Positions 1 to 64,000 of a stretch of DNA of 64,000 bases are shown here, piece by piece. The position numbers and the translations under genes were made by a program. The stretch spans positions 1-64,000 of the forward strand of contig NZ_BMMS01000005.1 in NCBI RefSeq assembly GCF_014646055.1. Direction: 5' to 3'. The DNA is from Wenjunlia tyrosinilytica (lineage in GTDB: Bacteria; Actinomycetota; Actinomycetes; Streptomycetales; Streptomycetaceae). Position 1 is the first letter of the stretch, and each line of letters opens with the position of its first letter. The notes below the pieces were generated by a model. That model saw nothing but the letters and a program-made list of their open reading frames with translations. It had not been told where the DNA came from and made no database searches.

Positions 1-1560
1 ACCACCGTCCCACTCAACGCCAGCGGCCAGGCCTGCACCACCACAACCCTGACCACCGGCACCGTCACCGCCACCTACAACGGTGAGGACGCCTGCTTCC
101 TCGGATCAACAGGGACCACCACCGTCACCGTCAACGAGGCATCCACCACCACCTCGGTCACGGCCACACCGAACCCGTCCGTCTGCGGACAGGCCGTCAC
201 CATCTGCGCCACCGTGACCGCCAGCCCCCCAGGATCCGGCACACCCACCGGAACAGTCACCTTCACCGGACCCGGCGGACTCAACACCACCGTCCCACTC
301 AACGCCAGCGGCCAGGCCTGCACCACCACCACAACCCTGACCACCGGCACCGTCACCGCCACCTACAACGGTGAGGACGCCTGCTTCCTCGGCTCGGTCG
401 GCACCACCACCGTCACCGTCAACCCGACGTCGACGACCACCTCGGTGCTCGTGACCCCGAACCCGTCGGTGTGCGGGCAGACCGTGACCGTGTGCGCCAC
501 CGTCGTGGCGAACGCGCCGGGATCGGGGACTCCGACCGGAACGGTGACCTTCACCGGACCCGGCGGACTCAACACCACCGTCCCACTCAACGCCAGCGGC
601 CAGGCCTGCACCACCACCACAACCCTGACCACCGGAACCGTCACCGCCACCTACAACGGCGCCGCGTGCTTCCTCGCCTCCACCGGCACAGCGGCCGTGA
701 GCGTCACCCCGGCATCGACCACGACCACGGTCACCGCGACGCCGAACCCGTCGTCGTGCGGGCAGACGGTCACCGTCTGCGCCACCGTCGTGGCCAACCC
801 GCCGGGATCCGGCACACCCACCGGAACGGTCACCTTCACCGGACCCGGCGGACTCAACACCACCGTGGCGCTCAACGCCAGCGGCCAGGCGTGCTTCACC
901 ACGTCCACGCTGACGTCGGGGACAGTGACCGCGACCTACAACGGTGCCAGTTGCTTCCTGGGATCCGCCGGCACGGTCACCGTCACCGTCACCCCGGGTG
1001 CGACCACGACGACAGTCACCGCGACACCGAACCCGTCGTCGTGCGGGCAGACGGTCACCGTCTGCGCCACGGTCGTCGCGAACACTCCTGGCTCGGGGAC
1101 CCCGACCGGAACGGTGACCTTCACCGGACCCGGCGGACTCAACACCACCGTCCCACTCAACGCCAGCGGCCAGGCCTGCACCACCACCACAACCCTCGCC
1201 ACCGGGACGATCACGGCCACCTACAACGGTGCCCCGTGCTTCATGGGGTCCTCCGGCACCCGGACGGTCACCGTCAACAAGGCGTCGACCACCACGACAG
1301 TGACCGTCACGCCGAACCCGTCGACCTGCGGGCAGACCGTGACCGTGTGCGCCACCGTCGTGGCGAACGCGCCGGGATCGGGGACACCGACCGGGACGGT
1401 GACCTTCACCGGACCCGGCGGACTCAACACCACCGTCCCACTCAACGCCAGCGGCCAGGCGTGCTTCACCAGTAGCACCCTGGTCACGGGAGTCATCAAC
1501 GCCACCTACAGTGGCAGCACCTGCTTCCTGGGTTCCTTCGGCACCCGCGTCGTCACCGTC
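1..1560 (+). repeat. Tandem 285-288 bp coding repeats
   Basis: About 5.5 consecutive units encode the Ig-like domains. The central part of each unit (for example 259-350, 547-640, 1123-1200) is nearly identical at the DNA level, including synonymous positions. The unit edges differ. This mosaic pattern suggests recent homogenisation by recombination rather than only protein-level selection. Confidence 0.9.
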
Positions 1561-1911
1561 ACCGGAACCAATACGACGCTGACGGCCGCTCCCGCCCAGG
1601 TCCGGGTGCGCACGAACGGCACCTTCGCCATCCAGACGATGAGTGCCACGCTCAAGAACGCTGTGACAAGCGCGCCCATCCCGGGGCAGACCGTCACCTT
1701 CACCGCCAACACAGCGGTCGGGCCGGTCGTCCTCGGGTCGGCGGTCACCAACGCCAGCGGCGTGGCGACCCTCGCACCGCCGACGTTCACCGTGCCGGCG
1801 ACCGTGATCACCGCGGTCACGTACACCGCGTCCTTCGCCGGAAGCGGGTGCTTCAACGCGACCTCGACCACGGCACCGCTGAGCTTCGTGGCGTTCCCCC
1901 CCATCCCCTAG
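1..1911 (+). CDS. Secreted multi-domain Ig-like repeat protein (5' end outside window)
   Basis: The reading frame is open from base 1, so the start lies upstream; the stop is TAG at 1909-1911. About 520 residues are a tandem run of roughly 95-residue bacterial Ig-like (Big_3/Big_5 type) domains with the core 'SGTPTGTVTFTGPGG' and a final 'TATYNG' strand. Each complete unit has four regularly placed cysteines: PS-x-CGQ, VTVCATV, GQAC and ACF. The last 110 residues are a different, more divergent Ig-like domain. The C-terminus ends in FPPIP with no LPXTG motif, TM segment or sortase signal. Function is unknown; a surface or extracellular adhesin-like role is inference from repeat architecture alone. 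Confidence 0.85.
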   Translation, partial: TTVPLNASGQACTTTTLTTGTVTATYNGEDACFLGSTGTTTVTVNEASTTTSVTATPNPSVCGQAVTICATVTASPPGSGTPTGTVTFTGPGGLNTTVPLNASGQACTTTTTLTTGTVTATYNGEDACFLGSVGTTTVTVNPTSTTTSVLVTPNPSVCGQTVTVCATVVANAPGSGTPTGTVTFTGPGGLNTTVPLNASGQACTTTTTLTTGTVTATYNGAACFLASTGTAAVSVTPASTTTTVTATPNPSSCGQTVTVCATVVANPPGSGTPTGTVTFTGPGGLNTTVALNASGQACFTTSTLTSGTVTATYNGASCFLGSAGTVTVTVTPGATTTTVTATPNPSSCGQTVTVCATVVANTPGSGTPTGTVTFTGPGGLNTTVPLNASGQACTTTTTLATGTITATYNGAPCFMGSSGTRTVTVNKASTTTTVTVTPNPSTCGQTVTVCATVVANAPGSGTPTGTVTFTGPGGLNTTVPLNASGQACFTSSTLVTGVINATYSGSTCFLGSFGTRVVTVTGTNTTLTAAPAQVRVRTNGTFAIQTMSATLKNAVTSAPIPGQTVTFTANTAVGPVVLGSAVTNASGVATLAPPTFTVPATVITAVTYTASFAGSGCFNATSTTAPLSFVAFPPIP

Positions 1912-1967
1912 CCCGCACCGCACCATCGCGGCACCACGCCACACAGCAGAAGCACCTCGGCACACCA

Positions 1968-2000
1968 CCACGCCGGGCCGCATCCAGCGGCCCGGCGTGG
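1968..2000 (+). terminator. Hairpin terminator after the Ig-repeat gene
   Basis: There is a perfect 13-bp inverted repeat (1968-1980 with 1988-2000) around a 7-nt loop. It starts 57 nt after the stop codon. There is no U-tract, which is usual for Streptomyces terminators. Confidence 0.75.
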
Positions 2001-2064
2001 CCCGTCCACGGGGGTCGAGGGGGCGCCGACCCGATCAGGGTTTCTGACGCTCTATCGTTTACCC

Positions 2065-3000
2065 ATGCCCTCCACTGAGCTGATCCGTATCGTCTCCCGC
2101 TCCTCACCGATGGCACTGGCCCAGGTCGAGCGTGTCCGTACCGAGTTGGTCGCGCTGCGCCCCGGTATCCGTACCGAGGTGGTGCCGGTGACCACGTCCG
2201 GGGACCGGTGGATGGGCGATCTGTCGAAGCTCGGCGGCAAGGGCGCGTTCACCAAGGAGGTGGACGCCGCCCTGCTCGCGGGCGAGGCGGACCTCGCGGT
2301 GCACTGCATCAAGGATGTGCCCGCCGACCGGCCGCTGCCGCAGGGCACCGTCTTCGCCGCCTTCCTCAAGCGCGACGACATCCGTGACGCTCTTGTCCAC
2401 CCCGAAGGACTCGGGCTGGACGACCTGCCCGCCGGAACCCGCATCGGCACCTCCTCGGTGCGGCGTGTGGCGCAGCTGGCCATCTCCCACCCGCATCTGG
2501 AGTGTGTGCCGATGCGGGGCAATGCCAACCGCCGACTGGACAAGCTCGAGGCGGGCGACGCCGACGCCCTCCTGCTGGCCGTCTCCGGGCTCGAGCGCAT
2601 CGAGCAGACCCACCGGATCAGCGAGATCCTCTCGGTGGAGACGATGTGCCCTCCGATCGGCGCCGGGGTGCTCGGACTCCAGTGCCGCGAGGACGACACG
2701 GCCACCATCGACGCCGTGGCCGGGCTGGGCGACACCAATACCTGGCGCGAGGTCACCGCCGAGCGGATGTTCCTCCATGTCCTCCAGGGCCACTGCAACT
2801 CACCGATCGCCGGGTACGCCAAGGCCGAGCGTGACGGCCGTCTGTCTCTGCGCGCCCGGGTGTTCACTCCCGACGGCAAGACGGTCCTCGACGCCCATGA
2901 GTGGGCGGGCCCGCTCGATCCGGCGACGCTGGGCACCTCCGTGGCGGTCGCCCTGCTGCGGCAGGGGGCGCGGGAGCTCATCGACACGATCCCCCACTGA
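2065..3000 (+). CDS. hemC: Hydroxymethylbilane synthase (porphobilinogen deaminase), stand-alone copy
   Basis: At 311 aa it is the normal length for HemC, which condenses four porphobilinogen units into hydroxymethylbilane in the cytosol. The catalytic-Asp motif reads HCIKDVP (E. coli HSMKDVP). The arginine-rich pocket is visible in TSSVRR and MRGNANRR. The cofactor-attachment cysteine lies in GHCNSPIAG. The ATG at 2065 follows a hairpin terminator, so the gene has its own promoter. No hemA, hemB or hemD flanks it, so it is probably a second copy beside the usual hemACD locus. Its product could feed siroheme for NirB 28 kb away, but that link is inference. Confidence 0.9.
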
Positions 3001-3047
3001 TCCCCCCGGCGTGGCGGACGCCCGAGTTACTTACCCGCTCGGGTGCG

Positions 3048-3078
3048 GGGGTCCGGGCGCGGGCGGTGCCCGGACCCC
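3048..3078. terminator. Bidirectional hairpin between convergent genes
   Basis: There is a perfect 11-bp inverted repeat (3048-3058 with 3068-3078) around a 9-nt loop. It lies between the stops of hemC (3000) and the leftward hypothetical gene (3114), so it can serve both. Confidence 0.65.
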
Positions 3079-3113
3079 GACCGCCCTGCCCGCCGCCTAC
3101 CGGCCCGCGCCGG

Positions 3114-3698
3114 CTACCCGCGTCCGGGCATCTGCCAGGGCCGCGGCGTGCTCGGCCGGGGCTCCCGTTCACGGGTGCGTTCCCTCATCAAGGGAGCGGG
3201 GGGACGTCGACCGCCCATGACCGGCCCGCACACCGCCGCCAGCCCGATCGCCAGGAGTTGCGGGTCCACCAAGCGGTCGCCGGCGGGCGGATATTCCCAG
3301 TACCTCGCGCCACCGGCGGCCCACCGCCCCGGCGTGGGCATCCGCTCCTCGTCGGCACGGGCGCAGACCGCGTGGGGCGAGCACCACAGGGCCGTCGTCC
3401 CGGCGGGTACCAGCCAGTGCAGGGTGTCCGCCGCCGGGTCGGCGACGACCGGTCCCGGCTGCCCCAGTGAGGCCTGGCGCATCCAGGCGAGCAGCCGTGC
3501 GCCGATCTCTCCGCCCCGGGTGACCACGACGTCCCAGCGCGGCGGAGCGCCGACCGCGGGCTCGTACGGTGCCGCCGAACGGGCCTGGTGCCTCGTCCAG
3601 GTGCGCACCAGGCGTTTGAGCCGGGCGGTGAGTAATGCGTCCTCGATGTCGGGGTCGGTCGCCACCGACTCCCCTCCGGGTCCGAAAGCGGCATCGGA
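3114..3698 (-). CDS. Hypothetical actinobacterial protein
   Basis: This is a 194-aa soluble protein with no signal peptide or TM segment. The N-terminal half is an acidic then basic helix (DIEDALLTARLKRLVRTW). The middle has a WDVVVTRGGEIGARLL segment, followed by GPVVADPAADTLHWLVPAGT and a YWEYPP motif. The VADP...LVPAGT section resembles the 'bifunctional DNA primase/polymerase-like' small proteins of Streptomyces, but no catalytic residues are evident, so no function is assigned. I chose the GTG at 3698 because a GGGGGAG ribosome-binding sequence precedes it; the frame extends to a GTG at 3767 without a better site. The Pro/Arg-rich tail is poorly conserved in character and may be unstructured. 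Confidence 0.6.
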   Translation of the reverse strand, partial: SDAAFGPGGESVATDPDIEDALLTARLKRLVRTWTRHQARSAAPYEPAVGAPPRWDVVVTRGGEIGARLLAWMRQASLGQPGPVVADPAADTLHWLVPAGTTALWCSPHAVCARADEERMPTPGRWAAGGARYWEYPPAGDRLVDPQLLAIGLAAVCGPVMGGRRPPAPLMRERTREREPRPSTPRPWQMPGRG

Positions 3699-3907
3699 CA
3701 CTTCGACACGCTCCCCCGTGTTCGACTGCTCTACTGCCGTAGCGCCCGCGGCCGTTGACCACGGCACGACGCGCGGTCACCAACCGTAGGGATCCGACCA
3801 CTCGGCGCACCAGAGGGGCACGGGAGCGCATCCGACGCACCCGAGCACCCAGCGGGCGCGGGAGGAGCACTGGCGTCGCGCGGCCATGAGAGGGCGGCGA
3901 AGACCAC

Positions 3908-5053
3908 TCAGGCGGCTCCGGGCAGTTGGTCCTGGAGGACGCGGCGCAGGAACTCGTTGTTGTCCCCGGTTCGGCGCAGTCGGCTCAGGAGGAGTTCGGT
4001 GGACTGCTGGACTTCCCTGCCGCTCAGGACCCGGCGCAGGGCGCGCACGGCGACCAGTTCCTGGGGGCCGGTCAGCAACTCCTCCTTGCGGGTGCCGGAG
4101 GAGGCGACGGCCACGGCCGGGAACACGCGCCGGTCGGCCAGGGAGCGGTCCAGGTGGAGTTCCATGTTGCCGGTGCTCTTGAGCTCTTCGAAGAAGTAGT
4201 CGTCGGCGCGGGAGCCGGTCTGGACGAGGGCGGTCGCCAGGATCGTCAGCGAACCGCCGTTCTCGATGTTGCGTGCCGCGCCGAACAGGCGCTTGGGCGC
4301 GTGCACGGCGGAGGCGTCGACACCGCCGCTCAGCGTTCTGCCGCCGCCGGAGGCGATGGTGTTGTGGGCGCGGCACAGCCGGGTGATCGAGTCCAGCAGG
4401 ATCACCACGTCCTCGCCGAGTTCGACGAGGCGCTTGGCCCGCTCCACGGCGAGTTCGGCGACCGCCGTGTGCTCCGCGGCCGGGCGGTCGAATGTCGAGG
4501 AGATGACCTCCGCGTCCACCGTGCGCCGCATGTCGGTGACCTCTTCGGGGCGTTCGTCGAGGAGGACGACCATGAGGCGGCACTCGGGGTGGTTGCGGGT
4601 GAGGGCTTGGGCAACGCCCTGCAGGAGGACGGTCTTCCCGGTCTTCGGCGGGGCGACGAGAAGGCCGCGCTGGCCCTTGCCGATCGGGCTGACGATGTCG
4701 ATCAGCCGGGTGTCGAGCCGGCTCTGCTCGGTCTCCAGCCGCAGCCTTTCCTGGGGGTGGAGCGGGGTGAGGCCGGCGAAGTGGGGGCGCCCGGCGACGG
4801 TTTCGGGGTCGAGCCCGTTGATCCGTTCGACGTGCGCCAGTTCCGGCGTCCGTTCACCTCGGGCGCCGGGGCGTGGCTCGTTGGCCAGGCCCTCGAGCAG
4901 GTCACCGCGGCGCAGGCCATGACGGTGTATCACCTGCGCGGGGACCCGCGGGTCGCACGGGCTCGGCAGGTAGCCCCCGCTTCGGAGGAAGCCTTGCTTG
5001 CCGACGGTGTCGAGGATGCCGCAGTGGTGGGTGGGCTGGGTTGTGGTGGTCAT
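3908..5053 (-). CDS. rho: Short paralogue of transcription termination factor Rho
   Basis: This 381-aa protein covers the Rho core from the cold-shock-like RNA-binding domain (residues about 10-60) through the hexameric ATPase. Visible motifs are Walker A APPKTGKT, the DERPEEVTDMRR segment, Walker B VVILLDSITRL, the Q-loop region GGVDASAVHAPKRLFG and the R-loop region ELKSTGNMELHLDR. It lacks the long Arg/Asp-rich N-terminal insertion typical of the main actinobacterial Rho (about 600-700 aa), so it is probably a second copy. The ATG at 5053 is preceded by GAAAGG; the frame extends further upstream with shadow-like composition. RNA-dependent helicase and terminator activity is expected from the intact motifs but is not shown. 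It is divergent from a small membrane protein, with a 442-nt leader. Confidence 0.88.
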   Translation of the reverse strand: MTTTTQPTHHCGILDTVGKQGFLRSGGYLPSPCDPRVPAQVIHRHGLRRGDLLEGLANEPRPGARGERTPELAHVERINGLDPETVAGRPHFAGLTPLHPQERLRLETEQSRLDTRLIDIVSPIGKGQRGLLVAPPKTGKTVLLQGVAQALTRNHPECRLMVVLLDERPEEVTDMRRTVDAEVISSTFDRPAAEHTAVAELAVERAKRLVELGEDVVILLDSITRLCRAHNTIASGGGRTLSGGVDASAVHAPKRLFGAARNIENGGSLTILATALVQTGSRADDYFFEELKSTGNMELHLDRSLADRRVFPAVAVASSGTRKEELLTGPQELVAVRALRRVLSGREVQQSTELLLSRLRRTGDNNEFLRRVLQDQLPGAA

Positions 5054-5495
5054 TGGTGAATGCCTTTCGACGGCGCCTCGTCGGCGCGAGGAACGGGTGC
5101 GGTCAGGGAATGGGGAGGAGCGATTGGGGAGTTGGCGTCGTGGCGCCGAGAGCCCGCGCACGGGTGCGCGGCGGTGACGGACGGCGGGCCGGAGCGAGCC
5201 GTCCGGGATGAAGCGCAACAGGAAGGCGTGGCGCCCCTGTTGGGCGGGGAAGGAAGCGGTGGCGCCGGATGCCGGTCACGGAAGGACGGGCTGGAGCTGG
5301 AACCGCTGGACGAGACAGAACGCACCAGTACGAGCAATTGCGGCGAGAGAAGTTCATCGCCTGCTCTGTACTGAGCGCAATGTACCACGAGTACGGCGAG
5401 CGAGGCCTGAGATCCGGCGGACCGGGAAGACGGGGCCCAAGTCCGAGGCCACTCCAGGAGTCCACATCCCAGGAGTTCACATCCCAGGAGTTCAC
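5054..5495. other. 442-nt gene-free region upstream of rho
   Basis: I see no supportable gene here. It holds the long inverted repeat at 5326-5373 and the tandem RBS repeat at 5453-5497. The stretch from about 5320 to 5400 is less GC-rich than its surroundings and is the best place for divergent promoters. If rho starts there, its transcript would have a leader of about 250 nt or more. Confidence 0.5.
5326..5373. promoter_or_regulatory. Extended inverted repeat in the rho leader/promoter region
   Basis: The arms pair as CAGTAC/GTACTG, GAGCA/TGCTC and GGCGA/TCGCC, giving one imperfect 48-nt stem interrupted by a bulge and a small internal loop. It sits about 275 nt upstream of the rho ATG. 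It could be an operator or a structured leader element. Rho genes are commonly autoregulated through their leaders, but a role here is inference. Confidence 0.5.
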
Positions 5496-5497
5496 AT
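5453..5497 (+). repeat. Three tandem 15-bp copies of a Shine-Dalgarno unit
   Basis: The unit CCCAGGAGTTCACAT occurs at 5468-5482 and 5483-5497, with a near copy at 5453-5467. Each copy carries AGGAG. Only the last is followed by G, which completes the ATG start at 5496. Confidence 0.9.
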
Positions 5498-5675
5498 GCT
5501 CGCCATCGTCGGAGCCGTCATCTTCGGTATCGCTTTCGTCATCAACGCCACCGGAACGGAGACGGACGCGGCCTTCACGCCGACGAGCCTTCTCCTGCTC
5601 GGGCTGGTCTGTGTGGCCCTGCACCTCGGCGGCATCGGTTCAGGCTGGGCGGCGCCCAGACGTCGGCGCCGTTGA
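5496..5675 (+). CDS. Small two-TM membrane protein
   Basis: This is a 59-aa protein with two hydrophobic helices, roughly residues 2-17 (LAIVGAVIFGIAFVI) and 30-48 (SLLLLGLVCVALHLGG), separated by a short polar loop. It ends in a basic RRRRR tail, which suggests a cytoplasmic C-terminus. Similar tiny membrane proteins are common in Streptomyces but have no known function. The start is well supported: AGGAG lies 5 nt upstream of the ATG, in the third copy of a 15-bp repeat. The larger open frame beginning at 5208 has no RBS and is not needed. Confidence 0.75.
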   Translation: MLAIVGAVIFGIAFVINATGTETDAAFTPTSLLLLGLVCVALHLGGIGSGWAAPRRRRR

Positions 5676-5747
5676 CCGCCGCTGACCCGCGTTGACGTGC
5701 CGGGCCGTGCGCGGCGCGGCTCTCCCGCCCGCACGGCCCGGTGGGCG

Positions 5748-7187
5748 TTACGGCAGCTGGGCATCGGCCAGCGGATCGGCCGCCTCACGGTGGAGGCGGC
5801 GGCCCAAGCGGGCCGGTGTATCCGCCGCGACCAGGGAGGCGGTGAGCAGGGCGAGCACGGTGGCCAGCCACGCCAGGGACGGCCCCAGACCGATGCGGTC
5901 GGCGACCCGCGCACCGAGAACGGGGGCGACCGCGCCGCCGAGGGCGCCCACGTTGTAGGTGAAGCCCAGGCTCGCCGCACGCAGGCGCACGGGGAAGTGG
6001 TCGCCGATGTACTTGGGCAGGAGCCCGGAGATACCGGAGCCGGTGGCCTGGAGGGCGAAGAGCAGGACCCACATCAGCGCCACGTTGCCGGAGCCCAGGG
6101 CGAAGGTCGGGAAGACGAACAGCAGGGAGAGGACCAGGCCGCCGACGTAGGTGGTCCTGGTGCCGAGCCGGTCGGCGAGGATGCCCGCCAGGCAGGATCC
6201 GGTGGCGTACCCGAGTCCCGCCCACGTCAGGGCGTTCGCGACCTGGCCGGAGTCGTAGTGCAGCACCGTCTTGAGGTAGGTGGGCAGCAGCGACTGGATC
6301 GGCCACGAGTACAGGAACGCGCTGAAGACGGTGAGCATCAGCCCGACCGCCATCGGCCACAGCCGCCCGTTGATCTGGACCGCGAACGCGATGAAGCCCG
6401 CCACGCACACCGCGATGTACAGCGGGTACAGCGGGCCCGCGTGCCCGGAGAAGATGAGGACCAGCGAGGCGGAGACGGCCACGCAGATGAGGGCGTTCGC
6501 CCCGGCCCAGCGGCGCGACAGCAGCGCCGACGCGCTGGTGCCCGCGGCGCCCTCGCGACCGCGCCGCCCGACCTCGCGTGACCACTCCCCCGCCTCCGGG
6601 AGCGACCGGCGCAGCCACAACGCCAGGGCCACGGGGAGGATCCCCGCGTAGAACAGCCAGCGCCAGCCCGCGTGCGGGACGATCAGGTCGTAGGCGCGGG
6701 CCGCCAGGACGGCGCCGATGGGGTAGGCCGACAGGAGCATGCCGCTGGCCCGGTTGCGCAGTGCCCTGGGCCAGCTCTCCATCACATAGGTGGTGCTGGA
6801 GCCGTACTCCCCGGCCATGCCGAGGCCGACGACCGCGCGGAAGCAGAACAGCGACCAGTAGCCCCAGGCGAAACCGCACATCCCTGTGCCCACGGCGTAG
6901 CAGAGGATGCTCGCGATCATGGCGGGCCGCCTGCCGAGGCGGTCGCCCATGGCTCCCAGCGCCAGTCCGCCGAGCCATCGCGAGACAAAGGCGGCGGAGA
7001 CCAGGCCCGCCGCGGTGGCCAGCGACAGTCCGAATTCGTCCGCCACCTCGGTCAGCACCAGGGTGATGAGGACGAAGTCGAAGCCGTCGAGCAGATATCC
7101 CACCCATGCGGCGGCGAAGGCCTTCCACTGGCCTGCGTCGAGCTGCCGGTGCCACGGCCGCCGGTCGGGCATGGCGGAGTCCGTCAC
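5748..7187 (-). CDS. MFS carboxylate/sialate-type proton symporter
   Basis: This 479-aa major facilitator has about 12 TM helices. The loop 2-3 signature is GDRLGRRPAM, repeated as ADRLGTRTT in the second half. FRAVVGLGMAGEYGSSTTYVMESWP is the sugar-porter-like helix 4-5 region typical of the SHS/NanT (sialate:H+ symporter) and aromatic-acid symporter branches. Substrate cannot be read from sequence; an organic acid or sialic acid is likely. I chose the GTG at 7187 because GGGAGG lies 6 nt upstream; an in-frame extension to 7328 lacks an RBS. It stands alone, with no catabolic genes beside it. Confidence 0.82.
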   Translation of the reverse strand: MTDSAMPDRRPWHRQLDAGQWKAFAAAWVGYLLDGFDFVLITLVLTEVADEFGLSLATAAGLVSAAFVSRWLGGLALGAMGDRLGRRPAMIASILCYAVGTGMCGFAWGYWSLFCFRAVVGLGMAGEYGSSTTYVMESWPRALRNRASGMLLSAYPIGAVLAARAYDLIVPHAGWRWLFYAGILPVALALWLRRSLPEAGEWSREVGRRGREGAAGTSASALLSRRWAGANALICVAVSASLVLIFSGHAGPLYPLYIAVCVAGFIAFAVQINGRLWPMAVGLMLTVFSAFLYSWPIQSLLPTYLKTVLHYDSGQVANALTWAGLGYATGSCLAGILADRLGTRTTYVGGLVLSLLFVFPTFALGSGNVALMWVLLFALQATGSGISGLLPKYIGDHFPVRLRAASLGFTYNVGALGGAVAPVLGARVADRIGLGPSLAWLATVLALLTASLVAADTPARLGRRLHREAADPLADAQLP

Positions 7188-7338
7188 GGTCGCCTCCCAG
7201 TGCAGACATCCCGGTGCGGGATGACATAGGACGTTGGACGTCGTACCTTTCGGGACCATGGTCGCGGGCAGGAGCGGGGTCCCGGCAAGAGGGGTGACGG
7301 CACGTCGGCCGGGAATCTCCGGCCTCACTGACCGAGGA

Positions 7339-8985
7339 TCAGGCGATGGCGCTGCACCGGCGTCTGTCGGGTGTGGGGCTCGGTTCGGTCAACGACAACG
7401 TCCTGCCGCAGGGCCGGTCACTGGGCTCATCCGATGGGCCCCGCGGGCAGCGGCTCCCGGTCCCCTTGCATGGACCGTTCACCGGCCGGACCGAAGGGGC
7501 CAGGTAGGCACGGTAGTCATGGACGCGGCCGAGGTCCGGCAGAGGGACGGTGCGCCAGTGCCGGGCGAAGACCGGTGGCCTGTCACCCTTGGAGACCAGG
7601 ACGGCCACCGGCTCACCGCCTGCCGTGGCCTCGAGCCCGGCGGGCGTGATGCTCGCGTCATGGCCATAGGTCTGCCGGGAGGCGCAGCCGGTGGAGAAGC
7701 CGATCGGGATCGCCTGGGCCCCGGAGACCACGCAGGGCGGGCGGACCCCCTGCCTGCGTAGTTCGGCGGCGACGCGCTCGGTGTCGGCACGCAGCGCCCT
7801 GCTGCGCGCCGTGACATGGACGAGGGTCTGGAACTGGATCGCGACGTGAAGGCACAGCCCCAGCGCGACCAGTACGGCTGCGGCAGGGCGCAGGCGTGCG
7901 GGCAGGCCGGTCACCAGCCACACCAGGCACGTGGCCACCGGGATGGCGAGGAGGGCGTGGGCGGGGAGGAGGAAGCGCGGCGCGGCGTAGTCGATGAGGA
8001 ACAGGTACGGCAGGGCCAGTGAGGCGGCGACAGGCGTCGGCAGCCAGGTCGCGGCCCGAGCGCGGGAGCGCGCGGTTGCCCACAGTCCGCCGACGACCAG
8101 CGGGGGCAGGGCGAACCACCAGGCGGCGGTGTAGCGGTGCTGCCAGGGGCCGTCGCAGGGGCGGCACAGGGTTTTGCCGGCGAGGGCGCGGGCCTGGTCG
8201 TCGAGGGCCAGGTGCCAGGTCATCCGGCCCTGGATCTCGCTGGCCCGGTGCACCCGTGCGCTGAGGCCGCCGTAGTGCGCGTATGCCTCGATCACCCAGT
8301 CGGCCCAGCCGGCGGCGAGCCCGCAGACGAGGGCCACGAGGATTACCGGATGCCGCCACCGGCGGTGCGCGACAGCCGGCACCCCCAGGGGCAGGGCGAG
8401 CCAGAAGGCGTCGAGGGGGCGCATGAGCGCGGCGAAGGCCACTGCGGCGGCGAGCCCGATCAGCGCGGGGGTGTCGCGGCGGTCGCGGGCCGCCCGCAGG
8501 AACCAGCCGACCGCCGCGAGGCAGGCCAGGGCCACCCAGAGGTTGGGCATGGCTGCGGGACCGTAGTACAGGCTCGTCCACAGACTCGCGAAGAGGGCAC
8601 CCGCCAGGGTGAGCACCGCGGTGGGCAGGAGCGACCGCCACACCCGCATCGCCAGCAGGAGGGCCGCCCCGGACATGACGGCGAGGCAGACGCGGATCGC
8701 CGTAGGCGAGGAGGTGACGGCGAGGATCGGTGCGACGAGGACGGGGACGCCTCGGGCGCGGGGCGCGCTGAAGAACGCGGCGGGCACATCGGGGCTGGTC
8801 TGGCTGAGGTACACCGTCTCGTCCCAGCTGAAGGCCGTCCCTCGGCCGACCAGGAGGATCTGCGCGAGGGTGAATACCGCGGCGACGGCCGCGGGCCACA
8901 CCATCGGACCGGCCGTGGCACGGCTCGAACGGGTGATCCGTGGGAGCTGTTCCTTGGAGCGTTTCGCCAGGCGCTCTGCCTGCAT
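7339..8985 (-). CDS. GT39-like polytopic membrane glycosyltransferase
   Basis: This is a 548-aa integral membrane protein with roughly ten or more hydrophobic helices. Its first extracytoplasmic loop contains SWDETVYLSQ. The DE pair after helix 1 is the catalytic-loop signature of the GT-C/GT39 (PMT, ArnT-like) fold, which uses polyprenyl-phosphate sugars outside the membrane. The C-terminal 130 residues form a soluble domain. The ATG at 8985 follows GAGGT and gives an N-terminus a little before TM1; a longer frame reaches 9075. It is transcribed in the same direction as the upstream SLATT-like gene. The acceptor is unknown. Hypothetical 'Arg/Ala-rich membrane protein' is the fallback annotation. 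Confidence 0.7.
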   Translation of the reverse strand: MQAERLAKRSKEQLPRITRSSRATAGPMVWPAAVAAVFTLAQILLVGRGTAFSWDETVYLSQTSPDVPAAFFSAPRARGVPVLVAPILAVTSSPTAIRVCLAVMSGAALLLAMRVWRSLLPTAVLTLAGALFASLWTSLYYGPAAMPNLWVALACLAAVGWFLRAARDRRDTPALIGLAAAVAFAALMRPLDAFWLALPLGVPAVAHRRWRHPVILVALVCGLAAGWADWVIEAYAHYGGLSARVHRASEIQGRMTWHLALDDQARALAGKTLCRPCDGPWQHRYTAAWWFALPPLVVGGLWATARSRARAATWLPTPVAASLALPYLFLIDYAAPRFLLPAHALLAIPVATCLVWLVTGLPARLRPAAAVLVALGLCLHVAIQFQTLVHVTARSRALRADTERVAAELRRQGVRPPCVVSGAQAIPIGFSTGCASRQTYGHDASITPAGLEATAGGEPVAVLVSKGDRPPVFARHWRTVPLPDLGRVHDYRAYLAPSVRPVNGPCKGTGSRCPRGPSDEPSDRPCGRTLSLTEPSPTPDRRRCSAIA

Positions 8986-9165
8986 GGCCGACCTCGTGCG
9001 GGAGCGGGGGATCCCGGGCTCGGGAGCGCGGGCTGATCTCGTCTCCACGCTGCGGCCGGTCCCCGGCACGGGCAACTCGGTGCCGGCAGCCGGGCCAACA
9101 CGGCGGGGGTGGTCTTCCTCGGCCGCTACGAGCGGCTCGGCCGCCGGCCTCGTGGTCGGCGGGGC

Positions 9166-9777
9166 TCAGGAGACGGCGGCCGACGGGCTGGGATCCGGGT
9201 CGGGTGCGGGACTCGTGGCGGCGGGGCCCGGGTCGCCCGCCTGCCCGGGCTCGGGGGCGTGGCCCGGCACCGGGGCGGGGGGATGGGCCGGAACGGGGGC
9301 AGGGGCCGGGTCGGGTCGGGGACCGCCGTTCCCGTTCGGCGCCTCGCCCTCGTAGGCCGCCATCGCCGCCTGTCGGCCGTCGAAGAGATGACGCAGGGCG
9401 CGGTGCAGGCGCTGGGGGTCGCGGTACACCTCGTCGGCCAGTGCGAGGCGGGCCTCGGCCTCCACCGCCGTCCAGGCCGAGCGGCTGCGCTTGTTGGCGA
9501 CCTGGCGCACATCGCTGCGCAGGAAGCTCGCGCCGGCGGCGAACCCCGCGGAGATCAGTGCCAGCAGGGCCGCGGGCACACGGGCGTCCGCCGTCGCCAG
9601 ACCGGTCGCGCCGGAGACGGCGGCGAGGACGGCCGCGGGGAAGCCCAGGACGATGTCGAGGCTGCCCCACATCGCCACCCTGCGGTGCGAGATCCTGCGC
9701 TGCCGCTCCGCCTCGTCGCGCAACCGCTCCAGTTCGGCCCGACGGCTCGCGGTCGTGCCGTCCGAGGATTCAGTCAT
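9166..9777 (-). CDS. SLATT-like two-TM protein (DUF4231-type)
   Basis: This 203-aa protein has an amphipathic basic N-terminal helix (ELERLRDEAERQRRISHRR). Two TM helices follow (about residues 40-63 and 68-88), then a charged helix (RSDVRQVANKRSRSAW) and a Pro/Ala/Gly-rich C-terminal tail of about 60 residues. The helix-TM-TM-helix order matches SLATT domains, predicted membrane effectors in nucleotide-signalling conflict systems. No cyclase, SLOG or CBASS/TIR partner is nearby, so a defence role is inference and weak. The ATG at 9777 follows GAGG-poor sequence but fits the domain boundary; the upstream extension runs through a simple tandem repeat and is rejected. Confidence 0.65.
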   Translation of the reverse strand: MTESSDGTTASRRAELERLRDEAERQRRISHRRVAMWGSLDIVLGFPAAVLAAVSGATGLATADARVPAALLALISAGFAAGASFLRSDVRQVANKRSRSAWTAVEAEARLALADEVYRDPQRLHRALRHLFDGRQAAMAAYEGEAPNGNGGPRPDPAPAPVPAHPPAPVPGHAPEPGQAGDPGPAATSPAPDPDPSPSAAVS

Positions 9778-9867
9778 GGTCCAAGAATCCCAGGACCGGG
9801 GCGTGTTGGGTGCGCCGACGGGAAGAATCGCCGGGTGTGGGTTCCCCACGCCCACGACAACGACCCT

Positions 9868-10010
9868 GAGACGGCGAACCCCAGAACAACGAACCCCCGA
9901 GACGGCGAACCCCAGAACAACGAACCCCCGAGACACCGAACCCCGAGAGACCGAACCCCGAGACACCGATACCCCCGAGACACCGAACGCCGGGGACACC
10001 GAACGCCGGG
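9868..10010. repeat. Intergenic tandem repeats (31 bp x2, then 15-17 bp x5)
   Basis: A 31-bp unit occupies 9868-9898 and 9899-9929. It is followed by degenerate 15-17 bp units based on GAGACACCGAACCCC to about 10010. All lie between the stop of the beta-lactamase-like gene and the start of the SLATT-like gene. Confidence 0.85.
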
Positions 10011-10053
10011 AACAAGGGCCTGCCCTGTCCCCGGCGTTGGGAGCTGACGCCGA

Positions 10054-11019
10054 CTAGGGACGCCGCGGCAGGTCGTCCGGGATCACCTCGTCCGGGGTAT
10101 TGGGCAGCGGCGGGGTGGTCGCGTAACGGGCGTCCGCCCGCTCACCGGGGTTGAGGTCGCGGTGCACCGCGCGGGCGACGGCCTGGATGGTGGCGACGCC
10201 GTAGTCCATCGTGGAGTTGTCGTGCGTGAGCACGGCCATCGCGTAGTCATGGCCGTTGCCGGTGAACGCGCCGATGCTGTGAACGCGCCAGCCGTGGGTG
10301 GAGCGCGGCAGCCAGCCGTTCTTCACATGCACGGTCACCGAGCTCGGGGCACCCGCCGGCACTCCCCAGCGCTGCGAGGCGACGACCTGGCTCATCAGAT
10401 CGCGGGCGTAGGCACGCGAGTTGGAGGTCAGGACCGTATTGCTGGAGGTCAGTACCGACAGCAGCTTCAGCTCGTCGGTGGCCGTGATCTGGGTCAGCCC
10501 CCAGTAGCCATCGGTGCCCGGAACCGTCTGCGTCATACCCGCCAGCTGAAGGAAGCGCTTGATCCGGGTCATGCCGAGTTGCTTCCACAGGCTGGTGGTC
10601 GCGTCGTTGTCCGATTTGGTGATCATGGCCTTGCTCAGCCTCACCTCACGGGAGGTGAGGTGGCGGTGCTCGTCCATGGCCTGGCGCAGCAGCGTGCCGA
10701 GGACGGTGACCTTCACGACGCTTGCCGAGTCGTACTTCTTGGCCGCGTTGAAGGTGCACTTCGTTCCGGTGGTGCGGTCGTAGAGGGCGATGGCCGTGGT
10801 GCTCCTGCGCCCGTGCAGTGCCGTGGTGATGTCCTTGGTCAGCCGGGAGGCCAGGCCCTCCTTGTCCGAGGTGCAGACGACCTGCGGCGTGGCCGTGACC
10901 GCCGGGCTCGGTGCCGCTTCCGCCGGGGCCGCCGCCGTGAGAACCGAGACGAGCGAGCCGGTGGCGAGTGCCACCGGCAGCACGCGACGCGCGGAGCGGG
11001 ATATCAGGTGTGGATGCAT
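10054..11019 (-). CDS. Secreted class A beta-lactamase-like serine hydrolase
   Basis: This is a 321-aa protein with a Sec signal peptide (basic start, then a VLPVALATGSLVSVLTAAAPAEA core with AxA cleavage near residue 33). The penicillin-recognising fold is visible: SVVK gives the SxxK nucleophile and base, SDN appears in MITKSDNDA, and the third box is KNG in HVKNGW rather than KTG/KSG. The Omega-loop glutamate is not obvious. Family members include real class A enzymes and inactive or DD-peptidase-like relatives. Given KNG, hydrolysis of beta-lactams is uncertain. The ATG at 11019 is selected for the signal peptide; the RBS is weak. Confidence 0.8.
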   Translation of the reverse strand: MHPHLISRSARRVLPVALATGSLVSVLTAAAPAEAAPSPAVTATPQVVCTSDKEGLASRLTKDITTALHGRRSTTAIALYDRTTGTKCTFNAAKKYDSASVVKVTVLGTLLRQAMDEHRHLTSREVRLSKAMITKSDNDATTSLWKQLGMTRIKRFLQLAGMTQTVPGTDGYWGLTQITATDELKLLSVLTSSNTVLTSNSRAYARDLMSQVVASQRWGVPAGAPSSVTVHVKNGWLPRSTHGWRVHSIGAFTGNGHDYAMAVLTHDNSTMDYGVATIQAVARAVHRDLNPGERADARYATTPPLPNTPDEVIPDDLPRRP

Positions 11020-11236
11020 AGCGGTTCCGTTCTTTGATCTCGCGTTGGCCACGTCCGCCGGAACACGTCCGGGACACGCGCGGACCAACCCCCGTCGATG
11101 GTGAAGGCGCTCTCCCCCGACCCGCCGCCACCCCTGTGAATCAAACGGCAGCTTGATCGAACGCCAGCACGGATGTTGGCACACCCGCTCCACAGACCGA
11201 CGACGGGGTCCTCGGGTTGTACGGAAACCGCCGGAT

Positions 11237-12319
11237 TCAGAAGGCGCCGGGCGGTGGGGCGGTACTCGCACGGAGAACGGTCTCTGTGGGGAGGTCGACC
11301 ACCCGCGGGGAACGGGTGTCCGGGCCGGCCGACAGCCCGTCAGTAGCGTCCTCGATGCCCCCCGGAGCGGTCCTCGGCCGGGGCTCGAGGGCGAGGCGGA
11401 CCGCCTCGGCGCCCATGCGCTCCAGCGGGACCCGCACGGTGGTGAGCGCCGGGGCGAGCTGGGCGGCGCAGGGAATGTCGTCGAACCCCACGACGGAGAT
11501 GTCGCCGGGGACGTCGAGGCCGCGCCCGCGCAGTTCCGCCAGCGCGCCCACGGCGCCGACGTCGGAGAGAGCGATCAGGGCCGTGGGGCGCGAGCGCTCG
11601 AGCAGGCGTGCCGTGGCCGCCCGGCCGCCCTCGTGGCTGAATTCCGCGAATTCGACCGCCTCCGGCCCCAGCGCCACCCCGGCCTCGTCCAGTGCCTCCC
11701 GAACGCCGAGAAGCCGGTCGAGTGAAACCCGCAGCCGCTCGGGGCCCGGGACCACTGCGAAACGGCGATGGCCCAGACCGAGCAGTGCCCGGGTGAGGTC
11801 GGCGGCGCCGCGCCGGTTGGCCGGGCGGACACTGTCGTACGAGGGACCGTGGTCGGTCAGTGCCACGACTCTTCCGCCCTCGGCCCGGTAGGCACCGAGG
11901 GCCTCGTCGAGCCGACGGGTGGCCTCCTCGTCCACATACCCGGAGGCGGCGAGCACGATGGCCCGGGCCCGCTGGGCGTGGAGCATCCGGATGTTGCGCA
12001 GCTCGAGATCGGGGTCGGCGAAGGTGCTGACCACCATGGTGAGCAGGCCGGCTTCGGCCGCGGCCTCGGAGGCGCCTCGGGTGATCACCCCGAAGTAGGG
12101 GTCGGCCACGTCGTGCAGGAGGACACCGAGGGTGGCGGTCGAGGCACGGGCCAGGGCCTGGGCCGGGGCGTAGGGCAGGTAGCCGAGCTCCTTCGCGCTG
12201 GCACGTACCCGGGCGGCGAGCACATCGCCGACGTTGCGGTCCGACCCGTTGAGCGCGCGCGAGGCGGTGGCCAGCGAGACACCTGCCCGGCGGGCCACGT
12301 CGCCCAGGGTCACTCGCAC
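11237..12319 (-). CDS. LacI-family transcriptional repressor
   Basis: The protein is 360 aa. The N-terminal HTH is TLGDVARRAGVSLATASRALNGS, followed by the hinge helix ALARAST and a periplasmic-binding-protein-like effector domain (GVLLHDVADPYFGVI, VVGFDDIPCAAQLAPALTTVR). It is divergent from the Gfo/Idh/MocA gene, and a perfect LacI-type palindrome (12426-12441) sits between them, so it probably represses that gene and itself. The GTG at 12319 has GGAGG 6 nt upstream; a second GTG 6 nt downstream is possible. The effector is likely a sugar or polyol, not identifiable here. Confidence 0.9.
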   Translation of the reverse strand: MRVTLGDVARRAGVSLATASRALNGSDRNVGDVLAARVRASAKELGYLPYAPAQALARASTATLGVLLHDVADPYFGVITRGASEAAAEAGLLTMVVSTFADPDLELRNIRMLHAQRARAIVLAASGYVDEEATRRLDEALGAYRAEGGRVVALTDHGPSYDSVRPANRRGAADLTRALLGLGHRRFAVVPGPERLRVSLDRLLGVREALDEAGVALGPEAVEFAEFSHEGGRAATARLLERSRPTALIALSDVGAVGALAELRGRGLDVPGDISVVGFDDIPCAAQLAPALTTVRVPLERMGAEAVRLALEPRPRTAPGGIEDATDGLSAGPDTRSPRVVDLPTETVLRASTAPPPGAF

Positions 12320-12425
12320 CGGTCACCTCCGCCCGCGGCCGTGTAACTGCGCGTGTCCAGCCTAGCGCGCGGCGCGGCCCTCTTGACCGGGGGTGACCGG
12401 CGGCCTACCGTCGGCCGGAAGGGAT

Positions 12426-12441
12426 GGGAAAGCGCTTTCCC
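12426..12441. promoter_or_regulatory. LacI-family operator palindrome
   Basis: GGGAAAGCGCTTTCCC is a perfect 16-bp palindrome with the central CG step characteristic of LacI/GalR family operators. It lies in the 307-nt gap between the divergent LacI gene and its probable target. Confidence 0.85.
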
Positions 12442-12532
12442 CGCATTAGTACAGCCCGAACGCACAGCCTCCCCGCACAGCCTCTCCGCACCGCCTTTCC
12501 ACATAGTGTCTCCGCACATCCTTCCGTCACAT

Positions 12533-12607
12533 CGAGCCCATGGAGCCCATGGAGCCGTCGAGCGGACCGAGCCCGTCGAGCGGATCGAGCCGTCGAGCGG
12601 ATCGAGC
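12533..12607. repeat. Short tandem repeats before the oxidoreductase gene
   Basis: About three degenerate copies of a 17-bp unit containing GTCGAGCGGATCGAGC follow two copies of GAGCCCATG. They lie between the LacI operator and the RBS of the oxidoreductase, so they are probably in its 5' untranslated leader. Confidence 0.75.
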
Positions 12608-12626
12608 TCATCGAGGAGGAGGTCGC

Positions 12627-13778
12627 ATGGCCCGCACTGTGATCGGCGTGGTGATGAACGGTGTGACCGGCCGCATGGGGTACCGCCAGCATCTGGTGCG
12701 CTCGATCCTGGCCCTCCGTGCCGAGGGGGGCCTTCCGCTGCCCGACGGCCGCACGCTGTGGCCGGAGCCCATCCTGGTGGGACGCGGCGAGGACAGGCTG
12801 CGGGAGCTGGCCGAGCGTCACGGCCTCAGCCGCTGGACGACCTCCCTGGAGGAGGCGCTGGCCGACCCCGAGGCGCAGATCTACTTCGACGCCCAGGTCA
12901 CGCCGGCCCGCGAGAAGGCCGTCCGCGCGGCGATCGCCGCGGGCAAGCACATCTACACGGAGAAGCCGAGTGCGCACTCGCTCACGGGTGCACTGGAGCT
13001 GGCCGGGCTGGCCCGTGACGCGGGCGTGTGCAACGGGGTCGTGCAGGACAAGCTGTTCCTGCCGGGGCTGCTCAAGCTGAGGCGGCTCGTGGACGGGGGC
13101 TTCTTCGGGCGGATCCTGTCGGTGCGCGGCGAGTTCGGCTACTGGGTCTTCGAGGGCGACTGGCAGGACGCCCAGCGCCCGTCCTGGAACTACCGCGGCG
13201 AGGACGGCGGTGGAGTCATCCTCGACATGTTCCCGCACTGGCGGTATGTGCTGGACCGGATCGTGGCCCCGGTCCGTTCGGTGTACGCGCACGCCGCCAC
13301 CCATGTGCCACGCCGCCACGACGAGAACGGCAGGCCCTACAGGGCCACCGCGGACGACGCCGCGTACGGCGTCTTCGAGCTCGAGGGCGGGGTCGTGGCC
13401 CAGATCAACTCCTCCTGGACGGTGCGGGTGGACCGGGACGAGCTGGTGGAGTTCCAGATCGACGGAACCGAGGGCAGCGCGGTCGCCGGGCTGCGCGAGT
13501 GCCGTATCCAGCACCGGGCGGCCACCCCCAAGGCGGTCTGGAACCCCGACCTGCCCGCGACCGAGGACTTCCGCGCCCAGTGGCAACGGGTTCCGGACAA
13601 CCAGGAGTTCGGCAACGCCTTCAAGGCGCAGTGGGAGCTGTTCCTCACCCATGTGGCGACGGGCTCCCCCTTCGGATGGGATCTGCTGGAGGGCGCCAAG
13701 GGCGTTCAGCTCGCCGAGCTGGGCCTGCGGTCCTGGCGGGAGGGGCGCCGCCTCGACGTGCCCGAGCTGGAGAGGTGA
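12627..13778 (+). CDS. Gfo/Idh/MocA family NAD(P)-dependent oxidoreductase
   Basis: The protein is 383 aa. It has an N-terminal Rossmann fold (VVMNGVTGRMGYRQHLV), the EKPSAHS motif equivalent to the family's EKP, and a C-terminal alpha/beta domain (GGGVILDMFPHWRYVLD). Such enzymes oxidise sugars, inositols or amino-sugar derivatives. The ATG at 12627 has GAGGAGGAGG upstream. It is adjacent to a broken DUF993 gene that starts 5 nt after its stop, and it is divergent from a LacI regulator. This looks like the remnant of a carbohydrate catabolic operon. Confidence 0.88.
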   Translation: MARTVIGVVMNGVTGRMGYRQHLVRSILALRAEGGLPLPDGRTLWPEPILVGRGEDRLRELAERHGLSRWTTSLEEALADPEAQIYFDAQVTPAREKAVRAAIAAGKHIYTEKPSAHSLTGALELAGLARDAGVCNGVVQDKLFLPGLLKLRRLVDGGFFGRILSVRGEFGYWVFEGDWQDAQRPSWNYRGEDGGGVILDMFPHWRYVLDRIVAPVRSVYAHAATHVPRRHDENGRPYRATADDAAYGVFELEGGVVAQINSSWTVRVDRDELVEFQIDGTEGSAVAGLRECRIQHRAATPKAVWNPDLPATEDFRAQWQRVPDNQEFGNAFKAQWELFLTHVATGSPFGWDLLEGAKGVQLAELGLRSWREGRRLDVPELER

Positions 13779-13783
13779 CCGCG

Positions 13784-14311
13784 ATGGCGCGGATCGTCCT
13801 GCCCGGACCGCACGGATCACGGCCGCACCGGCTCTCCCCTCCCCCGGATCTGCCGTCCTCGCCCGCCCCTTCGCGGTCCCGGATCGCCTACGCCGCGGCC
13901 CATGTCGTCGCCGCTCCACAGGGCGACAACGCCCCGGGTGCGCCCGCCGCCGTCGACTGGGACGCCACCATCGCCTTCCGCGGCCGCCTGTGGGGCCTCG
14001 GACTGGGGCGTGGCCGACGCCATGGACACCGCGCAGCGGGGCATGGGCCTGGACTGGCCGGCCACCCGTGAGCTCATCGCCCGCTCCGGTGCGGAGGCCG
14101 CGGCGGTGGGCGGCCGGCTCGCCTGCGGTGCCGGAACGGACCAGCTTTCCGGCGTGCCCGGGAGTCTCGCCGAGGTGGAGCGGGCGTACGAAGAGCAGAT
14201 CGCGGTGGTCGAGGACGCGGGGGCACGGGTCGTCCTGATGGCGAGCCGTGCGCCGGCCTCGCTCGCCCGCGGCCCCGAGGACCACCTCTCGGTCCGGGCA
14301 GCTGTCGGCGC
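13784..14311 (+). pseudogene. Broken DUF993 (dihydrodipicolinate-synthase-like) gene
   Basis: It starts 5 nt after the oxidoreductase stop with ATG (MARIVLPGPHG). Frame 2 encodes the family N-terminus up to AIAFRGRLWGLGLG-like sequence at about 14003. The homologous frame then continues as VADAMDTAQRGMGLDWPAT and LACGAGTDQLSG in another frame. One extra G in the GGGG run near 14004-14007 explains the shift. The recognisable protein stops at about residue 175 (GPEDHLSV), where family members run to about 380 residues, and abuts the DeoR gene end. Both the frameshift and the missing 3' half indicate decay. A sequencing error could explain the shift but not the truncation. Confidence 0.75.
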
Positions 14312-14314
14312 CGG

Positions 14315-15121
14315 TCAGACCGTGAGCACCTTCACCCCCGCCTCGGTGATCCGCGTCCGGGCCTGCGGGGAGATCGAGGCATCGGTGACGAGGAAATGGA
14401 CCCGGTCCAGGCCCGCGATACGGGCGAACGCACGCCTGCCGATCTTCGTGGCGTCGGCGGCGACCACGACCCGGTGGGCCCGCTCGGCGAGCAGACGGCT
14501 GACGGCCGCCTCGTCCTCGTGATGGGCCATCAGACCGCGGTCGGGATCGAGGCCGTCCACGCCGAGGACGGCGATGTCGAGGACCACCTCGTTGAGCACT
14601 CCGATGGTCAGCGGGCCCACGAGTTCATAGGTCTGCGGTCGGGCCACGCCACCGGTGAGGACGAGTTTGATCTGCGGCCGGACCGCGAGGTCACCGGCGA
14701 TGTTGAGGGCGTTGGTCACGACGGTCAGGGCGGGTGCGGTGCCCGTTGAGGGCTGGGCACCCGGCGCGGGGGCCTCACTGTGGCGCAGCGCCAGAGCACG
14801 GGCCACTTCGGTCATGGTGGTGCCGCCGTTGAGCCCCACCACGTCACCGGTGGCCACCAGATCCGCCACCGCCTGGGCGATCCGCTGTTTCTCGGGGGCG
14901 TTGCGGGAGGACTTGTAGCGCAGGGGAAGCTCGTACGACACCCCGTGGGCCACCGCCCCGCCGCGTGTGCGCACGAGCATCTGCTGGGCGGCGAGTTCGT
15001 CCAGGTCGCGCCGGATGGTCGCGGCGGAGACCTCCAGGGCCGCGGCGGCGTCCTCGACCTCCAGGCGGCCCTGCTCGGCCAGCAATTCCATCAGCGCTCC
15101 CCAGCGCTGCTGCTTGGACAC
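14315..15121 (-). CDS. DeoR/AgaR-family repressor of the amino-sugar operon
   Basis: The protein is 268 aa. The N-terminal winged HTH is LEVEDAAAALEVSAATIRRDLDEL, the DeoR signature. The C-terminal sugar-phosphate sensor (DeoRC) domain has GLNGGTTMTEVAR and LVLTGGVARP. It is divergent from the SIS-isomerase/kinase/aldolase genes, so a phosphorylated amino sugar or hexose is the probable inducer. The GTG at 15121 has a GGTGGA ribosome-binding site. The frame extends to 15259 through sequence that contains the promoter, so that longer start is rejected. Confidence 0.9.
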   Translation of the reverse strand: MSKQQRWGALMELLAEQGRLEVEDAAAALEVSAATIRRDLDELAAQQMLVRTRGGAVAHGVSYELPLRYKSSRNAPEKQRIAQAVADLVATGDVVGLNGGTTMTEVARALALRHSEAPAPGAQPSTGTAPALTVVTNALNIAGDLAVRPQIKLVLTGGVARPQTYELVGPLTIGVLNEVVLDIAVLGVDGLDPDRGLMAHHEDEAAVSRLLAERAHRVVVAADATKIGRRAFARIAGLDRVHFLVTDASISPQARTRITEAGVKVLTV

Positions 15122-15279
15122 TCTTCCACCGTCTCTTCCGGGGCCAGGCCGCGCGTCCGCCTCGACACGGACCGTCCGTACGGCTCGTAGCGTCGCACAC
15201 GTTCCGGTGGGCCGGTGCGCTGTCTCATGTGACTCATGGGTCTTCCGGAACTCGAACACGCTCTCGTTGCGCTCGAAAT

Positions 15280-15315
15280 TGCTTGATACTCTCTTTAAAG
15301 AAGCAGTTTCAAGCA
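15280..15315. promoter_or_regulatory. Candidate DeoR operator and promoter
   Basis: Arms TGCTTGA (15280-15286) and TCAAGCA (15309-15315) form a 7-bp inverted repeat that nearly centres on the palindrome CTTTAAAG (15293-15300). The stretch is AT-rich compared with its surroundings. A TATGAT -10 candidate at 15321-15326 follows, directed to the SIS-isomerase gene. Confidence 0.6.
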
Positions 15316-15381
15316 GATCCTATGATCGTTCACCCGAGGCCGCATCCGGCGGCGGGTGCGCCGGTACGGAGGAGTCCCCAA

Positions 15382-16293
15382 ATGCCCGACGGCACGTCCC
15401 TCACCGCCACCGAGATCGCCTCCCAGCCCCAGGTGTGGCGCAGGGCCGCCGCTCTCGCCCCATCGCTGAGCGGCTCCCTGCCCAGGCCCGGTGAGCGGAC
15501 CGCGGTGGTCGGCTGCGGCACCTCGTGGTTCATCGCCCAGTCGTATGCCGTGCTGCGCGAGGCCTGCGGCCAGGGCGAGACGGACGCCTTCGCCGCGTCG
15601 GAGTTCCCCGTCGGCCGCAGCTACGACCGTGTGCTGGCGATCACCAGGTCGGGCACGACCACGGAGGTCCTGCGGTTGCTGGGCCATGTACGTGGCAGCG
15701 CCGCCACGTCCGCCATCACCGCCGACCCGGAGACGCCGGTCATGAGCGCGGCGGACCAGGTCGCGGTGCTCGACTTCGCCGATGAGCGCTCGGTGGTGCA
15801 GACCCGGTTCGCCACCACGGCGCTCGCCCTGCTGAGGGCGCACCTCGGCGATGATCTCGCCGCCGCCGCCGCGGACGCCGAACGGGCCCTGGCGCACGAA
15901 CTCCCCCAGGGGCTGGTCGAGGCCGATCAGTTCACCTTCGTGGGCACTGGTTGGACCTGCGGTCTGGCGCAGGAGGCGGCGCTGAAGATGCGTGAGGCGG
16001 CGGGCGCCTGGACCGAGGCCTACCCGGCGATGGAGTACCGGCACGGACCGATCAGCATCACCGGTCCCGGCCGGGTGGTGTGGGCGTTCGGCGGCCTGCC
16101 GGAGGGGCTGCGCGGCGATGTGGAGGCCGTCGGCGGCACCCTGCTGGCCGACTCGTGCGCCACCTCGGCCGCTCCGCTCGATCCGATGGCGGACCTGGTG
16201 CGCGCGCAGCGGCTGGCGGTCGCCGTCGCCGAGGCCAGGGGCTGCGACCCGGACCGTCCCCGCAACCTCACCCGTTCCGTTGTCCTCCGCTGA
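15382..16293 (+). CDS. agaS: SIS-domain galactosamine-6-phosphate deaminase/isomerase (AgaS type)
   Basis: The protein is 303 aa with two SIS domains. Motifs include TAVVGCGTSWFIAQSYA and ITRSGTTTEV (phosphosugar-binding serines), EYRHGP, and the terminal PRNLTRSVVLR typical of GlmS/AgaS-like isomerases. It lacks the glutaminase domain, so it is a catabolic isomerase/deaminase rather than a GlmS synthase. With the kinase and aldolase downstream it fits AgaS, which converts galactosamine-6-phosphate to tagatose-6-phosphate; a glucosamine-type substrate is the alternative. The ATG at 15382 is preceded by ACGGAGGAG. It is the first gene of a three-gene operon. Confidence 0.82.
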   Translation: MPDGTSLTATEIASQPQVWRRAAALAPSLSGSLPRPGERTAVVGCGTSWFIAQSYAVLREACGQGETDAFAASEFPVGRSYDRVLAITRSGTTTEVLRLLGHVRGSAATSAITADPETPVMSAADQVAVLDFADERSVVQTRFATTALALLRAHLGDDLAAAAADAERALAHELPQGLVEADQFTFVGTGWTCGLAQEAALKMREAAGAWTEAYPAMEYRHGPISITGPGRVVWAFGGLPEGLRGDVEAVGGTLLADSCATSAAPLDPMADLVRAQRLAVAVAEARGCDPDRPRNLTRSVVLR

Positions 16294-16324
16294 CCGTCGC
16301 CCGGCTCCGTCCATCCGGTCGGCC

Positions 16325-17284
16325 GTGCCGGTCCTGACCGTCACGCTCAACACGGCCGTCGATGTGACCTACCGGCTTCCACGGGTGGAGCTGCACGGGA
16401 CCAACCGAGTCGAGCGCACCGTCGTGTCCCCGGGTGGCAAGGGTGTCAATGTCGCCCGGGTCCTGACCGCGCTCGGGCACCGCTGCGTGGTGACGGGTCT
16501 GGCGGGCGGCGGCACGGGCGAGGAACTGCGCGCCATGCTGGCCGCCCCCGGTCCGGCGGGAGCGGCGCCGCTGGACGACCGGCTCATGACCGTCGCGGGC
16601 ACCACCCGGCGCACGGTGGCGGTGGTCGACGGCACGGGCGACGCCACGGTCTTCAATGAGCCGGGGCCGCGGATCACCGCCGACGAGTGGGCGGCCTTCG
16701 TCGCCGCCTACCGCCGGCTGCTCGGGGGATGCGGCGCGGTCGCCCTGTGCGGGAGCCTGCCTCCCGGAGCGCCGGCCGACGCCTACGCCACGCTGGTGCG
16801 TGAGGCACACCGGGCCCGGCCCGGTGTGCCGGTTCTTCTGGACACCTCCGGCGAGGCGCTGGTCCATGGACTGGCGGCGGGGCCCGACCTGGTGAAGCCC
16901 AACGCGGACGAGCTCGCCGAGGCGACCGGGATCCAGGACCCGGCCGGGGCCGCGGCCCGCCTTGCCGCGTCCGGCACCACGGCCGTCGCCGCCTCACTCG
17001 GCCCGGACGGAGCGCTTCTCGTCTCACCCGAGGGAGGTTGGCGGGCCGCGCCACCACGGCGGTTCGCGGGCAATCCGACCGGTGCCGGTGACAGCGTGGT
17101 GGCTGGGCTGCTGTCCGGCCTGGTGGAGGGGCTGTCCTGGCCGGAGCGGCTGCGCCGCGCGGTGGCGCTGTCCGCCGCGACCGTGCTCGCCCCCACGGCC
17201 GGGGAGTTCGACGCGGACGCCTATCGCGAGCTCCTCCCCCGGGTACGTCCCGAGCCCATCCGTCTGCCGCACATACAGCGCTGA
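16325..17284 (+). CDS. PfkB-family hexose kinase (tagatose-6-phosphate or 1-phosphofructokinase type)
   Basis: The protein is 319 aa. It has PfkB signature 1 (GGKGVNVARVLTALG) and signature 2 (GNPTGAGDSVVAGLL, with the catalytic Asp). VTLNTAVDVTY at the N-terminus is the LacC/FruK subfamily start. Beside AgaS and a class II aldolase it most likely phosphorylates tagatose-6-phosphate to the 1,6-bisphosphate. The start is a GTG at 16325, 31 nt after agaS, with only a weak RBS, so translation may depend on the upstream gene. FruK (fructose-1-phosphate) is the alternative but no PTS gene is present. Confidence 0.85.
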   Translation: MPVLTVTLNTAVDVTYRLPRVELHGTNRVERTVVSPGGKGVNVARVLTALGHRCVVTGLAGGGTGEELRAMLAAPGPAGAAPLDDRLMTVAGTTRRTVAVVDGTGDATVFNEPGPRITADEWAAFVAAYRRLLGGCGAVALCGSLPPGAPADAYATLVREAHRARPGVPVLLDTSGEALVHGLAAGPDLVKPNADELAEATGIQDPAGAAARLAASGTTAVAASLGPDGALLVSPEGGWRAAPPRRFAGNPTGAGDSVVAGLLSGLVEGLSWPERLRRAVALSAATVLAPTAGEFDADAYRELLPRVRPEPIRLPHIQR

Positions 17285-17433
17285 CCCGCGCCGACCCCCA
17301 CCGATCACAGCGACCACTCACGGCAACCGACCGCACAGCCACCCGGCCCACCCGCACAGCCCGACCGCACAGCCACCCGCACCGCCGGACCGCACCGCCG
17401 GACCGCACAAGCCCGAGCACCGAAGGACGCACC

Positions 17434-18267
17434 ATGCCCGTTGCCACCACAGCCGACCTCGTTGCGCGGGCGCGCGCCGCGCGGAGAGGTCTCGCCGCTT
17501 TCAACGTCATCACGCTCGAGCACGCCGAGGCCGCCGCGGCCGCGGGCGAGGCCGCCGGACTGCCCGTGGTCCTCCAGGTCAGCGAGAACGCGGTGAGGTT
17601 CCACGGCGGGGACCCGGCACCGGTCCTGGCCGCGTGCGCCGCCGTGGCCCGCGGCTGCGCCGTCCCGGTCTCGCTCCATCTCGACCATGTCGAGGAACGG
17701 GAGCTGCTGCACGCGGGCGCCGAGGCGGGAGTCTCCTCGATGATGTTCGACGCGTCGAAACTCCCCTACGCGCAGAATGTGCGCGCCACAGCGAACGCCG
17801 TCGCATGGGCCCACGAGCGCGGGATCTGGCTGGAGGCGGAGCTCGGCGAGATCGGCGGCAAGGACGGCGCGCACGCGCCCGGGGTGCGCACCGATCCGGA
17901 CGACGCGGCCGCGTACACCGAGGCCACGGGGGTGGACGCCCTCGCCGTGGCCGTGGGCAGCTCGCACGCGATGACCGAGCGGACCGCCCGGCTGGACCAT
18001 GACCTCATCGCACGGCTGCGCGAGAGGGTGCCGGTCCCACTCGTCCTGCACGGATCCTCCGGGGTGCCGGACGACGAGCTGCGGCAGGCGGTGAAGTCGG
18101 GGATGGTCAAAATCAACGTCGGCACGGCCCTCAATGTCGCCTACACCTCCGCGGTGCGCGAGCACCTGGCGCGGCGGCCTTCCGCGGTGGATCCGCGCAG
18201 GTACCTGACGGCCGCCCGCACGGCGATGGCGGAGGCGGCCGAGCACATCCTGCGGGTGCTGGGCTGA
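17434..18267 (+). CDS. Class II tagatose/fructose-1,6-bisphosphate aldolase
   Basis: The protein is 277 aa of the GatY/KbaY/FbaA family. Zinc and substrate motifs are LHLDHVEE (first His ligand), ELGEIGGKDGAHAPG and LHGSSGVPDDEL, with KINVGTAL near the end. It splits a ketose bisphosphate to DHAP and glyceraldehyde-3-phosphate, which completes the pathway begun by the SIS isomerase and kinase. GAAGGA precedes the ATG. The 149-nt gap before it carries degenerate repeats of GACCGCACAGCC-type sequence and no obvious terminator, so it is probably still in the operon. Confidence 0.88.
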   Translation: MPVATTADLVARARAARRGLAAFNVITLEHAEAAAAAGEAAGLPVVLQVSENAVRFHGGDPAPVLAACAAVARGCAVPVSLHLDHVEERELLHAGAEAGVSSMMFDASKLPYAQNVRATANAVAWAHERGIWLEAELGEIGGKDGAHAPGVRTDPDDAAAYTEATGVDALAVAVGSSHAMTERTARLDHDLIARLRERVPVPLVLHGSSGVPDDELRQAVKSGMVKINVGTALNVAYTSAVREHLARRPSAVDPRRYLTAARTAMAEAAEHILRVLG

Positions 18268-18272
18268 CGTCC

Positions 18273-18291
18273 GCGAGCGCGCCCCGCTCGC
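18273..18291. terminator. Short hairpin after the aldolase
   Basis: A perfect 7-bp stem (18273-18279 with 18285-18291) and 5-nt loop begin 6 nt after the aldolase stop. They lie between convergent genes. Confidence 0.45.
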
Positions 18292-18341
18292 AAGCGCCCG
18301 TACGGGAGGGCAGCGCGGCCCGGATCACCCGTCCGCGCGGC

Positions 18342-18710
18342 TCACGCCGTCCAGGAGTGCAGCACCCTCGCGATCTCCCGTACATCCTTGCGCCCGGCCT
18401 CGGTGTCCAGCGCCAGAGCGCTCGCCTCACCACGGCGGGGCTTGGGCGACAGTCCGCTCAGGGTGAGGTAGGCCCGCGCGACCGCCACCGCGTACAGCGC
18501 GTTGCTGTGTTCCAGGGCCGGGGTGCGGACCAGGGTGTGCAGGAGGGCGGCGGCCTTGTGGTGCGGCTTGTCGTAGACGTCCTTGTCCATGATGCGGGCG
18601 GCATGCCGAGTCTCCGCCCCCGCCAGCACCCCGTAGTCGCAGACCAGGGGGTCCCCCGGCAGTATCTGGGCGGCCGAGAGCAGCCACGCCAGATCGACGC
18701 GAAGGTTCAC
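18342..18710 (-). CDS. Doc/Fic-like toxin of a toxin-antitoxin pair
   Basis: The protein is 122 aa and starts NLRVDLAWLL. It contains the DKPHHKAAALLHTLVRTPALEHSNALYAVAVARAYL stretch shared by actinobacterial 'Fic family toxin' proteins; the quoted run spans residues about 44-80. The canonical Doc motif HxFxDxNKR is degenerate: only H-S-N and the following Ala-rich helix remain, so AMPylase or EF-Tu kinase activity is doubtful. The GTG start at 18710 overlaps the antitoxin stop in a GTGA arrangement, the usual coupling of a TA operon. It is transcribed leftward after the antitoxin and converges on the aldolase. Confidence 0.72.
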   Translation of the reverse strand: MNLRVDLAWLLSAAQILPGDPLVCDYGVLAGAETRHAARIMDKDVYDKPHHKAAALLHTLVRTPALEHSNALYAVAVARAYLTLSGLSPKPRRGEASALALDTEAGRKDVREIARVLHSWTA

Positions 18711-18979
18711 CGCGACTCTCCGTGCGGCGCACGGGTGCCGTCGTGACCGACGGCGCGCTGCTCCTTCGGGGTGCCGTAGACCTCGGCGAACTCCTCGCTC
18801 ATCTCGTCCACCGCTGAGGCGTAGGCATCGAGGAACAGGCGCCGGGTCTCGCTGAGATCGCGCTCGATCAGCCCGTTGACGTAGTCCTGGACGCTCATAT
18901 GCGACTTCGCCGCGCGCTCCTGGACCGCGGTCAGGCGCTCCTCGGGCATCCGCACATTGAGCTGTTTCTGCGTTCCCAT
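18707..18979 (-). CDS. Ribbon-helix-helix antitoxin
   Basis: The protein is 90 aa. The N-terminal RHH fold is visible in KQLNVRMPEERLTAVQERA (beta strand plus helix) followed by SVQDYVNGLIERDL. The C-terminal acidic helix FLDAYASAVDEMSEEFAEVYG would wrap the toxin. RHH antitoxins bind their own promoter as dimers. No Shine-Dalgarno sequence precedes the ATG, so a leaderless transcript is possible. It overlaps the toxin by 4 nt. Confidence 0.78.
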   Translation of the reverse strand: MGTQKQLNVRMPEERLTAVQERAAKSHMSVQDYVNGLIERDLSETRRLFLDAYASAVDEMSEEFAEVYGTPKEQRAVGHDGTRAPHGESR

Positions 18980-18987
18980 AAAGGAAA

Positions 18988-19012
18988 GCTAGCTTATGTA
19001 GCACTCGCTAAC
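18988..19012. promoter_or_regulatory. Candidate autoregulatory operator of the TA pair
   Basis: The 25 nt just upstream of the antitoxin contain the palindrome AGCTAGCT overlap and repeated TAGC/GCTA half-sites (GCTAGC, TAGCAC, GCTAAC) at near-helical spacing. They overlap an AT-rich -10-like TACATA on the minus strand. Confidence 0.45.
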
Positions 19013-19067
19013 AAGGAGTGCCCCACGTCGAGGCATGATCGCGGGGAAAACGGTCACCATCCTGGGC

Positions 19068-19382
19068 ATGAGCGAAACACCAGGCACGGACCTCGCCGCC
19101 CGCCTCATCGCGCGGTGGCTCGACGAGTCGCAGGAGCGCGCGGCGGGCCCCGAGGGCACGGCGCAGGACCGGGGCGCCGCGGCGCTGGCACGGCGGGCGT
19201 GGGAGGACGGCGGCCGCTTCACCCCGGAGGCCGTGCGCGAGCTCGCCGACTGGGCCGACGCCCGCGTGGAGGACCCCGCGACCGGCGCGAACCCCGACTC
19301 CCCCGGCGACGGCGGCCGGCTCACCGTGGCCGACAAGGAAGCCGTGCACCGCTGGATCGAGGAACAGGAGTACCGCCTCTGA
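19068..19382 (+). CDS. Hypothetical small acidic protein
   Basis: The protein is 104 aa, soluble and predicted mostly helical, with Ala, Asp and Glu rich composition (DLAARLIARWLDESQERA, FTPEAVRELADWADARVED, LTVADKEAVHRWIEEQEYRL). I recognise no catalytic motif. Short proteins of this kind are widespread in Streptomyces without function. The start is uncertain: ATG 19068 has little RBS, and ATG 19035 in frame is an alternative. It is divergent from the TA pair. Confidence 0.5.
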   Translation: MSETPGTDLAARLIARWLDESQERAAGPEGTAQDRGAAALARRAWEDGGRFTPEAVRELADWADARVEDPATGANPDSPGDGGRLTVADKEAVHRWIEEQEYRL

Positions 19383-19638
19383 ACCGCCCGGCAAACCCTC
19401 GGATGCGATCGGAGAAGGCGGGGCGAAGCGGGACACGGGGGCGACGAGCGGCACCGGGTGTACGGCAGGGCCGACGCCGCAACCGAGCGGTCGCTCCGGC
19501 CACGCCCCGACCCCAGCCGTTGTCGAGGTCACCGCGCCAGGCACCTTCCCCTTGCATGGGTGGGTGACAACGGCCAACGCCCGCCGGAGGGGAGGCCGTT
19601 GGCGGTGTAGCACCGGGAGGCGCCGAACGGAGCGCCGG

Positions 19639-19926
19639 TCAGGTGGCGCCCAGGCCCTTGGCGAGGTCCTCGGAATTCATCACCGGCTCGAAGGTGATGT
19701 ACGCGCCGAACTCGCTGAACAGGGGCTCGGCGATGGACGGCATCTGCGAGGAGTCCTGCATGTCGAACACGAACAGCGCGGTGCGCTTTCCGTCGATCGT
19801 GGTGAAGTAGGCCGCCTCGGGGTGGACCTTCTGGGCGACCTTCTCGATGGTCCTGCCCATGGTGCCGTTCTTGAAGGCCTCGTTGGCGCGCTCGGTGTCC
19901 ATACTGGCTCTCAACAGCATCCTCAT
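19639..19926 (-). CDS. Small dimeric ferredoxin-like fold protein, function unknown
   Basis: The protein is 95 aa. The pattern MRMLLRASMDTERANEAFKNG, AAYFTTIDGKRTALFVFDMQDSS and GAYITFEPVMNSEDLAKGL resembles a family of about 95-residue actinobacterial proteins with an alpha+beta barrel (muconolactone isomerase-like) outline. The quoted segments are separate. No catalytic residue is assigned. The ATG at 19926 is preceded by AGGAAGG, which supports this start over the longer frame. It stands alone. Confidence 0.7.
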   Translation of the reverse strand: MRMLLRASMDTERANEAFKNGTMGRTIEKVAQKVHPEAAYFTTIDGKRTALFVFDMQDSSQMPSIAEPLFSEFGAYITFEPVMNSEDLAKGLGAT

Positions 19927-20113
19927 GACACACACCTTCCTGGCGGCCGCGTCAGGCGCTGCCGATCCACGCCTGGGAAGGCCCGGTCGCGCTACTACCA
20001 GCGTCACTCCCCGCAGTCGGGGCCGCAAGGCGTGATCGGCCCGCCCCGCCGAGGGCAACCGGCCCGGCACCGACCGAGGGCAACCGGCGGCCCCCTCCGA
20101 GGGCGGGCCCGGG

Positions 20114-20461
20114 TCAGCCCGACGACAGGCGGGGCGGCTCGACGAGGCCGAGCGTCCTGGCGGTCCCCGTGAGGGTGAACAGCCGGACGGGCTGCGGACC
20201 AGGGGCGATGAGACGGAAGACGCTGTGTGCCCTGGTGGCCTCGGCCCGTGCCCACAACAGGGTGTTGAGGCCCGCGCATCCGCAGAACGCCACCCCGCTC
20301 AGATCGATCTCGATGCTGCGCGGGTGGTGCGGCAGGCAGCCCTGGACCGCTTCTTTGACCCTTGGCGCGGTGTCGAGGTCGATCTCCCCGCGCAGGGCGA
20401 TCAGGGCGGCTTCGTCGACGATGGCGGCCCGCACCTGAAGGATCGAGTCCGCTGCTGCCAC
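20114..20461 (-). CDS. STAS-domain anti-sigma-factor-antagonist-like protein without phosphoserine
   Basis: The protein is 115 aa and a single STAS domain. The diagnostic segment IDLSGVAFCGCAGLNTLL aligns with the SpoIIAA/BldG phosphorylation loop, but the Asp-Ser pair is Gly-Cys here, so partner-kinase control by serine phosphorylation is not possible. FCxCxGLN variants are common in Streptomyces STAS proteins. A role as an antagonist scaffold binding an RsbW-like protein is inference. The GTG at 20461 has GGAGG upstream. It is divergent from a winged-helix gene. Confidence 0.75.
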   Translation of the reverse strand: MAAADSILQVRAAIVDEAALIALRGEIDLDTAPRVKEAVQGCLPHHPRSIEIDLSGVAFCGCAGLNTLLWARAEATRAHSVFRLIAPGPQPVRLFTLTGTARTLGLVEPPRLSSG

Positions 20462-20690
20462 CTGTCCTCCACCGGGAGGGCGCGGGTAGAGGTCGGATCG
20501 CCAGCAGCCGCGCGTTCCGCTGCGATCGTCAGGTCGGCTGAGCAGGCCCGATGCGGCGACGGCGCGCACAGGAACAGCGCGCACCAGAACGGGCCCTTGC
20601 TCGATCGTGGCGCCGCCGCCGGACAGGTGTCAACCAATACACGAAATAGAATTCGCTAAATCTGGGTCGTACAAACCCCGGGAATGGCGT

Positions 20691-20718
20691 TCAGCATCGC
20701 CCACTCGCGCCGTATGAT
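20691..20718 (+). promoter_or_regulatory. Promoter for a probably leaderless winged-helix mRNA
   Basis: A TATGAT -10 hexamer (20713-20718) lies 7 nt before the ATG at 20726, so transcription would begin at or next to the start codon. A weak -35 (TTCAGC, 20691-20696) sits 16 nt upstream. The region 20630-20690 is locally AT-rich. Confidence 0.45.
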
Positions 20719-20725
20719 CCCCTCC

Positions 20726-21046
20726 ATGGCCCCCTCCGACGGCAACCAGCGCGTCGGCCGCTGGACGTTCCTGACCAATCATGCCCGGGTTCTCCTGGAG
20801 ATCGCCCGGAATCCCAACGTGCGCCTGAGAGATGTGGCCGACACGGCGGGCATCACGGAGCGTGCGACTCAGGCCATCGTCGCCGATCTGGAAGCCGCGG
20901 GATATGTCACCCGCACCCGGGTCGGCCGCCGCAACCACTACACGATCGACCCGGACAGCCGCTTCCGCCACCCGGCCGAGGCCGACCACAGCATCGGCGG
21001 GCTCCTGTCGCTGTTCACCCACCGCGAGCACTCCAAGCCCTCCTAG
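20726..21046 (+). CDS. Winged-helix (MarR/ArsR-like) transcriptional regulator
   Basis: The protein is 106 aa. The helix-turn-helix is RLRDVADTAGITERATQAIVADL, followed by the wing YVTRTRVGRRNHYTID. It is small, single-domain and has no metal-binding cysteines. The ATG at 20726 is favoured because a -10 box ends just before it and no RBS is seen; in-frame ATGs at 20714 and 20684 are alternatives. The target is unknown. Confidence 0.72.
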   Translation: MAPSDGNQRVGRWTFLTNHARVLLEIARNPNVRLRDVADTAGITERATQAIVADLEAAGYVTRTRVGRRNHYTIDPDSRFRHPAEADHSIGGLLSLFTHREHSKPS

Positions 21047-21098
21047 ACCGGTCCGAGGCTCCTGCACCCTCGGCCCTGCCGAACCGTCGCGTTCAGCG

Positions 21099-21926
21099 TC
21101 AGGGCTTGCGGGCCACCCCGCCCACCGCCAGGCGGAGCACGGCGTGGTCGGCGATCGAGGGGGTGTCGGGGTCCGGGCGCCACTCGGGCACATGGACAAG
21201 ACCGGGCTCCACGAGTTCAAGGCCGCAGAACAACTCGGCGACCTCCTCGACCGACCGGAAGTTGCCCCGGCCCATCCCCTGGCGCATGGCCTCCTGCGCC
21301 TGCGCCACGCTCGGGTCGCCATCGGTGACGAGGTGGTGGATGAAGACATGGCTGCCCGGTGCGAGGCGGTCGCACAGCTGCCGCATGATCCCCCGAGGGT
21401 CCTCCTCGTCGAGGATGTGGTGCAGGATTCCGCAGAGCAGGAGGCCGACCGGCCTGCCCATGTCGATGTGGGCGGTCAGCTCGGGGTGGTCGAGGATGGT
21501 CCCGGGGCGGCGCAGGTCCCCTTCGACCACGACGGTCTCGTCGTTGTCGGCCAGCAGTGCGCGGGCGTGGGCGAGGACGGAGGGCTCGATGTCGACGTAT
21601 GCCACGCGCACCTTGGGGTTTATCGCCTGGGCGACCTCGTGGACATTGCATGCCGTGGGCAGGCCCGAGCCGATGTCGACGAGCCGGGTCAGGCCCACGT
21701 CGGCCACGAGGTGGCGCACCACTCTTCGAAGGAGCGCGCGCTGCTGCTCCACACCGATCCTGACCTCGGGCAGCGCCTTCTTGATCCGGTCGCCGACCTC
21801 GCGGTCCGGGCCGAAGTTGTCCTTGCCGCCGAGCAGGTAGTCGTAGATCCGCGCGATGTTGGGCTGGGGGGTGGTGGGGGATATGTACGACCACTCGTCG
21901 AGAGAGCGGGTGCCGACGTCGGACAC
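21099..21926 (-). CDS. SAM-dependent methyltransferase (DUF574 type)
   Basis: The protein is 275 aa. NIARIYDYLLGGKDNFGPDR is the signature of the large actinobacterial DUF574 methyltransferase family. It is followed by the Rossmann motif LVDIGSGLPT, VRVAYVDIEPSVLAHAR and the acidic VVVEGDLRRP. DUF574 proteins are numerous in Streptomyces and their substrates are unknown. The GTG at 21926 is preceded by AAGGAGA. It converges on the winged-helix gene with a 52-nt gap. Confidence 0.85.
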   Translation of the reverse strand: MSDVGTRSLDEWSYISPTTPQPNIARIYDYLLGGKDNFGPDREVGDRIKKALPEVRIGVEQQRALLRRVVRHLVADVGLTRLVDIGSGLPTACNVHEVAQAINPKVRVAYVDIEPSVLAHARALLADNDETVVVEGDLRRPGTILDHPELTAHIDMGRPVGLLLCGILHHILDEEDPRGIMRQLCDRLAPGSHVFIHHLVTDGDPSVAQAQEAMRQGMGRGNFRSVEEVAELFCGLELVEPGLVHVPEWRPDPDTPSIADHAVLRLAVGGVARKP

Positions 21927-22207
21927 GGTGTCTCCTTCACGCCGCCGGTGACGGCGGACGCTCCTCACCCCTGACAGGGGGTGGCCTTTGACTCACTGTC
22001 AGTCGAACACCCTAGCCGCGGTGACCGGGCCGCCGTCCCCCTTGCCCCCCGCGTTGCCATTATCCCTTGTCACAGCGGTCTCCTCGCGTCTTTTCGCTCA
22101 ACGCACAACCCCTTCACGATCACCCACCAATGCCCGGTAATTGCAGATGACACACGCCGCTACCTTGAGATACCTATGGAGCCGACCATGACCATGAGGA
22201 AAATCGT

Positions 22208-23941
22208 GTGCTGATAACACTGATACGGGGCCACCTTCGCCCCTACACCCGACCGCTGTGGCTGCTCGTGCTCCTTCAGCTCGTGCAGACCATCGCCGCT
22301 CTCTACCTCCCGACGCTCAACGCGGACATCATCGACAACGGTGTCGTCAAGGGCGATACGGGTTACATCCTCAGAACCGGCGGCGTCATGGTGGCGGTCA
22401 CGCTGCTGCAGCTGCTGTGCACGGTGGGCGCCGTGTACTTCGCCGCCAGCACCGCCATGGCGATCGGGCGGGATGTCCGCGCCGCCGTCTTCGGGCGGGT
22501 GCAGTCGTTCTCGGCACGGGAGATGGGCCACTTCGGCGCCCCGTCCCTGATCACCCGGACCACCAACGACGTCCAGCAGGTCCAGATGCTGGTGCTGATG
22601 AGCTTCACGCTCATGGTCACGGCGCCGATCATGTGCTTCGGCGGCATCCTGATGGCCCTGAACCAGGACATTCCCCTGTCCACCCTCCTCCTCCTGATCG
22701 TGCCGGTGCTCGGTGTGGTCGTCAGCGTGATCGTGCGCCGCCTGCGCCCGCAGTTCCGGCTCATGCAGGAGCGCATCGACATCGTGAACCGGGTGCTGCG
22801 CGAGCAGATCACGGGCCTGCGGGTGATCCGGGCGTTCGTCCGCGACCGGCACGAGAGCGCGCGCTTCGGTGGCTCCAACGACGAGCTCATGGATGTCTCG
22901 CTGCGCGTCGGCAAGCTGATGGCGCTGATGTTCCCGCTGGTGATGCTGGTGGTGAACGCCTCCAGCGTGGCCGTCATGTGGTTCGGCGGCCATCGCATCG
23001 ACGGCGGGTCGATGCAGATCGGCGCGCTGACGGCGTTCCTGAGCTATCTGATGCAGATCCTCATGTCGGTCATGATGGCGACATTCATGTTCATGATGGT
23101 TCCTCGGGCCGAGGTCTGCGCGGAGCGCATCCAGGAAGTGCTCGACACGCAGACCAGCGTGGTGCCGCCGCTGGAACCGGTCCGCTCGCTCACCGCGCGC
23201 GGGCACCTGGAGCTTCGCGGCGCGGAGTTCCGCTACCCCGGTGCCGAGGCCTGCGTGCTGCGGGACATCGACCTTGTCGCCAGGCCCGGTGAGACCACCG
23301 CCGTGATCGGCAGCACCGGCAGCGGCAAGAGCACCCTGCTGGGGCTGGTCCCCCGCCTCTTCGACGCCACCGGCGGCTCCGTCCTCGTCGACGGCGTCGA
23401 TGTGCGCGACCTCTCCCCGGAGGTGCTGGCACGCGTCGTGGGCCTGGTGCCGCAGCGGCCGTACCTGTTCTCCGGCACCGTGGCGTCCAACCTGCGCTAC
23501 GGCAAGCCGGACGCCACCGACGAGGAGTTGTGGGCGGCGCTGGAGGTGGCGCAGGCGCGGGACTTCGTGGAGCGGATACCGGAAGGACTCGAGGCCCCGA
23601 TCGCCCAGGGCGGCGGCAATGTCTCGGGCGGTCAGCGCCAGCGCCTGGCCATCGCCAGGGCGCTGGTGAGGCGCCCGGAGATCTACTTGTTCGACGACTC
23701 CTTCTCCGCTCTCGACTACGCCACCGACGCTGCGCTGCGTGCGGCCCTGGCCCGCGAGACCGCCGAGGCGACGGTCGTGATCGTCGCCCAGCGGGTGAGC
23801 ACCATCCGCGACGCCGACCGCATCGTCGTCCTGGACGAGGGCCAAGTGGTGGGCGTCGGCACCCATGGCGAGCTGATGGAAGGCAACAGCACGTACCGGG
23901 AGATCGTTCTCTCCCAGCTCACCGAGGCGGAGGCAGCGTGA
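22208..23941 (+). CDS. ABC exporter half-transporter, subunit 1 (MdlA-like, degenerate site)
   Basis: The protein is 577 aa, with six TM helices in the first ~300 residues and one nucleotide-binding domain. It shows Walker A GSTGSGKST, signature VSGGQRQRL, Walker B IYLFDDSFSALD and the H-loop position QRVSTIRDAD with Gln instead of His. The catalytic glutamate after Walker B is Asp and the switch histidine is absent, the pattern of the degenerate half in heterodimeric exporters such as LmrCD and TM287/288. The next gene supplies the canonical half. The GTG start has GAGGA upstream. Its TGA overlaps the GTG of a tiny coupled ORF. The substrate is unknown. Confidence 0.9.
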   Translation: MLITLIRGHLRPYTRPLWLLVLLQLVQTIAALYLPTLNADIIDNGVVKGDTGYILRTGGVMVAVTLLQLLCTVGAVYFAASTAMAIGRDVRAAVFGRVQSFSAREMGHFGAPSLITRTTNDVQQVQMLVLMSFTLMVTAPIMCFGGILMALNQDIPLSTLLLLIVPVLGVVVSVIVRRLRPQFRLMQERIDIVNRVLREQITGLRVIRAFVRDRHESARFGGSNDELMDVSLRVGKLMALMFPLVMLVVNASSVAVMWFGGHRIDGGSMQIGALTAFLSYLMQILMSVMMATFMFMMVPRAEVCAERIQEVLDTQTSVVPPLEPVRSLTARGHLELRGAEFRYPGAEACVLRDIDLVARPGETTAVIGSTGSGKSTLLGLVPRLFDATGGSVLVDGVDVRDLSPEVLARVVGLVPQRPYLFSGTVASNLRYGKPDATDEELWAALEVAQARDFVERIPEGLEAPIAQGGGNVSGGQRQRLAIARALVRRPEIYLFDDSFSALDYATDAALRAALARETAEATVVIVAQRVSTIRDADRIVVLDEGQVVGVGTHGELMEGNSTYREIVLSQLTEAEAA

Positions 23942-23997
23942 GTACACCGCAGCCTCGCCGCGTGGGCGGAGAAGCGAACAGGGGGGATGCAGCGTGA
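23938..23997 (+). CDS. Micro-ORF 1, translationally coupled (19 aa)
   Basis: GTG at 23938 overlaps the TGA of the upstream ABC gene (GTGA). It encodes 19 residues beginning V-S-T-P-Q-P-R-R and ending R-G-D-A-A, and its own TGA overlaps the GTG of the next micro-ORF. It is likely read by terminating ribosomes because of the overlap. Whether the peptide has a function or is just a consequence of a 92-bp duplication cannot be told. Confidence 0.4.
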
Positions 23998-24088
23998 GCG
24001 ACGCACACGCGGCTGCCCAACGGCAGACAACGATCCAACCGCAGCCTCGCCGCGTGGGCGGAGAAGCGAACAGGGGGGACGCAGCATG
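23947..24088 (+). repeat. 92-bp tandem duplication at the ABC gene junction
   Basis: The ~40-bp block with CCTCGCCGCGTGGGCGGAG and the purine-rich CAGGGGGGA Shine-Dalgarno is present at 23947-23996 and again at 24039-24088, exactly 92 nt apart. Each copy is followed by a start codon in a TGA-overlap context (GTG 23994, ATG 24086). Confidence 0.9.
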
Positions 24089-24089
24089 A
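23994..24089 (+). CDS. Micro-ORF 2, translationally coupled (31 aa)
   Basis: GTG at 23994 has AGGGGGG 7-8 nt upstream and overlaps the stop of micro-ORF 1. It encodes 31 residues whose last 16 ([16 protein letters not shown]) match the end of micro-ORF 1. Its TGA at 24087-24089 overlaps the ATG of the second ABC gene (ATGA). It is Arg/Ala/Gln-rich, with no TM segment. Function is unknown; its main role may be to pass ribosomes to the next gene. Confidence 0.45.
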
Positions 24090-26047
24090 GTACACAGCAA
24101 GCCGCGCCCCGGCGGGGGCCCGCGCCGGCGATCGGACCCGCCCGGTTCATGGGCGGCCAGCCCACCGAGCGGTCCGACGACTTCAAGGGCTCCGCCAAGC
24201 GGCTGCTCAGGCAGCTGCGGCCCGAACGCGCCATCCTCATCGGGGTCCTCACCCTCGGTGCCCTGAGCGTCATGCTCTCGGTGGCCGGTCCGAGGATCCT
24301 CGGCCACGCCACCGACCTCATCTTTGCCGGGGTGGTCGGGCGCAAGCTGCCCGACGGCACCACCAAGCAAGAGGCGATCCAGCGGCTGCGCGACCAGGGC
24401 CACGGCGGCCTCGCCGACGTCATCGCCCCGCTGGACGTGGTCCCCGGCCAGGGAGTGGATTTCACCGCCGTCGGCCAGGTGCTCCTGTGGGTGCTGGCCA
24501 TCTATGTCCTCGCCGGGCTGTTCGGCATAGCGCAGGGCAGACTGGCCACCCGCGCCGTGCAGAACACCGTCCACCGGCTGCGCGAGCAGTGCCAGGACAA
24601 GCTGTCCCGGTTGCCGCTGAGCTACTTCGACCAGCAGCCGCGCGGCGAGGTGCTCAGCCGTGTCACCAATGACATCGACAACATCGCCCAGACCCTCCAG
24701 CAGACGCTGTCCCAGATCATCGCCTCGGTGCTGACCATCGTCGGCGTGCTGGGCATGATGTTCTGGATCTCCCCCCTGCTCGCCCTGATCGCGGTCGTGA
24801 GCGTGCCGGCGTCGGTGTGGGTGGCGACGGTCGTCGGCAAGCGGGCGCAGCCGCAGTTCATCGCCCAGTGGAAGACGACCGGCAAGCTCAACGCGCACAT
24901 CGAGGAGATGTACACCGGGCACTCGCTGGTGAAGGTCTTCGGCCGCCAGCACGAGTCGGCGCAGACCTTCCGGACGCAGAACGAGGCGCTGTACGCCTCC
25001 AGCTTCAAGGCCCAGTTCATCTCCGGTCTGATCCAGCCCACGATGATGTTCATCGGCAACCTCAACTATGTGCTTGTGGCGGTGGTCGGCGGTCTGCGGG
25101 TCGCCTCCGGCGCCATCTCGCTGGGCGAGGTGCAGGCGTTCATCCAGTACTCGCGCCAGTTCAGCCAGCCGCTGAGCCAGGTGGCGAGCATGGCCAACCT
25201 GGTGCAGTCCGGTGTCGCCTCGGCGGAACGGGTCTTCGAGCTGCTGGACGCGCCCGAGCAGGAACCGGACCCCGCCGAGCCCGCCCGCCCGGAGGCCGTG
25301 CGCGGCCGGGTGGCGTTCGAGGACGTCTCCTTCCGGTACCAGCCGGACAAGCCGCTCATCCACGGGCTCTCGCTCGCCGTGGACCCCGGCCAGACCGTCG
25401 CCATCGTCGGCCCCACCGGCGCGGGCAAGACCACACTGGTCAATCTGCTGATGCGCTTCTACGAGGTGTCGGGCGGGCGGATCACCCTGGACGGGGCGGA
25501 CATCGCGAAGATGACGCGTGACGAGCTGCGCTCGGGCATCGGCATGGTGCTCCAGGACACCTGGCTCTTCGGCGGCACGATCGCCCAGAACATCGCCTAC
25601 GGCTCCGAGGGCGCCACGCGCGAGCAGATCGTGGAGGCCGCCAAGGCCGCGCACGTGGACCGCTTCGTGCGCACCCTGCCCGACGGCTACGAGACCGTGA
25701 TCGACGAGGAGGGCGGAGGTGTCAGCGCGGGCGAGAAACAGCTGATCACGATCGCCCGCGCGTTCCTCGCCAGGCCGGTGATCCTCATCCTGGACGAGGC
25801 CACCAGCTCGGTGGACACCCGCACCGAGGTGCTGATCCAGCGGGCGATGGCGAAGCTGCGCTACGGCAGGACAAGTTTCGTGATCGCGCACCGGCTCTCC
25901 ACCATCAGGGACGCGGACGTGATCCTGGTGATGGAGTCCGGCAGCATCGTGGAGCAGGGCAGCCACGACGAGCTCATCGCCGCGGGCGGGGCCTACTCAC
26001 GGCTGTACGCCGCCCAGTTCGCCCAGGCGGTGGCCGAGGCCGACTGA
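24086..26047 (+). CDS. ABC exporter half-transporter, subunit 2 (MdlB-like, canonical site)
   Basis: The protein is 653 aa. A basic N-terminal tail of about 45 residues precedes the TM domain, which has an unusually long first extracytoplasmic loop (about residues 85-130, [19 protein letters not shown]). The nucleotide-binding domain has Walker [10 protein letters not shown], a variant signature VSAGEKQL, Walker [12 protein letters not shown] with the catalytic Glu, and H-loop IAHRLST. It complements the degenerate site of the upstream subunit, so the pair should form one heterodimeric exporter. The ATG at 24086 has AGGGGGG upstream and overlaps micro-ORF 2; the longer frame from 23987 runs through the duplication and is rejected. 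Confidence 0.9.
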
Positions 26048-26091
26048 CCGGTGCGCCAACTGCCCGGTGCGCCGACTGACCGGTGCGCCGA
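26044..26091 (+). repeat. 16-bp tandem repeat x3 spanning the ABC stop codon
   Basis: The units CTGACCGGTGCGCCAA, CTGCCCGGTGCGCCGA and CTGACCGGTGCGCCGA run consecutively. The first includes the TGA of the exporter gene. Confidence 0.85.
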
Positions 26092-26114
26092 TGGACGAGT
26101 GGCACGGTTTGGTA

Positions 26115-26159
26115 CGCGGCGCCCGGCGGGTTGTGGCAGGAGACCCACCGGGCGCCGCG
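26115..26159. terminator. Bidirectional hairpin between exporter and lectin genes
   Basis: There is a perfect 12-bp inverted repeat (26115-26126 with 26148-26159). It lies between the convergent stop codons at 26047 and 26164. Confidence 0.7.
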
Positions 26160-26163
26160 AGTC

Positions 26164-27819
26164 TCAGGTCGCGGGAGCCGTGGTGCCGTACACCTGCATC
26201 TCGTAGAGCGAGTAGCCGTACGCGGTGCCGCGTGCCGTGCCGTTGACCCGTACATAGCGTCCGGTGCCGGTGAGCCCGGTCAGGTCGTCGGTCGCGCCGT
26301 TGCCGCTCGTGGTGGAGTAGACCGTCGTCCAGGTGGTGCCGTCGGGCGAGGTCTGGATGGTGTATGCCTTGCCGTAGGCGGCCTCCCACGTCAGCTTCAC
26401 CCTGCTGATGTTCGCCGTGGCCCCGAGGTCGACGCGCAGCCACTGCGGATCCACGCCCTCCTTGCTGGCCCAGCGGGTGGAGGTGAGGTTGCCGTCGAAG
26501 GCGGCGCTCGCCGGATAGGAGGACGACTCGACGGACGAGGTCGTGGCCGCCTTGCCCTGCGAGAGCAGCACCGGGTCACCGCCGCCGGATCCATTGACGG
26601 TGAGCCCGTAGGCGGCCGAGTGGGTCCCCGAGGCCGAGGTCCCGGTCACCGTGAGCGTGGACGAGCCGGAGGCCGCCGCCGCGGTGGTCGAGATGGTCAT
26701 CGTCGAGGTGCCGCCCGGAACCACCGAGGCCGGGGCGAAGCTCACGGTTACACCCGACGGGGCGCCGGTGGCGGACAGGGAGACCGGGTCGGTGCTTCCC
26801 GAGGAGGACGTCACCGACACCGTGGACGTCGTGGACGCACCGGGGCCGACCGCGCCGGAGGAGGGGTTGAGCGACAGCGAGAAGTCCTTGGAGCCCGAGG
26901 CCGTGAACGCCCACTGGCTCGCGGCTCCCGAGCAGCTGCCCGCCACCACGTTGCCGCCCGAGGCCCGGAAGCACTTCTGGCCCGTCTGGATGTCCGAGAT
27001 CGTCCCGCTGGGATTGATCGACCACTGCTGCGCCGGTCCGCCGTTGCACGTCTTGAGGACGATATTGCTGCCGGACATGGCCGCGCACAGATCGTTGATC
27101 AGCAGGAACGCGCCGTGGAAGGTGAACCGCTGGTTGGCCGCGCCGGTGCAGGCGGCGGTCTTCAGCGCGGTGCCGGACGTCGAGCTGTTGCCGGGGTCGT
27201 CCAGGCACTGTCCCGTCGAGCCGTTCTTGTACTGGCCGACCGTCGTGTTGGGCTGGGCTCCGCCGTAGCACTCCCCCGTGCCGGTGTTGAAGATCGGCGT
27301 GGCGTCGTAGGGCTCGTTGGACGGGGGGTCGATGACGACGGGTTCCATCGTCGGTGTGTTGTCGGCGTTGTAGTGCGTCAGGGCGTCCTCGCAGTCGATG
27401 GCGTCCATCGCGTTGCCGCCCTTGCCGCCGAGCCAGAGGTCGAGGTGCCACAGCTTGGGGCCGCCGTTGGGGCCGTGGCCGTTCCAGTCCTCACCGCACT
27501 CCTGGCAGTCGTCCTCCATGATGAAGTACTTCTTCACCCGGGGGACCCACACCTTGGTGCCGGGCGCCAGCTCTGAGCTGGTCGTGGCGAAGGTGATCGG
27601 GTCGGAGAAGGTGCCCTTGCCGCCCGCGGTGTCGTGGATCTGCGGGTAGGAGATGTCACCGCCCGGCGGGGTGTTGTCGTACCAGCCGTAGAAGGTCAGG
27701 AACGTCTGCTGCGTCGTGGCGGCTTGGGCCGACGGAGCGCCGTTCAGCAGGCCGGCGAAGGCCGTGAGAAGGAGAAGACAGACGGTTGTCACTGTTGCGG
27801 CCAGCGAACGCCGACTCAT
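26164..27819 (-). CDS. Secreted multidomain lectin/CBM protein
   Basis: The protein is 551 aa. A signal peptide (VTTVCLLLLTAFAGLLNGAPSAQA) is followed by a double-psi-barrel-like domain (about residues 38-170: APGTKVWVPRVKKYFIMEDD, LWHLDLWLGG) resembling 3D/RlpA-type domains. Next come a ricin-type trefoil lectin (about 190-300, QCLDDPG, QRFTF, QQWSI, SQWAF), an NPCBM/NEW3-like linker (about 305-405), and a C-terminal F5/8 type C (CBM32) domain (ending RYVRVNGTARGTAYGYSLYEMQVYG; the quoted end spans about 25 residues in the protein but is cited only to locate it). It is presumably an extracellular polysaccharide-binding or -modifying protein. The catalytic domain is unproven. GGAGGA precedes the ATG. 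A palindrome lies about 85 nt upstream. Confidence 0.82.
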   Translation of the reverse strand: MSRRSLAATVTTVCLLLLTAFAGLLNGAPSAQAATTQQTFLTFYGWYDNTPPGGDISYPQIHDTAGGKGTFSDPITFATTSSELAPGTKVWVPRVKKYFIMEDDCQECGEDWNGHGPNGGPKLWHLDLWLGGKGGNAMDAIDCEDALTHYNADNTPTMEPVVIDPPSNEPYDATPIFNTGTGECYGGAQPNTTVGQYKNGSTGQCLDDPGNSSTSGTALKTAACTGAANQRFTFHGAFLLINDLCAAMSGSNIVLKTCNGGPAQQWSINPSGTISDIQTGQKCFRASGGNVVAGSCSGAASQWAFTASGSKDFSLSLNPSSGAVGPGASTTSTVSVTSSSGSTDPVSLSATGAPSGVTVSFAPASVVPGGTSTMTISTTAAAASGSSTLTVTGTSASGTHSAAYGLTVNGSGGGDPVLLSQGKAATTSSVESSSYPASAAFDGNLTSTRWASKEGVDPQWLRVDLGATANISRVKLTWEAAYGKAYTIQTSPDGTTWTTVYSTTSGNGATDDLTGLTGTGRYVRVNGTARGTAYGYSLYEMQVYGTTAPAT

Positions 27820-27901
27820 GGATTCCTCCGCGACACCAGGGGGCCAGTTGCGTGGTGGTTGCAGAGTGTGGAGTCGGGCGCTCGCCGCCGTCAATAGAGT
27901 T

Positions 27902-27920
27902 GTTAGGAAACTTTTCTAAC
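27902..27920. promoter_or_regulatory. Palindromic operator upstream of the secreted lectin gene
   Basis: GTTAGGAAACTTTTCTAAC is a 19-bp palindrome with one mismatch pair. It lies 83 nt before the lectin start, and 35 nt after the narK stop. From memory, similar GTTAGGAAA...CTAAC sites precede many Streptomyces genes for secreted carbohydrate-active enzymes. I cannot name the binding protein with confidence. Confidence 0.65.
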
Positions 27921-27954
27921 AGTTACCGTCGCCCCCCTCCGACGGCCCCTCCGG

Positions 27955-29334
27955 TCAGACCCCGGTCAGGCGCTTCGACGGGCGCAGGTACACCGCCCAC
28001 GTCACCGCGAGGCACAGGACGTAGAAGGCGAGGAAGGCCAGATAGGCCGTGTCACCGGTCTTCGCGGTCAGGAAGGACTGCCGGAAGGCGACATTGACGA
28101 GGACTCCGCCGAGCGCCCCGACGGCTCCGGCCACACCGATCAGCGCTCCGGAGAGCCTGCGAGTGCGCTGTTCCTCGACGTCGGCGTCGGCGCCCGCCTC
28201 CACCGCCAGGTGGGCCTTGGCCCGGAAGATCGCCGGAATCATCTTGTACGTCGAGCCGTTGCCGATGCCGCTGAAGACGAACAGCATCACGAACCCGGCC
28301 AGGAACAGCGGCAGGGAGTCATTGCGCGACGCCATCAGGACGACGAGGGCTCCCCCGGCCATCGCGGTGAAGTTCCAGAAGGTGACCCGCGCTCCGCCCC
28401 AGCGGTCGGCCGCCAGACCGCCCAGCGGCCGTACCAGCGAGCCGAGCAGCGGGCCGAGGAAGGTCAGATAGGCGGCGTCCACGGGCGTGGCGAAGTCGGC
28501 GTGGAACTGCACCTGGAGGACCTGGCCGAAGGCGAAGCCGAACCCGATGAACGAGCCGAAGGTCCCGATGTAGAGCAGGGACATCACCCAGGTGTGCCGG
28601 TCACGGGCGACCTCGCGCATGGCGCCCTTGTCGTTGCGCAGCGCCGAGAGGTTGTCCATGCGCAGGGCCGCGGCCAGCGCCGCCAGGACGATGAGCGGGA
28701 TGTAGATCAGCGGCAGGAACCGCGGGTGCGAGGCCCCCGCCGTGGCGAGCACCAGGAGGCCGAGGAGCTGCACGGCGGGCACGCCCAGATTGCCTCCGCC
28801 GGCGTTGACGCCGAGTGCCCAGCCCTTGAGCCGCTGCGGGTAGAAGGCATTGATGTTCGCCATGGAGGAGGCGAAGTTGCCTCCGCCGACGCCGGCCACG
28901 GCCGCACACGCGAGGAGGGTGCCGTAGGAGACACCGGGTTCGAGGACGACGCCCGCCAGCACGGTGGGAACCAGCAGGAGCGCGGCGCTGATCACCGTCC
29001 AGTTGCGTCCGCCGAACGTGGCCACGGCGAAGGTGTACGGCAGCCGCAGCGCAGCGCCGACCAGCGTCGGAACGGCGGTGAGGACGAACTTGCCCGCCGG
29101 GTCGATGCCGTACTCCGGCCCGAGGAAGAGGACGAGGACGGACCACAGGCTCCAGACGGAGAAGCCGATGTGCTCCGACAGGACCGAGTAGACCAGGTTG
29201 CGCCTGGCCGTACGGGCGCCCGTGGCCGCCCAGAAGGACGGGTCCTCCGGCCGCCAGTCGTCGATGCGATGGGCGGCGGCTGCCGCCGGGACGGGAGGAC
29301 GGGGCTGTTCCGGAGTGCGTACGGCGGTGCTCAT
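27955..29334 (-). CDS. narK: Nitrate/nitrite MFS transporter
   Basis: The protein is 459 aa with 12 TM helices. The two nitrate-signature regions are present as GVGGGNFASSMANINAFYP and GVAGAVGALGGVLVN-type glycine-rich helices. The arginines in LRLPYTFAVATFGGRNW and SLVRPLGGLAADRWGG are the conserved substrate-binding region of NarK/NRT2. It is the last gene of the nas-nir operon, starting 51 nt after nirD, so it is likely cotranscribed. It imports nitrate or exchanges nitrite. The ATG at 29334 fits the family start; the frame extends 14 codons upstream. Confidence 0.9.
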   Translation of the reverse strand: MSTAVRTPEQPRPPVPAAAAAHRIDDWRPEDPSFWAATGARTARRNLVYSVLSEHIGFSVWSLWSVLVLFLGPEYGIDPAGKFVLTAVPTLVGAALRLPYTFAVATFGGRNWTVISAALLLVPTVLAGVVLEPGVSYGTLLACAAVAGVGGGNFASSMANINAFYPQRLKGWALGVNAGGGNLGVPAVQLLGLLVLATAGASHPRFLPLIYIPLIVLAALAAALRMDNLSALRNDKGAMREVARDRHTWVMSLLYIGTFGSFIGFGFAFGQVLQVQFHADFATPVDAAYLTFLGPLLGSLVRPLGGLAADRWGGARVTFWNFTAMAGGALVVLMASRNDSLPLFLAGFVMLFVFSGIGNGSTYKMIPAIFRAKAHLAVEAGADADVEEQRTRRLSGALIGVAGAVGALGGVLVNVAFRQSFLTAKTGDTAYLAFLAFYVLCLAVTWAVYLRPSKRLTGV

Positions 29335-29385
29335 GGTGACCTGCCCGTGGTGAGGAGTGGAGGGGTCTGACGACACAGGAGGACG

Positions 29386-29808
29386 CTATGAGCGGCCGGT
29401 TTCCCGCTCGTGTGGGGCCCCGTTCGGCGGTGCTACATCTCCCGCACGCGCGGGTTCGGCCGGTGTGAGGAGAACGGGCCAGACCGGCAGCGCGGCCGGT
29501 GAGCCGTCCGGTGCGCACTCCTCGTCCAGGCACCGGCCGGAGCGCAGGTCGAATGCCTGCTTGTACATGGGGGAGGCCACCACGGGCGCGCCGGCGCGGC
29601 TGCCGACGATGCCGCGCGAGATCACCTGCGCGCCACTGAACGGGTCGCGGTTGCCGACCGCGTACACGGCCCCTGAGCGGTCGCGGAAGACGGCGACCTG
29701 CTGTCCTTCGACGAGTGCGGCGACGCCGCGCCCGGGCGCCAGGTCGTCGTAGCGGCACACGGGTGTCCAGCCGCCTCCGGCGTCGATCTGCACGGTGCGA
29801 GTGCTCAA
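29386..29808 (-). CDS. nirD: Assimilatory nitrite reductase small subunit
   Basis: The protein is 140 aa with the Rieske-like ISP fold of NirD (WTPVCRYDDLAPGRGVAALV, AVFRD, YAVGNRDPFSGAQV). As usual for bacterial NirD, the two Cys/His [2Fe-2S] ligand pairs are missing, so it is structural or regulatory for NirB. The start is TTG at 29808, chosen because it overlaps the nirB stop (TTGA) and GAGG lies 6 nt upstream; the next in-frame GTG would remove the first beta strand. A C-terminal PAEPARAGDVAPP extension is disordered. Confidence 0.88.
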   Translation of the reverse strand: MSTRTVQIDAGGGWTPVCRYDDLAPGRGVAALVEGQQVAVFRDRSGAVYAVGNRDPFSGAQVISRGIVGSRAGAPVVASPMYKQAFDLRSGRCLDEECAPDGSPAALPVWPVLLTPAEPARAGDVAPPNGAPHERETGRS

Positions 29809-32390
29809 CGGGTCCTCACCTCGAGACGGGGACCGGCGACAAGAGCCGGTCGCAGCGTGTTGCCGTCCTCGTCCTCGCGGGCGGGGCGGACCTGGTCGCG
29901 CTCGGGGACGAACCGCACGGTCGGGTCCGGTGTCCCGGGCGCGTTGACGAACGAGACGAACCGCCGCAGCCGGTCCGGGTCCTGGAGCGTGGCACGCCAC
30001 TCGTCCTCGTAGGTCTCCACATGACGGGCCATCAACTCGTCGAGTTCCGCGCATATGCCGAGGCTGTCGTCGACGACGACCGCCCGAAGGTGGTCGAGTC
30101 CCCCCTCCATGCGCTCGATCCACGGAGCGGTGCGCTCGAGGCGGTCGGCGGTGCGGATGTAGAACATCAGGAAGCGGTCGATGGTGCGCATCAGCGTCTC
30201 CCGGTCCACGTCCGAAACCAGCAGGTCGGCGTGACGCGGCGTCATACCGCCGTTTCCGCCGACGTAGAGGTTCCAACCGGCGGAGGTGGCGATGACGCCG
30301 AAGTCCTTGCTCTGCGCCTCAGCGCACTCGCGGGCGCAGCCGCTGACCGCGGACTTGAGCTTGTGCGGGGCGCGCAGTCCCCGGTAGCGCAGCTCGAGTT
30401 CGATGGCGAGCGCCACGGAGTCCTGGACGCCGTAGCGGCACCAGGTCTCCCCCACGCAGGACTTGACCGTGCGCAGCGCCTTTCCGTAGGCGTGGCCCGA
30501 CTCGAATCCGGCGGCCACCAGCCGCTCCCAGATGTGCGGGAGCTGGTCGACGGCGGCTCCGAACATGTCGATCCGCTGCCCTCCGGTGATCTTGGTGTAG
30601 AGCCCGTAGTCCCGCGCGATCTCACCGATGGCGATGAGCCCCTCGGGGGTGATCTCCCCGCCGGGGACGCGCGGCACGACGGAGTAGGAGCCGTTGCGCT
30701 GGAGATTGGCCAGGAAGTGGTCGTTGGTGTCCTGAAGGGCGGCCTGCTCGCCGTCGAGGATGTGGACGGAGTTGCCGAGTTCGGCGTTGAGGGAGGCGAG
30801 GATGGAGCCGACCGCGGGCTTGCAGACGTCGCATCCCTCCCCCGTGCCGTGCTCGTCGATCAGGCGCGAGAAGGTGGTGATGCCCTTGACGCGGACGATC
30901 TCGAAGAGTTCGGCGCGGGTGTGCGCGAAGTGTTCGCACAGTCCCCGGGCGACCTGCACTCCCGCGGCGGCCAGCTCGTCGGCGACGATGGTGCCGAGCG
31001 CCTTGACGCAGGATCCGCAGCCGGTGCCGGCGCGGGTGCACTTCTTGACCGCGGGGACGTCGGCGCAGCCGCCGTCGGTCACGGCGGCGCGGATGGCGCC
31101 CTTGGTGACGTTGTGGCACGAGCAGACCACGGCCTCGTCGGGCAGGGCGATGGGGCCCGGGGCGGTGCCGATGGAGGCGGGCAGGACGAGTTGCTCGGGG
31201 GGCACGGTGAGCGCGGCGGCGCTCGTGGCCAGGGGGCGCAGCATGTCGTAGGCCTCGGCGTCACCGACGAGGACGCCGCCGAGCAGGCTGCCGTCGGCGC
31301 CGACGACGAGCTTCTTGTAGACCCCCTCGCGGCTGTTGGAGTACAGCACCTCCAGGGAGCCCTCGGTGGTGCCGTGGGCGTCGCCGAAGCTGGCCACGTC
31401 GACACCGAGGAGCTTGAGCTTGGTGGAGGTGTCGGCTCCCGTGAAGCTGCCCTCGAGCCCGGCGAGGTCGGCGGCGGCGGCCTCGGCCATGGCGTACCCG
31501 GGGGCGACCAGGCCGTAGACCCGGCCGTCCGCTGCGAGAGCGCACTCACCGATGGCCTGGATGCGGGGGTCGGCGGTGCGGCATGCGGTGTCCACCACGA
31601 TTCCGCCGCGCTCGCCGACCGGGAGGCCGCAGTCGCGGGCCAGTTGGTCGCGGGGGCGTACCCCGGCGGAGAAGACGACCAGGTCGGTGGCGAGCACTTC
31701 GCCGTTCGACAGGGCCATGGATGCGACCCGGCCGTCGGCTCCGGCCTCGATGGCCTGCGTTCCGGCGGCGGTGTGGACGGTGACGCCGAGCTCCTCGATC
31801 TTGCCGCGCAGCGCGGCGCCGCCGCCGTCGTCGACCTGAAGGGCCATCAGCCTGGGCGCGAACTCCACCACGTGGGTGTCCAGCCCCAGCGCACGCAGCG
31901 CTCCGGCGGCCTCGAGGCCGAGGAGTCCGCCTCCGACGACGGTGCCTGTGCGGGCGGTGTCCGCCCAGGAGCGGATGGCCTCGAGGTCCTCGATGGTCCG
32001 GTAGACGAAGCACCCCTGCGCGTCATGTCCGGGGACGGGCGGTACGAAGGGGTACGAGCCGGTGGCCAGGACAAGGGCGTCGTAGGGGAATTCCGCGCCG
32101 GACTCGCTGGTCACGGTGCGGGCCGCGCGGTCGATGCGGACGGCGGGGTCGCCCAGGCGCAGGTCGATGCCGTGGCTTTGCGCGAAGCCCTCCGGCCACA
32201 TCGACAGCTCGTCCGCCGTGGTCCCGGAGAACCACGAGGTGAGGTGGACCCGGTCGTAGGCCGGGCGGGCCTCCTCGGCCAGTACCGTGATCCTCCAGGC
32301 CCCCGGGGCCCGTTCGGTCAGCGCTTCCAGGAACCGCTGGCCGACCATGCCGTGGCCGACCAGCACCAGGTGCTTGTGTATGTCCGTCAC
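29805..32390 (-). CDS. nirB: NAD(P)H-dependent assimilatory nitrite reductase large subunit
   Basis: The protein is 861 aa, the full family length. Order: FAD/NADH oxidoreductase domain (GHGMVGQRF, VVGGGLLGLEAAGALR, VYGLVAPGYAMAE), BFD-like [2Fe-2S] domain (CSCHNVTKG, CGSC), a second CDVC segment, then the siroheme/[4Fe-4S] domain with CVGETWC and SGCAREC (the C-x5-C and C-x3-C cluster and siroheme ligands). It reduces nitrite to ammonium with six electrons. The GTG at 32390 has GAGGG upstream and follows the FAD gene by 11 nt. Its end overlaps nirD. Confidence 0.95.
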   Translation of the reverse strand: MTDIHKHLVLVGHGMVGQRFLEALTERAPGAWRITVLAEEARPAYDRVHLTSWFSGTTADELSMWPEGFAQSHGIDLRLGDPAVRIDRAARTVTSESGAEFPYDALVLATGSYPFVPPVPGHDAQGCFVYRTIEDLEAIRSWADTARTGTVVGGGLLGLEAAGALRALGLDTHVVEFAPRLMALQVDDGGGAALRGKIEELGVTVHTAAGTQAIEAGADGRVASMALSNGEVLATDLVVFSAGVRPRDQLARDCGLPVGERGGIVVDTACRTADPRIQAIGECALAADGRVYGLVAPGYAMAEAAAADLAGLEGSFTGADTSTKLKLLGVDVASFGDAHGTTEGSLEVLYSNSREGVYKKLVVGADGSLLGGVLVGDAEAYDMLRPLATSAAALTVPPEQLVLPASIGTAPGPIALPDEAVVCSCHNVTKGAIRAAVTDGGCADVPAVKKCTRAGTGCGSCVKALGTIVADELAAAGVQVARGLCEHFAHTRAELFEIVRVKGITTFSRLIDEHGTGEGCDVCKPAVGSILASLNAELGNSVHILDGEQAALQDTNDHFLANLQRNGSYSVVPRVPGGEITPEGLIAIGEIARDYGLYTKITGGQRIDMFGAAVDQLPHIWERLVAAGFESGHAYGKALRTVKSCVGETWCRYGVQDSVALAIELELRYRGLRAPHKLKSAVSGCARECAEAQSKDFGVIATSAGWNLYVGGNGGMTPRHADLLVSDVDRETLMRTIDRFLMFYIRTADRLERTAPWIERMEGGLDHLRAVVVDDSLGICAELDELMARHVETYEDEWRATLQDPDRLRRFVSFVNAPGTPDPTVRFVPERDQVRPAREDEDGNTLRPALVAGPRLEVRTR

Positions 32391-32401
32391 AGATGGGTCC
32401 C

Positions 32402-33619
32402 TCACTGGTGGGCTCCTTGCGTGGTGAGCAGGTGCAGGGGGTCGGGCGGGAGCGGCTCTTCCCGCTCGTAGGCGTGGGTGAGGTCGCCGACCGTGGCCAG
32501 GTCGCCGACGAGGATGGCGCCGACGAGGCGGTCGTCGCGCATCACGAGCTTCTTGTACGAGCCCCGGGTGGCGTCGGTGAGCCGCAGGACGTCGGTGTCC
32601 CGGTCGGCGTCGGTGACGTCGCCGAACGCGGCGATCTCGATCGCTCCGGCGCTGAGCCTGGCCAGGACGCGTGAGCCGGTGTGGACGGCGTGGGGGCGCG
32701 CGCCGGACAGACGGCCCGCGAGCACGTCGGCCTGCTCCCACGCGGGCCCCGACAGGCCGTGGACGGTGCCCCGGTGCTCGGCGCAGTCGCCGATGGCGTA
32801 CACATCGGGGGCGGAGGTGGCGAGCGTGTCGTCGACCACGACACCCCGGCGCACGGTGAGCCCCGCGGCCTTGGCCAGTGCGGAGCGGGGCCGGACCCCG
32901 CAGGCCAGAACGACAAGGTCGGTGTCCAGGACGTGGCCGCCCGCGAGCTCCAGGCCGGTGACGCCCTCGGCGCCGTGCAGCGCGCGGGCCCGGTTCTCGG
33001 TGTAGACGGCGGCCCCCATGGCCAGCAGGGCGCGGCGGACCGTCTGCCCGGCCTCCTCGTCGAGATGGCGCTCCATCAGATGCGGGGCCTGGTGGACGAT
33101 CTCGACCGGCAGTCCGAGGGCGGCCAGGGCCCGGGCGGCGCTCACCCCGAGGACTCCACCGCCGACGACGACGGCCCTGGTGGCGTTCGCGGCGGCCTCG
33201 GCGAGCCGGACGCAGTCGGCGAGGGTGCGGAAGGCGTGGACACCCTCCTTGAGGCCCGTGCCCACGGTGCTGTGGAGATTGCGGATGGGCGGCAGCACCG
33301 GGTTGGCGCCCGTGGCCAGGACCAGGGTGTCGTAGGAGACGCTCTCACCGGTGGCGGTGCGCAGCGTGCGTGCCCGCGGGTCGAGCGCGACGACCTCGCA
33401 GCCGTGCCGGATGTCCGCGCCGCCCGTGGGCAGCGCGATCGACTCGGGGCGGTAGCGGCCGGTGAGGACGTCGGCGAGCAGGGCGCGGTTGTAGGGGGCG
33501 TGCGGTTCATGGCCGAAGAGGGTGAGCTGCACCTCGCCGACCGGAGCGTGGGCGAGGGTCTGCTGGGCGAAGCGGGCGGCGGCCATGCCGGCGCCGACGA
33601 CGGCGATACGACGGGTCAT
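32402..33619 (-). CDS. FAD-dependent oxidoreductase of the nitrate operon
   Basis: The protein is 405 aa. It has an N-terminal FAD motif (IAVVGAGMAAARFAQ), an NAD motif (AVVVGGGVLGVSAARALAALG), the DVYAIGDCAEH element and a C-terminal GSYKKLVMRDDRLVGAILVGD segment like the N-terminal part of NirB. It probably carries electrons from NAD(P)H to the nitrate reductase NasA, which lacks its own reductase domain. Its ATG overlaps the nasA stop (ATGA), so the two are coupled and probably equimolar. Confidence 0.85.
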   Translation of the reverse strand: MTRRIAVVGAGMAAARFAQQTLAHAPVGEVQLTLFGHEPHAPYNRALLADVLTGRYRPESIALPTGGADIRHGCEVVALDPRARTLRTATGESVSYDTLVLATGANPVLPPIRNLHSTVGTGLKEGVHAFRTLADCVRLAEAAANATRAVVVGGGVLGVSAARALAALGLPVEIVHQAPHLMERHLDEEAGQTVRRALLAMGAAVYTENRARALHGAEGVTGLELAGGHVLDTDLVVLACGVRPRSALAKAAGLTVRRGVVVDDTLATSAPDVYAIGDCAEHRGTVHGLSGPAWEQADVLAGRLSGARPHAVHTGSRVLARLSAGAIEIAAFGDVTDADRDTDVLRLTDATRGSYKKLVMRDDRLVGAILVGDLATVGDLTHAYEREEPLPPDPLHLLTTQGAHQ

Positions 33620-35832
33620 GAGGACTCCCCGGCGGTCTTCGCGGTTTCGACTGTTTCGGCCACTTCGACCATTCCGGTCGCTTCGGCGGTTTCTGCCGCT
33701 TCGGCTGTTTCGGTCGCTTCGGCGGGGGCCTTCTCGACGCGCACCGCGCACACCTTGAACTCGGGCATCCGCGAGACCGGGTCCAGGGCGGGGTTGGTGA
33801 GGGTGTTCGCCCGGCCGGGGCCCGCCCAGTGGAAGGGCATGAAGACGGTGTCCGGCCGGATCGCCCCGCTGAGCCGCGCCGGGGCGAGGGCGCGTCCGCG
33901 GCGGCTGGTCACGGCGAGCAGATCCCCCTCCCCGACACCGATCCGCCGGGCAAGCCGGGGATGCAGCTCGACGAATGGCCCGGGCGCGGCGCGGTTGAGC
34001 TCGGGCGTACGGCGGGTCTGGGCCCCACTCTGGTACTGCGCCAGCACCCGTCCGGTCGTGAGGTGGAGCGGGAAGTCGGCATCCGGCACCTCGGCGGCGG
34101 GCCGGTGCGAGACATCGGCGAACCTGGCCCGGCCGTCCGGCGTGGCGAACCGATCGAGGAAGAGCCGGGGCGTTCCCTCCTCCCCGTCCGGGCAGGGCCA
34201 GAAGACGCCGTCCTGCTTGCGGACGCGGTCGTAGGTGATGCCCGAGTAGTCCGCGTCGCCGCCGGCCGACGCCTGCCGCAGCTCCTCGAAGACCTCCTCG
34301 GCGTCGGCCGGGAAGCCCTTCTCGCAGCCGAGCCGCGCGGCCAGCTCGTGCAGCGTGTACAGATCGGTGCGCACGCCCTCCGGTGGGGCCACGGCGGCGT
34401 GGCGCAGGATGACCCGGCCTTCGAGGTTCGTCATCGTGCCGTCCTCCTCCGCCCACTGCGCGGACGGAAGGACGACGTCGGCCAGCCGGGCCGTCTCGGA
34501 GAGGACGACATCGCAGACGACGAGCGAGTCCAGGGACCTCAGCCGCTCGGTGATGTGCTCGGCGTTGGGGGCGGAGACCACCGGGTTGGAGCCCATCAGC
34601 AGCAGGGAACGCACCCCGCCGTCGGTGCCGAGGGTGTCCAGCAGCTCGTACGCGGAACGGCCCGGCCCCGGCAGGTCGTCGGGGTCGATGCCCCAGACCT
34701 CGCCGACGTGGGCCCGCGCGGCGGGATCGGTGATGGACCGGTATCCGGGCAGCTGGTCCGCCTTCTGGCCGTGCTCACGGCCGCCCTGGCCATTGCCCTG
34801 GCCGGTCAGGCAGCCGTATCCGGACAGCGGCCGGCCCGCCCGGCCCGTCGCCAGGCACAGGTTGATCCAGGCGCCGACCGTGTCGACGCCCTTGCTCTGC
34901 TGTTCCGGTCCCCGAGCCGTGAGCACCATGCCGGTCCCGGCCTCGGTGAACAGCTCCACCGCCTTGCGCTGCTGGGCGACCGGGACTCCCGTGATCCGCT
35001 CCACCCGCTCCGGCCAGTGCGCCATCGCGGACGCCCGGGCCCGTTCGAAGCCGGTCGTGCGGGTGGCGATGAAATCCTCGTCCACGTGCCCGTCCGCGAT
35101 CACCAGGTGGAGCAGGCCGAGGGCGAGTGCCAGATCGGTTCCGGGCACGGGCTGCAGATGCAGGTCGGCGGGCTCGGCGGTACGGGTGCGGCGAGGGTCG
35201 ACGACGATCAGCCGCCCTCCGGCCGCCTGCTGTTCCCTCAGGTACCGCAGCGCCGGCGGCATGGTGTCGGCGAGGTTGCTGCCGACGAGGATCACGCAGC
35301 CGGTGCGGGCCACGTCCTCCATCGGGAAGGGCAGCCCGCGGTCGAGCCCGAACGCGGCCCGGTGGGCGGCCGCGGCCGACGACATGCAGAACCGCCCGTT
35401 GTAGTCGATGTTCGCCGTCCGCAGGGCGACACGGGCGAACTTGCCCAGCAGATACGCCTTCTCATTGGTCAGTCCTCCCCCGCCGAACACGCCGACCGCG
35501 TCACGGCCGTACCGCGTGGCGGTCTTCTCGAGGACGCTCGCGGCGCGGTCCAGGGCCCGCGGCCAGGTGGTCTCGCGCAGGGTGCCGCCCTCGCGCACCA
35601 GCGGTGCCGTCAACCGATGGCGGGAGGAGAGGAGTTCGGCGGCGCTGTGCCCCTTGCCGCACAGAGCCCCCCGGTTGACGGGGAAGTCGGGGCGTTCGAC
35701 GATCTCCACGCCGGGCGCGCCGGCTCGCGCCGGTTCGACGGGGCGCAGGCGCATCCCGCACTGCAGCGAGCAGTACGGGCAGTGGGTGTCCACCGGTGGC
35801 GGCGGTGCGGAGGTCATGTCAGGAAGCGTCAT
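33616..35832 (-). CDS. nasA: Assimilatory nitrate reductase, molybdopterin catalytic subunit
   Basis: The protein is 738 aa. The N-terminal [4Fe-4S] motif is CPYCSLQC plus GALCGKG. The Mo-bis-MGD domain follows (NGRFCMSSAAAAHRAAFG, VGSNLADTMPP, SGYGCLTGQGNGQGGREHG), with a C-terminal molydopterin-dinucleotide-binding beta barrel (LTTGRVLAQYQSG, FMPFHWAG). It reduces nitrate to nitrite in the cytoplasm; there is no Tat signal. The last ~40 residues are a low-complexity Glu/Thr/Ala tail absent from the core fold, made by repeated GCTTCGGC-like DNA. The ATG at 35832 is the longest sensible start; a second ATG lies 15 nt downstream. It heads the leftward operon. Confidence 0.93.
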   Translation of the reverse strand: MTLPDMTSAPPPPVDTHCPYCSLQCGMRLRPVEPARAGAPGVEIVERPDFPVNRGALCGKGHSAAELLSSRHRLTAPLVREGGTLRETTWPRALDRAASVLEKTATRYGRDAVGVFGGGGLTNEKAYLLGKFARVALRTANIDYNGRFCMSSAAAAHRAAFGLDRGLPFPMEDVARTGCVILVGSNLADTMPPALRYLREQQAAGGRLIVVDPRRTRTAEPADLHLQPVPGTDLALALGLLHLVIADGHVDEDFIATRTTGFERARASAMAHWPERVERITGVPVAQQRKAVELFTEAGTGMVLTARGPEQQSKGVDTVGAWINLCLATGRAGRPLSGYGCLTGQGNGQGGREHGQKADQLPGYRSITDPAARAHVGEVWGIDPDDLPGPGRSAYELLDTLGTDGGVRSLLLMGSNPVVSAPNAEHITERLRSLDSLVVCDVVLSETARLADVVLPSAQWAEEDGTMTNLEGRVILRHAAVAPPEGVRTDLYTLHELAARLGCEKGFPADAEEVFEELRQASAGGDADYSGITYDRVRKQDGVFWPCPDGEEGTPRLFLDRFATPDGRARFADVSHRPAAEVPDADFPLHLTTGRVLAQYQSGAQTRRTPELNRAAPGPFVELHPRLARRIGVGEGDLLAVTSRRGRALAPARLSGAIRPDTVFMPFHWAGPGRANTLTNPALDPVSRMPEFKVCAVRVEKAPAEATETAEAAETAEATGMVEVAETVETAKTAGESS

Positions 35833-35959
35833 CCGCGCCCGTTACGTTTCCGAGTCCTCCGCGTTGCGCCCAAGGTACGGCTACCTCACCGCGGCCCGGG
35901 GCGCATGCGAGGAGGCGGATACTTCCCCGTACGCGAAGCACCCCCGGCATAACCCCGGT

Positions 35960-35986
35960 GTGACCTGCGCGAAACCGCCTCTTAAC
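35960..35986 (+). promoter_or_regulatory. GlnR-type nitrogen-control box
   Basis: GTGAC-n6-GAAAC-n6-TTAAC (35960-35964, 35971-35975, 35982-35986) matches the published Streptomyces GlnR pattern gTnAC-n6-GaAAC plus a further half-site. It lies between the divergent nasA and nnaR genes, 22 nt from nnaR, so GlnR (and NnaR) probably controls both directions. Confidence 0.75.
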
Positions 35987-36008
35987 GACCGTGGTCCAGC
36001 CTCACCGC

Positions 36009-37151
36009 ATGAGTACAGCAAGACTGGAGGCGGCATCCCCGCCGGGCGGCCCGCTCGCCGGCTTCACCGTGGGCGTCACCGCGGACCGGCGCCGGGACGA
36101 GCTGGTCGCGCTGATCGAACGCCGTGGTGCGCGGGTCGTCGAGGCGCCGACCATGCGCATTTTGCCCCTCGGGGACGACACCGTGCTGCACAGCGCGACC
36201 GAGCGGTGCCTGACGGGTTCGCTCGACTACGTCGTGGCCACCACCGGTGTCGGCTGGCGCGGGTGGATGAGCGCGGCCGAGGGCTGGGGCACCGCGGGGC
36301 GGCTGGCCGAGGCGTGCGGCCGGGCCACGGTGATCAGCCGCGGTCCCAAGGCCACCGGGGCGATTCGCGCCTCCGGGCTGCGCGAGACCCACTCCCCCGC
36401 GTCCGAGGCCATCGACGAAGTGCTCGACTGGCTGCTCGCCCGGGAGCTGCACGGCACCCGTATCGCCGTGCAGGAGCACGGCGCCCCGCTCGAGGGATTC
36501 GCCGCCGCCCTGCGCGAACGCGGCGCCGACGTCATCGAGGTGCCCGTCTACCGGTGGGGCCCGGCCGATGATCCCGCGGCGGTGCGCAGGCTGGTCGAGC
36601 AGACCGTCCGCCGCGAGGTGCACGCACTCGCCTTCACCAGCGCCCCCGCCATCGAGGCGTTCCTCGCGTGCGCCGAGGAGTCCGGCCGCCGCGACACGGT
36701 CCTGGACGCCATGCGCGGTGATGTCCTGCCGGTGTGCATAGGTCCGATCTGTGCCCGGCCGCTCAGTTCCCGCGGGGTGGAGACGGTCTGGCCCGATCGC
36801 GGCCGCCTGGGGTCCTTGGTGCGGGTGCTCGCAGAGGAACTGCCCGCCCGCTCGCGCCGGGAACTCGCCACGGCCTGGGGGCCGGTGGTCCTGCAAGGCG
36901 CCTGTGTCACGGTCGGCGGGGACACCTTGTGGCTGCCGCCCCTGCCCGGGGCGGTCCTGCGGGCCCTGGCCGACCGTCCGGGCGCGGTCCTGAGCCGGGC
37001 CGAACTGCTGCGCCGCGTCTGGACGGACCAGCAGCCCGAGGAGCACGCGGTGGAGGCGGCGGTGGCCCGGCTGCGCACCGCGTTGGGCGCGTACTCGGGG
37101 CTGGTGCGGACCGTCACCAAGCGCGGCTACCGGCTGGTGGTCGACGTATGA
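36009..37151 (+). CDS. nnaR: Nitrate/nitrite assimilation regulator (HemD-like domain plus winged helix)
   Basis: The protein is 380 aa. Residues about 15-265 are a uroporphyrinogen-III synthase-like domain (GFTVGVTADRRRDELVALIERRG, VATTGVGWRGW). Residues about 285-380 are an OmpR-type DNA-binding winged helix (ELLRRVWTDQQPEEHAVEAAVARLR, VTKRGYRLVVDV). This fusion is the architecture of NnaR, which acts with GlnR on nitrate and nitrite genes. It is coupled to the CbiX-type gene (ATGA overlap) and faces the nas-nir operon. Enzymatic HemD activity is not proven. The ATG at 36009 has a weak RBS. Confidence 0.92.
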   Translation: MSTARLEAASPPGGPLAGFTVGVTADRRRDELVALIERRGARVVEAPTMRILPLGDDTVLHSATERCLTGSLDYVVATTGVGWRGWMSAAEGWGTAGRLAEACGRATVISRGPKATGAIRASGLRETHSPASEAIDEVLDWLLARELHGTRIAVQEHGAPLEGFAAALRERGADVIEVPVYRWGPADDPAAVRRLVEQTVRREVHALAFTSAPAIEAFLACAEESGRRDTVLDAMRGDVLPVCIGPICARPLSSRGVETVWPDRGRLGSLVRVLAEELPARSRRELATAWGPVVLQGACVTVGGDTLWLPPLPGAVLRALADRPGAVLSRAELLRRVWTDQQPEEHAVEAAVARLRTALGAYSGLVRTVTKRGYRLVVDV

Positions 37152-37876
37152 GCTCCACCGCCGCGCGTACCGCCGCTCCCCCGTTGCTCGCCGTGGCCCA
37201 TGGCACCCGGGACGCCGACGGCATGGCCGAGATCGGCGCCCTGCTGGAGCGGGTCAGGGGCCTTCGGCCCGGGCTGAGGGTCGAACTCGGCTGCGTGGAC
37301 GTCGCCCAGCCCTCGCTCGCCCGGACCCTGGCCACCCTGCGGGGGGAGGTCGTCGTCGTTCCCCTGTTGCTCGGCACGGGGTACCACGTCCGGGTGGACA
37401 TCCCCGAGGCTCTTGCCGCGGCGCCGCAGGTGAGAGCCCGGGTCACCTCCGCGCTCGGTCCCGATCCGCTCCTCGCCACCGCACTGGCGCAAAGGCTGGC
37501 GCAGGCGCGCCCCGGCCGAGGCACGAGTGCCGTCGTCCTCGCCTCGGCCGGCTCCACCGATCCCGCCGCCAACGCCGAAGCGGCGGTCATGGCGGAGCTC
37601 CTGACGGCCCGCCTCGGCAGGCCGGTCGTCGCCTCCTACCTGTGCGGCGGCTCCCCCGCCCCGGCGGAGGCGGTCGCCGCCCTGCGGGCCGAGGGCCATG
37701 ACGAGGTGGCCGTCGCCCGCTATCTGCTGGCTCCCGGGTACTTCGCGAGGCTGGCCGCCTCCGCCGGAGGATGCGTCACCTCGGCCCCTCTGGGCGCGCA
37801 CGAGGCGGTCGCGAGGCTGGTGCTGCGGCGATACGACGAGGCGGCCCGCGCCGGAAGTCTGTCGCGGGTAGCCTGA
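37148..37876 (+). CDS. CbiX-type sirohydrochlorin chelatase
   Basis: The protein is 242 aa with two CbiX half-repeats. The first has LLAVAHGTRDADG, where the His is the metal-binding residue, then VVVVPLLLGTGYHVRVDIP. The second starts near TSAVVLASAGSTDP and lacks the matching His, and ends VARYLLAPGYFA. In siroheme synthesis it inserts Fe2+ into sirohydrochlorin, the cofactor of NirB. Its start overlaps the nnaR stop, so regulator and cofactor enzyme are coexpressed. Confidence 0.85.
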   Translation: MSSTAARTAAPPLLAVAHGTRDADGMAEIGALLERVRGLRPGLRVELGCVDVAQPSLARTLATLRGEVVVVPLLLGTGYHVRVDIPEALAAAPQVRARVTSALGPDPLLATALAQRLAQARPGRGTSAVVLASAGSTDPAANAEAAVMAELLTARLGRPVVASYLCGGSPAPAEAVAALRAEGHDEVAVARYLLAPGYFARLAASAGGCVTSAPLGAHEAVARLVLRRYDEAARAGSLSRVA

Positions 37877-38057
37877 GCGCCGTTCAGGGGCCGCGAGACG
37901 AGGGGAAGACCGTGTTCGTGCGACGACAGGGCCGGGCGCGCAGTACGGCGGTGCGACGCAACCTCGGCACCGAGCCGGTGGCGCCGCACGCGACCTGTGT
38001 CCGGCCATCGGCGAGTCCGTTGGCCGTGGACACCGCCGACTCCCGCCGCCCCACGCC

Positions 38058-38963
38058 GTGACCGGGACGCCACACACACGAGCGGTGTTCCCGGGAGTGC
38101 CGCGCGATGTCCAGGAGCGGGTACTGCCGGGACCGGAGGGCGAACGCCGGTTCCTGCTGTACACACCCGCGACGCTGGACCCGGACCGTCCCGCCCCGCT
38201 GGTGCTGGAGTTCCACGGCAGCGGGGCTACCCCGGCCGAGCAGATGCGCTACAGCGCCCTCCACCGGATCGCGGACCGGGAGGGGTTCATCCTGGCCGCT
38301 CCCCGGGCGGCGATACCCATGCGGATGTTCGACTCCACCCCGGAAGGCGCCGCCTGGAACGTCCCGGGCGTGCCCCTGATCCTGGACTCCGGGGACGACA
38401 CGCCGGGACCGGACGACGTGGCCTTCGTCCGCCGGGTCGTGGACGCCGTGGCGGCGGAGCGCAACGTCGACAGGCGGCGGGTGTACGCGGCGGGATTCTC
38501 CGGCGGTGGGCGGTTCTGCTCGTACCTGGCGTACGCCGCGCCCGACCTCCTCGCGGCCGTGGGCACGGTGGCCGGGCTGCGCCTGCCGTCCGCGTTGCGG
38601 CATGTGCGGCCCGCGCCCCTCATCGCCTTCCATGGCACCGCCGATCCGCTCAACCCCTACTGGGGCGGCGCGGGAGACCGATGGGACCTCTCCGTTCCGG
38701 AGACGGCGGACCTGGTGGCGCGGACGATGGGCGCTCATCCGACCGGCGCGCCGGAGGCGGTGTCGGACGCCGTGTCACGTCTGGTGTACGCCACGCCCGG
38801 GGGTGAGGTGGGACTGGTGCAGTACACGGTCCGCGGGGGCGGACACGCGTGGCCCGGCACTCCGTACCCGATCCACACCGCGGTCCTGGGGCCGGTCACG
38901 CGGGAGATGGACGCCGGAGCCCTGATATGGGAGTTCTTCACCGATCACCGGGCAGCGGGATGA
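38058..38963 (+). CDS. Polyhydroxybutyrate depolymerase/LpqC-like esterase
   Basis: The protein is 301 aa with an alpha/beta-hydrolase fold. The oxyanion region is LEFHGSGATP, the nucleophile elbow is AGFSGGG (Ser about 141), and the catalytic His is in RGGGHAWPG; FHGTADPLNPY carries the likely Asp. These are CE1/PHB-depolymerase family features. No signal peptide is seen, unusual for the extracellular members, so it may be cytoplasmic or the true start may differ. The GTG at 38058 has no clear RBS. Its stop TGA directly abuts the convergent GNAT stop, with no intervening base. Confidence 0.8.
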   Translation: MTGTPHTRAVFPGVPRDVQERVLPGPEGERRFLLYTPATLDPDRPAPLVLEFHGSGATPAEQMRYSALHRIADREGFILAAPRAAIPMRMFDSTPEGAAWNVPGVPLILDSGDDTPGPDDVAFVRRVVDAVAAERNVDRRRVYAAGFSGGGRFCSYLAYAAPDLLAAVGTVAGLRLPSALRHVRPAPLIAFHGTADPLNPYWGGAGDRWDLSVPETADLVARTMGAHPTGAPEAVSDAVSRLVYATPGGEVGLVQYTVRGGGHAWPGTPYPIHTAVLGPVTREMDAGALIWEFFTDHRAAG

Positions 38964-39455
38964 TCACAGCGCCCGGTGCATGATGTGCAGCCCGACCCGG
39001 CCGTGCGCGGGGTGGTGGAACGCCTTGGGGACCGTCCCGATGATCGTGAAGCCCAGCGACGTCCACAGGCCGACGGCGGGGTTGGTCTCGACGACGGCGT
39101 TGAAGACCATGCCCTCGTAGCCGTCCCTGCGGGCCTCGTCGAGGATGTGCTCCGCCAGCTTGCGCCCGATGCCCCGGCCGGTGTGGCGGGGGTCGACCAT
39201 GAACCCGGCGTTGGCGGTGCGGGAGGCATTGCCGCCGTAGTTCGGCTTGACGAAGGCCGAGGCGAGGATCCGCGCTCCGTCGTCGGCGGCCTCCTCCACG
39301 ACGAAGACGCGTGACGAGGGGCCCATCCACAGGGAGCGGGCCTGCGGCTCGCAGGTGCCCGGGTCCCAGGCATAGGTCTCCCCGGCCGCGACGATCTCGT
39401 GCCAGAAGGGCCAGATGCGCTGCCAGTCCTCGGGGAGAGCGTCCCTGATGAGCAT
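38964..39455 (-). CDS. GNAT N-acetyltransferase
   Basis: The protein is 163 aa. The acetyl-CoA loop is VDPRHTGRGIGRKLAEHIL (the RGIGRKL Q/RxxGxG/A motif) and the last strand is NAVVETNPAVGLWTSLGF. The start MLIRDALPEDWQRIWPFWHE is typical of phosphinothricin/L-amino-acid acetyltransferase-like GNATs. The substrate is not inferable. The ATG at 39455 lacks a good RBS, so it may be translated from a leaderless or weakly initiated mRNA. A strong hairpin 50 nt upstream separates it from the CDF gene and repeat array. Confidence 0.78.
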   Translation of the reverse strand: MLIRDALPEDWQRIWPFWHEIVAAGETYAWDPGTCEPQARSLWMGPSSRVFVVEEAADDGARILASAFVKPNYGGNASRTANAGFMVDPRHTGRGIGRKLAEHILDEARRDGYEGMVFNAVVETNPAVGLWTSLGFTIIGTVPKAFHHPAHGRVGLHIMHRAL

Positions 39456-39505
39456 GACAGGAGTGTGCCATGCCCGGCCGGGCTGCCCTGGGCCAGGAGT
39501 GGCGA

Positions 39506-39538
39506 GAGCCCCGGCCGGAGGGGGATTGGCCGGGGCTC
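39506..39538 (-). terminator. Hairpin between the repeat array and the GNAT gene
   Basis: An 11-bp perfect stem (39506-39516 with 39528-39538) with an 11-nt loop would stop leftward transcripts that read through the array from the CDF gene. Confidence 0.6.
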
Positions 39539-39692
39539 GCCTCCCGTCTGGGGGGACGGGATGGGGGGCCAGTGCAGAGCGGGCTCCCGACTCTGCGACT
39601 GAGCTGCGCCTGCCCGGGTTCCCCAGCCGCAAACGGGGGGTCCGCAAAGATTTTCAGGGACCGCCCGCGACGCCCCCACGCACATCCACCAC

Positions 39693-40400
39693 GCCTTCAC
39701 TTCGCGCTCCGCGCGACCGGCCCTCCAAGGCGACCGTGCACGTCCCCCAGCACCGCGCAGCGGCAGGTCAGTCGGCCCCCAGGCGGCTGACCTCGCGTCC
39801 AACGCATTCACTTCGCGCTCCGCACACAGCCGGCCCTCCAAGGCGACCGCGCATGTCCCCCAGCACCGCACAGCGGCAGGTCAGTCGGCCCGCAGGCGGC
39901 TGACCTCGCGGTCCAGCGCTTTCCGCTCGCGCCCCACGCACAGCCAGCCCTGCGAGGCGACCGTGCACTCCCCCAGCACCGCGCAGCGGCCCCCACCCGC
40001 ACCCGCGGGAAGCGGGCCCGGTCAGTCGGCCCGCAGGCGATCGACTCCGCGGCCCAGCGCATTCACTTCGCGCTCCGCACACAGCCGGCCCTCAGAGGCG
40101 ACCGTGCACGTCCCCAGCACCGCGCAGCGGCGGGTCAGTCGGCCCCCAGGCGGCTGACCTCGCGTCCAACGCATTCACTTCGCGCTCCGCACACAGCCGG
40201 CCCTCCAAGGCGACCGCGCATGTCCCCCAGCACCGCACAGCGGCAGGTCAGTCGGCCCGCAGGCGGCTGACCTCGCGGTCCAGCGCTTTCCGCTCGCGCT
40301 CCACGCACAGCCGGCCCTCCAAGGCGACCGCGCATGTCCCCCAGCACCGCACAGCGGCAGGTCAGTCGGCCCGCAGGCGGCTGACCTCGCGGTCCAGCGC
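39693..40400 (-). repeat. Array of ~113-bp repeats duplicating the 3' end of the CDF gene
   Basis: Copies of the gene-end motif (reading TCAGTCGGCCCGCAGGCGGC on the plus strand) begin at 39767, 39880, 40021, 40134, 40247 and 40361. Spacings are 113, 141, 113, 113 and 114 bp, and a partial copy starts near 39693. The copy at 40361 is the real end of the CDF gene and carries its stop codon; the others reproduce the stop and the last ~12 codons outside the gene. The rest of the unit, such as CCTCCAAGGCGACCG, is intergenic. Each unit has a GGTCAG/CTGACC inverted repeat. The 141-bp spacing contains a ~30-bp insertion. Confidence 0.93.
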
Positions 40401-41405
40401 CTTCCCTTCGTGCATCGAGCGCACGCGGTCCTCGTCCGAGGCGTCCGTGATGTCCAGGAAGATCTCCTGCGCCTGCGGCCACCGCTCCCGGAGCTCACCC
40501 TTGATCCTCACCGCCACTTCCTCGACCTCCTCGCTGTCGAGGCCGCCCACCAGGTCCACCCGGGCGGCGATCAGCACGGCGTCCGTACCGAGGCGCATGG
40601 TGAGCAGGGCGGTGACGGTGTCGATCTCCGGCTGCGACGTGAGGAAGTCCCGGACGGCCCGTTGGAGGACCGGGTCGGCGGCCTCGCCGATCAGGACCTT
40701 GCGGGCGTCCCTCCCGAGCGTGTACGCGACATAGACGAGCAGGACACCGATGGCGATCGACGCCCATGCCTCCCACACGACGCTGCCGGTCGCCATGTGC
40801 AGGCCCATGCCGACGATGGCGAGGGTCACACCCAGGCACGCGGTGCTGTCCTCGGCCAGCACCGTGCGCAGTGCCGGGTCCTGCGCGGCGCGGATCTCCG
40901 CCGACATGCTCCGTCCCGTCCGGCGTGCCCTTTCGCGCACCTGCCACAGCGCCTTGACCAGCGAGGCTCCCTCGGCCATCAGTGCCACGAACAGCACGCA
41001 CAGGCCCACGACATAGCCGTTGTGGGACTCCGACTCGTGCGAGCGCAGCGCCTCGATCCCCTGGAAGAAGGAGAAGCATCCGCCCATGACGAAGATGCCG
41101 ACCGCGGCGAGCAGCGACCAGAAGAACCGCTCCTTGCCGTAGCCGAAGGGGTGCTCGGCGTCGGGGGCGCGCTTGCTGCGCTTGACGGCGGCGAGGAGGA
41201 AGATCTCATTGAGGCTGTCGGCCACGGAATGGGCGGCTTCGGACAGCAGGGCGGGAGACCCCGCGAAGAGGCCTCCCACGGCCTTGGCCGCGGCGATGAC
41301 CAGGTTCGCGCCGAGCGCCACCAGCACGGTGGCACGTGTCTTGGAGTCCTCGCCCGCCGGGCTCTGGACGCCCTGGTCCCGGTCTTCGCTCATCGAATGG
41401 TCCAT
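40362..41405 (-). CDS. Cation diffusion facilitator (CDF) efflux protein
   Basis: The protein is 347 aa. It has six TM helices; helix 2 carries the metal site SEAAHSVADSLNEI (H-x3-D), and helix 5 carries EDSTACLGVTLA (D). The C-terminal cytoplasmic domain (LLTMRLGTDAVLIAARVDL, RIKGELRERWPQAQEIFLDI) is the ferredoxin-like CDF fold. Zn2+, Fe2+ or Mn2+ export is probable; specificity is not readable. Its last residues ALDREVSRLRAD are part of the 113-bp array. The ATG at 41405 has AAGG 8 nt upstream; ATG 41393 is an alternative. Upstream, the open frame continues for about 4 kb only as a shadow. Confidence 0.88.
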   Translation of the reverse strand: MDHSMSEDRDQGVQSPAGEDSKTRATVLVALGANLVIAAAKAVGGLFAGSPALLSEAAHSVADSLNEIFLLAAVKRSKRAPDAEHPFGYGKERFFWSLLAAVGIFVMGGCFSFFQGIEALRSHESESHNGYVVGLCVLFVALMAEGASLVKALWQVRERARRTGRSMSAEIRAAQDPALRTVLAEDSTACLGVTLAIVGMGLHMATGSVVWEAWASIAIGVLLVYVAYTLGRDARKVLIGEAADPVLQRAVRDFLTSQPEIDTVTALLTMRLGTDAVLIAARVDLVGGLDSEEVEEVAVRIKGELRERWPQAQEIFLDITDASDEDRVRSMHEGKALDREVSRLRAD

Positions 41406-41536
41406 TCCGCTCGCCTTCGGGCTGATGTCACCCCTCTCGGCTACCCGAGCGGACCCGGACGACGCCTGCGACGGCCGCGCAGTCGGCACGAGATGTCGGC
41501 GGTACGAAGGGCGGTACCAAGGGCGGTCCGGCAGCG

Positions 41537-41584
41537 CGGAAGGTGGCACGGAAGGCGACCCGGAAGGCGGCACGGAGGTCGGCG
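41537..41584. repeat. 12-bp tandem repeat x4
   Basis: Consecutive units CGGAAGGTGGCA, CGGAAGGCGACC, CGGAAGGCGGCA and CGGAGGTCGGCG lie in the CDF-protease intergenic region. Imperfect GGCGGTACGAA-type copies precede them. Confidence 0.8.
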
Positions 41585-41618
41585 CGCGGTGCGCTCGGTT
41601 GCGGCTCGGACACGACTC

Positions 41619-41660
41619 GCGCGCAGCCGTGCGCGAGGGGGGTGCGGCACGGCTGCGCGC
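41619..41660. promoter_or_regulatory. Very stable 14-bp hairpin in the CDF-protease gap
   Basis: There is a perfect inverted repeat (41619-41632 with 41647-41660) around a 14-nt G-rich loop. It could end antisense or leader transcripts or form a leader structure. Neither side has a T-tract. It is 457 nt upstream of the protease start and 214 nt upstream of the CDF start. Confidence 0.55.
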
Positions 41661-41775
41661 CTCAAGAGTGGTCTGTGGTCGTGTGTCCCAATGCCTGGTC
41701 CTACGGCCTGGTTGAGACATTCCTCCATCAGTGGGCAGTCCGTGCGCCGAAGCCCCGCATCTACGTCCAAGGGTG

Positions 41776-41787
41776 CGCAGATCTGCG
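41776..41787. promoter_or_regulatory. Perfect 12-bp palindrome (operator candidate)
   Basis: CGCAGATCTGCG is self-complementary and flanked by CTACG/CGTAG partial arms. It lies about 330 nt upstream of the protease gene. The binding protein is unknown. Confidence 0.35.
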
Positions 41788-42116
41788 TAGAGCAAACCGC
41801 CGCCGACCGCAGGGCGGCCACGCGAGCCCTTGCGGGACCCGTTGCCTGAGCGGTCGAAGCCGGGCCGCCGGTCCGTGCGTGACGGTTCGTCAGTGCCTTG
41901 TGGGGATTCTGAGGTCTGTGTGGCGTATTTGGGCCATGGCGCGTATGTGCCGTGTGCACCCTCTTGATCGGCATGTGGCCAGTCGCCGACGATGACGAGC
42001 GGTTTCCGCCCCCGCCCCTCGGCTTCGCAGGTGGGGCGGGCCGCACCCGAACCACGCACGTGTTTCCTGCACTCTCCCCGGCGGGCACGCCCGCTGCCAG
42101 CGCAAGAGGAGACCTC

Positions 42117-45100
42117 GTGGCACGACGGATCAGACCGCTCCGAACGGCCCTCGCGGCCCTGACCTCGCTCGTCCTGATACCTCTCGCGGGCGGCACCGCG
42201 CTCGCCCGGACCGCCCCCATCGACAACGACAGGCCGACCGCCGCCGAGCGGAAGATCGAACCCAAGCTCCTCGACCGGCTCGAGGACGGGAAGAAGTCCG
42301 TCTTCTGGGTGTACCTCGACAGCGCCGCCGACCTGGACGCGGCGTCGAAGGCCAAGACCAAGGCGGACAAGGCCCGTTCCGTCTACAAGGCCGAGCGCGA
42401 GCACGCCGAGCGCACCCAGAAGGGGTTGCTGAAGACCCTGGAGCAGGCAGGGGTCGAGCACACCTCCTACTGGATCGTCAACGCCGTACGCGTCGTCGGC
42501 GGCGAGGCAATCGCCGACAAGCTCGCGCGACGCTCCGAGGTCGCGCACATCGACGCCGAGGACCGGGTGCGGATCCCCGAGCCCCTCGACGGCAGGACCG
42601 AGAACACCACGAACGCCGTCGAGTGGAACATCGACCGGATCAACGCCCCCAAGGTGTGGGAGCAGTTCGGCGTCCGCGGCGAGGGCGTCGTGGTGGCCAA
42701 CATCGACACCGGCGTCGACTACCAGCACCCGGCCGTGGACGACCAGTACCGCGGGCGAGGTGCGGACGGCACCTACGACCACGCCTACAACTGGTTCGAC
42801 CCCGCCCATGTCTGCCCCACCGCCGCGCCGTGCGACAACAACGACCACGGCACGCACACCATGGGCACGATGGTCGGCGACGACGGCGCCGACAACAAGG
42901 TCGGCGTGGCGCCGGGCGCCAAGTGGATCGCCGCCAAGGGCTGCGAGTCCAGCTCCTGCTCCCAGGCGTCCCTGCTCGCCGCCGGGCAGTGGGTCGTGGC
43001 ACCGACCGACCTCAACGGGCAGAACCCGCGCCCCGACCTCGCCCCGGACATCGTGAACAACTCCTGGGGCAGCACGGTGTTCAACCCCTGGTACAAGGAC
43101 GTCGTCGCCTCCTGGCGGGCGGCCGGCATCTTCCCGGCCTTCTCCAACGGCAACGCGGGCCCCGGCTGCAACACCAGCGGCTCGCCCGGCGACTACGGCA
43201 GCACCTACAGCTCGGGCGCGTTCGACATCAACAACGCGATAGCGAGCTTCTCCTCGCGCGGCGCGGGTGACGGCGGCGGCATCAAGCCCAACATCGCGGC
43301 GCCCGGGGTGAACATCCGCTCGTCCGTGCCCGGCGGCGGCTACGACTCGTTCTCCGGAACGTCGATGGCCTCCCCGCACACCGCGGGGTCCGTGGCGCTG
43401 CTGTGGTCGGCCTCCCCCGCCCTCCAGGGCGACGTGGCACAGACGCAGGCCCTGCTGGACCAGACGGCGATCGACGTCGACAACACCTCGTGCGGCGGCA
43501 CGGCGGCGGACAACAACGTCTTCGGTGAGGGCAGGCTCGATGTGCTCGCCGCCGTGCAGGCCGCCCCGCGCGGTCCGCTCGGAGTTCTGAAGGGCACGGT
43601 GACCGCCGCGGGCTCCCCCGTCGCCGGGGCCAAGGTGGTGGCCGACGGGCCCATCGACCGCACCACCAGCACCGCCGCCGACGGCACCTTCACCTTCCCG
43701 GTCCTGTCGGTCGGCGACTACGCGGTGGCCGTCACCAAGTTCGGCTACACCAAGGGCTCGGGCGATGTCACGGTGACCGAGGGCGCCACGACCACCAGGG
43801 ACTTCGCCATCGAGCAGGCTCCTTCGGCGAAGGTCACCGGCACGGTCTCCTCCGCGGCCGGACCCGCCTCGGGCGCCACCGTCACGGTCAAGGACACCCC
43901 CGTGACCGCCACCGCCGACAACGCCGGCCACTTCGAGGTGACCCTGCCGCTGGGCACGTACGACCTCGACGCCACGCACCCCTCGCGGTGCGTGACCGCA
44001 GGGACCAAGCACCTCGACGTCACCGCCGACACCACGGCCGACATCTCCCTGCCCGACCGGCTCGACACCTACGGCTACGCCTGCGCGGCGGACCCGAAGG
44101 CCTTCGTCGCGGGGGAGAAGAAGCTCGCGCTGGCCGGAGACAACACCACGGAGAAGGTGGATCTGCCGTTCCCGGTGCCGCTGTACGGCAAGAGCTACAC
44201 CTCGGCGTGGATCAGCACCAATGGCTCGGTGAGCTTCGCCGGGGCCCAGACCTCCGACATCAACGGCTCCATTCCCAGCACGGGTACGCCCAACGCGGCG
44301 CTCTACCCCTTCTGGGACGACCTGATCATTCCGGCGACCGGCTCCGCGGTGCTCACGGGCGTCGTCGGGACCGCGCCGCACCGGGCGTTCGTCGTGGAGT
44401 GGCGGGACGCGGCCCACTGGTCGGCGCAGACCGACAAGTTCACCTTCTCGGCGGTGATCGGCGAGGACGGCCGGGTCTCCTACCACTACAAGGGCACGAC
44501 GGGAGTGGGCCTGAAGGCCGGGGCCAGCGCCACCATCGGTGTGGAGAACGCCGAGGGCACGGACGCCTTCCAGTACTCCTTCAACACAGCGGTGCTCAGC
44601 GACGGGCTGTCCATCGCCTTCCGCACCACCAAGACCGGTGTGGTGCGCGGGCAGGTCCTCGACGCCAACGACGGCAAGGGCGTCGAGGGAGCCACGGTCT
44701 CCGTGGGCTCGGGCGCCTCGGCCGACACCGCGACCACGAGCGCCGACGGCGGCTACATCGTGCAGAGCCGCTCCGGCGACCTGCCGGTCCATGTCACGGC
44801 CCCGGCCTACCAGCCGTCCGACGGCACGGTGAGCGTCAAGGCCGGTGACGTGGTGGCGCTCACGCAGTCGCTGAAGACCGGCAATGTGGCGGTGTCCAAG
44901 AAGTCGTTCGAGGTGGTCGTCCCGGCCGGTGAGAAGCGCACGCGGGCGTTCGAGCTGTCCAACTCCGGCCTGGACACGCCGTTCACGGTCACCGAGGACG
45001 CGTCGTGGCTGTCGGTCACGCCGTCCGACGGCACCCTGGCCACGGGTGCCAAGAAGGCCGGCGCGATCTCCGTGGACACCTCGGGACAAAAGCCCGGCGC

Positions 45101-45671
45101 GGTGCTCACCGCGGATGTGAAGGTCGCGTCCCAGAGCGGGCGTTCCCCCGTGCTCACCGTTCCGGTCAAGGTCGTCGTGCCCCGCTACCAGGCCGCCATC
45201 GACACCGGATCGGCCGGGAAGGCGGTCGTGGACGCTCTCGGGGACACCTGGAAACCCGACCAGAAGTACTCGGCGGGTTCCTACGGGTACCAGGGCAACT
45301 CGAGCACCAGGTCGACCAGTCGGCCGATCACGGGCACCGACGACCCCAAGCTGTACCAGAACTCCCGTGAGGGCATGTACGAGTACCGGTTCGACAACGT
45401 CCCCAACGGCACCTACACGGTGGAGCTGGACTTCGCGGAACTGGCCACCGCACGGCCGAACAAGCGGGTCTTCGACGTCCTCGCCGAGGGCACCGAGGTG
45501 CTGCCCTCCCTCGACATCGCGCTCGAGGCGGGCTCCTACGCGGCCGTGCACCGCGGCTACACCGTGACCGTGGACGACGGGGTGCTCAACGTGCGCTTCG
45601 TCGCCCACACCGGGTACGGCAAGCCCGTCGTCAACGCTCTGCGGGTGACCGAGCGCCCCGACAAGAGCTGA
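42117..45671 (+). CDS. Large secreted S8 (subtilisin/bacillopeptidase F-like) protease
   Basis: The protein is 1184 aa. A signal peptide (ALAALTSLVLIPLAGGTALA) and an I9-like propeptide (to about residue 150) precede the catalytic domain. The triad reads VANIDTGVDYQHP (Asp), NNDHGTHTMGT (His) and FSGTSMASPHTAGS (Ser). Three carboxypeptidase-regulatory-like or Ig-like domains follow, with a nidogen-like beta region (GSVSFAGAQTSDING, LYPFWDDLIIP). The C-terminal end is malectin-like (YEYRFDNVPNGTYTVELDFAE). It should be exported and self-processed. The GTG at 42117 has AGAGGAG upstream. The next gene is its probable regulator. Confidence 0.93.
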   Translation: MARRIRPLRTALAALTSLVLIPLAGGTALARTAPIDNDRPTAAERKIEPKLLDRLEDGKKSVFWVYLDSAADLDAASKAKTKADKARSVYKAEREHAERTQKGLLKTLEQAGVEHTSYWIVNAVRVVGGEAIADKLARRSEVAHIDAEDRVRIPEPLDGRTENTTNAVEWNIDRINAPKVWEQFGVRGEGVVVANIDTGVDYQHPAVDDQYRGRGADGTYDHAYNWFDPAHVCPTAAPCDNNDHGTHTMGTMVGDDGADNKVGVAPGAKWIAAKGCESSSCSQASLLAAGQWVVAPTDLNGQNPRPDLAPDIVNNSWGSTVFNPWYKDVVASWRAAGIFPAFSNGNAGPGCNTSGSPGDYGSTYSSGAFDINNAIASFSSRGAGDGGGIKPNIAAPGVNIRSSVPGGGYDSFSGTSMASPHTAGSVALLWSASPALQGDVAQTQALLDQTAIDVDNTSCGGTAADNNVFGEGRLDVLAAVQAAPRGPLGVLKGTVTAAGSPVAGAKVVADGPIDRTTSTAADGTFTFPVLSVGDYAVAVTKFGYTKGSGDVTVTEGATTTRDFAIEQAPSAKVTGTVSSAAGPASGATVTVKDTPVTATADNAGHFEVTLPLGTYDLDATHPSRCVTAGTKHLDVTADTTADISLPDRLDTYGYACAADPKAFVAGEKKLALAGDNTTEKVDLPFPVPLYGKSYTSAWISTNGSVSFAGAQTSDINGSIPSTGTPNAALYPFWDDLIIPATGSAVLTGVVGTAPHRAFVVEWRDAAHWSAQTDKFTFSAVIGEDGRVSYHYKGTTGVGLKAGASATIGVENAEGTDAFQYSFNTAVLSDGLSIAFRTTKTGVVRGQVLDANDGKGVEGATVSVGSGASADTATTSADGGYIVQSRSGDLPVHVTAPAYQPSDGTVSVKAGDVVALTQSLKTGNVAVSKKSFEVVVPAGEKRTRAFELSNSGLDTPFTVTEDASWLSVTPSDGTLATGAKKAGAISVDTSGQKPGAVLTADVKVASQSGRSPVLTVPVKVVVPRYQAAIDTGSAGKAVVDALGDTWKPDQKYSAGSYGYQGNSSTRSTSRPITGTDDPKLYQNSREGMYEYRFDNVPNGTYTVELDFAELATARPNKRVFDVLAEGTEVLPSLDIALEAGSYAAVHRGYTVTVDDGVLNVRFVAHTGYGKPVVNALRVTERPDKS

Positions 45672-45714
45672 CGGCACGCCACCGGGCGCACTGCCCGCAC
45701 CGGCGGGGGAATCA

Positions 45715-45748
45715 GGGCCCGCTCCGCGTTCCGGCGTGGAGCGGGCCC
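45715..45748 (+). terminator. Hairpin terminator after the protease gene
   Basis: There is a perfect 11-bp stem (45715-45725 with 45738-45748) around a 12-nt loop, starting 43 nt after the stop codon. Confidence 0.75.
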
Positions 45749-45758
45749 ACTGCGTCAT

Positions 45759-45776
45759 GGGCCCGGATTCGGGCCC
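45759..45776. promoter_or_regulatory. Palindrome upstream of the TrmB/LuxR-type regulator
   Basis: GGGCCCG-GATT-CGGGCCC, arms of 7 bp, lies 32 nt before the regulator's ATG. It is a candidate operator for autoregulation, or a second small hairpin after the protease terminator. Confidence 0.45.
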
Positions 45777-45807
45777 AACGGACGCCGGGCTGCGGCAAGA
45801 TCGCTCC

Positions 45808-46806
45808 ATGGAACGCCCCAACGGTTCGCTGCTCGGGCTCGGACTCGGCGAGGACGACGAACGGATCTACCGGCTGCTGGTCGCCGGGGGCCCGGCCACC
45901 GCGGCCGAACTCGCGCAGAGCGCCCGCCTCGAAGCGGACGCCGTCATCCGCTCGTTGGAGCGGCTGCACGCGCTCGAACTCGCCACCGAGGACGAGGACG
46001 ACCCCGGCCGCACCCGCCCGACCGCGCCGCACACCGCCCTGGGCGACCTCGTCCGCTTACGCGAGCACGAGCTCAACCGGGCGCGGACCGCGCTCGAGGA
46101 GCTCACCGCCGTCCACCGCCACCGGGTGGTGAGCACGGGTCCCGACCAGGCCGAGGCGGTCCTGGGTTCGGACGAGGTGGGCCGCTGGGTCCGCCACCTT
46201 CAGGACGCCGCGGGCCTGGAGATACGCGCCTTCGTCAAACCCCCTTACGTCGCGGTCGGCCCCGGGCAGAACACCGCGGGAGAGATAGCGGTGCTGGAGC
46301 GGGGAGTGCGCAGCCGGGTGCTGGTGGAGCGCCCCGTGCTGGCCGATCCGCGTGCCCACGGTGAGCTGGTGGCCTCGCTTGAGCGGGGGCAGGAGCTGCG
46401 GGTGGCGAGTGAGCTGCCGGTCAAGCTCCTCATCGCCGACCGGGCGCTCGCGCTGGTCTCACTCGACGCCCCTCCCGAGGGCAGGGTCGGCGCGCTGGCG
46501 GTACGGTCCGGAGGACTGCTGGAGGCACTGATCGCCCTGTTCGAGCAGACCTGGGACCGGGCGGCGAGGGTCCGGCCCGACCTCGGCACCGACCCCGGAC
46601 TGCCGCTGCCCGCGGATGTGCCGGACCCGGTGGACCAGCGGATCCTCAACCTCCTGCTCGCCGGGCACACCGACGACGCGGTCGCGGGCCAGCTCGGTAT
46701 GGGGCGCAGGACAGTGCAGCGCAGGCTGCGTGCGCTGATGGACGCCGCCGGGGTCACCAGCCGGATCCAGCTGGGCTGGCACGCCCGCGACCGGGGCTGG
46801 CTGTGA
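45808..46806 (+). CDS. TrmB/LuxR-type transcriptional regulator
   Basis: The protein is 332 aa. The N-terminal TrmB-like winged helix is DERIYRLLVAGGPATAAELAQSARL. The middle sensor domain has VLVERPVLADPRAHGELV. The C-terminal LuxR-like HTH is DPVDQRILNLLLAGHTDDAVAGQLGMGRRTVQRRLRALM. This two-HTH layout is common beside S8 proteases in Streptomyces, so control of the upstream protease is plausible but inferred. The ATG at 45808 suits the family start; a longer frame from 45736 crosses the palindrome and is rejected. Confidence 0.82.
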   Translation: MERPNGSLLGLGLGEDDERIYRLLVAGGPATAAELAQSARLEADAVIRSLERLHALELATEDEDDPGRTRPTAPHTALGDLVRLREHELNRARTALEELTAVHRHRVVSTGPDQAEAVLGSDEVGRWVRHLQDAAGLEIRAFVKPPYVAVGPGQNTAGEIAVLERGVRSRVLVERPVLADPRAHGELVASLERGQELRVASELPVKLLIADRALALVSLDAPPEGRVGALAVRSGGLLEALIALFEQTWDRAARVRPDLGTDPGLPLPADVPDPVDQRILNLLLAGHTDDAVAGQLGMGRRTVQRRLRALMDAAGVTSRIQLGWHARDRGWL

Positions 46807-46876
46807 CCACCGGCGACCCGCGGGGACGGCGACCTATGGGACGGCGCCCTGCGGGACGGGGATGCCCGGCGCCGGT

Positions 46877-47410
46877 CTACCAGACGTCGCCGTCGCGCCA
46901 GTCGCAGGTGAGCTCCCCCGACAGGTCCATGGGGACGGCGGGCGCGAAGACGTAGATCCCGCCGTCCTCGTCCGCGGTGCGGATGACGCCGCCGGGCGTG
47001 AGCGCGAAGGTCGGCCCCTGCCACCGCCGCCAGCCGCGCGAGGCGTAGAAGTCCGCGGCCTCGTCGCTGGCGCCGAGCGCACCGAGGTCGTAGGCGCCGC
47101 GCACCACGCGCTCCAGCGCCTCCATCAGGGCCGCGCCGTACCCGCGTCCACGCCGGTCCGCACGCACACCGACGCCCTCGACATAGCCGGTGCGCAGCGC
47201 CCTCCCGCCGTACAGCAGCCGCCGCTGGACCAAGGACGCGTGCCCGATCAGCTCGCCGCCCTCCCACACCAGGGCGTGCACCCCGCCCAGGGCGTGCTCC
47301 CAGTCGTGGTCGGTCATGTCCGGTGCGAAGACGTCGTCGAGGAGGGCTCGGGCGGCCTTGAGGGTGGCGCTGTCCAGGTCGGCGGTGTGGGCGGTGCGTA
47401 CCTCGGTCAT
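46877..47410 (-). CDS. aac(2'): Aminoglycoside 2'-N-acetyltransferase-like GNAT
   Basis: The protein is 177 aa. It closely follows the AAC(2') pattern: HTADLDSAT, DWEHALGGVHALVW, QRRLLYGGRALRTGYVEGV, VRADRRGRGYGAALM (acetyl-CoA loop), FYASRGW and the terminal LTCDWRDGDVW. Chromosomal AAC(2') enzymes in mycobacteria and actinobacteria acetylate the 2'-amino group of aminoglycosides; a cell-wall or other natural substrate has been suggested. Actual resistance cannot be inferred. The ATG at 47410 has GAGGA 8 nt upstream. It stands alone. Confidence 0.85.
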   Translation of the reverse strand: MTEVRTAHTADLDSATLKAARALLDDVFAPDMTDHDWEHALGGVHALVWEGGELIGHASLVQRRLLYGGRALRTGYVEGVGVRADRRGRGYGAALMEALERVVRGAYDLGALGASDEAADFYASRGWRRWQGPTFALTPGGVIRTADEDGGIYVFAPAVPMDLSGELTCDWRDGDVW

Positions 47411-47480
47411 ACCGGCCATCCTCGCAGGCGGCGGGCACGAGCGGGCGGCCCTGCCGTACGGGCGTCCGGCGGTACCGGGA

Positions 47481-50480
47481 CTACCCCGTCGGCACCGTGA
47501 CCCGAGCGGTGGAGCCTCGTCTGCCGCGCGTCACGCTGAGCTGGGTGGGGATGCGCTGGCGCAGCTCGGGAACGTGGCTGACGATGCCGACGGTGCGGTC
47601 GCGTTCGCGCAGGGTGTCCAGGACGTCGAGGACGTTGTCGAGGGTGTGCGGGTCCAGGCTGCCGAAGCCCTCGTCGATGAAGAGCGTGTCCAGCCGGATG
47701 CCCCCGGACTCGTGCGCGACGACATCGGCGAGCCCCAGCGCGAGGGCGAGGGAGGCGAAGAAGCTCTCGCCGCCGGACAGGGTCGCGGTGTCGCGGGTGG
47801 TGCCGGTCCAGGCGTCCACCACCTGGAGGCCGAGGCCCGACCTCTTGGTGCCCGAGGCCCGCTCGTCGGAGTGGACGAGGGTGTAGCGGCCGCCGGACAT
47901 GCGCTCCAGACGGATGCTGGCGGCTGCCGCGACCTGTTCGAGCCGGGCGGCCAGGACATAGGACTCCAGGCGCATCCGCAGGGCGTTGTCGGAGCCGCCC
48001 GAGGCGAGGTCGGCAAGGCGGCGGGCGGTCGCGTGGCGCTCCAGGAGCGGGGCGACCTGACGGGCCTGGACGGCCAGCTTGGCGCTGATCGCGTCCACCT
48101 CGTCGCAACGGGTCCTGGCCGCGGTGGCCGAGGCGGTCGCCGTGCGCAGCCGCGCCGTGGCGGACTCGAGTTCGCTCTGCGCCGCCCCGGCGTCGACCCG
48201 CGCTTCCGCGGCCGCCGCGGCGAGTTCGGGATCGGCGAGCGCGGCACGCGCCGCCCCGAGTGCCGCGCGGTGGTCGTCCAGGCGCCGCTGGAGGTCTCTG
48301 CGGGCGCCGTCGTCCAGGAGGGCGGCCGAGACGTCGGCGGGGGCGTCGAACCCGGAGTCATGGGCGGCGGCCAGCGACCGCGCCCGGGCCTGCTCGGCGC
48401 GGTCCCTTGCCTCGGCCGTGGTCCGGGCGGTCTCGGCGGCGGCGGCGTACCGGTCGGCGACAGCGCCGAGCCTCGCGGTGCGGGCGGAGATGCTGGGATC
48501 CGCACCCCGGGCCTGCTCCAACACGGCTGCCAGACGACGCCGTTCACGGTCCAGATCCTCGATGCGGGCGGTGCGGGCGGCCACGAGTTCACCGGCCTCC
48601 CGCTGCACGGCGAGGCGCTTGGCGTGTTCGGCCTCCAGCCACTCCATGTGCTGGCGGGCCGCGACGGCCGAGGCGGCCTGCTCCTGCGCGGTGGCGTGCT
48701 CCTGGGCAAGGCGCTCCGCGAGGTGTTCGAGCTCGGCCGCGGACGCGCCGCCACTGGCCGCCTTCGCCGCGGCCGAGCGCTCAGCGAGCCGCCGCAGGGT
48801 GTCCCCGGCCGCCTCGTGCGCCAACTCCAGCTCCCGGAAAGCATTCTCGGCCGCTGCCTCGTCGTCGCTGGTCACCCGGTCCGGAGCTGGACTGGCCGGC
48901 CGGGGATGCTCGGTCGAGCCGCACACCTCGCACGGCATGCCGTCCTCCAGGTGCTCGGCCAGCTCGGCGGCCATCCCGTTCAGACGCCGCTCGCGTACGT
49001 CCAGCCACTGTGCGCGGGCGTCGGCGGCCCGGTCCCGGGCCGCGCGCCTGCGCTCCGTGGCGTCGGCGAGCTCGGCGTCGAGGCGGCCGGCCTCGCGGGC
49101 GGCGTCCCGCTGTCCCCTCACCGTGCCGAGCTGGTCGGCGAGTTGGGTGGTGCGATGGCCCGCGGCACGGGCGTCCTCCAGCCGTCGCGCTGCCTCGGCC
49201 TGCCGGTCGGGCCAGTCCTCGAGCCAGCCGGACGCCTCGTCCCTGCGGGCCTGGGCGTCGTCGACGTCGGCCTGAACCCTTTCGCGCTCCGCCCGGCCGC
49301 GGGCGTACGCCTGCTCGTCGGCGGCCGCGCCCTCCAGGCGCACCAGCTCCTGGCGGATTCGGTTTTCGGCCTCGGCGAGTTCACCCGCACCGGACACCGC
49401 GAGCCCACGGTCGTCCAGGGCCCGGCGGGCGGCGCTCTCACGTGCCGCGGCCTGCTCGTACTCGTGCCGCGCCGACCGGGCCAGCTCCAGCAGAGGGGCC
49501 ACCGAGGCCGCCTCACGGGCCCGTTCGAGCCTTTCGGCGAGCCCCGCCAGTTCCTCGGTGGCGGACTCCAGGCCGCGGGCGTGCTCCTGAGCGCGGGCGT
49601 GGCGGGTCTGACGGTCCGCCAGGCTCTGTGCCCGCTCCAGCCCTCGGGCCGCCCGACGGTGCTGTGTCTCGGCCTCGGCCAGGGCGATGCGCGCGTGTGT
49701 GAGGCGTTCCCTGGCGTCGGCACGGCGCACAGCGGCGCCGACGAGGCAGTCCTCGACCAGCTCGGGCCAGGAGGCGAAGCTGTCGGCCGTGGGAGCGGCG
49801 TCAGCGGTGCCCGCGGCCTGATGCAGACGGTGGATGGTGTGCAGGACCTCGTCAACGGCGGCGCGGGCCTGGGCCTCACTGGCCCGGCGCCGGCCCGCGA
49901 GCCACTTCTCGACCTCGCTGAAGCGGCTGGTGTCGAAGAGCCTGCCGAGCACGGCGGCGCGCTCGCCCGCGTCGCCGCGCAGGAATTTCGCGAAGTCCCC
50001 CTGCGGCAGCAGCACCACCTGGCAGAACTGCTCGCGGCTCATCCCCAGCAGCCGGGTGATCTCCGCACCGATCTCCTGGTGGTTGGCGCTGACGGGCGAC
50101 CAGCCGGGGCCTGGCCCCGCCTTCCACTCGCGCAGCAGCGTGCCGGCCTTCTCCTGCGTCAGACCGCTGCCGGTCCTCTTCGGCCGCATGTACGCGGGCC
50201 GGCGGGTGATCTCCAGACGGCGGCCGCCGACGGTGAGGTCGAGGACGACCTCGGTCCTGACGGCGACAGCGGCGTGGTCGCTGCGCAGGGGGTTGCCCTG
50301 GCGGGCGCCGGGCACCGATCCGTACAGGGCGAAGCAGACCGCGTCGAGGATGGAGGTCTTCCCGGCGCCCGTGGGGCCGTGCAGCAGGAAGAGCCCTCCG
50401 GTGGCGAGGGCGTCGAAGTCGATCCGCTCGGTGCCGGCGAACGGGCCGAACGCGGTGACCTCGAGACGGTGCAGCCGCAT
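47481..50480 (-). CDS. sbcC: Nuclease SbcCD subunit C (SMC-like ATPase)
   Basis: The protein is 999 aa. The N-terminal ABC half has MRLHRLEVTAFGPFAG and Walker [15 protein letters not shown] long Ala/Arg/Glu coiled coil is broken near residue 530 by the zinc-hook motif CEVCGS. The C-terminal half has LSGGESFFASLALALGLADVV and the Walker B/D-loop LFIDEGFGSLD. With SbcD it forms the Mre11-Rad50-like complex that opens hairpin and blocked DNA ends. Its ATG overlaps the sbcD stop by one base (TGATG), so the genes are coupled. Confidence 0.95.
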   Translation of the reverse strand: MRLHRLEVTAFGPFAGTERIDFDALATGGLFLLHGPTGAGKTSILDAVCFALYGSVPGARQGNPLRSDHAAVAVRTEVVLDLTVGGRRLEITRRPAYMRPKRTGSGLTQEKAGTLLREWKAGPGPGWSPVSANHQEIGAEITRLLGMSREQFCQVVLLPQGDFAKFLRGDAGERAAVLGRLFDTSRFSEVEKWLAGRRRASEAQARAAVDEVLHTIHRLHQAAGTADAAPTADSFASWPELVEDCLVGAAVRRADARERLTHARIALAEAETQHRRAARGLERAQSLADRQTRHARAQEHARGLESATEELAGLAERLERAREAASVAPLLELARSARHEYEQAAARESAARRALDDRGLAVSGAGELAEAENRIRQELVRLEGAAADEQAYARGRAERERVQADVDDAQARRDEASGWLEDWPDRQAEAARRLEDARAAGHRTTQLADQLGTVRGQRDAAREAGRLDAELADATERRRAARDRAADARAQWLDVRERRLNGMAAELAEHLEDGMPCEVCGSTEHPRPASPAPDRVTSDDEAAAENAFRELELAHEAAGDTLRRLAERSAAAKAASGGASAAELEHLAERLAQEHATAQEQAASAVAARQHMEWLEAEHAKRLAVQREAGELVAARTARIEDLDRERRRLAAVLEQARGADPSISARTARLGAVADRYAAAAETARTTAEARDRAEQARARSLAAAHDSGFDAPADVSAALLDDGARRDLQRRLDDHRAALGAARAALADPELAAAAAEARVDAGAAQSELESATARLRTATASATAARTRCDEVDAISAKLAVQARQVAPLLERHATARRLADLASGGSDNALRMRLESYVLAARLEQVAAAASIRLERMSGGRYTLVHSDERASGTKRSGLGLQVVDAWTGTTRDTATLSGGESFFASLALALGLADVVAHESGGIRLDTLFIDEGFGSLDPHTLDNVLDVLDTLRERDRTVGIVSHVPELRQRIPTQLSVTRGRRGSTARVTVPTG

Positions 50481-51640
50481 CAGCGCGCCCTCCCGCCGTC
50501 GGCGGTCATCCGTACGGCGGCGAAGGCGTCGCGCAGGAGTTCGTGTTCGTCGGCCTCGGCGGGGCGTCCGCGCACATGCTGTATGAAGTCGAGGCCGATC
50601 TGGGTGTCGTCACGGCCGCGCAGTCTGGAGCTGTAGGTGACCGAGTCGCCGGAGCGGCCGTCGGTCTCCGGGTCGAAGGTGAGCTGGAGAGTGCGCGGGA
50701 AGCGGCGGCGCAGCCGCGACATGGGGTCCCGGGGGCGGACGGGATCGGTGAGCGTCACCTGGACCCAGGCGTCGGCGTGCCGCTCGAGCCGGGGGTCGTC
50801 GAGCAGTTCCTCCAGTCGGCCGCGCAGGCGCGCGAGCGGTCGGGGGACGGGGCAGTCCAGGCGCCGGGCGTCGGGGCGGCCCTCCCCGTCGAGGTCGATC
50901 AGCCACATGGACTTGCGGTGGGCCGCCTCGGAGAAGCTGAACGCCAGCGGAGAACCGGAGTAGCGGATGCGCTCGGTGATGGTCTGGGCTCCGTGCAGAT
51001 GCCCCAGCGCCACATAGTCGACACCGTCGAAGACGGAGGCGGGGACGTCCTGGATGCCGCCGACGGTGATGTCCCGCTCGCTGTCGCATCCGGTGCCGCC
51101 GACCACGAACGCGTGGGCCAGCACGACGGAACGGGTCCCCGGCCGTCGTGCCAGGTCGGCGCGGACGCGGTCCATGGCGGCGCCGAGGACGGCGGCATGA
51201 CCGGCCCGCTCGACCCCGAACACCTCGCGGACCAGGGTGGGTTCGAGATAGGGGAGGCCGTAGAAGGCGATGTCCCCGAATTCGTCGGCGAGCAGCACCG
51301 GCGCACTCGCGGCGGCGGGATCGGTGCGCAGATGGATTCCGGCGCGGCCGATCAGTCCCGCGCCGACGCCGAGTCGAGGGGCGGAGTCGTGGTTCCCCGA
51401 GATCAGTACCGCCTCGACATCGATCTCGGCGAGCCGGTGCAGTACCTCGTCGAAGAGGGCGACGGCCTCCAGCGAGGGCAGCGCCCGGTCGTAGACGTCT
51501 CCCGCCACGAGCACCGTGTCCACGTCCTCCGCCCGGGCCACCGCGACGAGGTGGTCGAGGAAGGCACTCTGCTCGGCGCGCAGGCTCATCCCGTGGAATG
51601 TACGTCCGAGATGCCAGTCGGAGGTGTGCAGGAGACGCAT
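50480..51640 (-). CDS. sbcD: Nuclease SbcCD subunit D (Mre11-like exonuclease)
   Basis: The protein is 386 aa. The metallophosphoesterase motifs are visible: TSDWHLGRTF, AGDVYDRALPS, SGNHDSAPR, VLAHAFVVGG and ALGHLHGAQ. The C-terminal capping domain ends DEHELLRDAFAAV. It provides 3'-5' exonuclease and hairpin endonuclease activity with SbcC. The first methionine MRLLHTSDWHLG fits the family start. It is the first gene of the sbcD-sbcC pair. Confidence 0.95.
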   Translation of the reverse strand: MRLLHTSDWHLGRTFHGMSLRAEQSAFLDHLVAVARAEDVDTVLVAGDVYDRALPSLEAVALFDEVLHRLAEIDVEAVLISGNHDSAPRLGVGAGLIGRAGIHLRTDPAAASAPVLLADEFGDIAFYGLPYLEPTLVREVFGVERAGHAAVLGAAMDRVRADLARRPGTRSVVLAHAFVVGGTGCDSERDITVGGIQDVPASVFDGVDYVALGHLHGAQTITERIRYSGSPLAFSFSEAAHRKSMWLIDLDGEGRPDARRLDCPVPRPLARLRGRLEELLDDPRLERHADAWVQVTLTDPVRPRDPMSRLRRRFPRTLQLTFDPETDGRSGDSVTYSSRLRGRDDTQIGLDFIQHVRGRPAEADEHELLRDAFAAVRMTADGGRAR

Positions 51641-51816
51641 GATCCCCGACCTTAACGGCAGCCACGGACACCTCGTGCGCAAACCCCCGACATGCCCTTC
51701 GAAGCAGTGGTCGAGAGGTGTCGCGTGCCGGGATGGCCTACGCCGCAGGGGAGTTGGGAGGTTCTTGGCTGTCGGGGGGCGCCGGGCGGTGGGGTGGAGT
51801 CCATGCAAAGGCGTCC

Positions 51817-51885
51817 GGTCACCTGAAAGACCGGTCACGTGAAAGAAGAGTCACCTGGAAGGAGAGTCACCTGAAAGAAGGGTCA
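51817..51885. repeat. 15-16 bp tandem repeats at the end of the Ada-AlkA gene
   Basis: About four copies of GGTCACCTGAAAGAA-like units run leftward into the gene. The last unit supplies the TCA complement of its TGA stop (51883-51885). Confidence 0.8.
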
Positions 51886-53547
51886 CACCACGTTCTCGGC
51901 GGAAGGGCTCCCGGCGGAAGGGCTCTCCGGGCGAACGCTCGCTGTGCGACGGCTCTCTGCGCGAACTCTTACTGGGCGAAGACTCCGGGCGGGAAGGCTC
52001 TCGGTGGGAAGGGTTTCGGCGGGAAGGCTCTCGGCGGGAAGGCCTTCGGTGGGAAGCCGGTTGATGGCGTGGTCGCCGGTGGCCCACAGGTACTGCACCG
52101 CGTAGGCGCGCCAGGGCCGCCAGGCGGCGGCGTGGCTGGTGAGTGCCGCGGGGGTGCTCGGCAGGCCGAGGCCCCGGGCGGCCAGACGCACTCCGAGATC
52201 GGTGGGAATGAAGGCGTCCGGATCGCCCAGGGCCCGCATCGCGATGATCTCGGCGGTCCATGGCCCCATGCCCGGTAGGCCGTCGAGTGCGGCGCGGGCA
52301 CGCTGCCAGTCTCCGCCGACCCCGAGGTCCAGGCCGCCGTCGGCGAGCGCGGCGACGAGCGTGGTCAAGGTGGTACGCCGCGTCCTGGGCATGGCAAGTG
52401 CCTGCGGGGCCAGTCCGGCGAGCGCCTCGGGTGTGGGGAACAGATGGGTGAGGCCGCCGTCCGGGTCGGTGACCGGCTCGCCATGGGCCGCCACCAGCCG
52501 GGCGGCGAGGGTACGGGCGGCGGCGGTGGAGACCTGCTGGCCGAGCACGGCGCGGACGGCGAACTCGGCTCCGTCCACGGTCCTCGGCACCCGCCGCCCG
52601 GGGCTCGCGGCGACGTGCGGCGTCAGCGACGGGTCCAGGCTCAGCTGCTCGTCCACGGCTTGGGGGTCGGCGTCGAGGTCGAGCATCCAGCGGCACCGGC
52701 TGATGGCGATGGACAGATCGCGGTGGTCGGTCAGGGCGAGCCGGCAGGCGATGTGATCGGCCATCGGCCGCACGGTGGCGGTGCCATGTCCGTGCGGTAG
52801 GCGCAGCGTGCGGCGGTAGGCGCCGTCACGCCACTCCTCGACGCCGGGAACCCCGGTGGCCGCGAGGTGGCCGAAGAGACTGCCGGGGCACAGGGGTTGC
52901 CGGAACGGCAGCCGCAGCGAGAGGGCTCCGTGTGGGGCGGTGGCGGGCGCGGCGGTGGTCGCGGGGGCCGTGCTCGGCCTGCCGCGGGCGACTCGGGCGC
53001 GCAGTTCGGTCGGGGACAGCGCGAAGACCTCGCGCACGGTCTCGTTGAATGTGCGGATGCTGGAGAAGCCGGAGGCGAACGCCACATCGCCCATCGGCAG
53101 GGTGCTCGTCTCGATCAGCACACGAGCGGTCCTTGCCCGCTGGGCACGGGCGAGCGCGAGGGGCCCGGCACCCAGCTCGGCCAGGAGCCGGCGTTCGATC
53201 TGACGGGGGCTGCAGCCGAGTTGTGCGGCGAGCCCGGGCACGCCCTCACGGTCCACCACGCCGTCGGCGATCAGGCGCATGGCACGGGCGACGAGGTCGG
53301 CGCGGGCGTTCCACTGCGGAGAGCCGGGTACGGCGTCGGGGCGGCATCGCTTGCACGCCCGGAAGCCCGCCTGCTCCGCGGCGGCGGCGCTCGGGTAGAA
53401 CGTCATGTTCCGCGGTTCGGGCGGCGCTGCGGGGCAACTGGGGCGGCAGTAGACGCGTGTGGTCAGCACGGCGGTGAAGAACCACCCGTCGAATCGGGCG
53501 TCCTTGGACTGCACGGCCCGCACGCAGCGATCGAAGTCGGTGTGCAC
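51883..53547 (-). CDS. alkA: Ada-type HTH plus AlkA DNA-3-methyladenine glycosylase fusion
   Basis: The protein is 554 aa. Order: Ada metal-binding domain (VYCRPSC, FRACKRC, four Cys ligands), AraC-type HTH (GVPGLAAQLGCSPRQIERRLLAELG), AlkA N-terminal domain, then HhH-GPD glycosylase (LPGMGPWTAEIIAMRALGDPDAFIPTDLG; Asp in TDLG is catalytic; the quoted motif is cited in two parts). It excises alkylated bases and probably activates adaptive genes. The GTG at 53547 fits the family start VHTDFDRCV. The last ~60 residues are an Arg/Ser/Pro-rich tail with PAESL-type repeats outside the glycosylase fold. Confidence 0.88.
   Translation of the reverse strand: MHTDFDRCVRAVQSKDARFDGWFFTAVLTTRVYCRPSCPAAPPEPRNMTFYPSAAAAEQAGFRACKRCRPDAVPGSPQWNARADLVARAMRLIADGVVDREGVPGLAAQLGCSPRQIERRLLAELGAGPLALARAQRARTARVLIETSTLPMGDVAFASGFSSIRTFNETVREVFALSPTELRARVARGRPSTAPATTAAPATAPHGALSLRLPFRQPLCPGSLFGHLAATGVPGVEEWRDGAYRRTLRLPHGHGTATVRPMADHIACRLALTDHRDLSIAISRCRWMLDLDADPQAVDEQLSLDPSLTPHVAASPGRRVPRTVDGAEFAVRAVLGQQVSTAAARTLAARLVAAHGEPVTDPDGGLTHLFPTPEALAGLAPQALAMPRTRRTTLTTLVAALADGGLDLGVGGDWQRARAALDGLPGMGPWTAEIIAMRALGDPDAFIPTDLGVRLAARGLGLPSTPAALTSHAAAWRPWRAYAVQYLWATGDHAINRLPTEGLPAESLPAETLPTESLPARSLRPVRVRAESRRTASVRPESPSAGSPSAENVV
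51991..52050 (-). repeat. Coding 15-bp minisatellite x4 in the glycosylase tail
   Basis: Units such as GGGAAGGCTCTCGGC occupy 51991-52005, 52006-52020, 52021-52035 and 52036-52050. On the coding strand they give the pentapeptides PTESL, PAETL, PAESL and PTEGL. Confidence 0.9.
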
Positions 53548-53692
53548 CCCGACAGCATCCGCTCCGGTCCCGGGCCCGGTCCAGCGGAAATCCGACATGA
53601 ACGTGCGCCCGCGCGGCACGACGGTGGTGTCGTTTTCCTGCCGGCCTGCCGGCCTGCCGGACCCGCCGGCCGCGAGGTGGTGGACTCCTGCC

Positions 53693-54236
53693 ATGACGAC
53701 CCCTGCCACGTCAGAAGAAACGATCACCGCGTGGAAGTCCCGCCTCCTCGGCAGGGCCCGTCTCTTCCGCTCGCTGCACATCCGTGGCCGACCGCTGGTC
53801 CTGGCCGATGCCTGGGACGTCGCCGGGGCCCGGCTGACCGAGGCCGCGGGCGCCGCCGCCGTGGCCACCACGAGCGGGGGCGCCGCCTGGAGCCTCGGCG
53901 CCGCCGACGGCGAACGCCTCGGCGTCGGCGGACGTCCCGGTCACCGCGGACATCGAGGGCGGCTGCGCCTACACCGCCGATGGGGTCGCCGAGACCGTCC
54001 GGGGTGCGCTCGCCGCTGGGGCTGTCGGGATCGACATCGAGGAGGCCGCCCACGGCGGCCCCTGCCCGCTGCGCCCGGTCGAGGGGCAGTCGGCGCGGAT
54101 CACCGCCGCTCGAGCGGCGGCCGAGGCGGTGGGTGTACCGCTGTTCGTCAACGCCCGGGTGGACGCCTTTCTGGGGGGTGCGGGCGACCCGGACCACCGT
54201 TTGGACGAGACGGTGGTCCGGGACCACGCTCCCGGA
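53693..54236 (+). pseudogene. Decayed isocitrate lyase/PEP mutase-family gene
   Basis: ATG at 53693 begins a frame encoding HIRGRPLVLADAWDVAGARL and AAAVATTSGGAAWSLGAADGERL, the family N-terminus. At about 53920 the homology jumps to another frame: DVPVTADIEGG, AETVRGALAAGAVGIDIE, PLFVNARVDAFL. About 15-20 residues normally found between the two parts are missing, so a small deletion with frameshift is likely. The C-terminal ~90-100 residues are absent, replaced by degenerate ACCGGCGCTC repeats next to the fumarylacetoacetase stop. It is divergent from the Ada-AlkA gene, with a 145-nt gap. Confidence 0.72.
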
Positions 54237-54282
54237 CCGGCGCTCACGGACCGGCGCTCCCCGACCGGCGCTCGACGCGGGG

Positions 54283-55509
54283 CTAGAGCGTGGCGGGAAG
54301 GACCCGGCCGGTGACCTCGCCGAAGCCGATCCGGCCGCCGTCGGGGCCCGGGGCCCACGCGCTGATGGCGACCTCGTCACCGTCTTCGAGGAACGTGCGC
54401 TGGTTCCCGTCGGGCAGGGCCACCGGCTCGCGGCCGGCCCAGGTCAGCTCCAGGAAGCACCCCCGCTGTTCCCGCTCCGGGCCGCTCACCGTGCCGGAGG
54501 CGAACAGGTCACCGGTGCGCAGGCTCGCCCCGTTGACGGTCATATGGGCGAGTTGCTGGGCCGCGGTGTAGTACATGCCGGAAAAGGGCGGCTCGGAGAC
54601 GGTGTAACCGTTGAGGCCGACGGTCAGCCGGATGTCCAGGCCCCAGGGCTCCTCCTTGCTGTCGTCCAGGTACGGCAGGAGCGCCGGATCGCGCGGCGGC
54701 GGGCTCACCCGGGCCGTCGCCAGCGCGTCCAGCGGCACGATCCACGGCGACACCGACGTCGCGAAGGACTTGCCGAGGAACGGGCCCAGAGGCCGGTACT
54801 CCCACGCCTGAATGTCGCGCGCCGACCAGTCGTTGAGCAGGCAGACCCCGAAGACGTGGTCGGCCAGCGCCGGCAGCGGCACCCGCTCCCCCGTACGGGT
54901 GGGTGTGCCGACGACGAAGCCGACCTCTGCCTCGATGTCGAGGCGGCGGGAGGGCCCGAACACCGGTGACGGGTCGTCACCGTCCATGCGCTGCCCGGCC
55001 GGACGGATCACGGGAGTGCCCGAGACGACCACGGTCCCGGCCCGGCCGTGGTAGCCGATGGGCATGTGCTTCCAGTTCGGCGTGAGCGCTTCCGCGTCGG
55101 GCCGGAACATCTTGCCGACGTTGGTGGCGTGGTGCTCGCTCGAGTAGAAGTCGACGTAGTCGGCGACCTCGAACGGCAGGTGCATGGTGGCGTCCTCGAC
55201 CGGGACCAGATGGGGTTCGACGGCCGGGCGCAGTGCGGTGTCGGTGAGCCAGGTGGTGACGGACCGGCGCACGGCCTGCCAGGTGGGCCGCCCGGCCGCG
55301 AGGAACGGGTTGAGGGTGGGATGGTCGAGGATGTCGGCGTTGGGATCGCCGAGGGCCTGGGCGCAGGCGGCGGTGTCGAGGATGTGGTCACCCACGCGTA
55401 CACCGACGCACGCGGTCTCGGGGTCCTGCGGCGTGGTGTAGACGCCGTAGGGCAGATTGTTCAGCCCGAAAGGGGTGTCCTCGGGCAGTTCGAGCCAGGC
55501 GGTGGGCAT
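54283..55509 (-). CDS. fahA: Fumarylacetoacetase
   Basis: The protein is 408 aa, the family length. The N-terminal SH3-like domain starts WLELPEDTPFGLNNLPYG. The catalytic domain has DYVDFYSSEHHATNVG (metal ligand and catalytic His), YHGRAGTVVVSGT, DIEAEVGFVVG, LLNDWSARDIQAWEY, GPFLGKSF, and ASGTVSGPE near the end. It cleaves fumarylacetoacetate, the last step of tyrosine and homogentisate breakdown. The ATG at 55509 has GAGG 8 nt upstream. No hppD or hmgA is adjacent. Confidence 0.93.
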   Translation of the reverse strand: MPTAWLELPEDTPFGLNNLPYGVYTTPQDPETACVGVRVGDHILDTAACAQALGDPNADILDHPTLNPFLAAGRPTWQAVRRSVTTWLTDTALRPAVEPHLVPVEDATMHLPFEVADYVDFYSSEHHATNVGKMFRPDAEALTPNWKHMPIGYHGRAGTVVVSGTPVIRPAGQRMDGDDPSPVFGPSRRLDIEAEVGFVVGTPTRTGERVPLPALADHVFGVCLLNDWSARDIQAWEYRPLGPFLGKSFATSVSPWIVPLDALATARVSPPPRDPALLPYLDDSKEEPWGLDIRLTVGLNGYTVSEPPFSGMYYTAAQQLAHMTVNGASLRTGDLFASGTVSGPEREQRGCFLELTWAGREPVALPDGNQRTFLEDGDEVAISAWAPGPDGGRIGFGEVTGRVLPATL

Positions 55510-55577
55510 GGACGGCGCCTCGTCTCCGGGTCAGGGCTGGTGGCCAGGCCACGGCGGAAGCACGGCGCCGTACGCCC

Positions 55578-55674
55578 GACGTGACCGCGGCACAACAGCC
55601 CACAGCACCACGCGGCCGATGTGACCGCGGGCACGACAGCCCACAGCACCACGTTCCCGATGTGACCGCCGACA
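55578..55674. repeat. 40-41 bp tandem repeat upstream of fahA
   Basis: Units beginning GATGTGACCGCGGGCAC are at 55578, 55618 and 55659 (the last partial). They lie 70-165 nt upstream of the fumarylacetoacetase start, in its likely promoter or leader region. Confidence 0.8.
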
Positions 55675-55685
55675 GCGTAAGGGCT

Positions 55686-55713
55686 GGGCCCGGGACTGGC
55701 TCGTCCCGGGCCC
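55686..55713 (-). terminator. Hairpin terminator after the winged-helix gene
   Basis: An 11-bp perfect stem (55686-55696 with 55703-55713) with a 6-nt loop lies 45 nt beyond the leftward stop at 55758. Confidence 0.75.
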
Positions 55714-55757
55714 GGTGTCGCTCGCGCCTGTCGGAATCGGACGCCCGGCTCGAACGC

Positions 55758-56333
55758 TCAGCCCTCGGCCGGGGCGTACTTGTAGCCGACCCGGCGTACC
55801 GTGACGATGCTGCCGCGGTGGGCGGCGCCGAGCTTGCGCCGCAGCCGTGCGATGTGGACGTCGACGGTGCGGCCGTCCCCGATGTGCCCGTATCCCCAGA
55901 CCGTGGTGACGAGCTGGTCCCGGGAGTGGACGCGGTGGGGGTGGGCCACCAGGTGGGCGAGCAGTTCGAACTCGAGGTACGTGAGCTCGACGGGCCTTCC
56001 CTCGACGTGGGCGGTACGGCGGTCGGTGTCGATGTGGATGCCCCGCTCGGGCACGGCGGCCGCGGCTGTGGCGGCGGCCGGGGTCCCGGCGGGGTCGATG
56101 ACGTCGAGGAGGTGCTCCGTCGGCGCCTGGTCGGCGGGGACGAGGACGATGTAGCCGACCATCGGCGGCTGGTCGGGCCCCGCGGGGATGTGGTGCCCGG
56201 GTGCGGGCAGCCAGGTGGCGCCCGGAGGCAGCGAGTGCAGGAGCGCCGGGGGCGCCTCGTCCGGGCGCACTGCTCGCAGATGCTGGCGGGGCGCGGTGAG
56301 GGCGTGCGGGGTGGGAAGGGTGTTCGTGGTCAT
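55758..56333 (-). CDS. Orphan OmpR-type winged-helix protein without receiver domain
   Basis: The protein is 191 aa. Residues about 100-190 form a Trans_reg_C winged helix (VELTYLEFELLAHLVAHPHRV, TVDVHIARLRRKLG, VTVRRVGYKYAPAEG). The N-terminal ~95 residues, Pro/Ala-rich with ALLHSLPPGATWLPAPG and GYIVLVPAD, do not resemble a response-regulator receiver and contain no phospho-Asp pocket. It may therefore respond to another signal, or simply bind DNA. GAAAGAG precedes the ATG. The downstream fahA gene is separated by a terminator. Confidence 0.8.
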   Translation of the reverse strand: MTTNTLPTPHALTAPRQHLRAVRPDEAPPALLHSLPPGATWLPAPGHHIPAGPDQPPMVGYIVLVPADQAPTEHLLDVIDPAGTPAAATAAAAVPERGIHIDTDRRTAHVEGRPVELTYLEFELLAHLVAHPHRVHSRDQLVTTVWGYGHIGDGRTVDVHIARLRRKLGAAHRGSIVTVRRVGYKYAPAEG

Positions 56334-56750
56334 GTGTCGGCTCTTTCGCGCGAAGTGGACGTGGGTCGTCGTCTTGCGCGGGGCCTGTGCCGGTGACCGG
56401 GGGCCCAGGAGGCGTCCGGTCAGCGGTGGGAGCGGGCCCGCGCGGTGATCGCGCGGCGACAGCAGGCGAGGCCGGAGTGGTAGGCCCTCCGGGACGGCCA
56501 GAACGGCTCGAGGTCGAGGCGACCCACCGCGGAGTTCGTGAAGCTGGCCATGAGGCCATTCAACCAGATGGCGGGCGCGGTGTGACCATGGGGACGCCTT
56601 CGGTGAACGTGCGGCCCCCGGCCCGCGCTCCGTGCGTGGCACGGGGTCCGCCGCACGGGGTCCGCCGTACGGGGTCCGCCGTACGGGGCGGGACGGGGGG
56701 GCTTTCACGCGGCGCTCGGATCCGCGGTCGGATCCGCGCTCACTGCGCGG
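56334..56750. other. 417-nt gap upstream of the winged-helix gene
   Basis: A 43-codon frame at 56420-56551 on the minus strand starts MASFTNSAVG but has no convincing RBS; I do not call it. The part near 56641-56690 is a 14-bp tandem repeat. The promoter of the winged-helix gene and the end of the Pro-rich gene's transcript should be here. Confidence 0.4.
56641..56690. repeat. 14-bp tandem repeat x3.5
   Basis: Units ACGGGGTCCGCCGC, ACGGGGTCCGCCGT and ACGGGGTCCGCCGT run consecutively, followed by a partial unit. Confidence 0.8.
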
Positions 56751-56936
56751 TTACGACGGTCGCATCTGAGGCGCGGGCTCCGGGTCGGGGCCCGGCGGTA
56801 CCGGCGACGGCGGTACGGGGTCGGGGCCGGGTTCCGGCGGCACCGGGTCGGGTGTGGGCCCGGGGTCGGGGATGGGGTCGGGATGCACGGGACCGGGTGC
56901 CGGCCGCGGGCCCGGCGGGACCGGAGGAACGGTCAT
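56751..56936 (-). CDS. Proline-rich 61-residue protein
   Basis: The protein has 61 aa, of which roughly half are Pro. Aspartate, glycine and valine alternate with Pro in PDPIPDPGPTPDPVPPEPGP-like runs. There is no TM segment or signal peptide, so it would be an extended, unstructured cytoplasmic peptide. It is supported as a real gene by AAGGAGG placed 5 nt before the ATG, the best ribosome-binding site in the neighbourhood. It ends QMRPS. Small Pro-rich ORFs of this kind occur in Streptomyces; no function is known. Confidence 0.65.
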   Translation of the reverse strand: MTVPPVPPGPRPAPGPVHPDPIPDPGPTPDPVPPEPGPDPVPPSPVPPGPDPEPAPQMRPS

Positions 56937-57221
56937 GGCTGCCTCCTTGTCGCTTGGCGGCGTCGCATCGCCGCCATTCGCCGTTTCCAGCGTGTGGAGT
57001 GGCTTCGCCTACCCGTTTCGGCCCCGGGAATGCCCTCCTTCGCCATTTCGGGGCGGGTCGTGTGCGCGGCGGCCGTCCTGTCCTGGCGATCACGGCGTGG
57101 CTGAGCGCGTCGCGTCGGCTTCCCGGCCTCCCCGGACACCCCGGTCGAGGAACCGGCGGAAGCGGTGGGCGGCGGGCCCTGGGCCACCGGGGCCTGCCGC
57201 CCACCGCGCTCATGGGCACCT

Positions 57222-58445
57222 CTACCGGATGGGCATCCCGGAGATGGTGCGGGCGATGACCAGGCGCTGGATCTCGGAAGTGCCCTCGAAGATCGTGTAC
57301 ACCGCGGCGTCGCGGTGCATGCGCTCGACCGGGTACTCGCGGGTGAAGCCGTTGCCGCCGAGGAGCTGGATCGCGTTGGCGGTCACCCACTTGGCGGTCT
57401 CGCCCGCGTACAGCTTGGACATCGAGCCCTCGGCCGCGTCGAACGGCTTGCCGGTGGTGGCCATCCAGGAGGCGCGCCACACCAGCAGGCGCGCGGCGTC
57501 GATACGGGTGCGCATGTCGGCCAGGGTGAAGGCGACGCCCTGGTTGTCGATGATGGGCCGGCCGAACTGCACCCGTGTCTTGGTGTATTCGAGGGCCACC
57601 TCGTAGGCGGCTCGGGCGATGCCGACCGCCTGGGCGCCGACGGCGGGCCGCGAGGCCTCGAACGTGGCCATGGCGGCGTTCTTGCCGCGCTCCCCCGCCG
57701 ACGATCCCTCCCTGGCCCGGGCGAGGCGCTCGTCGAGCCTCTCCTTGCCGCCGAGCAGGCAGCGGCCGGGGACCCTGACGTCCTCGAGGACGACCTCGGC
57801 GGTGTGCGAGGCACGGATGCCGTGCTTCTTGAACTTCTGCCCCTGCGACAGTCCGGAGGTGCCGGGGGGGATGATGAAGGACGCCTGCCCGCGGGCGCCG
57901 AGCGCCGGATCGACGGCCGCCACGACGACGTGGACGTCGGCGATGCCGCCGTTGGTGGCCCATGTCTTGGTGCCGTTGATCACCCACTCGCCGGTGGCCT
58001 CGTCGTAGCGGGCCCGGGTGCGCATGGCCGAGACGTCGGAGCCCGCGTCGGGCTCGGAGGAGCAGAAGGCGGCGACCTTGATGTCGTCCACGGTGCCGAA
58101 CATCCGCGGTACCCACTCGCCGATCTGGTCCTCGGTGCCGTTGGCGAGGACGCCGACGGCGGCGAGGGTGGTGCCGACGATCGACAGGGCGATCCCGGCG
58201 TCTCCCCAGAACAGCTCCTCCATCGCGACCGGGACGCTCAGTCCGGTGGGGTCGAAGAACGCCTGCGCGTAGAAGTCCATGGAGTACAGGCCGATCTTGG
58301 CCGCCTCCTGGAGCACGGGCCAGGGGGTCTCCTCGCGCTCGTCCCACTCGGCGGCGGCCGGACGGATCACGTCGGCGGCGAAACCGTGGATCCAGTCGCG
58401 GAGCTGGATCTGGTCGTCGTTGAGCTCGAGCGAGAAGTCGCCCAT
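57222..58445 (-). CDS. Acyl-CoA dehydrogenase
   Basis: The protein is 407 aa. The FAD-binding region has KVAAFCSSEPDAGSDVSAMRT and INGTKTWATNGG. The C-terminal helical domain has TRVQFGRPIIDNQGVAFTLADM, QLLGGNGFTREYPVER and the catalytic Glu in FEGTSEIQRL. This fits short/medium-chain acyl-CoA dehydrogenases feeding electrons to ETF. The ATG at 58445 has GGAGGGG upstream. It is divergent from a TetR gene and two palindromes lie in between, so fatty-acid-responsive repression is likely. Confidence 0.9.
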   Translation of the reverse strand: MGDFSLELNDDQIQLRDWIHGFAADVIRPAAAEWDEREETPWPVLQEAAKIGLYSMDFYAQAFFDPTGLSVPVAMEELFWGDAGIALSIVGTTLAAVGVLANGTEDQIGEWVPRMFGTVDDIKVAAFCSSEPDAGSDVSAMRTRARYDEATGEWVINGTKTWATNGGIADVHVVVAAVDPALGARGQASFIIPPGTSGLSQGQKFKKHGIRASHTAEVVLEDVRVPGRCLLGGKERLDERLARAREGSSAGERGKNAAMATFEASRPAVGAQAVGIARAAYEVALEYTKTRVQFGRPIIDNQGVAFTLADMRTRIDAARLLVWRASWMATTGKPFDAAEGSMSKLYAGETAKWVTANAIQLLGGNGFTREYPVERMHRDAAVYTIFEGTSEIQRLVIARTISGMPIR

Positions 58446-58488
58446 GTCCCCTCCGGAAAACGGCAATCGGCGGCAAGCGCCCCACCAA

Positions 58489-58527
58489 GGTTACTTGCGG
58501 TAACCCAAGTCTGTTACCGACTGGTAA
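58489..58527. promoter_or_regulatory. Two TetR-type operator candidates
   Basis: GGTTAC-n5-GTAACC (58489-58505) and TTACC-GACT-GGTAA (58514-58527) are perfect inverted repeats, 8 nt apart, sharing the half-site GTTAC/TTACC. They lie between the divergent acyl-CoA dehydrogenase and TetR genes, overlapping the AT-rich promoter stretch. Confidence 0.78.
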
Positions 58528-58616
58528 TCCCTGTCAACACTTGAGCGGTCCGGCACTCGTACCCCGGCCGTGGTGTTACGTTCGTGGGCTACCGGCACGG
58601 TCCCAGAGGAGGCTCG

Positions 58617-59270
58617 GTGGACACCAGTAGCCGCAGAGAGGACCAGCAGTTGGCGGCGCGGCGGCGGCGCGAGGAACTGCTGGACGCGGCGAACCGCGTC
58701 GTCCTGCGGGACGGCCCGGAGGCGTCGATGAACGCGATCGCCAAGGAGGCCGGGATCACCAAGCCGATCCTGTACCGGCACTTCGGCGACAAGGGCGGGC
58801 TGTACCAGGCGCTGGCCCAGCGGCACACCGACGCTCTCCTGGACACCCTGCGGGCCGCGCTCGACCGGCCGGGGACGCGCCGCGACCGCGTGGCGGCGGG
58901 CCTGGACGCCTATCTGTCCACGATCGAGGCCAGCCCTCAGGTGTACCGGTTCCTCATGCACCCGAGCGACGAGCCCGCCGAGGGCGACCGCTCGTTCGAG
59001 ACCAGCCGCCATGCCGTACCCATGCTGCGCAGGCTCGGCGAGGAGCTCGCCCACGTGATGGCCGAGCGCATCGACCTCGGCCCGGGCGGCGAGCGGACGG
59101 CGCGGGCCTGGGGGCACGGGGTCGTCGGCATGATGTACGCGGCGGGCGACTGGTGGCTCGCCGAGGAGCACTGCTCGCGCGCGGAGCTGGTCGAGGAGCT
59201 GACGGACCTGCTCTGGGGGCGGCTGACCGTGACTCCGGACCGGCGGCGGGACCGGGCGGAATCCGCCTGA
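58617..59270 (+). CDS. TetR-family transcriptional repressor
   Basis: The protein is 217 aa. The HTH is ASMNAIAKEAGITKPILYRHFGDKGGLYQAL. The C-terminal ligand domain is helical (YLSTIEASPQVYRFLMHP, GVVGMMYAAGDWWLAEEH). TetR proteins divergent from acyl-CoA dehydrogenases usually sense acyl-CoA. GAGGAGG precedes the GTG at 58617. Confidence 0.9.
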   Translation: MDTSSRREDQQLAARRRREELLDAANRVVLRDGPEASMNAIAKEAGITKPILYRHFGDKGGLYQALAQRHTDALLDTLRAALDRPGTRRDRVAAGLDAYLSTIEASPQVYRFLMHPSDEPAEGDRSFETSRHAVPMLRRLGEELAHVMAERIDLGPGGERTARAWGHGVVGMMYAAGDWWLAEEHCSRAELVEELTDLLWGRLTVTPDRRRDRAESA

Positions 59271-59350
59271 GAATCCGCCCGAACCGCCGCCGGGCGCACG
59301 GTCTGCGGGCGACCGGGCGGCGTATCGGCCCGTCAGGCCGCGCGCCGGCG

Positions 59351-59511
59351 CCGATCCGTGATGAGGCCGATCCGTAAACCCGCCGATCCGTAAACCCGCC
59401 GGCCCGGATGCCGCCGGCCCGTGTGCCGCTCCGCAGTGCCGCCGATCCGTGCGCCGCCGATCCGTGCGCCGCCGGTCCGTGCGCCGCCGGTCCGCAATGC
59501 CGCCAAATGCG
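59351..59511. repeat. 15-16 bp tandem repeats between convergent genes
   Basis: Units such as GCCGCCGATCCGTGC and GATCCGTAAACCCGCC repeat with degeneracy across 160 bp, ending 12 nt before the deformylase stop. Confidence 0.85.
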
Positions 59512-59522
59512 TAGACCCGATG

Positions 59523-60065
59523 TCAGGCCGTGTACCAAGGCGCGCGGCGGACCGCCCGTTCGGCCCTGATCCGCGTCAGCCCGGAGAGGTGGTCCAGGAA
59601 GAGGCCGCCTTCGAGGTGGCCGCACTCGTGCTGGAGGCAGCGGGCGAAGAAACCGGTGCCGGTCACCCGCACCGGCTCGCCGCGGCTGTCGAAGCCCTCC
59701 ACCACCGCGATGTCGTACCGAGGGGTGCGGGCGCGCACCCCCGGTACCGATAGGCACCCCTCCTCGCCCGTGACCATGACACCGGCGGTCTCCACCAGCC
59801 GCGGATTGACGATGTGCCCGAGATGGCGGCGGTCCTCGTCGTCGGGGCAGTCGTAGACGAAGACGCGCTTGGCCACACCGACCTGATTGGCGGCGAGCCC
59901 GACGCCGTCGGCCGCGTACATGGAGGCGAACATCGACTCGACGAGCGCCTCCAGGCTCTCGTCGAACTCCGTGACGTGCTCGCTGCGGCCGCGCAGCACG
60001 GAGTCGCCGAGGAGTCTCAGCGGATGGACGGAACCGGTCGAGCCGGGGATGGTGCCGCGTGCCAT
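59523..60065 (-). CDS. def: Peptide deformylase
   Basis: The protein is 180 aa. Motif I is GVGLAANQVG, motif II is EEGCLSVPG (the Cys metal ligand) and motif III is QHECGHLEG. HExxH is intact but the usual third residue pair is Cys-Gly rather than x-Asp. It removes N-formyl groups from nascent proteins. The ATG at 60065 has a weak RBS. Streptomyces genomes often carry several def genes; this may not be the principal one. Confidence 0.88.
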   Translation of the reverse strand: MARGTIPGSTGSVHPLRLLGDSVLRGRSEHVTEFDESLEALVESMFASMYAADGVGLAANQVGVAKRVFVYDCPDDEDRRHLGHIVNPRLVETAGVMVTGEEGCLSVPGVRARTPRYDIAVVEGFDSRGEPVRVTGTGFFARCLQHECGHLEGGLFLDHLSGLTRIRAERAVRRAPWYTA

Positions 60066-60311
60066 GGCGGACAGCGTAGAGGCTGGGTCCGCGGCGTCCG
60101 CGCGGAGCCGAGGAGCGGCGATTCGGCACGGCCGAAGGGGCGGCGCGTGCAGCGCCGGGGTCGGTGCCGGAGCCGGGAGTCGCTAGGCTGAGGCGCGAAG
60201 CCCCCGCCGAGACGTGCTGCCGCCGTGTCGCGGCAGCACTTGCCGGTGGGGGCCTCCAGGGGTTGGCGCGTCACCGGCGGCCGGGCCGGGATTCGAGGAG
60301 GAGCACACACG

Positions 60312-61565
60312 ATGCAGGATGCCTCGCCGCAGCGCGGCTCGGAGCCGTTGTCGCCGCGTGCGAAGCTGGCGGTGACCGCCGGGAAGATGGCGGCGGCGGT
60401 GTCGCGGACAGCGGGCCGCGGCAGCGGCTCGGTGATCGGCGGAAAGGTCGCGCTCAAGCTCGACCCGGACCTGCTGGCGCGCCTGGCGACACATCTCGAC
60501 GTGGTGCTGGTGTCGGCCACCAACGGCAAGACCACCACCACCCGGCTGATCGCCGAGGCCCTGCGCGCGAACGGGCCGGTGGTCTCCAACGCCCTCGGCG
60601 CGAACATGCCCGCCGGTATCACCTCCGCGCTGGCCGGGGGCTCGGACGCCAAGTACGGCGTGATAGAGGTCGACGAGAAGTACCTGGCCACCGTCGCCCG
60701 GGATGTGCGGCCCAAGGCGATCGCCCTGCTGAACCTCTCCCGCGACCAGCTCGACCGCGCCGCCGAGACGCGGATGCTGGCCGAGAAGTGGCGCGAGGGC
60801 CTGTCCGGCACCGACGCGGTGATCATCGCCAACGCCGACGACCCGCTGGTGGCCTGGGCGGCCTCCTCCTGCCCGAATGTGCTCTGGGTGGGCGCCGGCC
60901 AGGAGTGGAAGGACGACGCCTGGTCGTGCCCGTCCTGCGGCGGTGTGATGCAGCGCCCCGGCGACGACTGGGGCTGCCCCGAGTGCGGCTTCCGCCGTCC
61001 GCCCACCACCTGGGCCCTCTCGGGTGACTACGTGATCGACCCCCATGGCACCGCCTGGCCGATCACCCTCCAGCTCCCGGGCCGCGCCAACAAGGCCAAC
61101 GCCACCACCTCGGCGGCCGTCGCGGCCGTCTTCGGTGTCGCGCCGAAGGTCGCCCTGGACCGGATGCAGTCGGTGACCGCCGTCGCGGGCCGCTACGACG
61201 TCGTCACCTACCTCGGGCGCGAGCTGCGGCTGCTGCTGGCCAAGAACCCCGCCGGATGGCTGGAGACGTTCTCCCTGATCGATCAGCCGCCGGCCCCGGT
61301 GCTGCTGTCCGTCAACGCCCTCGGCGCCGACGGCACCGACACCTCCTGGCTGTGGGACGTCGACTACACCCGCCTGGCCGGGCACCCGATCTTCGTGATC
61401 GGCCAGCGCAAGCTGGACCTGGCCGTGCGCCTGGAGGTCGCCGGGCTGACCTTCCGCGTGTGCGAGAACGTGGACGAGGCGGTGCGCGCCGCGCCCGCGG
61501 GCCGGATCGAGTGCATCGCGAACTACACGGCGTTCCAGCAGTTGCGCCGCCAGGTCGGCGGCTGA
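60312..61565 (+). CDS. murT: Lipid II isoglutaminyl synthase, glutamate ligase subunit
   Basis: The protein is 417 aa. It has a Mur ligase central domain (VVLVSATNGKTTTTRLIAEAL, LNLSRDQLDR), a four-Cys zinc ribbon (SCPSCGG, GCPECGF) and a C-terminal DUF1727 domain. With GatD it amidates the D-Glu of lipid II. The ATG at 60312 has GAGGAGG about 10 nt upstream. gatD follows 20 nt downstream, so the two form an operon. Confidence 0.95.
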   Translation: MQDASPQRGSEPLSPRAKLAVTAGKMAAAVSRTAGRGSGSVIGGKVALKLDPDLLARLATHLDVVLVSATNGKTTTTRLIAEALRANGPVVSNALGANMPAGITSALAGGSDAKYGVIEVDEKYLATVARDVRPKAIALLNLSRDQLDRAAETRMLAEKWREGLSGTDAVIIANADDPLVAWAASSCPNVLWVGAGQEWKDDAWSCPSCGGVMQRPGDDWGCPECGFRRPPTTWALSGDYVIDPHGTAWPITLQLPGRANKANATTSAAVAAVFGVAPKVALDRMQSVTAVAGRYDVVTYLGRELRLLLAKNPAGWLETFSLIDQPPAPVLLSVNALGADGTDTSWLWDVDYTRLAGHPIFVIGQRKLDLAVRLEVAGLTFRVCENVDEAVRAAPAGRIECIANYTAFQQLRRQVGG

Positions 61566-61585
61566 GACAGGGAGTGAGCAGACAC

Positions 61586-62314
61586 GTGAGCGAGTCCGTC
61601 CTGCGCCTGGTGTGGGTCTACCCCGACCTGCTGTCCACCTACGGCGACCAGGGGAACGCCCTGGTGGTGGAGCGCCGCGCCCGCCAGCGCGGGCTGAACG
61701 TGGCGCGCGTGGACGTGCGCTCCGACCAGCCGGTGCCGACCTCGGGCGACATCTACCTCATCGGAGGCGGCGAGGACCGTCCGCAGCGGCTCGCGGCCGA
61801 GCGGCTGCGCCGTGACGGCGGGCTGACCCGGGCCGCCGAGAACGGCGCCATCATCTTCTCGGTGTGCGCGGGCTACCAGATCCTCGGGCACGAGTTCATC
61901 AACGACCTCGGCCGCCGCGAGCCGGGCCTCGGCCTGCTCGACGTGGTCAGCGAGCGCGGCACGGGCGAGCGGTGCGTCGGCGACGTGCTGGCGGACATCG
62001 ACCCCCGTCTCGGGCTGCCGCCGCTGACCGGTTTCGAGAACCACCAGGGCATCACCCGGCTCGGCCCGGGCGCCAAGCCGTTCGCGCGGGTGCGGTTCGG
62101 CAACGGCAACGGCACGGGCGACGGCACCGAGGGCGCGTACAGCGAGACCGTGTTCGGCACCTACATGCACGGCCCGGTGATGGCCCGCAACCCGCTCATC
62201 GCGGATCTGCTGATCAAGCTCGCCCTCGACGTCAACGCGCTCCCGCCGGTCGAGGACACCTGGTACGAAGCGCTGCGCCAGGAGCGGATCGCAGCCGCGA
62301 CCCAGCCGGCGTAG
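61586..62314 (+). CDS. gatD: Lipid II isoglutaminyl synthase, glutamine amidotransferase subunit
   Basis: The protein is 242 aa, a class I GATase-like protein. The nucleophile is in FSVCAGYQILG, GFENHQG is the central motif, and YMHGPV carries the catalytic His. It releases ammonia from glutamine for MurT. GTG at 61586 has GGGAG about 12 nt upstream. It is cotranscribed with murT. Confidence 0.95.
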   Translation: MSESVLRLVWVYPDLLSTYGDQGNALVVERRARQRGLNVARVDVRSDQPVPTSGDIYLIGGGEDRPQRLAAERLRRDGGLTRAAENGAIIFSVCAGYQILGHEFINDLGRREPGLGLLDVVSERGTGERCVGDVLADIDPRLGLPPLTGFENHQGITRLGPGAKPFARVRFGNGNGTGDGTEGAYSETVFGTYMHGPVMARNPLIADLLIKLALDVNALPPVEDTWYEALRQERIAAATQPA

Positions 62315-62452
62315 AGCCGCTGTCGAGGGGCCGGGTCTACAACGTGCCTCGGGAGGCTCGAGCGGTGCCCCGGCCCTTGTAAGGTTGCGATGAGCCATCC
62401 GGACGACGGGGTCCGGCCCGTCAACCGGTTGAGTTCGGGAGTAGTAACAGTC

Positions 62453-63478
62453 ATGCGAATTGGTGTGCTGACCAGCGGCGGCGACTGCCCTGGCCTGAAC
62501 GCCGTCATCCGTTCTGTGGTGCACCGCGGCGTGGTGGACCACGGCGACGAGATCATCGGCTTCCACGACGGCTGGAAGGGCCTGCTCGAGTGCGACTACC
62601 GCGCTCTCGACCTCGATGCGGTCAATGGCATCCTGGCGCGCGGCGGAACGATCCTGGGCTCCTCCCGTGTGCGCCCCGAGCATCTGCGCGACGGGGTGGC
62701 CAGGGCCAAGGAGCACGTGGCGGACCTCGGGCTCGACGCGATCATCCCGATCGGCGGCGAGGGCACGCTCAAGGCGGCCCGTCTGCTGTCCGACTCCGGG
62801 CTGCCGATCGTCGGCGTGCCCAAGACCATCGACAACGACATCACCTCGACCGATGTGACCTTCGGCTTCGACACGGCCGTGGGTGTGGCGACCGAGGCGC
62901 TGGACCGCCTCAAGACCACCGCCGAGTCGCACCAGCGGGTGCTGATCGTCGAGGTCATGGGGCGCCATACCGGGTGGATCGCGCTGCACTCCGGTATGGC
63001 GGCGGGCGCGCACGCCATCGTCGTGCCCGAGCGCCCTTTCGACATAGACGAGTTGACCGACCTGGTCGGCAAGCGCTTCGCGGCGGGCAAGAAGTTCGCG
63101 ATCGTGGTCGTCGCCGAGGGCGCCAAGCCCCGTGAGGGCTCGATGGAGTTCGACGAGGGCGGCAAGGACGTCTACGGCCACGAGCGTTTCGCCGGGGTGG
63201 CCCGCCAGCTCTCGATCGAGCTCGAGGAGCGGCTCGGCAAGGAGGCCCGCCCGGTCATCCTCGGCCATGTGCAGCGCGGCGGCACCCCCACCGCGTACGA
63301 CCGCGTCCTGGCCACCCGCTTCGGATGGCACGCCGTCGAGGCCGCGCACCAGGGGCACTTCGGCATGATGACCGCCCTGCGCGGCACCGACATCCGCCTG
63401 GTGCCCCTGGCTGAGGCGGTCGAGCACCTGAAGACGGTGCCGGCCGAGCGCTACGTCGAGGCCGAATGCGTGCTGTGA
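62453..63478 (+). CDS. pfkA: 6-phosphofructokinase
   Basis: The protein is 341 aa. Motifs are TSGGDCPGLNAVIR, IGGEGTLKAA, VPKTIDND (Asp is catalytic), VEVMGRHTGW and GHVQRGGTPTAYDR. The pattern GGEGT with PKTIDND is the Group III (mixed-substrate) PFK type; characterised Streptomyces members use ATP. ATG 62453 matches the family start MRIGVLTSGG. An in-frame ATG at 62390 with AAGG 5 nt upstream could add 21 residues. A strong hairpin follows the stop. Confidence 0.93.
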   Translation: MRIGVLTSGGDCPGLNAVIRSVVHRGVVDHGDEIIGFHDGWKGLLECDYRALDLDAVNGILARGGTILGSSRVRPEHLRDGVARAKEHVADLGLDAIIPIGGEGTLKAARLLSDSGLPIVGVPKTIDNDITSTDVTFGFDTAVGVATEALDRLKTTAESHQRVLIVEVMGRHTGWIALHSGMAAGAHAIVVPERPFDIDELTDLVGKRFAAGKKFAIVVVAEGAKPREGSMEFDEGGKDVYGHERFAGVARQLSIELEERLGKEARPVILGHVQRGGTPTAYDRVLATRFGWHAVEAAHQGHFGMMTALRGTDIRLVPLAEAVEHLKTVPAERYVEAECVL

Positions 63479-63498
63479 CGCAGGTCTGACCGTTCCTC

Positions 63499-63540
63499 CC
63501 GAGGGGCCCGCCGCCGGTGATCCGGCCGCGGGCCCCTCGG
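63499..63540 (+). terminator. Strong hairpin terminator after pfkA
   Basis: A perfect 13-bp outer stem (63499-63511 with 63528-63540) and an inner GCCGG/CCGGC stem form a long hairpin 21 nt after the stop, followed by TTGT. Confidence 0.85.
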
Positions 63541-63663
63541 TTGTCGGGGCGGGCCCGGTGCGAGCGGCCGCCGGGACGCCACTACTGTGGTGGCGGCACA
63601 GGAATGGGGCGAACCTCCCCCAACCCGTGCTTCACGACCTTCGAGGCTGAGGAGACAGGCGGC

Positions 63664-64000
63664 ATGCACCACGGCGGGCATGGGTCGGACATGCCGATGG
63701 AGCCGTTCACCCTCGGCCGGGGCCTCGCCTTCACCGGCGAGCCGGTGTTCCTCGTCGGCTGCCTGGCCGCCCTGGTCCTGTACGGATGGGGCGTATGGCG
63801 GCTGCGCCGGCGCGGCGACGGCTGGTCCGCGGGCCGCACGGTCGCCTTCGCGCTCGGTGTCGCCACCATCGGCCTGGCGATGTGCACCGCGCTCAATGAC
63901 TACGGCATGGTCATGTTCAGTGTGCACATGGTGCAGCACATGATCATCAGCATGGTGTCCCCCATCCTCCTCCTGCTCGGCGCGCCGGTGACGCTGGCGC
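63664..64000 (+). CDS. ctaG: Cytochrome c oxidase assembly factor CtaG-like membrane protein (3' end outside window)
   Basis: At least 112 residues are visible. Membrane helices begin near residue 25 (FLVGCLAALVLYGWGVW) and 55; the FSVHMVQHMIISMVSPILLLLGAPVTL segment with paired His residues is the caa3_CtaG signature. It is needed for cytochrome oxidase assembly and copper handling. A GAGGAGA ribosome-binding site lies 10 nt before the ATG at 63664. The frame is still open at 64000. Confidence 0.85.
   Translation, partial: MHHGGHGSDMPMEPFTLGRGLAFTGEPVFLVGCLAALVLYGWGVWRLRRRGDGWSAGRTVAFALGVATIGLAMCTALNDYGMVMFSVHMVQHMIISMVSPILLLLGAPVTLA

Follow-up and report, generated by a model that had tools for sequence, protein, structure and literature searches.

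Duplicated att sites at the 3' ends of genes are copies of the gene end that include its stop codon. The array described here, which lies in the window (i.e. the whole stretch of 64,000 nucleotides that was analysed) and belongs to a soil-type actinomycete, also copies a gene end together with the stop codon, but it does so without a phage-integrase match on its contig or an inserted element, with a short regular spacing and with homology over nearly the whole unit. With bacterial minisatellites (VNTR) it shares head-to-tail units of ~100 bp beside a gene, imperfect copies and signs of exchange between units, whereas its unit is a gene-end copy bearing a stop codon and its copy number is known from one strain. 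The rnc-fpg1 MIRU-VNTR array of Mycobacterium tuberculosis is likewise actinobacterial and lineage-specific, with tandem units that lie between genes and follow a stop codon; species that do not belong to the tuberculosis complex lack it (PMC2734929). MIRUs occur at 41 dispersed places (PMC2734929), whereas every match to the present unit in its own genome fell in one array and the unit derives from the adjacent gene. A link has been made between the length of the rnc-fpg1 array and how strongly the gene behind it is expressed (PMC2734929) and, by this precedent, an effect of the present array on the downstream GNAT gene is possible. Tandem-repeat regions of Borgs start inside gene ends and resemble this array in being recently formed and independent; Borg repeats are perfect and A-rich with example units of 18–21 nt (PMC9879509), while the units here are imperfect, GC-rich and 113 bp long. 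A literature search found precedents for the tandem repetition, and no description of a gene-end array that carries the stop codon.

The layout of the locus was examined with TRF and by alignment of the units. TRF reported a tandem array at 39691-40410 with a period of 114 bp, 6.1 copies and a score of 660; the array is real and a chance origin is excluded. Five complete units and a partial one lie downstream of a CDF cation-efflux gene at spacings of 114, 113, 113, 141 and 113 bp, in agreement with the five extra copies and one partial copy of the preliminary description. Its 141-bp spacing was likewise recovered, but the insertion responsible is 28 bp (i.e. 39992-40019) and not 30 bp. Units were numbered from the copied stop codon on the minus strand by alignment, and the features are as follows.

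40362..41393, minus strand: CDF cation-efflux gene of 343 aa, source of the unit (Pfam PF01545, E 2.3e-40); ends ...KALDREVSRLRAD then TGA
40365..40460, minus strand: gene end (last ~32 codons) giving rise to the unit, as judged by identity and collinearity with the units
40251..40364, minus strand: unit u1, 114 bp, starting at the stop codon of the CDF gene (alignment)
40138..40250, minus strand: unit u2, 113 bp, with a 1-base deletion in the copied codons; identical to u5 (alignment)
40025..40137, minus strand: unit u3, 113 bp, the most divergent of the units at the stop-codon hairpin
39884..40024, minus strand: unit u4, 141 bp, holding the 28-bp insertion
39992..40019, minus strand: insertion in u4, 28 bp; no second copy found in the window
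39771..39883, minus strand: unit u5, 113 bp, identical to u2
39691..39770, minus strand: partial unit u6, without the stop-codon end
40133..40299, minus strand: 167-bp exact tract, matched without a difference by 39766-39932 at a distance of 367 bp
40306..40400, minus strand: 95-bp exact tract, identical to 40192-40286 and 39825-39919 (offsets of 114 and 481)

The array is followed on the same strand by a gene for a GNAT acetyltransferase, which starts at ~39455 (PF00583; full-length match from that start), so that the array occupies most of the intergenic space. The genome is a draft of 172 contigs in which exact tracts of 95–167 bp could confuse short reads, and the copy number is that of this assembly, in which an array with exact tracts reaching 167 bp could be mis-sized. 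That the units themselves were inserted or mis-counted by the assembler is nevertheless extremely unlikely, as assemblers do not invent the substitutions, the 1-base deletions and the 28-bp insertion that set the units apart, and the array is internal to a 302-kb contig.

The contribution of the CDF gene to the unit was assessed by alignment. The last 38 nt of the gene exhibited 82–97% identity to the units, and the ~58 nt upstream of these were 67–81% identical, with gaps but collinear. When this upstream part was aligned with its 3' end anchored, 5000 dinucleotide shuffles contained 1 score as good for u1, 24 for u4 and none for u2, u3 and u5, and 8 of 4966 random segments of the window equalled the score of u1. 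Read from these alignments, the end of the CDF gene, with its stop codon, contributes ~95 bp to the unit and the 3' flank ~18 bp; the make-up proposed earlier (i.e. 12 codons and 75 bp of intergenic DNA) is superseded, since the shuffle-tested collinearity assigns ~95 of 113 bp to the gene. At the protein level, the translation of u1 contains ...ERERKALDREV..., which resembles the RRERRxLDxAV tail of orthologs. This translation (...ERERKALDREVSR) fitted a profile of ortholog C-termini weakly, and with the tail held fixed was equalled by 11 of 1000 sequences shuffled upstream. These similarities suggest that the copies preserve an older version of the end of the CDF gene. A profile HMM of ortholog C-termini gave no significant match to the upstream part of the units when this part was searched by itself, so the upstream homology rests on the DNA alignment. 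Wide variation in both length and sequence was observed among the ortholog C-termini. The CDF gene would stay functional, because its own stop codon lies ahead of all the copies and its family has a freely variable C-terminal tail.

Marked differences were present between the copies. Alignment placed 1-base deletions in u2, u3, u4 and u5, and over the last 38 nt u3 was just 78–82% identical to the other copies. Units u2 and u5 were identical, while their neighbours u1 and u4 shared 89% identity in the middle part and differed by the 28-bp insertion. The inverted repeat GGTCAG/CTGACC had been described for each unit. It lies across the stop codon of the gene itself and of u1, u2, u4 and u5, whereas u3 no longer has it. 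With a stop codon before each of them and with broken frames, the units are not translated.

Two exact tracts within the array point to exchange between its parts. The 167-bp tract has the form of a recent exchange or conversion event. The 95-bp tract consists of the last 39 nt of the CDF gene (i.e. the last 13 codons, stop included) and 56 nt downstream, and is common to two unit junctions. Both tracts have sharp edges, with identity on the diagonals falling to background within ~20–40 bp on either side, and edges of this kind are a signature of gene conversion or unequal crossing-over. For the 95-bp tract, the simplest reading is a partial exchange by one of these routes between gene end and array, in either direction. 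This is favoured because a recent simple duplication would have left the upstream part identical too, and because selection on the gene cannot act on non-coding copies. The preliminary description had proposed a recombination hot spot that varies the gene end, of which the recombination is directly supported by the exact tracts of 167 and 95 bp, the latter including the last 39 nt of the gene. Another reading would be a contingency locus, in which exchange between array and gene end swaps the last 12–13 codons of the transporter and so varies its C-terminus between cells or strains. The identity of the gene's last 39 nt and 56 nt of flank with two unit junctions, next to a far more diverged stretch of the gene just upstream, is what such a locus would look like, but ortholog C-termini vary without any array, the copied frame is intact in some units only (u2 and u5 carry a 1-base deletion), and it is not obvious why an efflux pump would need to vary its tail; we regard this reading as very improbable. 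A small silent-cassette system at the 3' end of the gene, in which the array serves as an active reservoir and gene conversion overwrites the 3' flank and the C-terminal codons of the transporter gene, is held to be very unlikely in the same degree.

The possibility of a function at the RNA level was examined by folding, covariation and motif searches. According to the earlier proposal of a chain of terminators, a hairpin at each copied stop codon would halt the polymerase, or would stabilise the 3' end of the CDF message and so protect it. The palindrome that lies across the stop codon of the gene, and of four of the five units, is compatible with such a role, as is a 15-bp helix that could form in the middle of several units, although the predicted folds of u2 and u5 lack this helix. 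Folding was no better than that of shuffled sequences for the stop-codon hairpins (z from -1.55 to +0.77), for full units (z from -0.38 to +1.52) or for the whole array (z of +0.62). No covariation was detected in the units, where pair changes matched the shuffled expectation, and neither a terminator-like site with a T tract (U tract in RNA) nor a match to an Rfam family was found within the array. A chain of intrinsic terminators, with a stable hairpin and a T tract in each unit, was accordingly rejected, as was a conserved structured RNA given the lack of an Rfam match and a covariation equal to that of shuffles; the wider reading, terminators or 3'-end stabilisers of any kind, is improbable. 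A strong hairpin pair does exist outside the array, just upstream of the GNAT gene (39497-39562, minus strand), where two adjacent hairpins with C-rich loops have a folding z of -7.1. This pair is 6C-like, scoring 31.5 bits, which is below the curated score of 47 bits, and a proper 6C RNA of the genome, at G000:C13:8371-8446, scored 47.6 bits. The pair is likely to be a terminator or leader element and is a better candidate than the array.

The distribution of the unit was investigated in its own genome and in relatives. A search of the 8.49-Mb genome confined the unit to this locus, with no further copies outside the array, and a dispersed or mobile repeat family was rejected on this ground. 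The unit was absent at meaningful scores from 394 other genomes of the family; two weak partial matches of 42–47 bp, in G016 and G067, carry little weight over 395 genomes. Among 109 CDF loci tested, including its own and with some species represented twice, no such array was found behind the other 108, and the 17-nt matches at 154-170 in this comparison were the trivial overlap of two test stretches. Conservation of the arrangement in relatives was therefore rejected. An array of binding sites for a protein, as had been suggested, is also unsupported, given a single locus, absence in relatives and a palindrome that is not kept in u3. Some observations were made on the CDF loci themselves. A 23-bp tandem copy of the gene end that spans the stop codon (CGCCCGGGAGCAGGCGTGACGGC), independent of the present array, was seen in an ortholog from another genus (L043). 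Genome G001, of the same genus, lacks a close ortholog of the CDF gene, its best match having an E of 2.8e-47, while many genera that are less closely related reach 1e-110 or better.

Gene ends were surveyed over 864 kb, about a tenth of the genome, and the CDF gene was the sole genuine match among 840 ends; in 547 kb from relatives, none of 649 gene ends had such copies. Two further gene-end matches fell inside a separate 285-bp repeat at the start of the window, where TRF reported a tandem array at 1-1471 with units of ~285 bp, 5.1 copies and 83% matches, clipped by the window start. This second array probably encodes a repeat protein. TRF also detected clusters of short tandem repeats of 15–16 bp at 51817-52056 and 59366-59494.

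Accretion of att sites was considered as another origin for copies of a gene end, in that a site-specific element which integrates at the 3' end of a gene restores the last codons and stop codon at each insertion. The copies do include the gene end and stop codon and are near-identical there, as restored att sites would be, but the units abut at a 113-bp period with no element DNA between them and their homology spans nearly the whole unit, beyond an att core. The genome has 15 phage-integrase matches (serine integrases not included), all of them outside this 302-kb contig, and no sequence similar to the unit was found in phage or plasmid collections. Integrase scars were rejected, there being neither a phage-integrase match on the contig nor element DNA between the copies, and this reading has hardly any chance of being correct. 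A plasmid or phage origin of the unit was likewise rejected, as neither collection gave a match.

The array is, with high probability, a lineage-specific and non-coding bacterial minisatellite (VNTR-like) that arose when a gene end was duplicated in tandem and that recombination has partly homogenised. Two features typical of minisatellites were observed, namely head-to-tail units in the range of roughly 10–100+ bp (TRF) and exchange between units, seen in the sharp-edged exact tracts of 167 and 95 bp. Formation of the array would have started with one tandem duplication of the gene end, through replication slippage or illegitimate exchange, giving two homologous stretches of ~113 bp. Unequal crossing-over and block duplication, in a three-unit step of 367 bp, could next have raised the copy number. 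The copies would drift as non-coding DNA, with parts of them homogenised by conversion. No function beyond this is needed to explain the array, and from the lack of evidence for function we infer that it is neutral.

Tandem duplication and unequal exchange are an ordinary mechanism; what is unusual is the place where it acted, the end of a gene together with the stop codon. The array is a curiosity of genome evolution and does not indicate a new system, but it offers a clear snapshot of the birth of a minisatellite from a gene end and of the subsequent shuffling by recombination, with the source gene still alongside. If the copy number varies among isolates, the array would provide a marker for strain typing.
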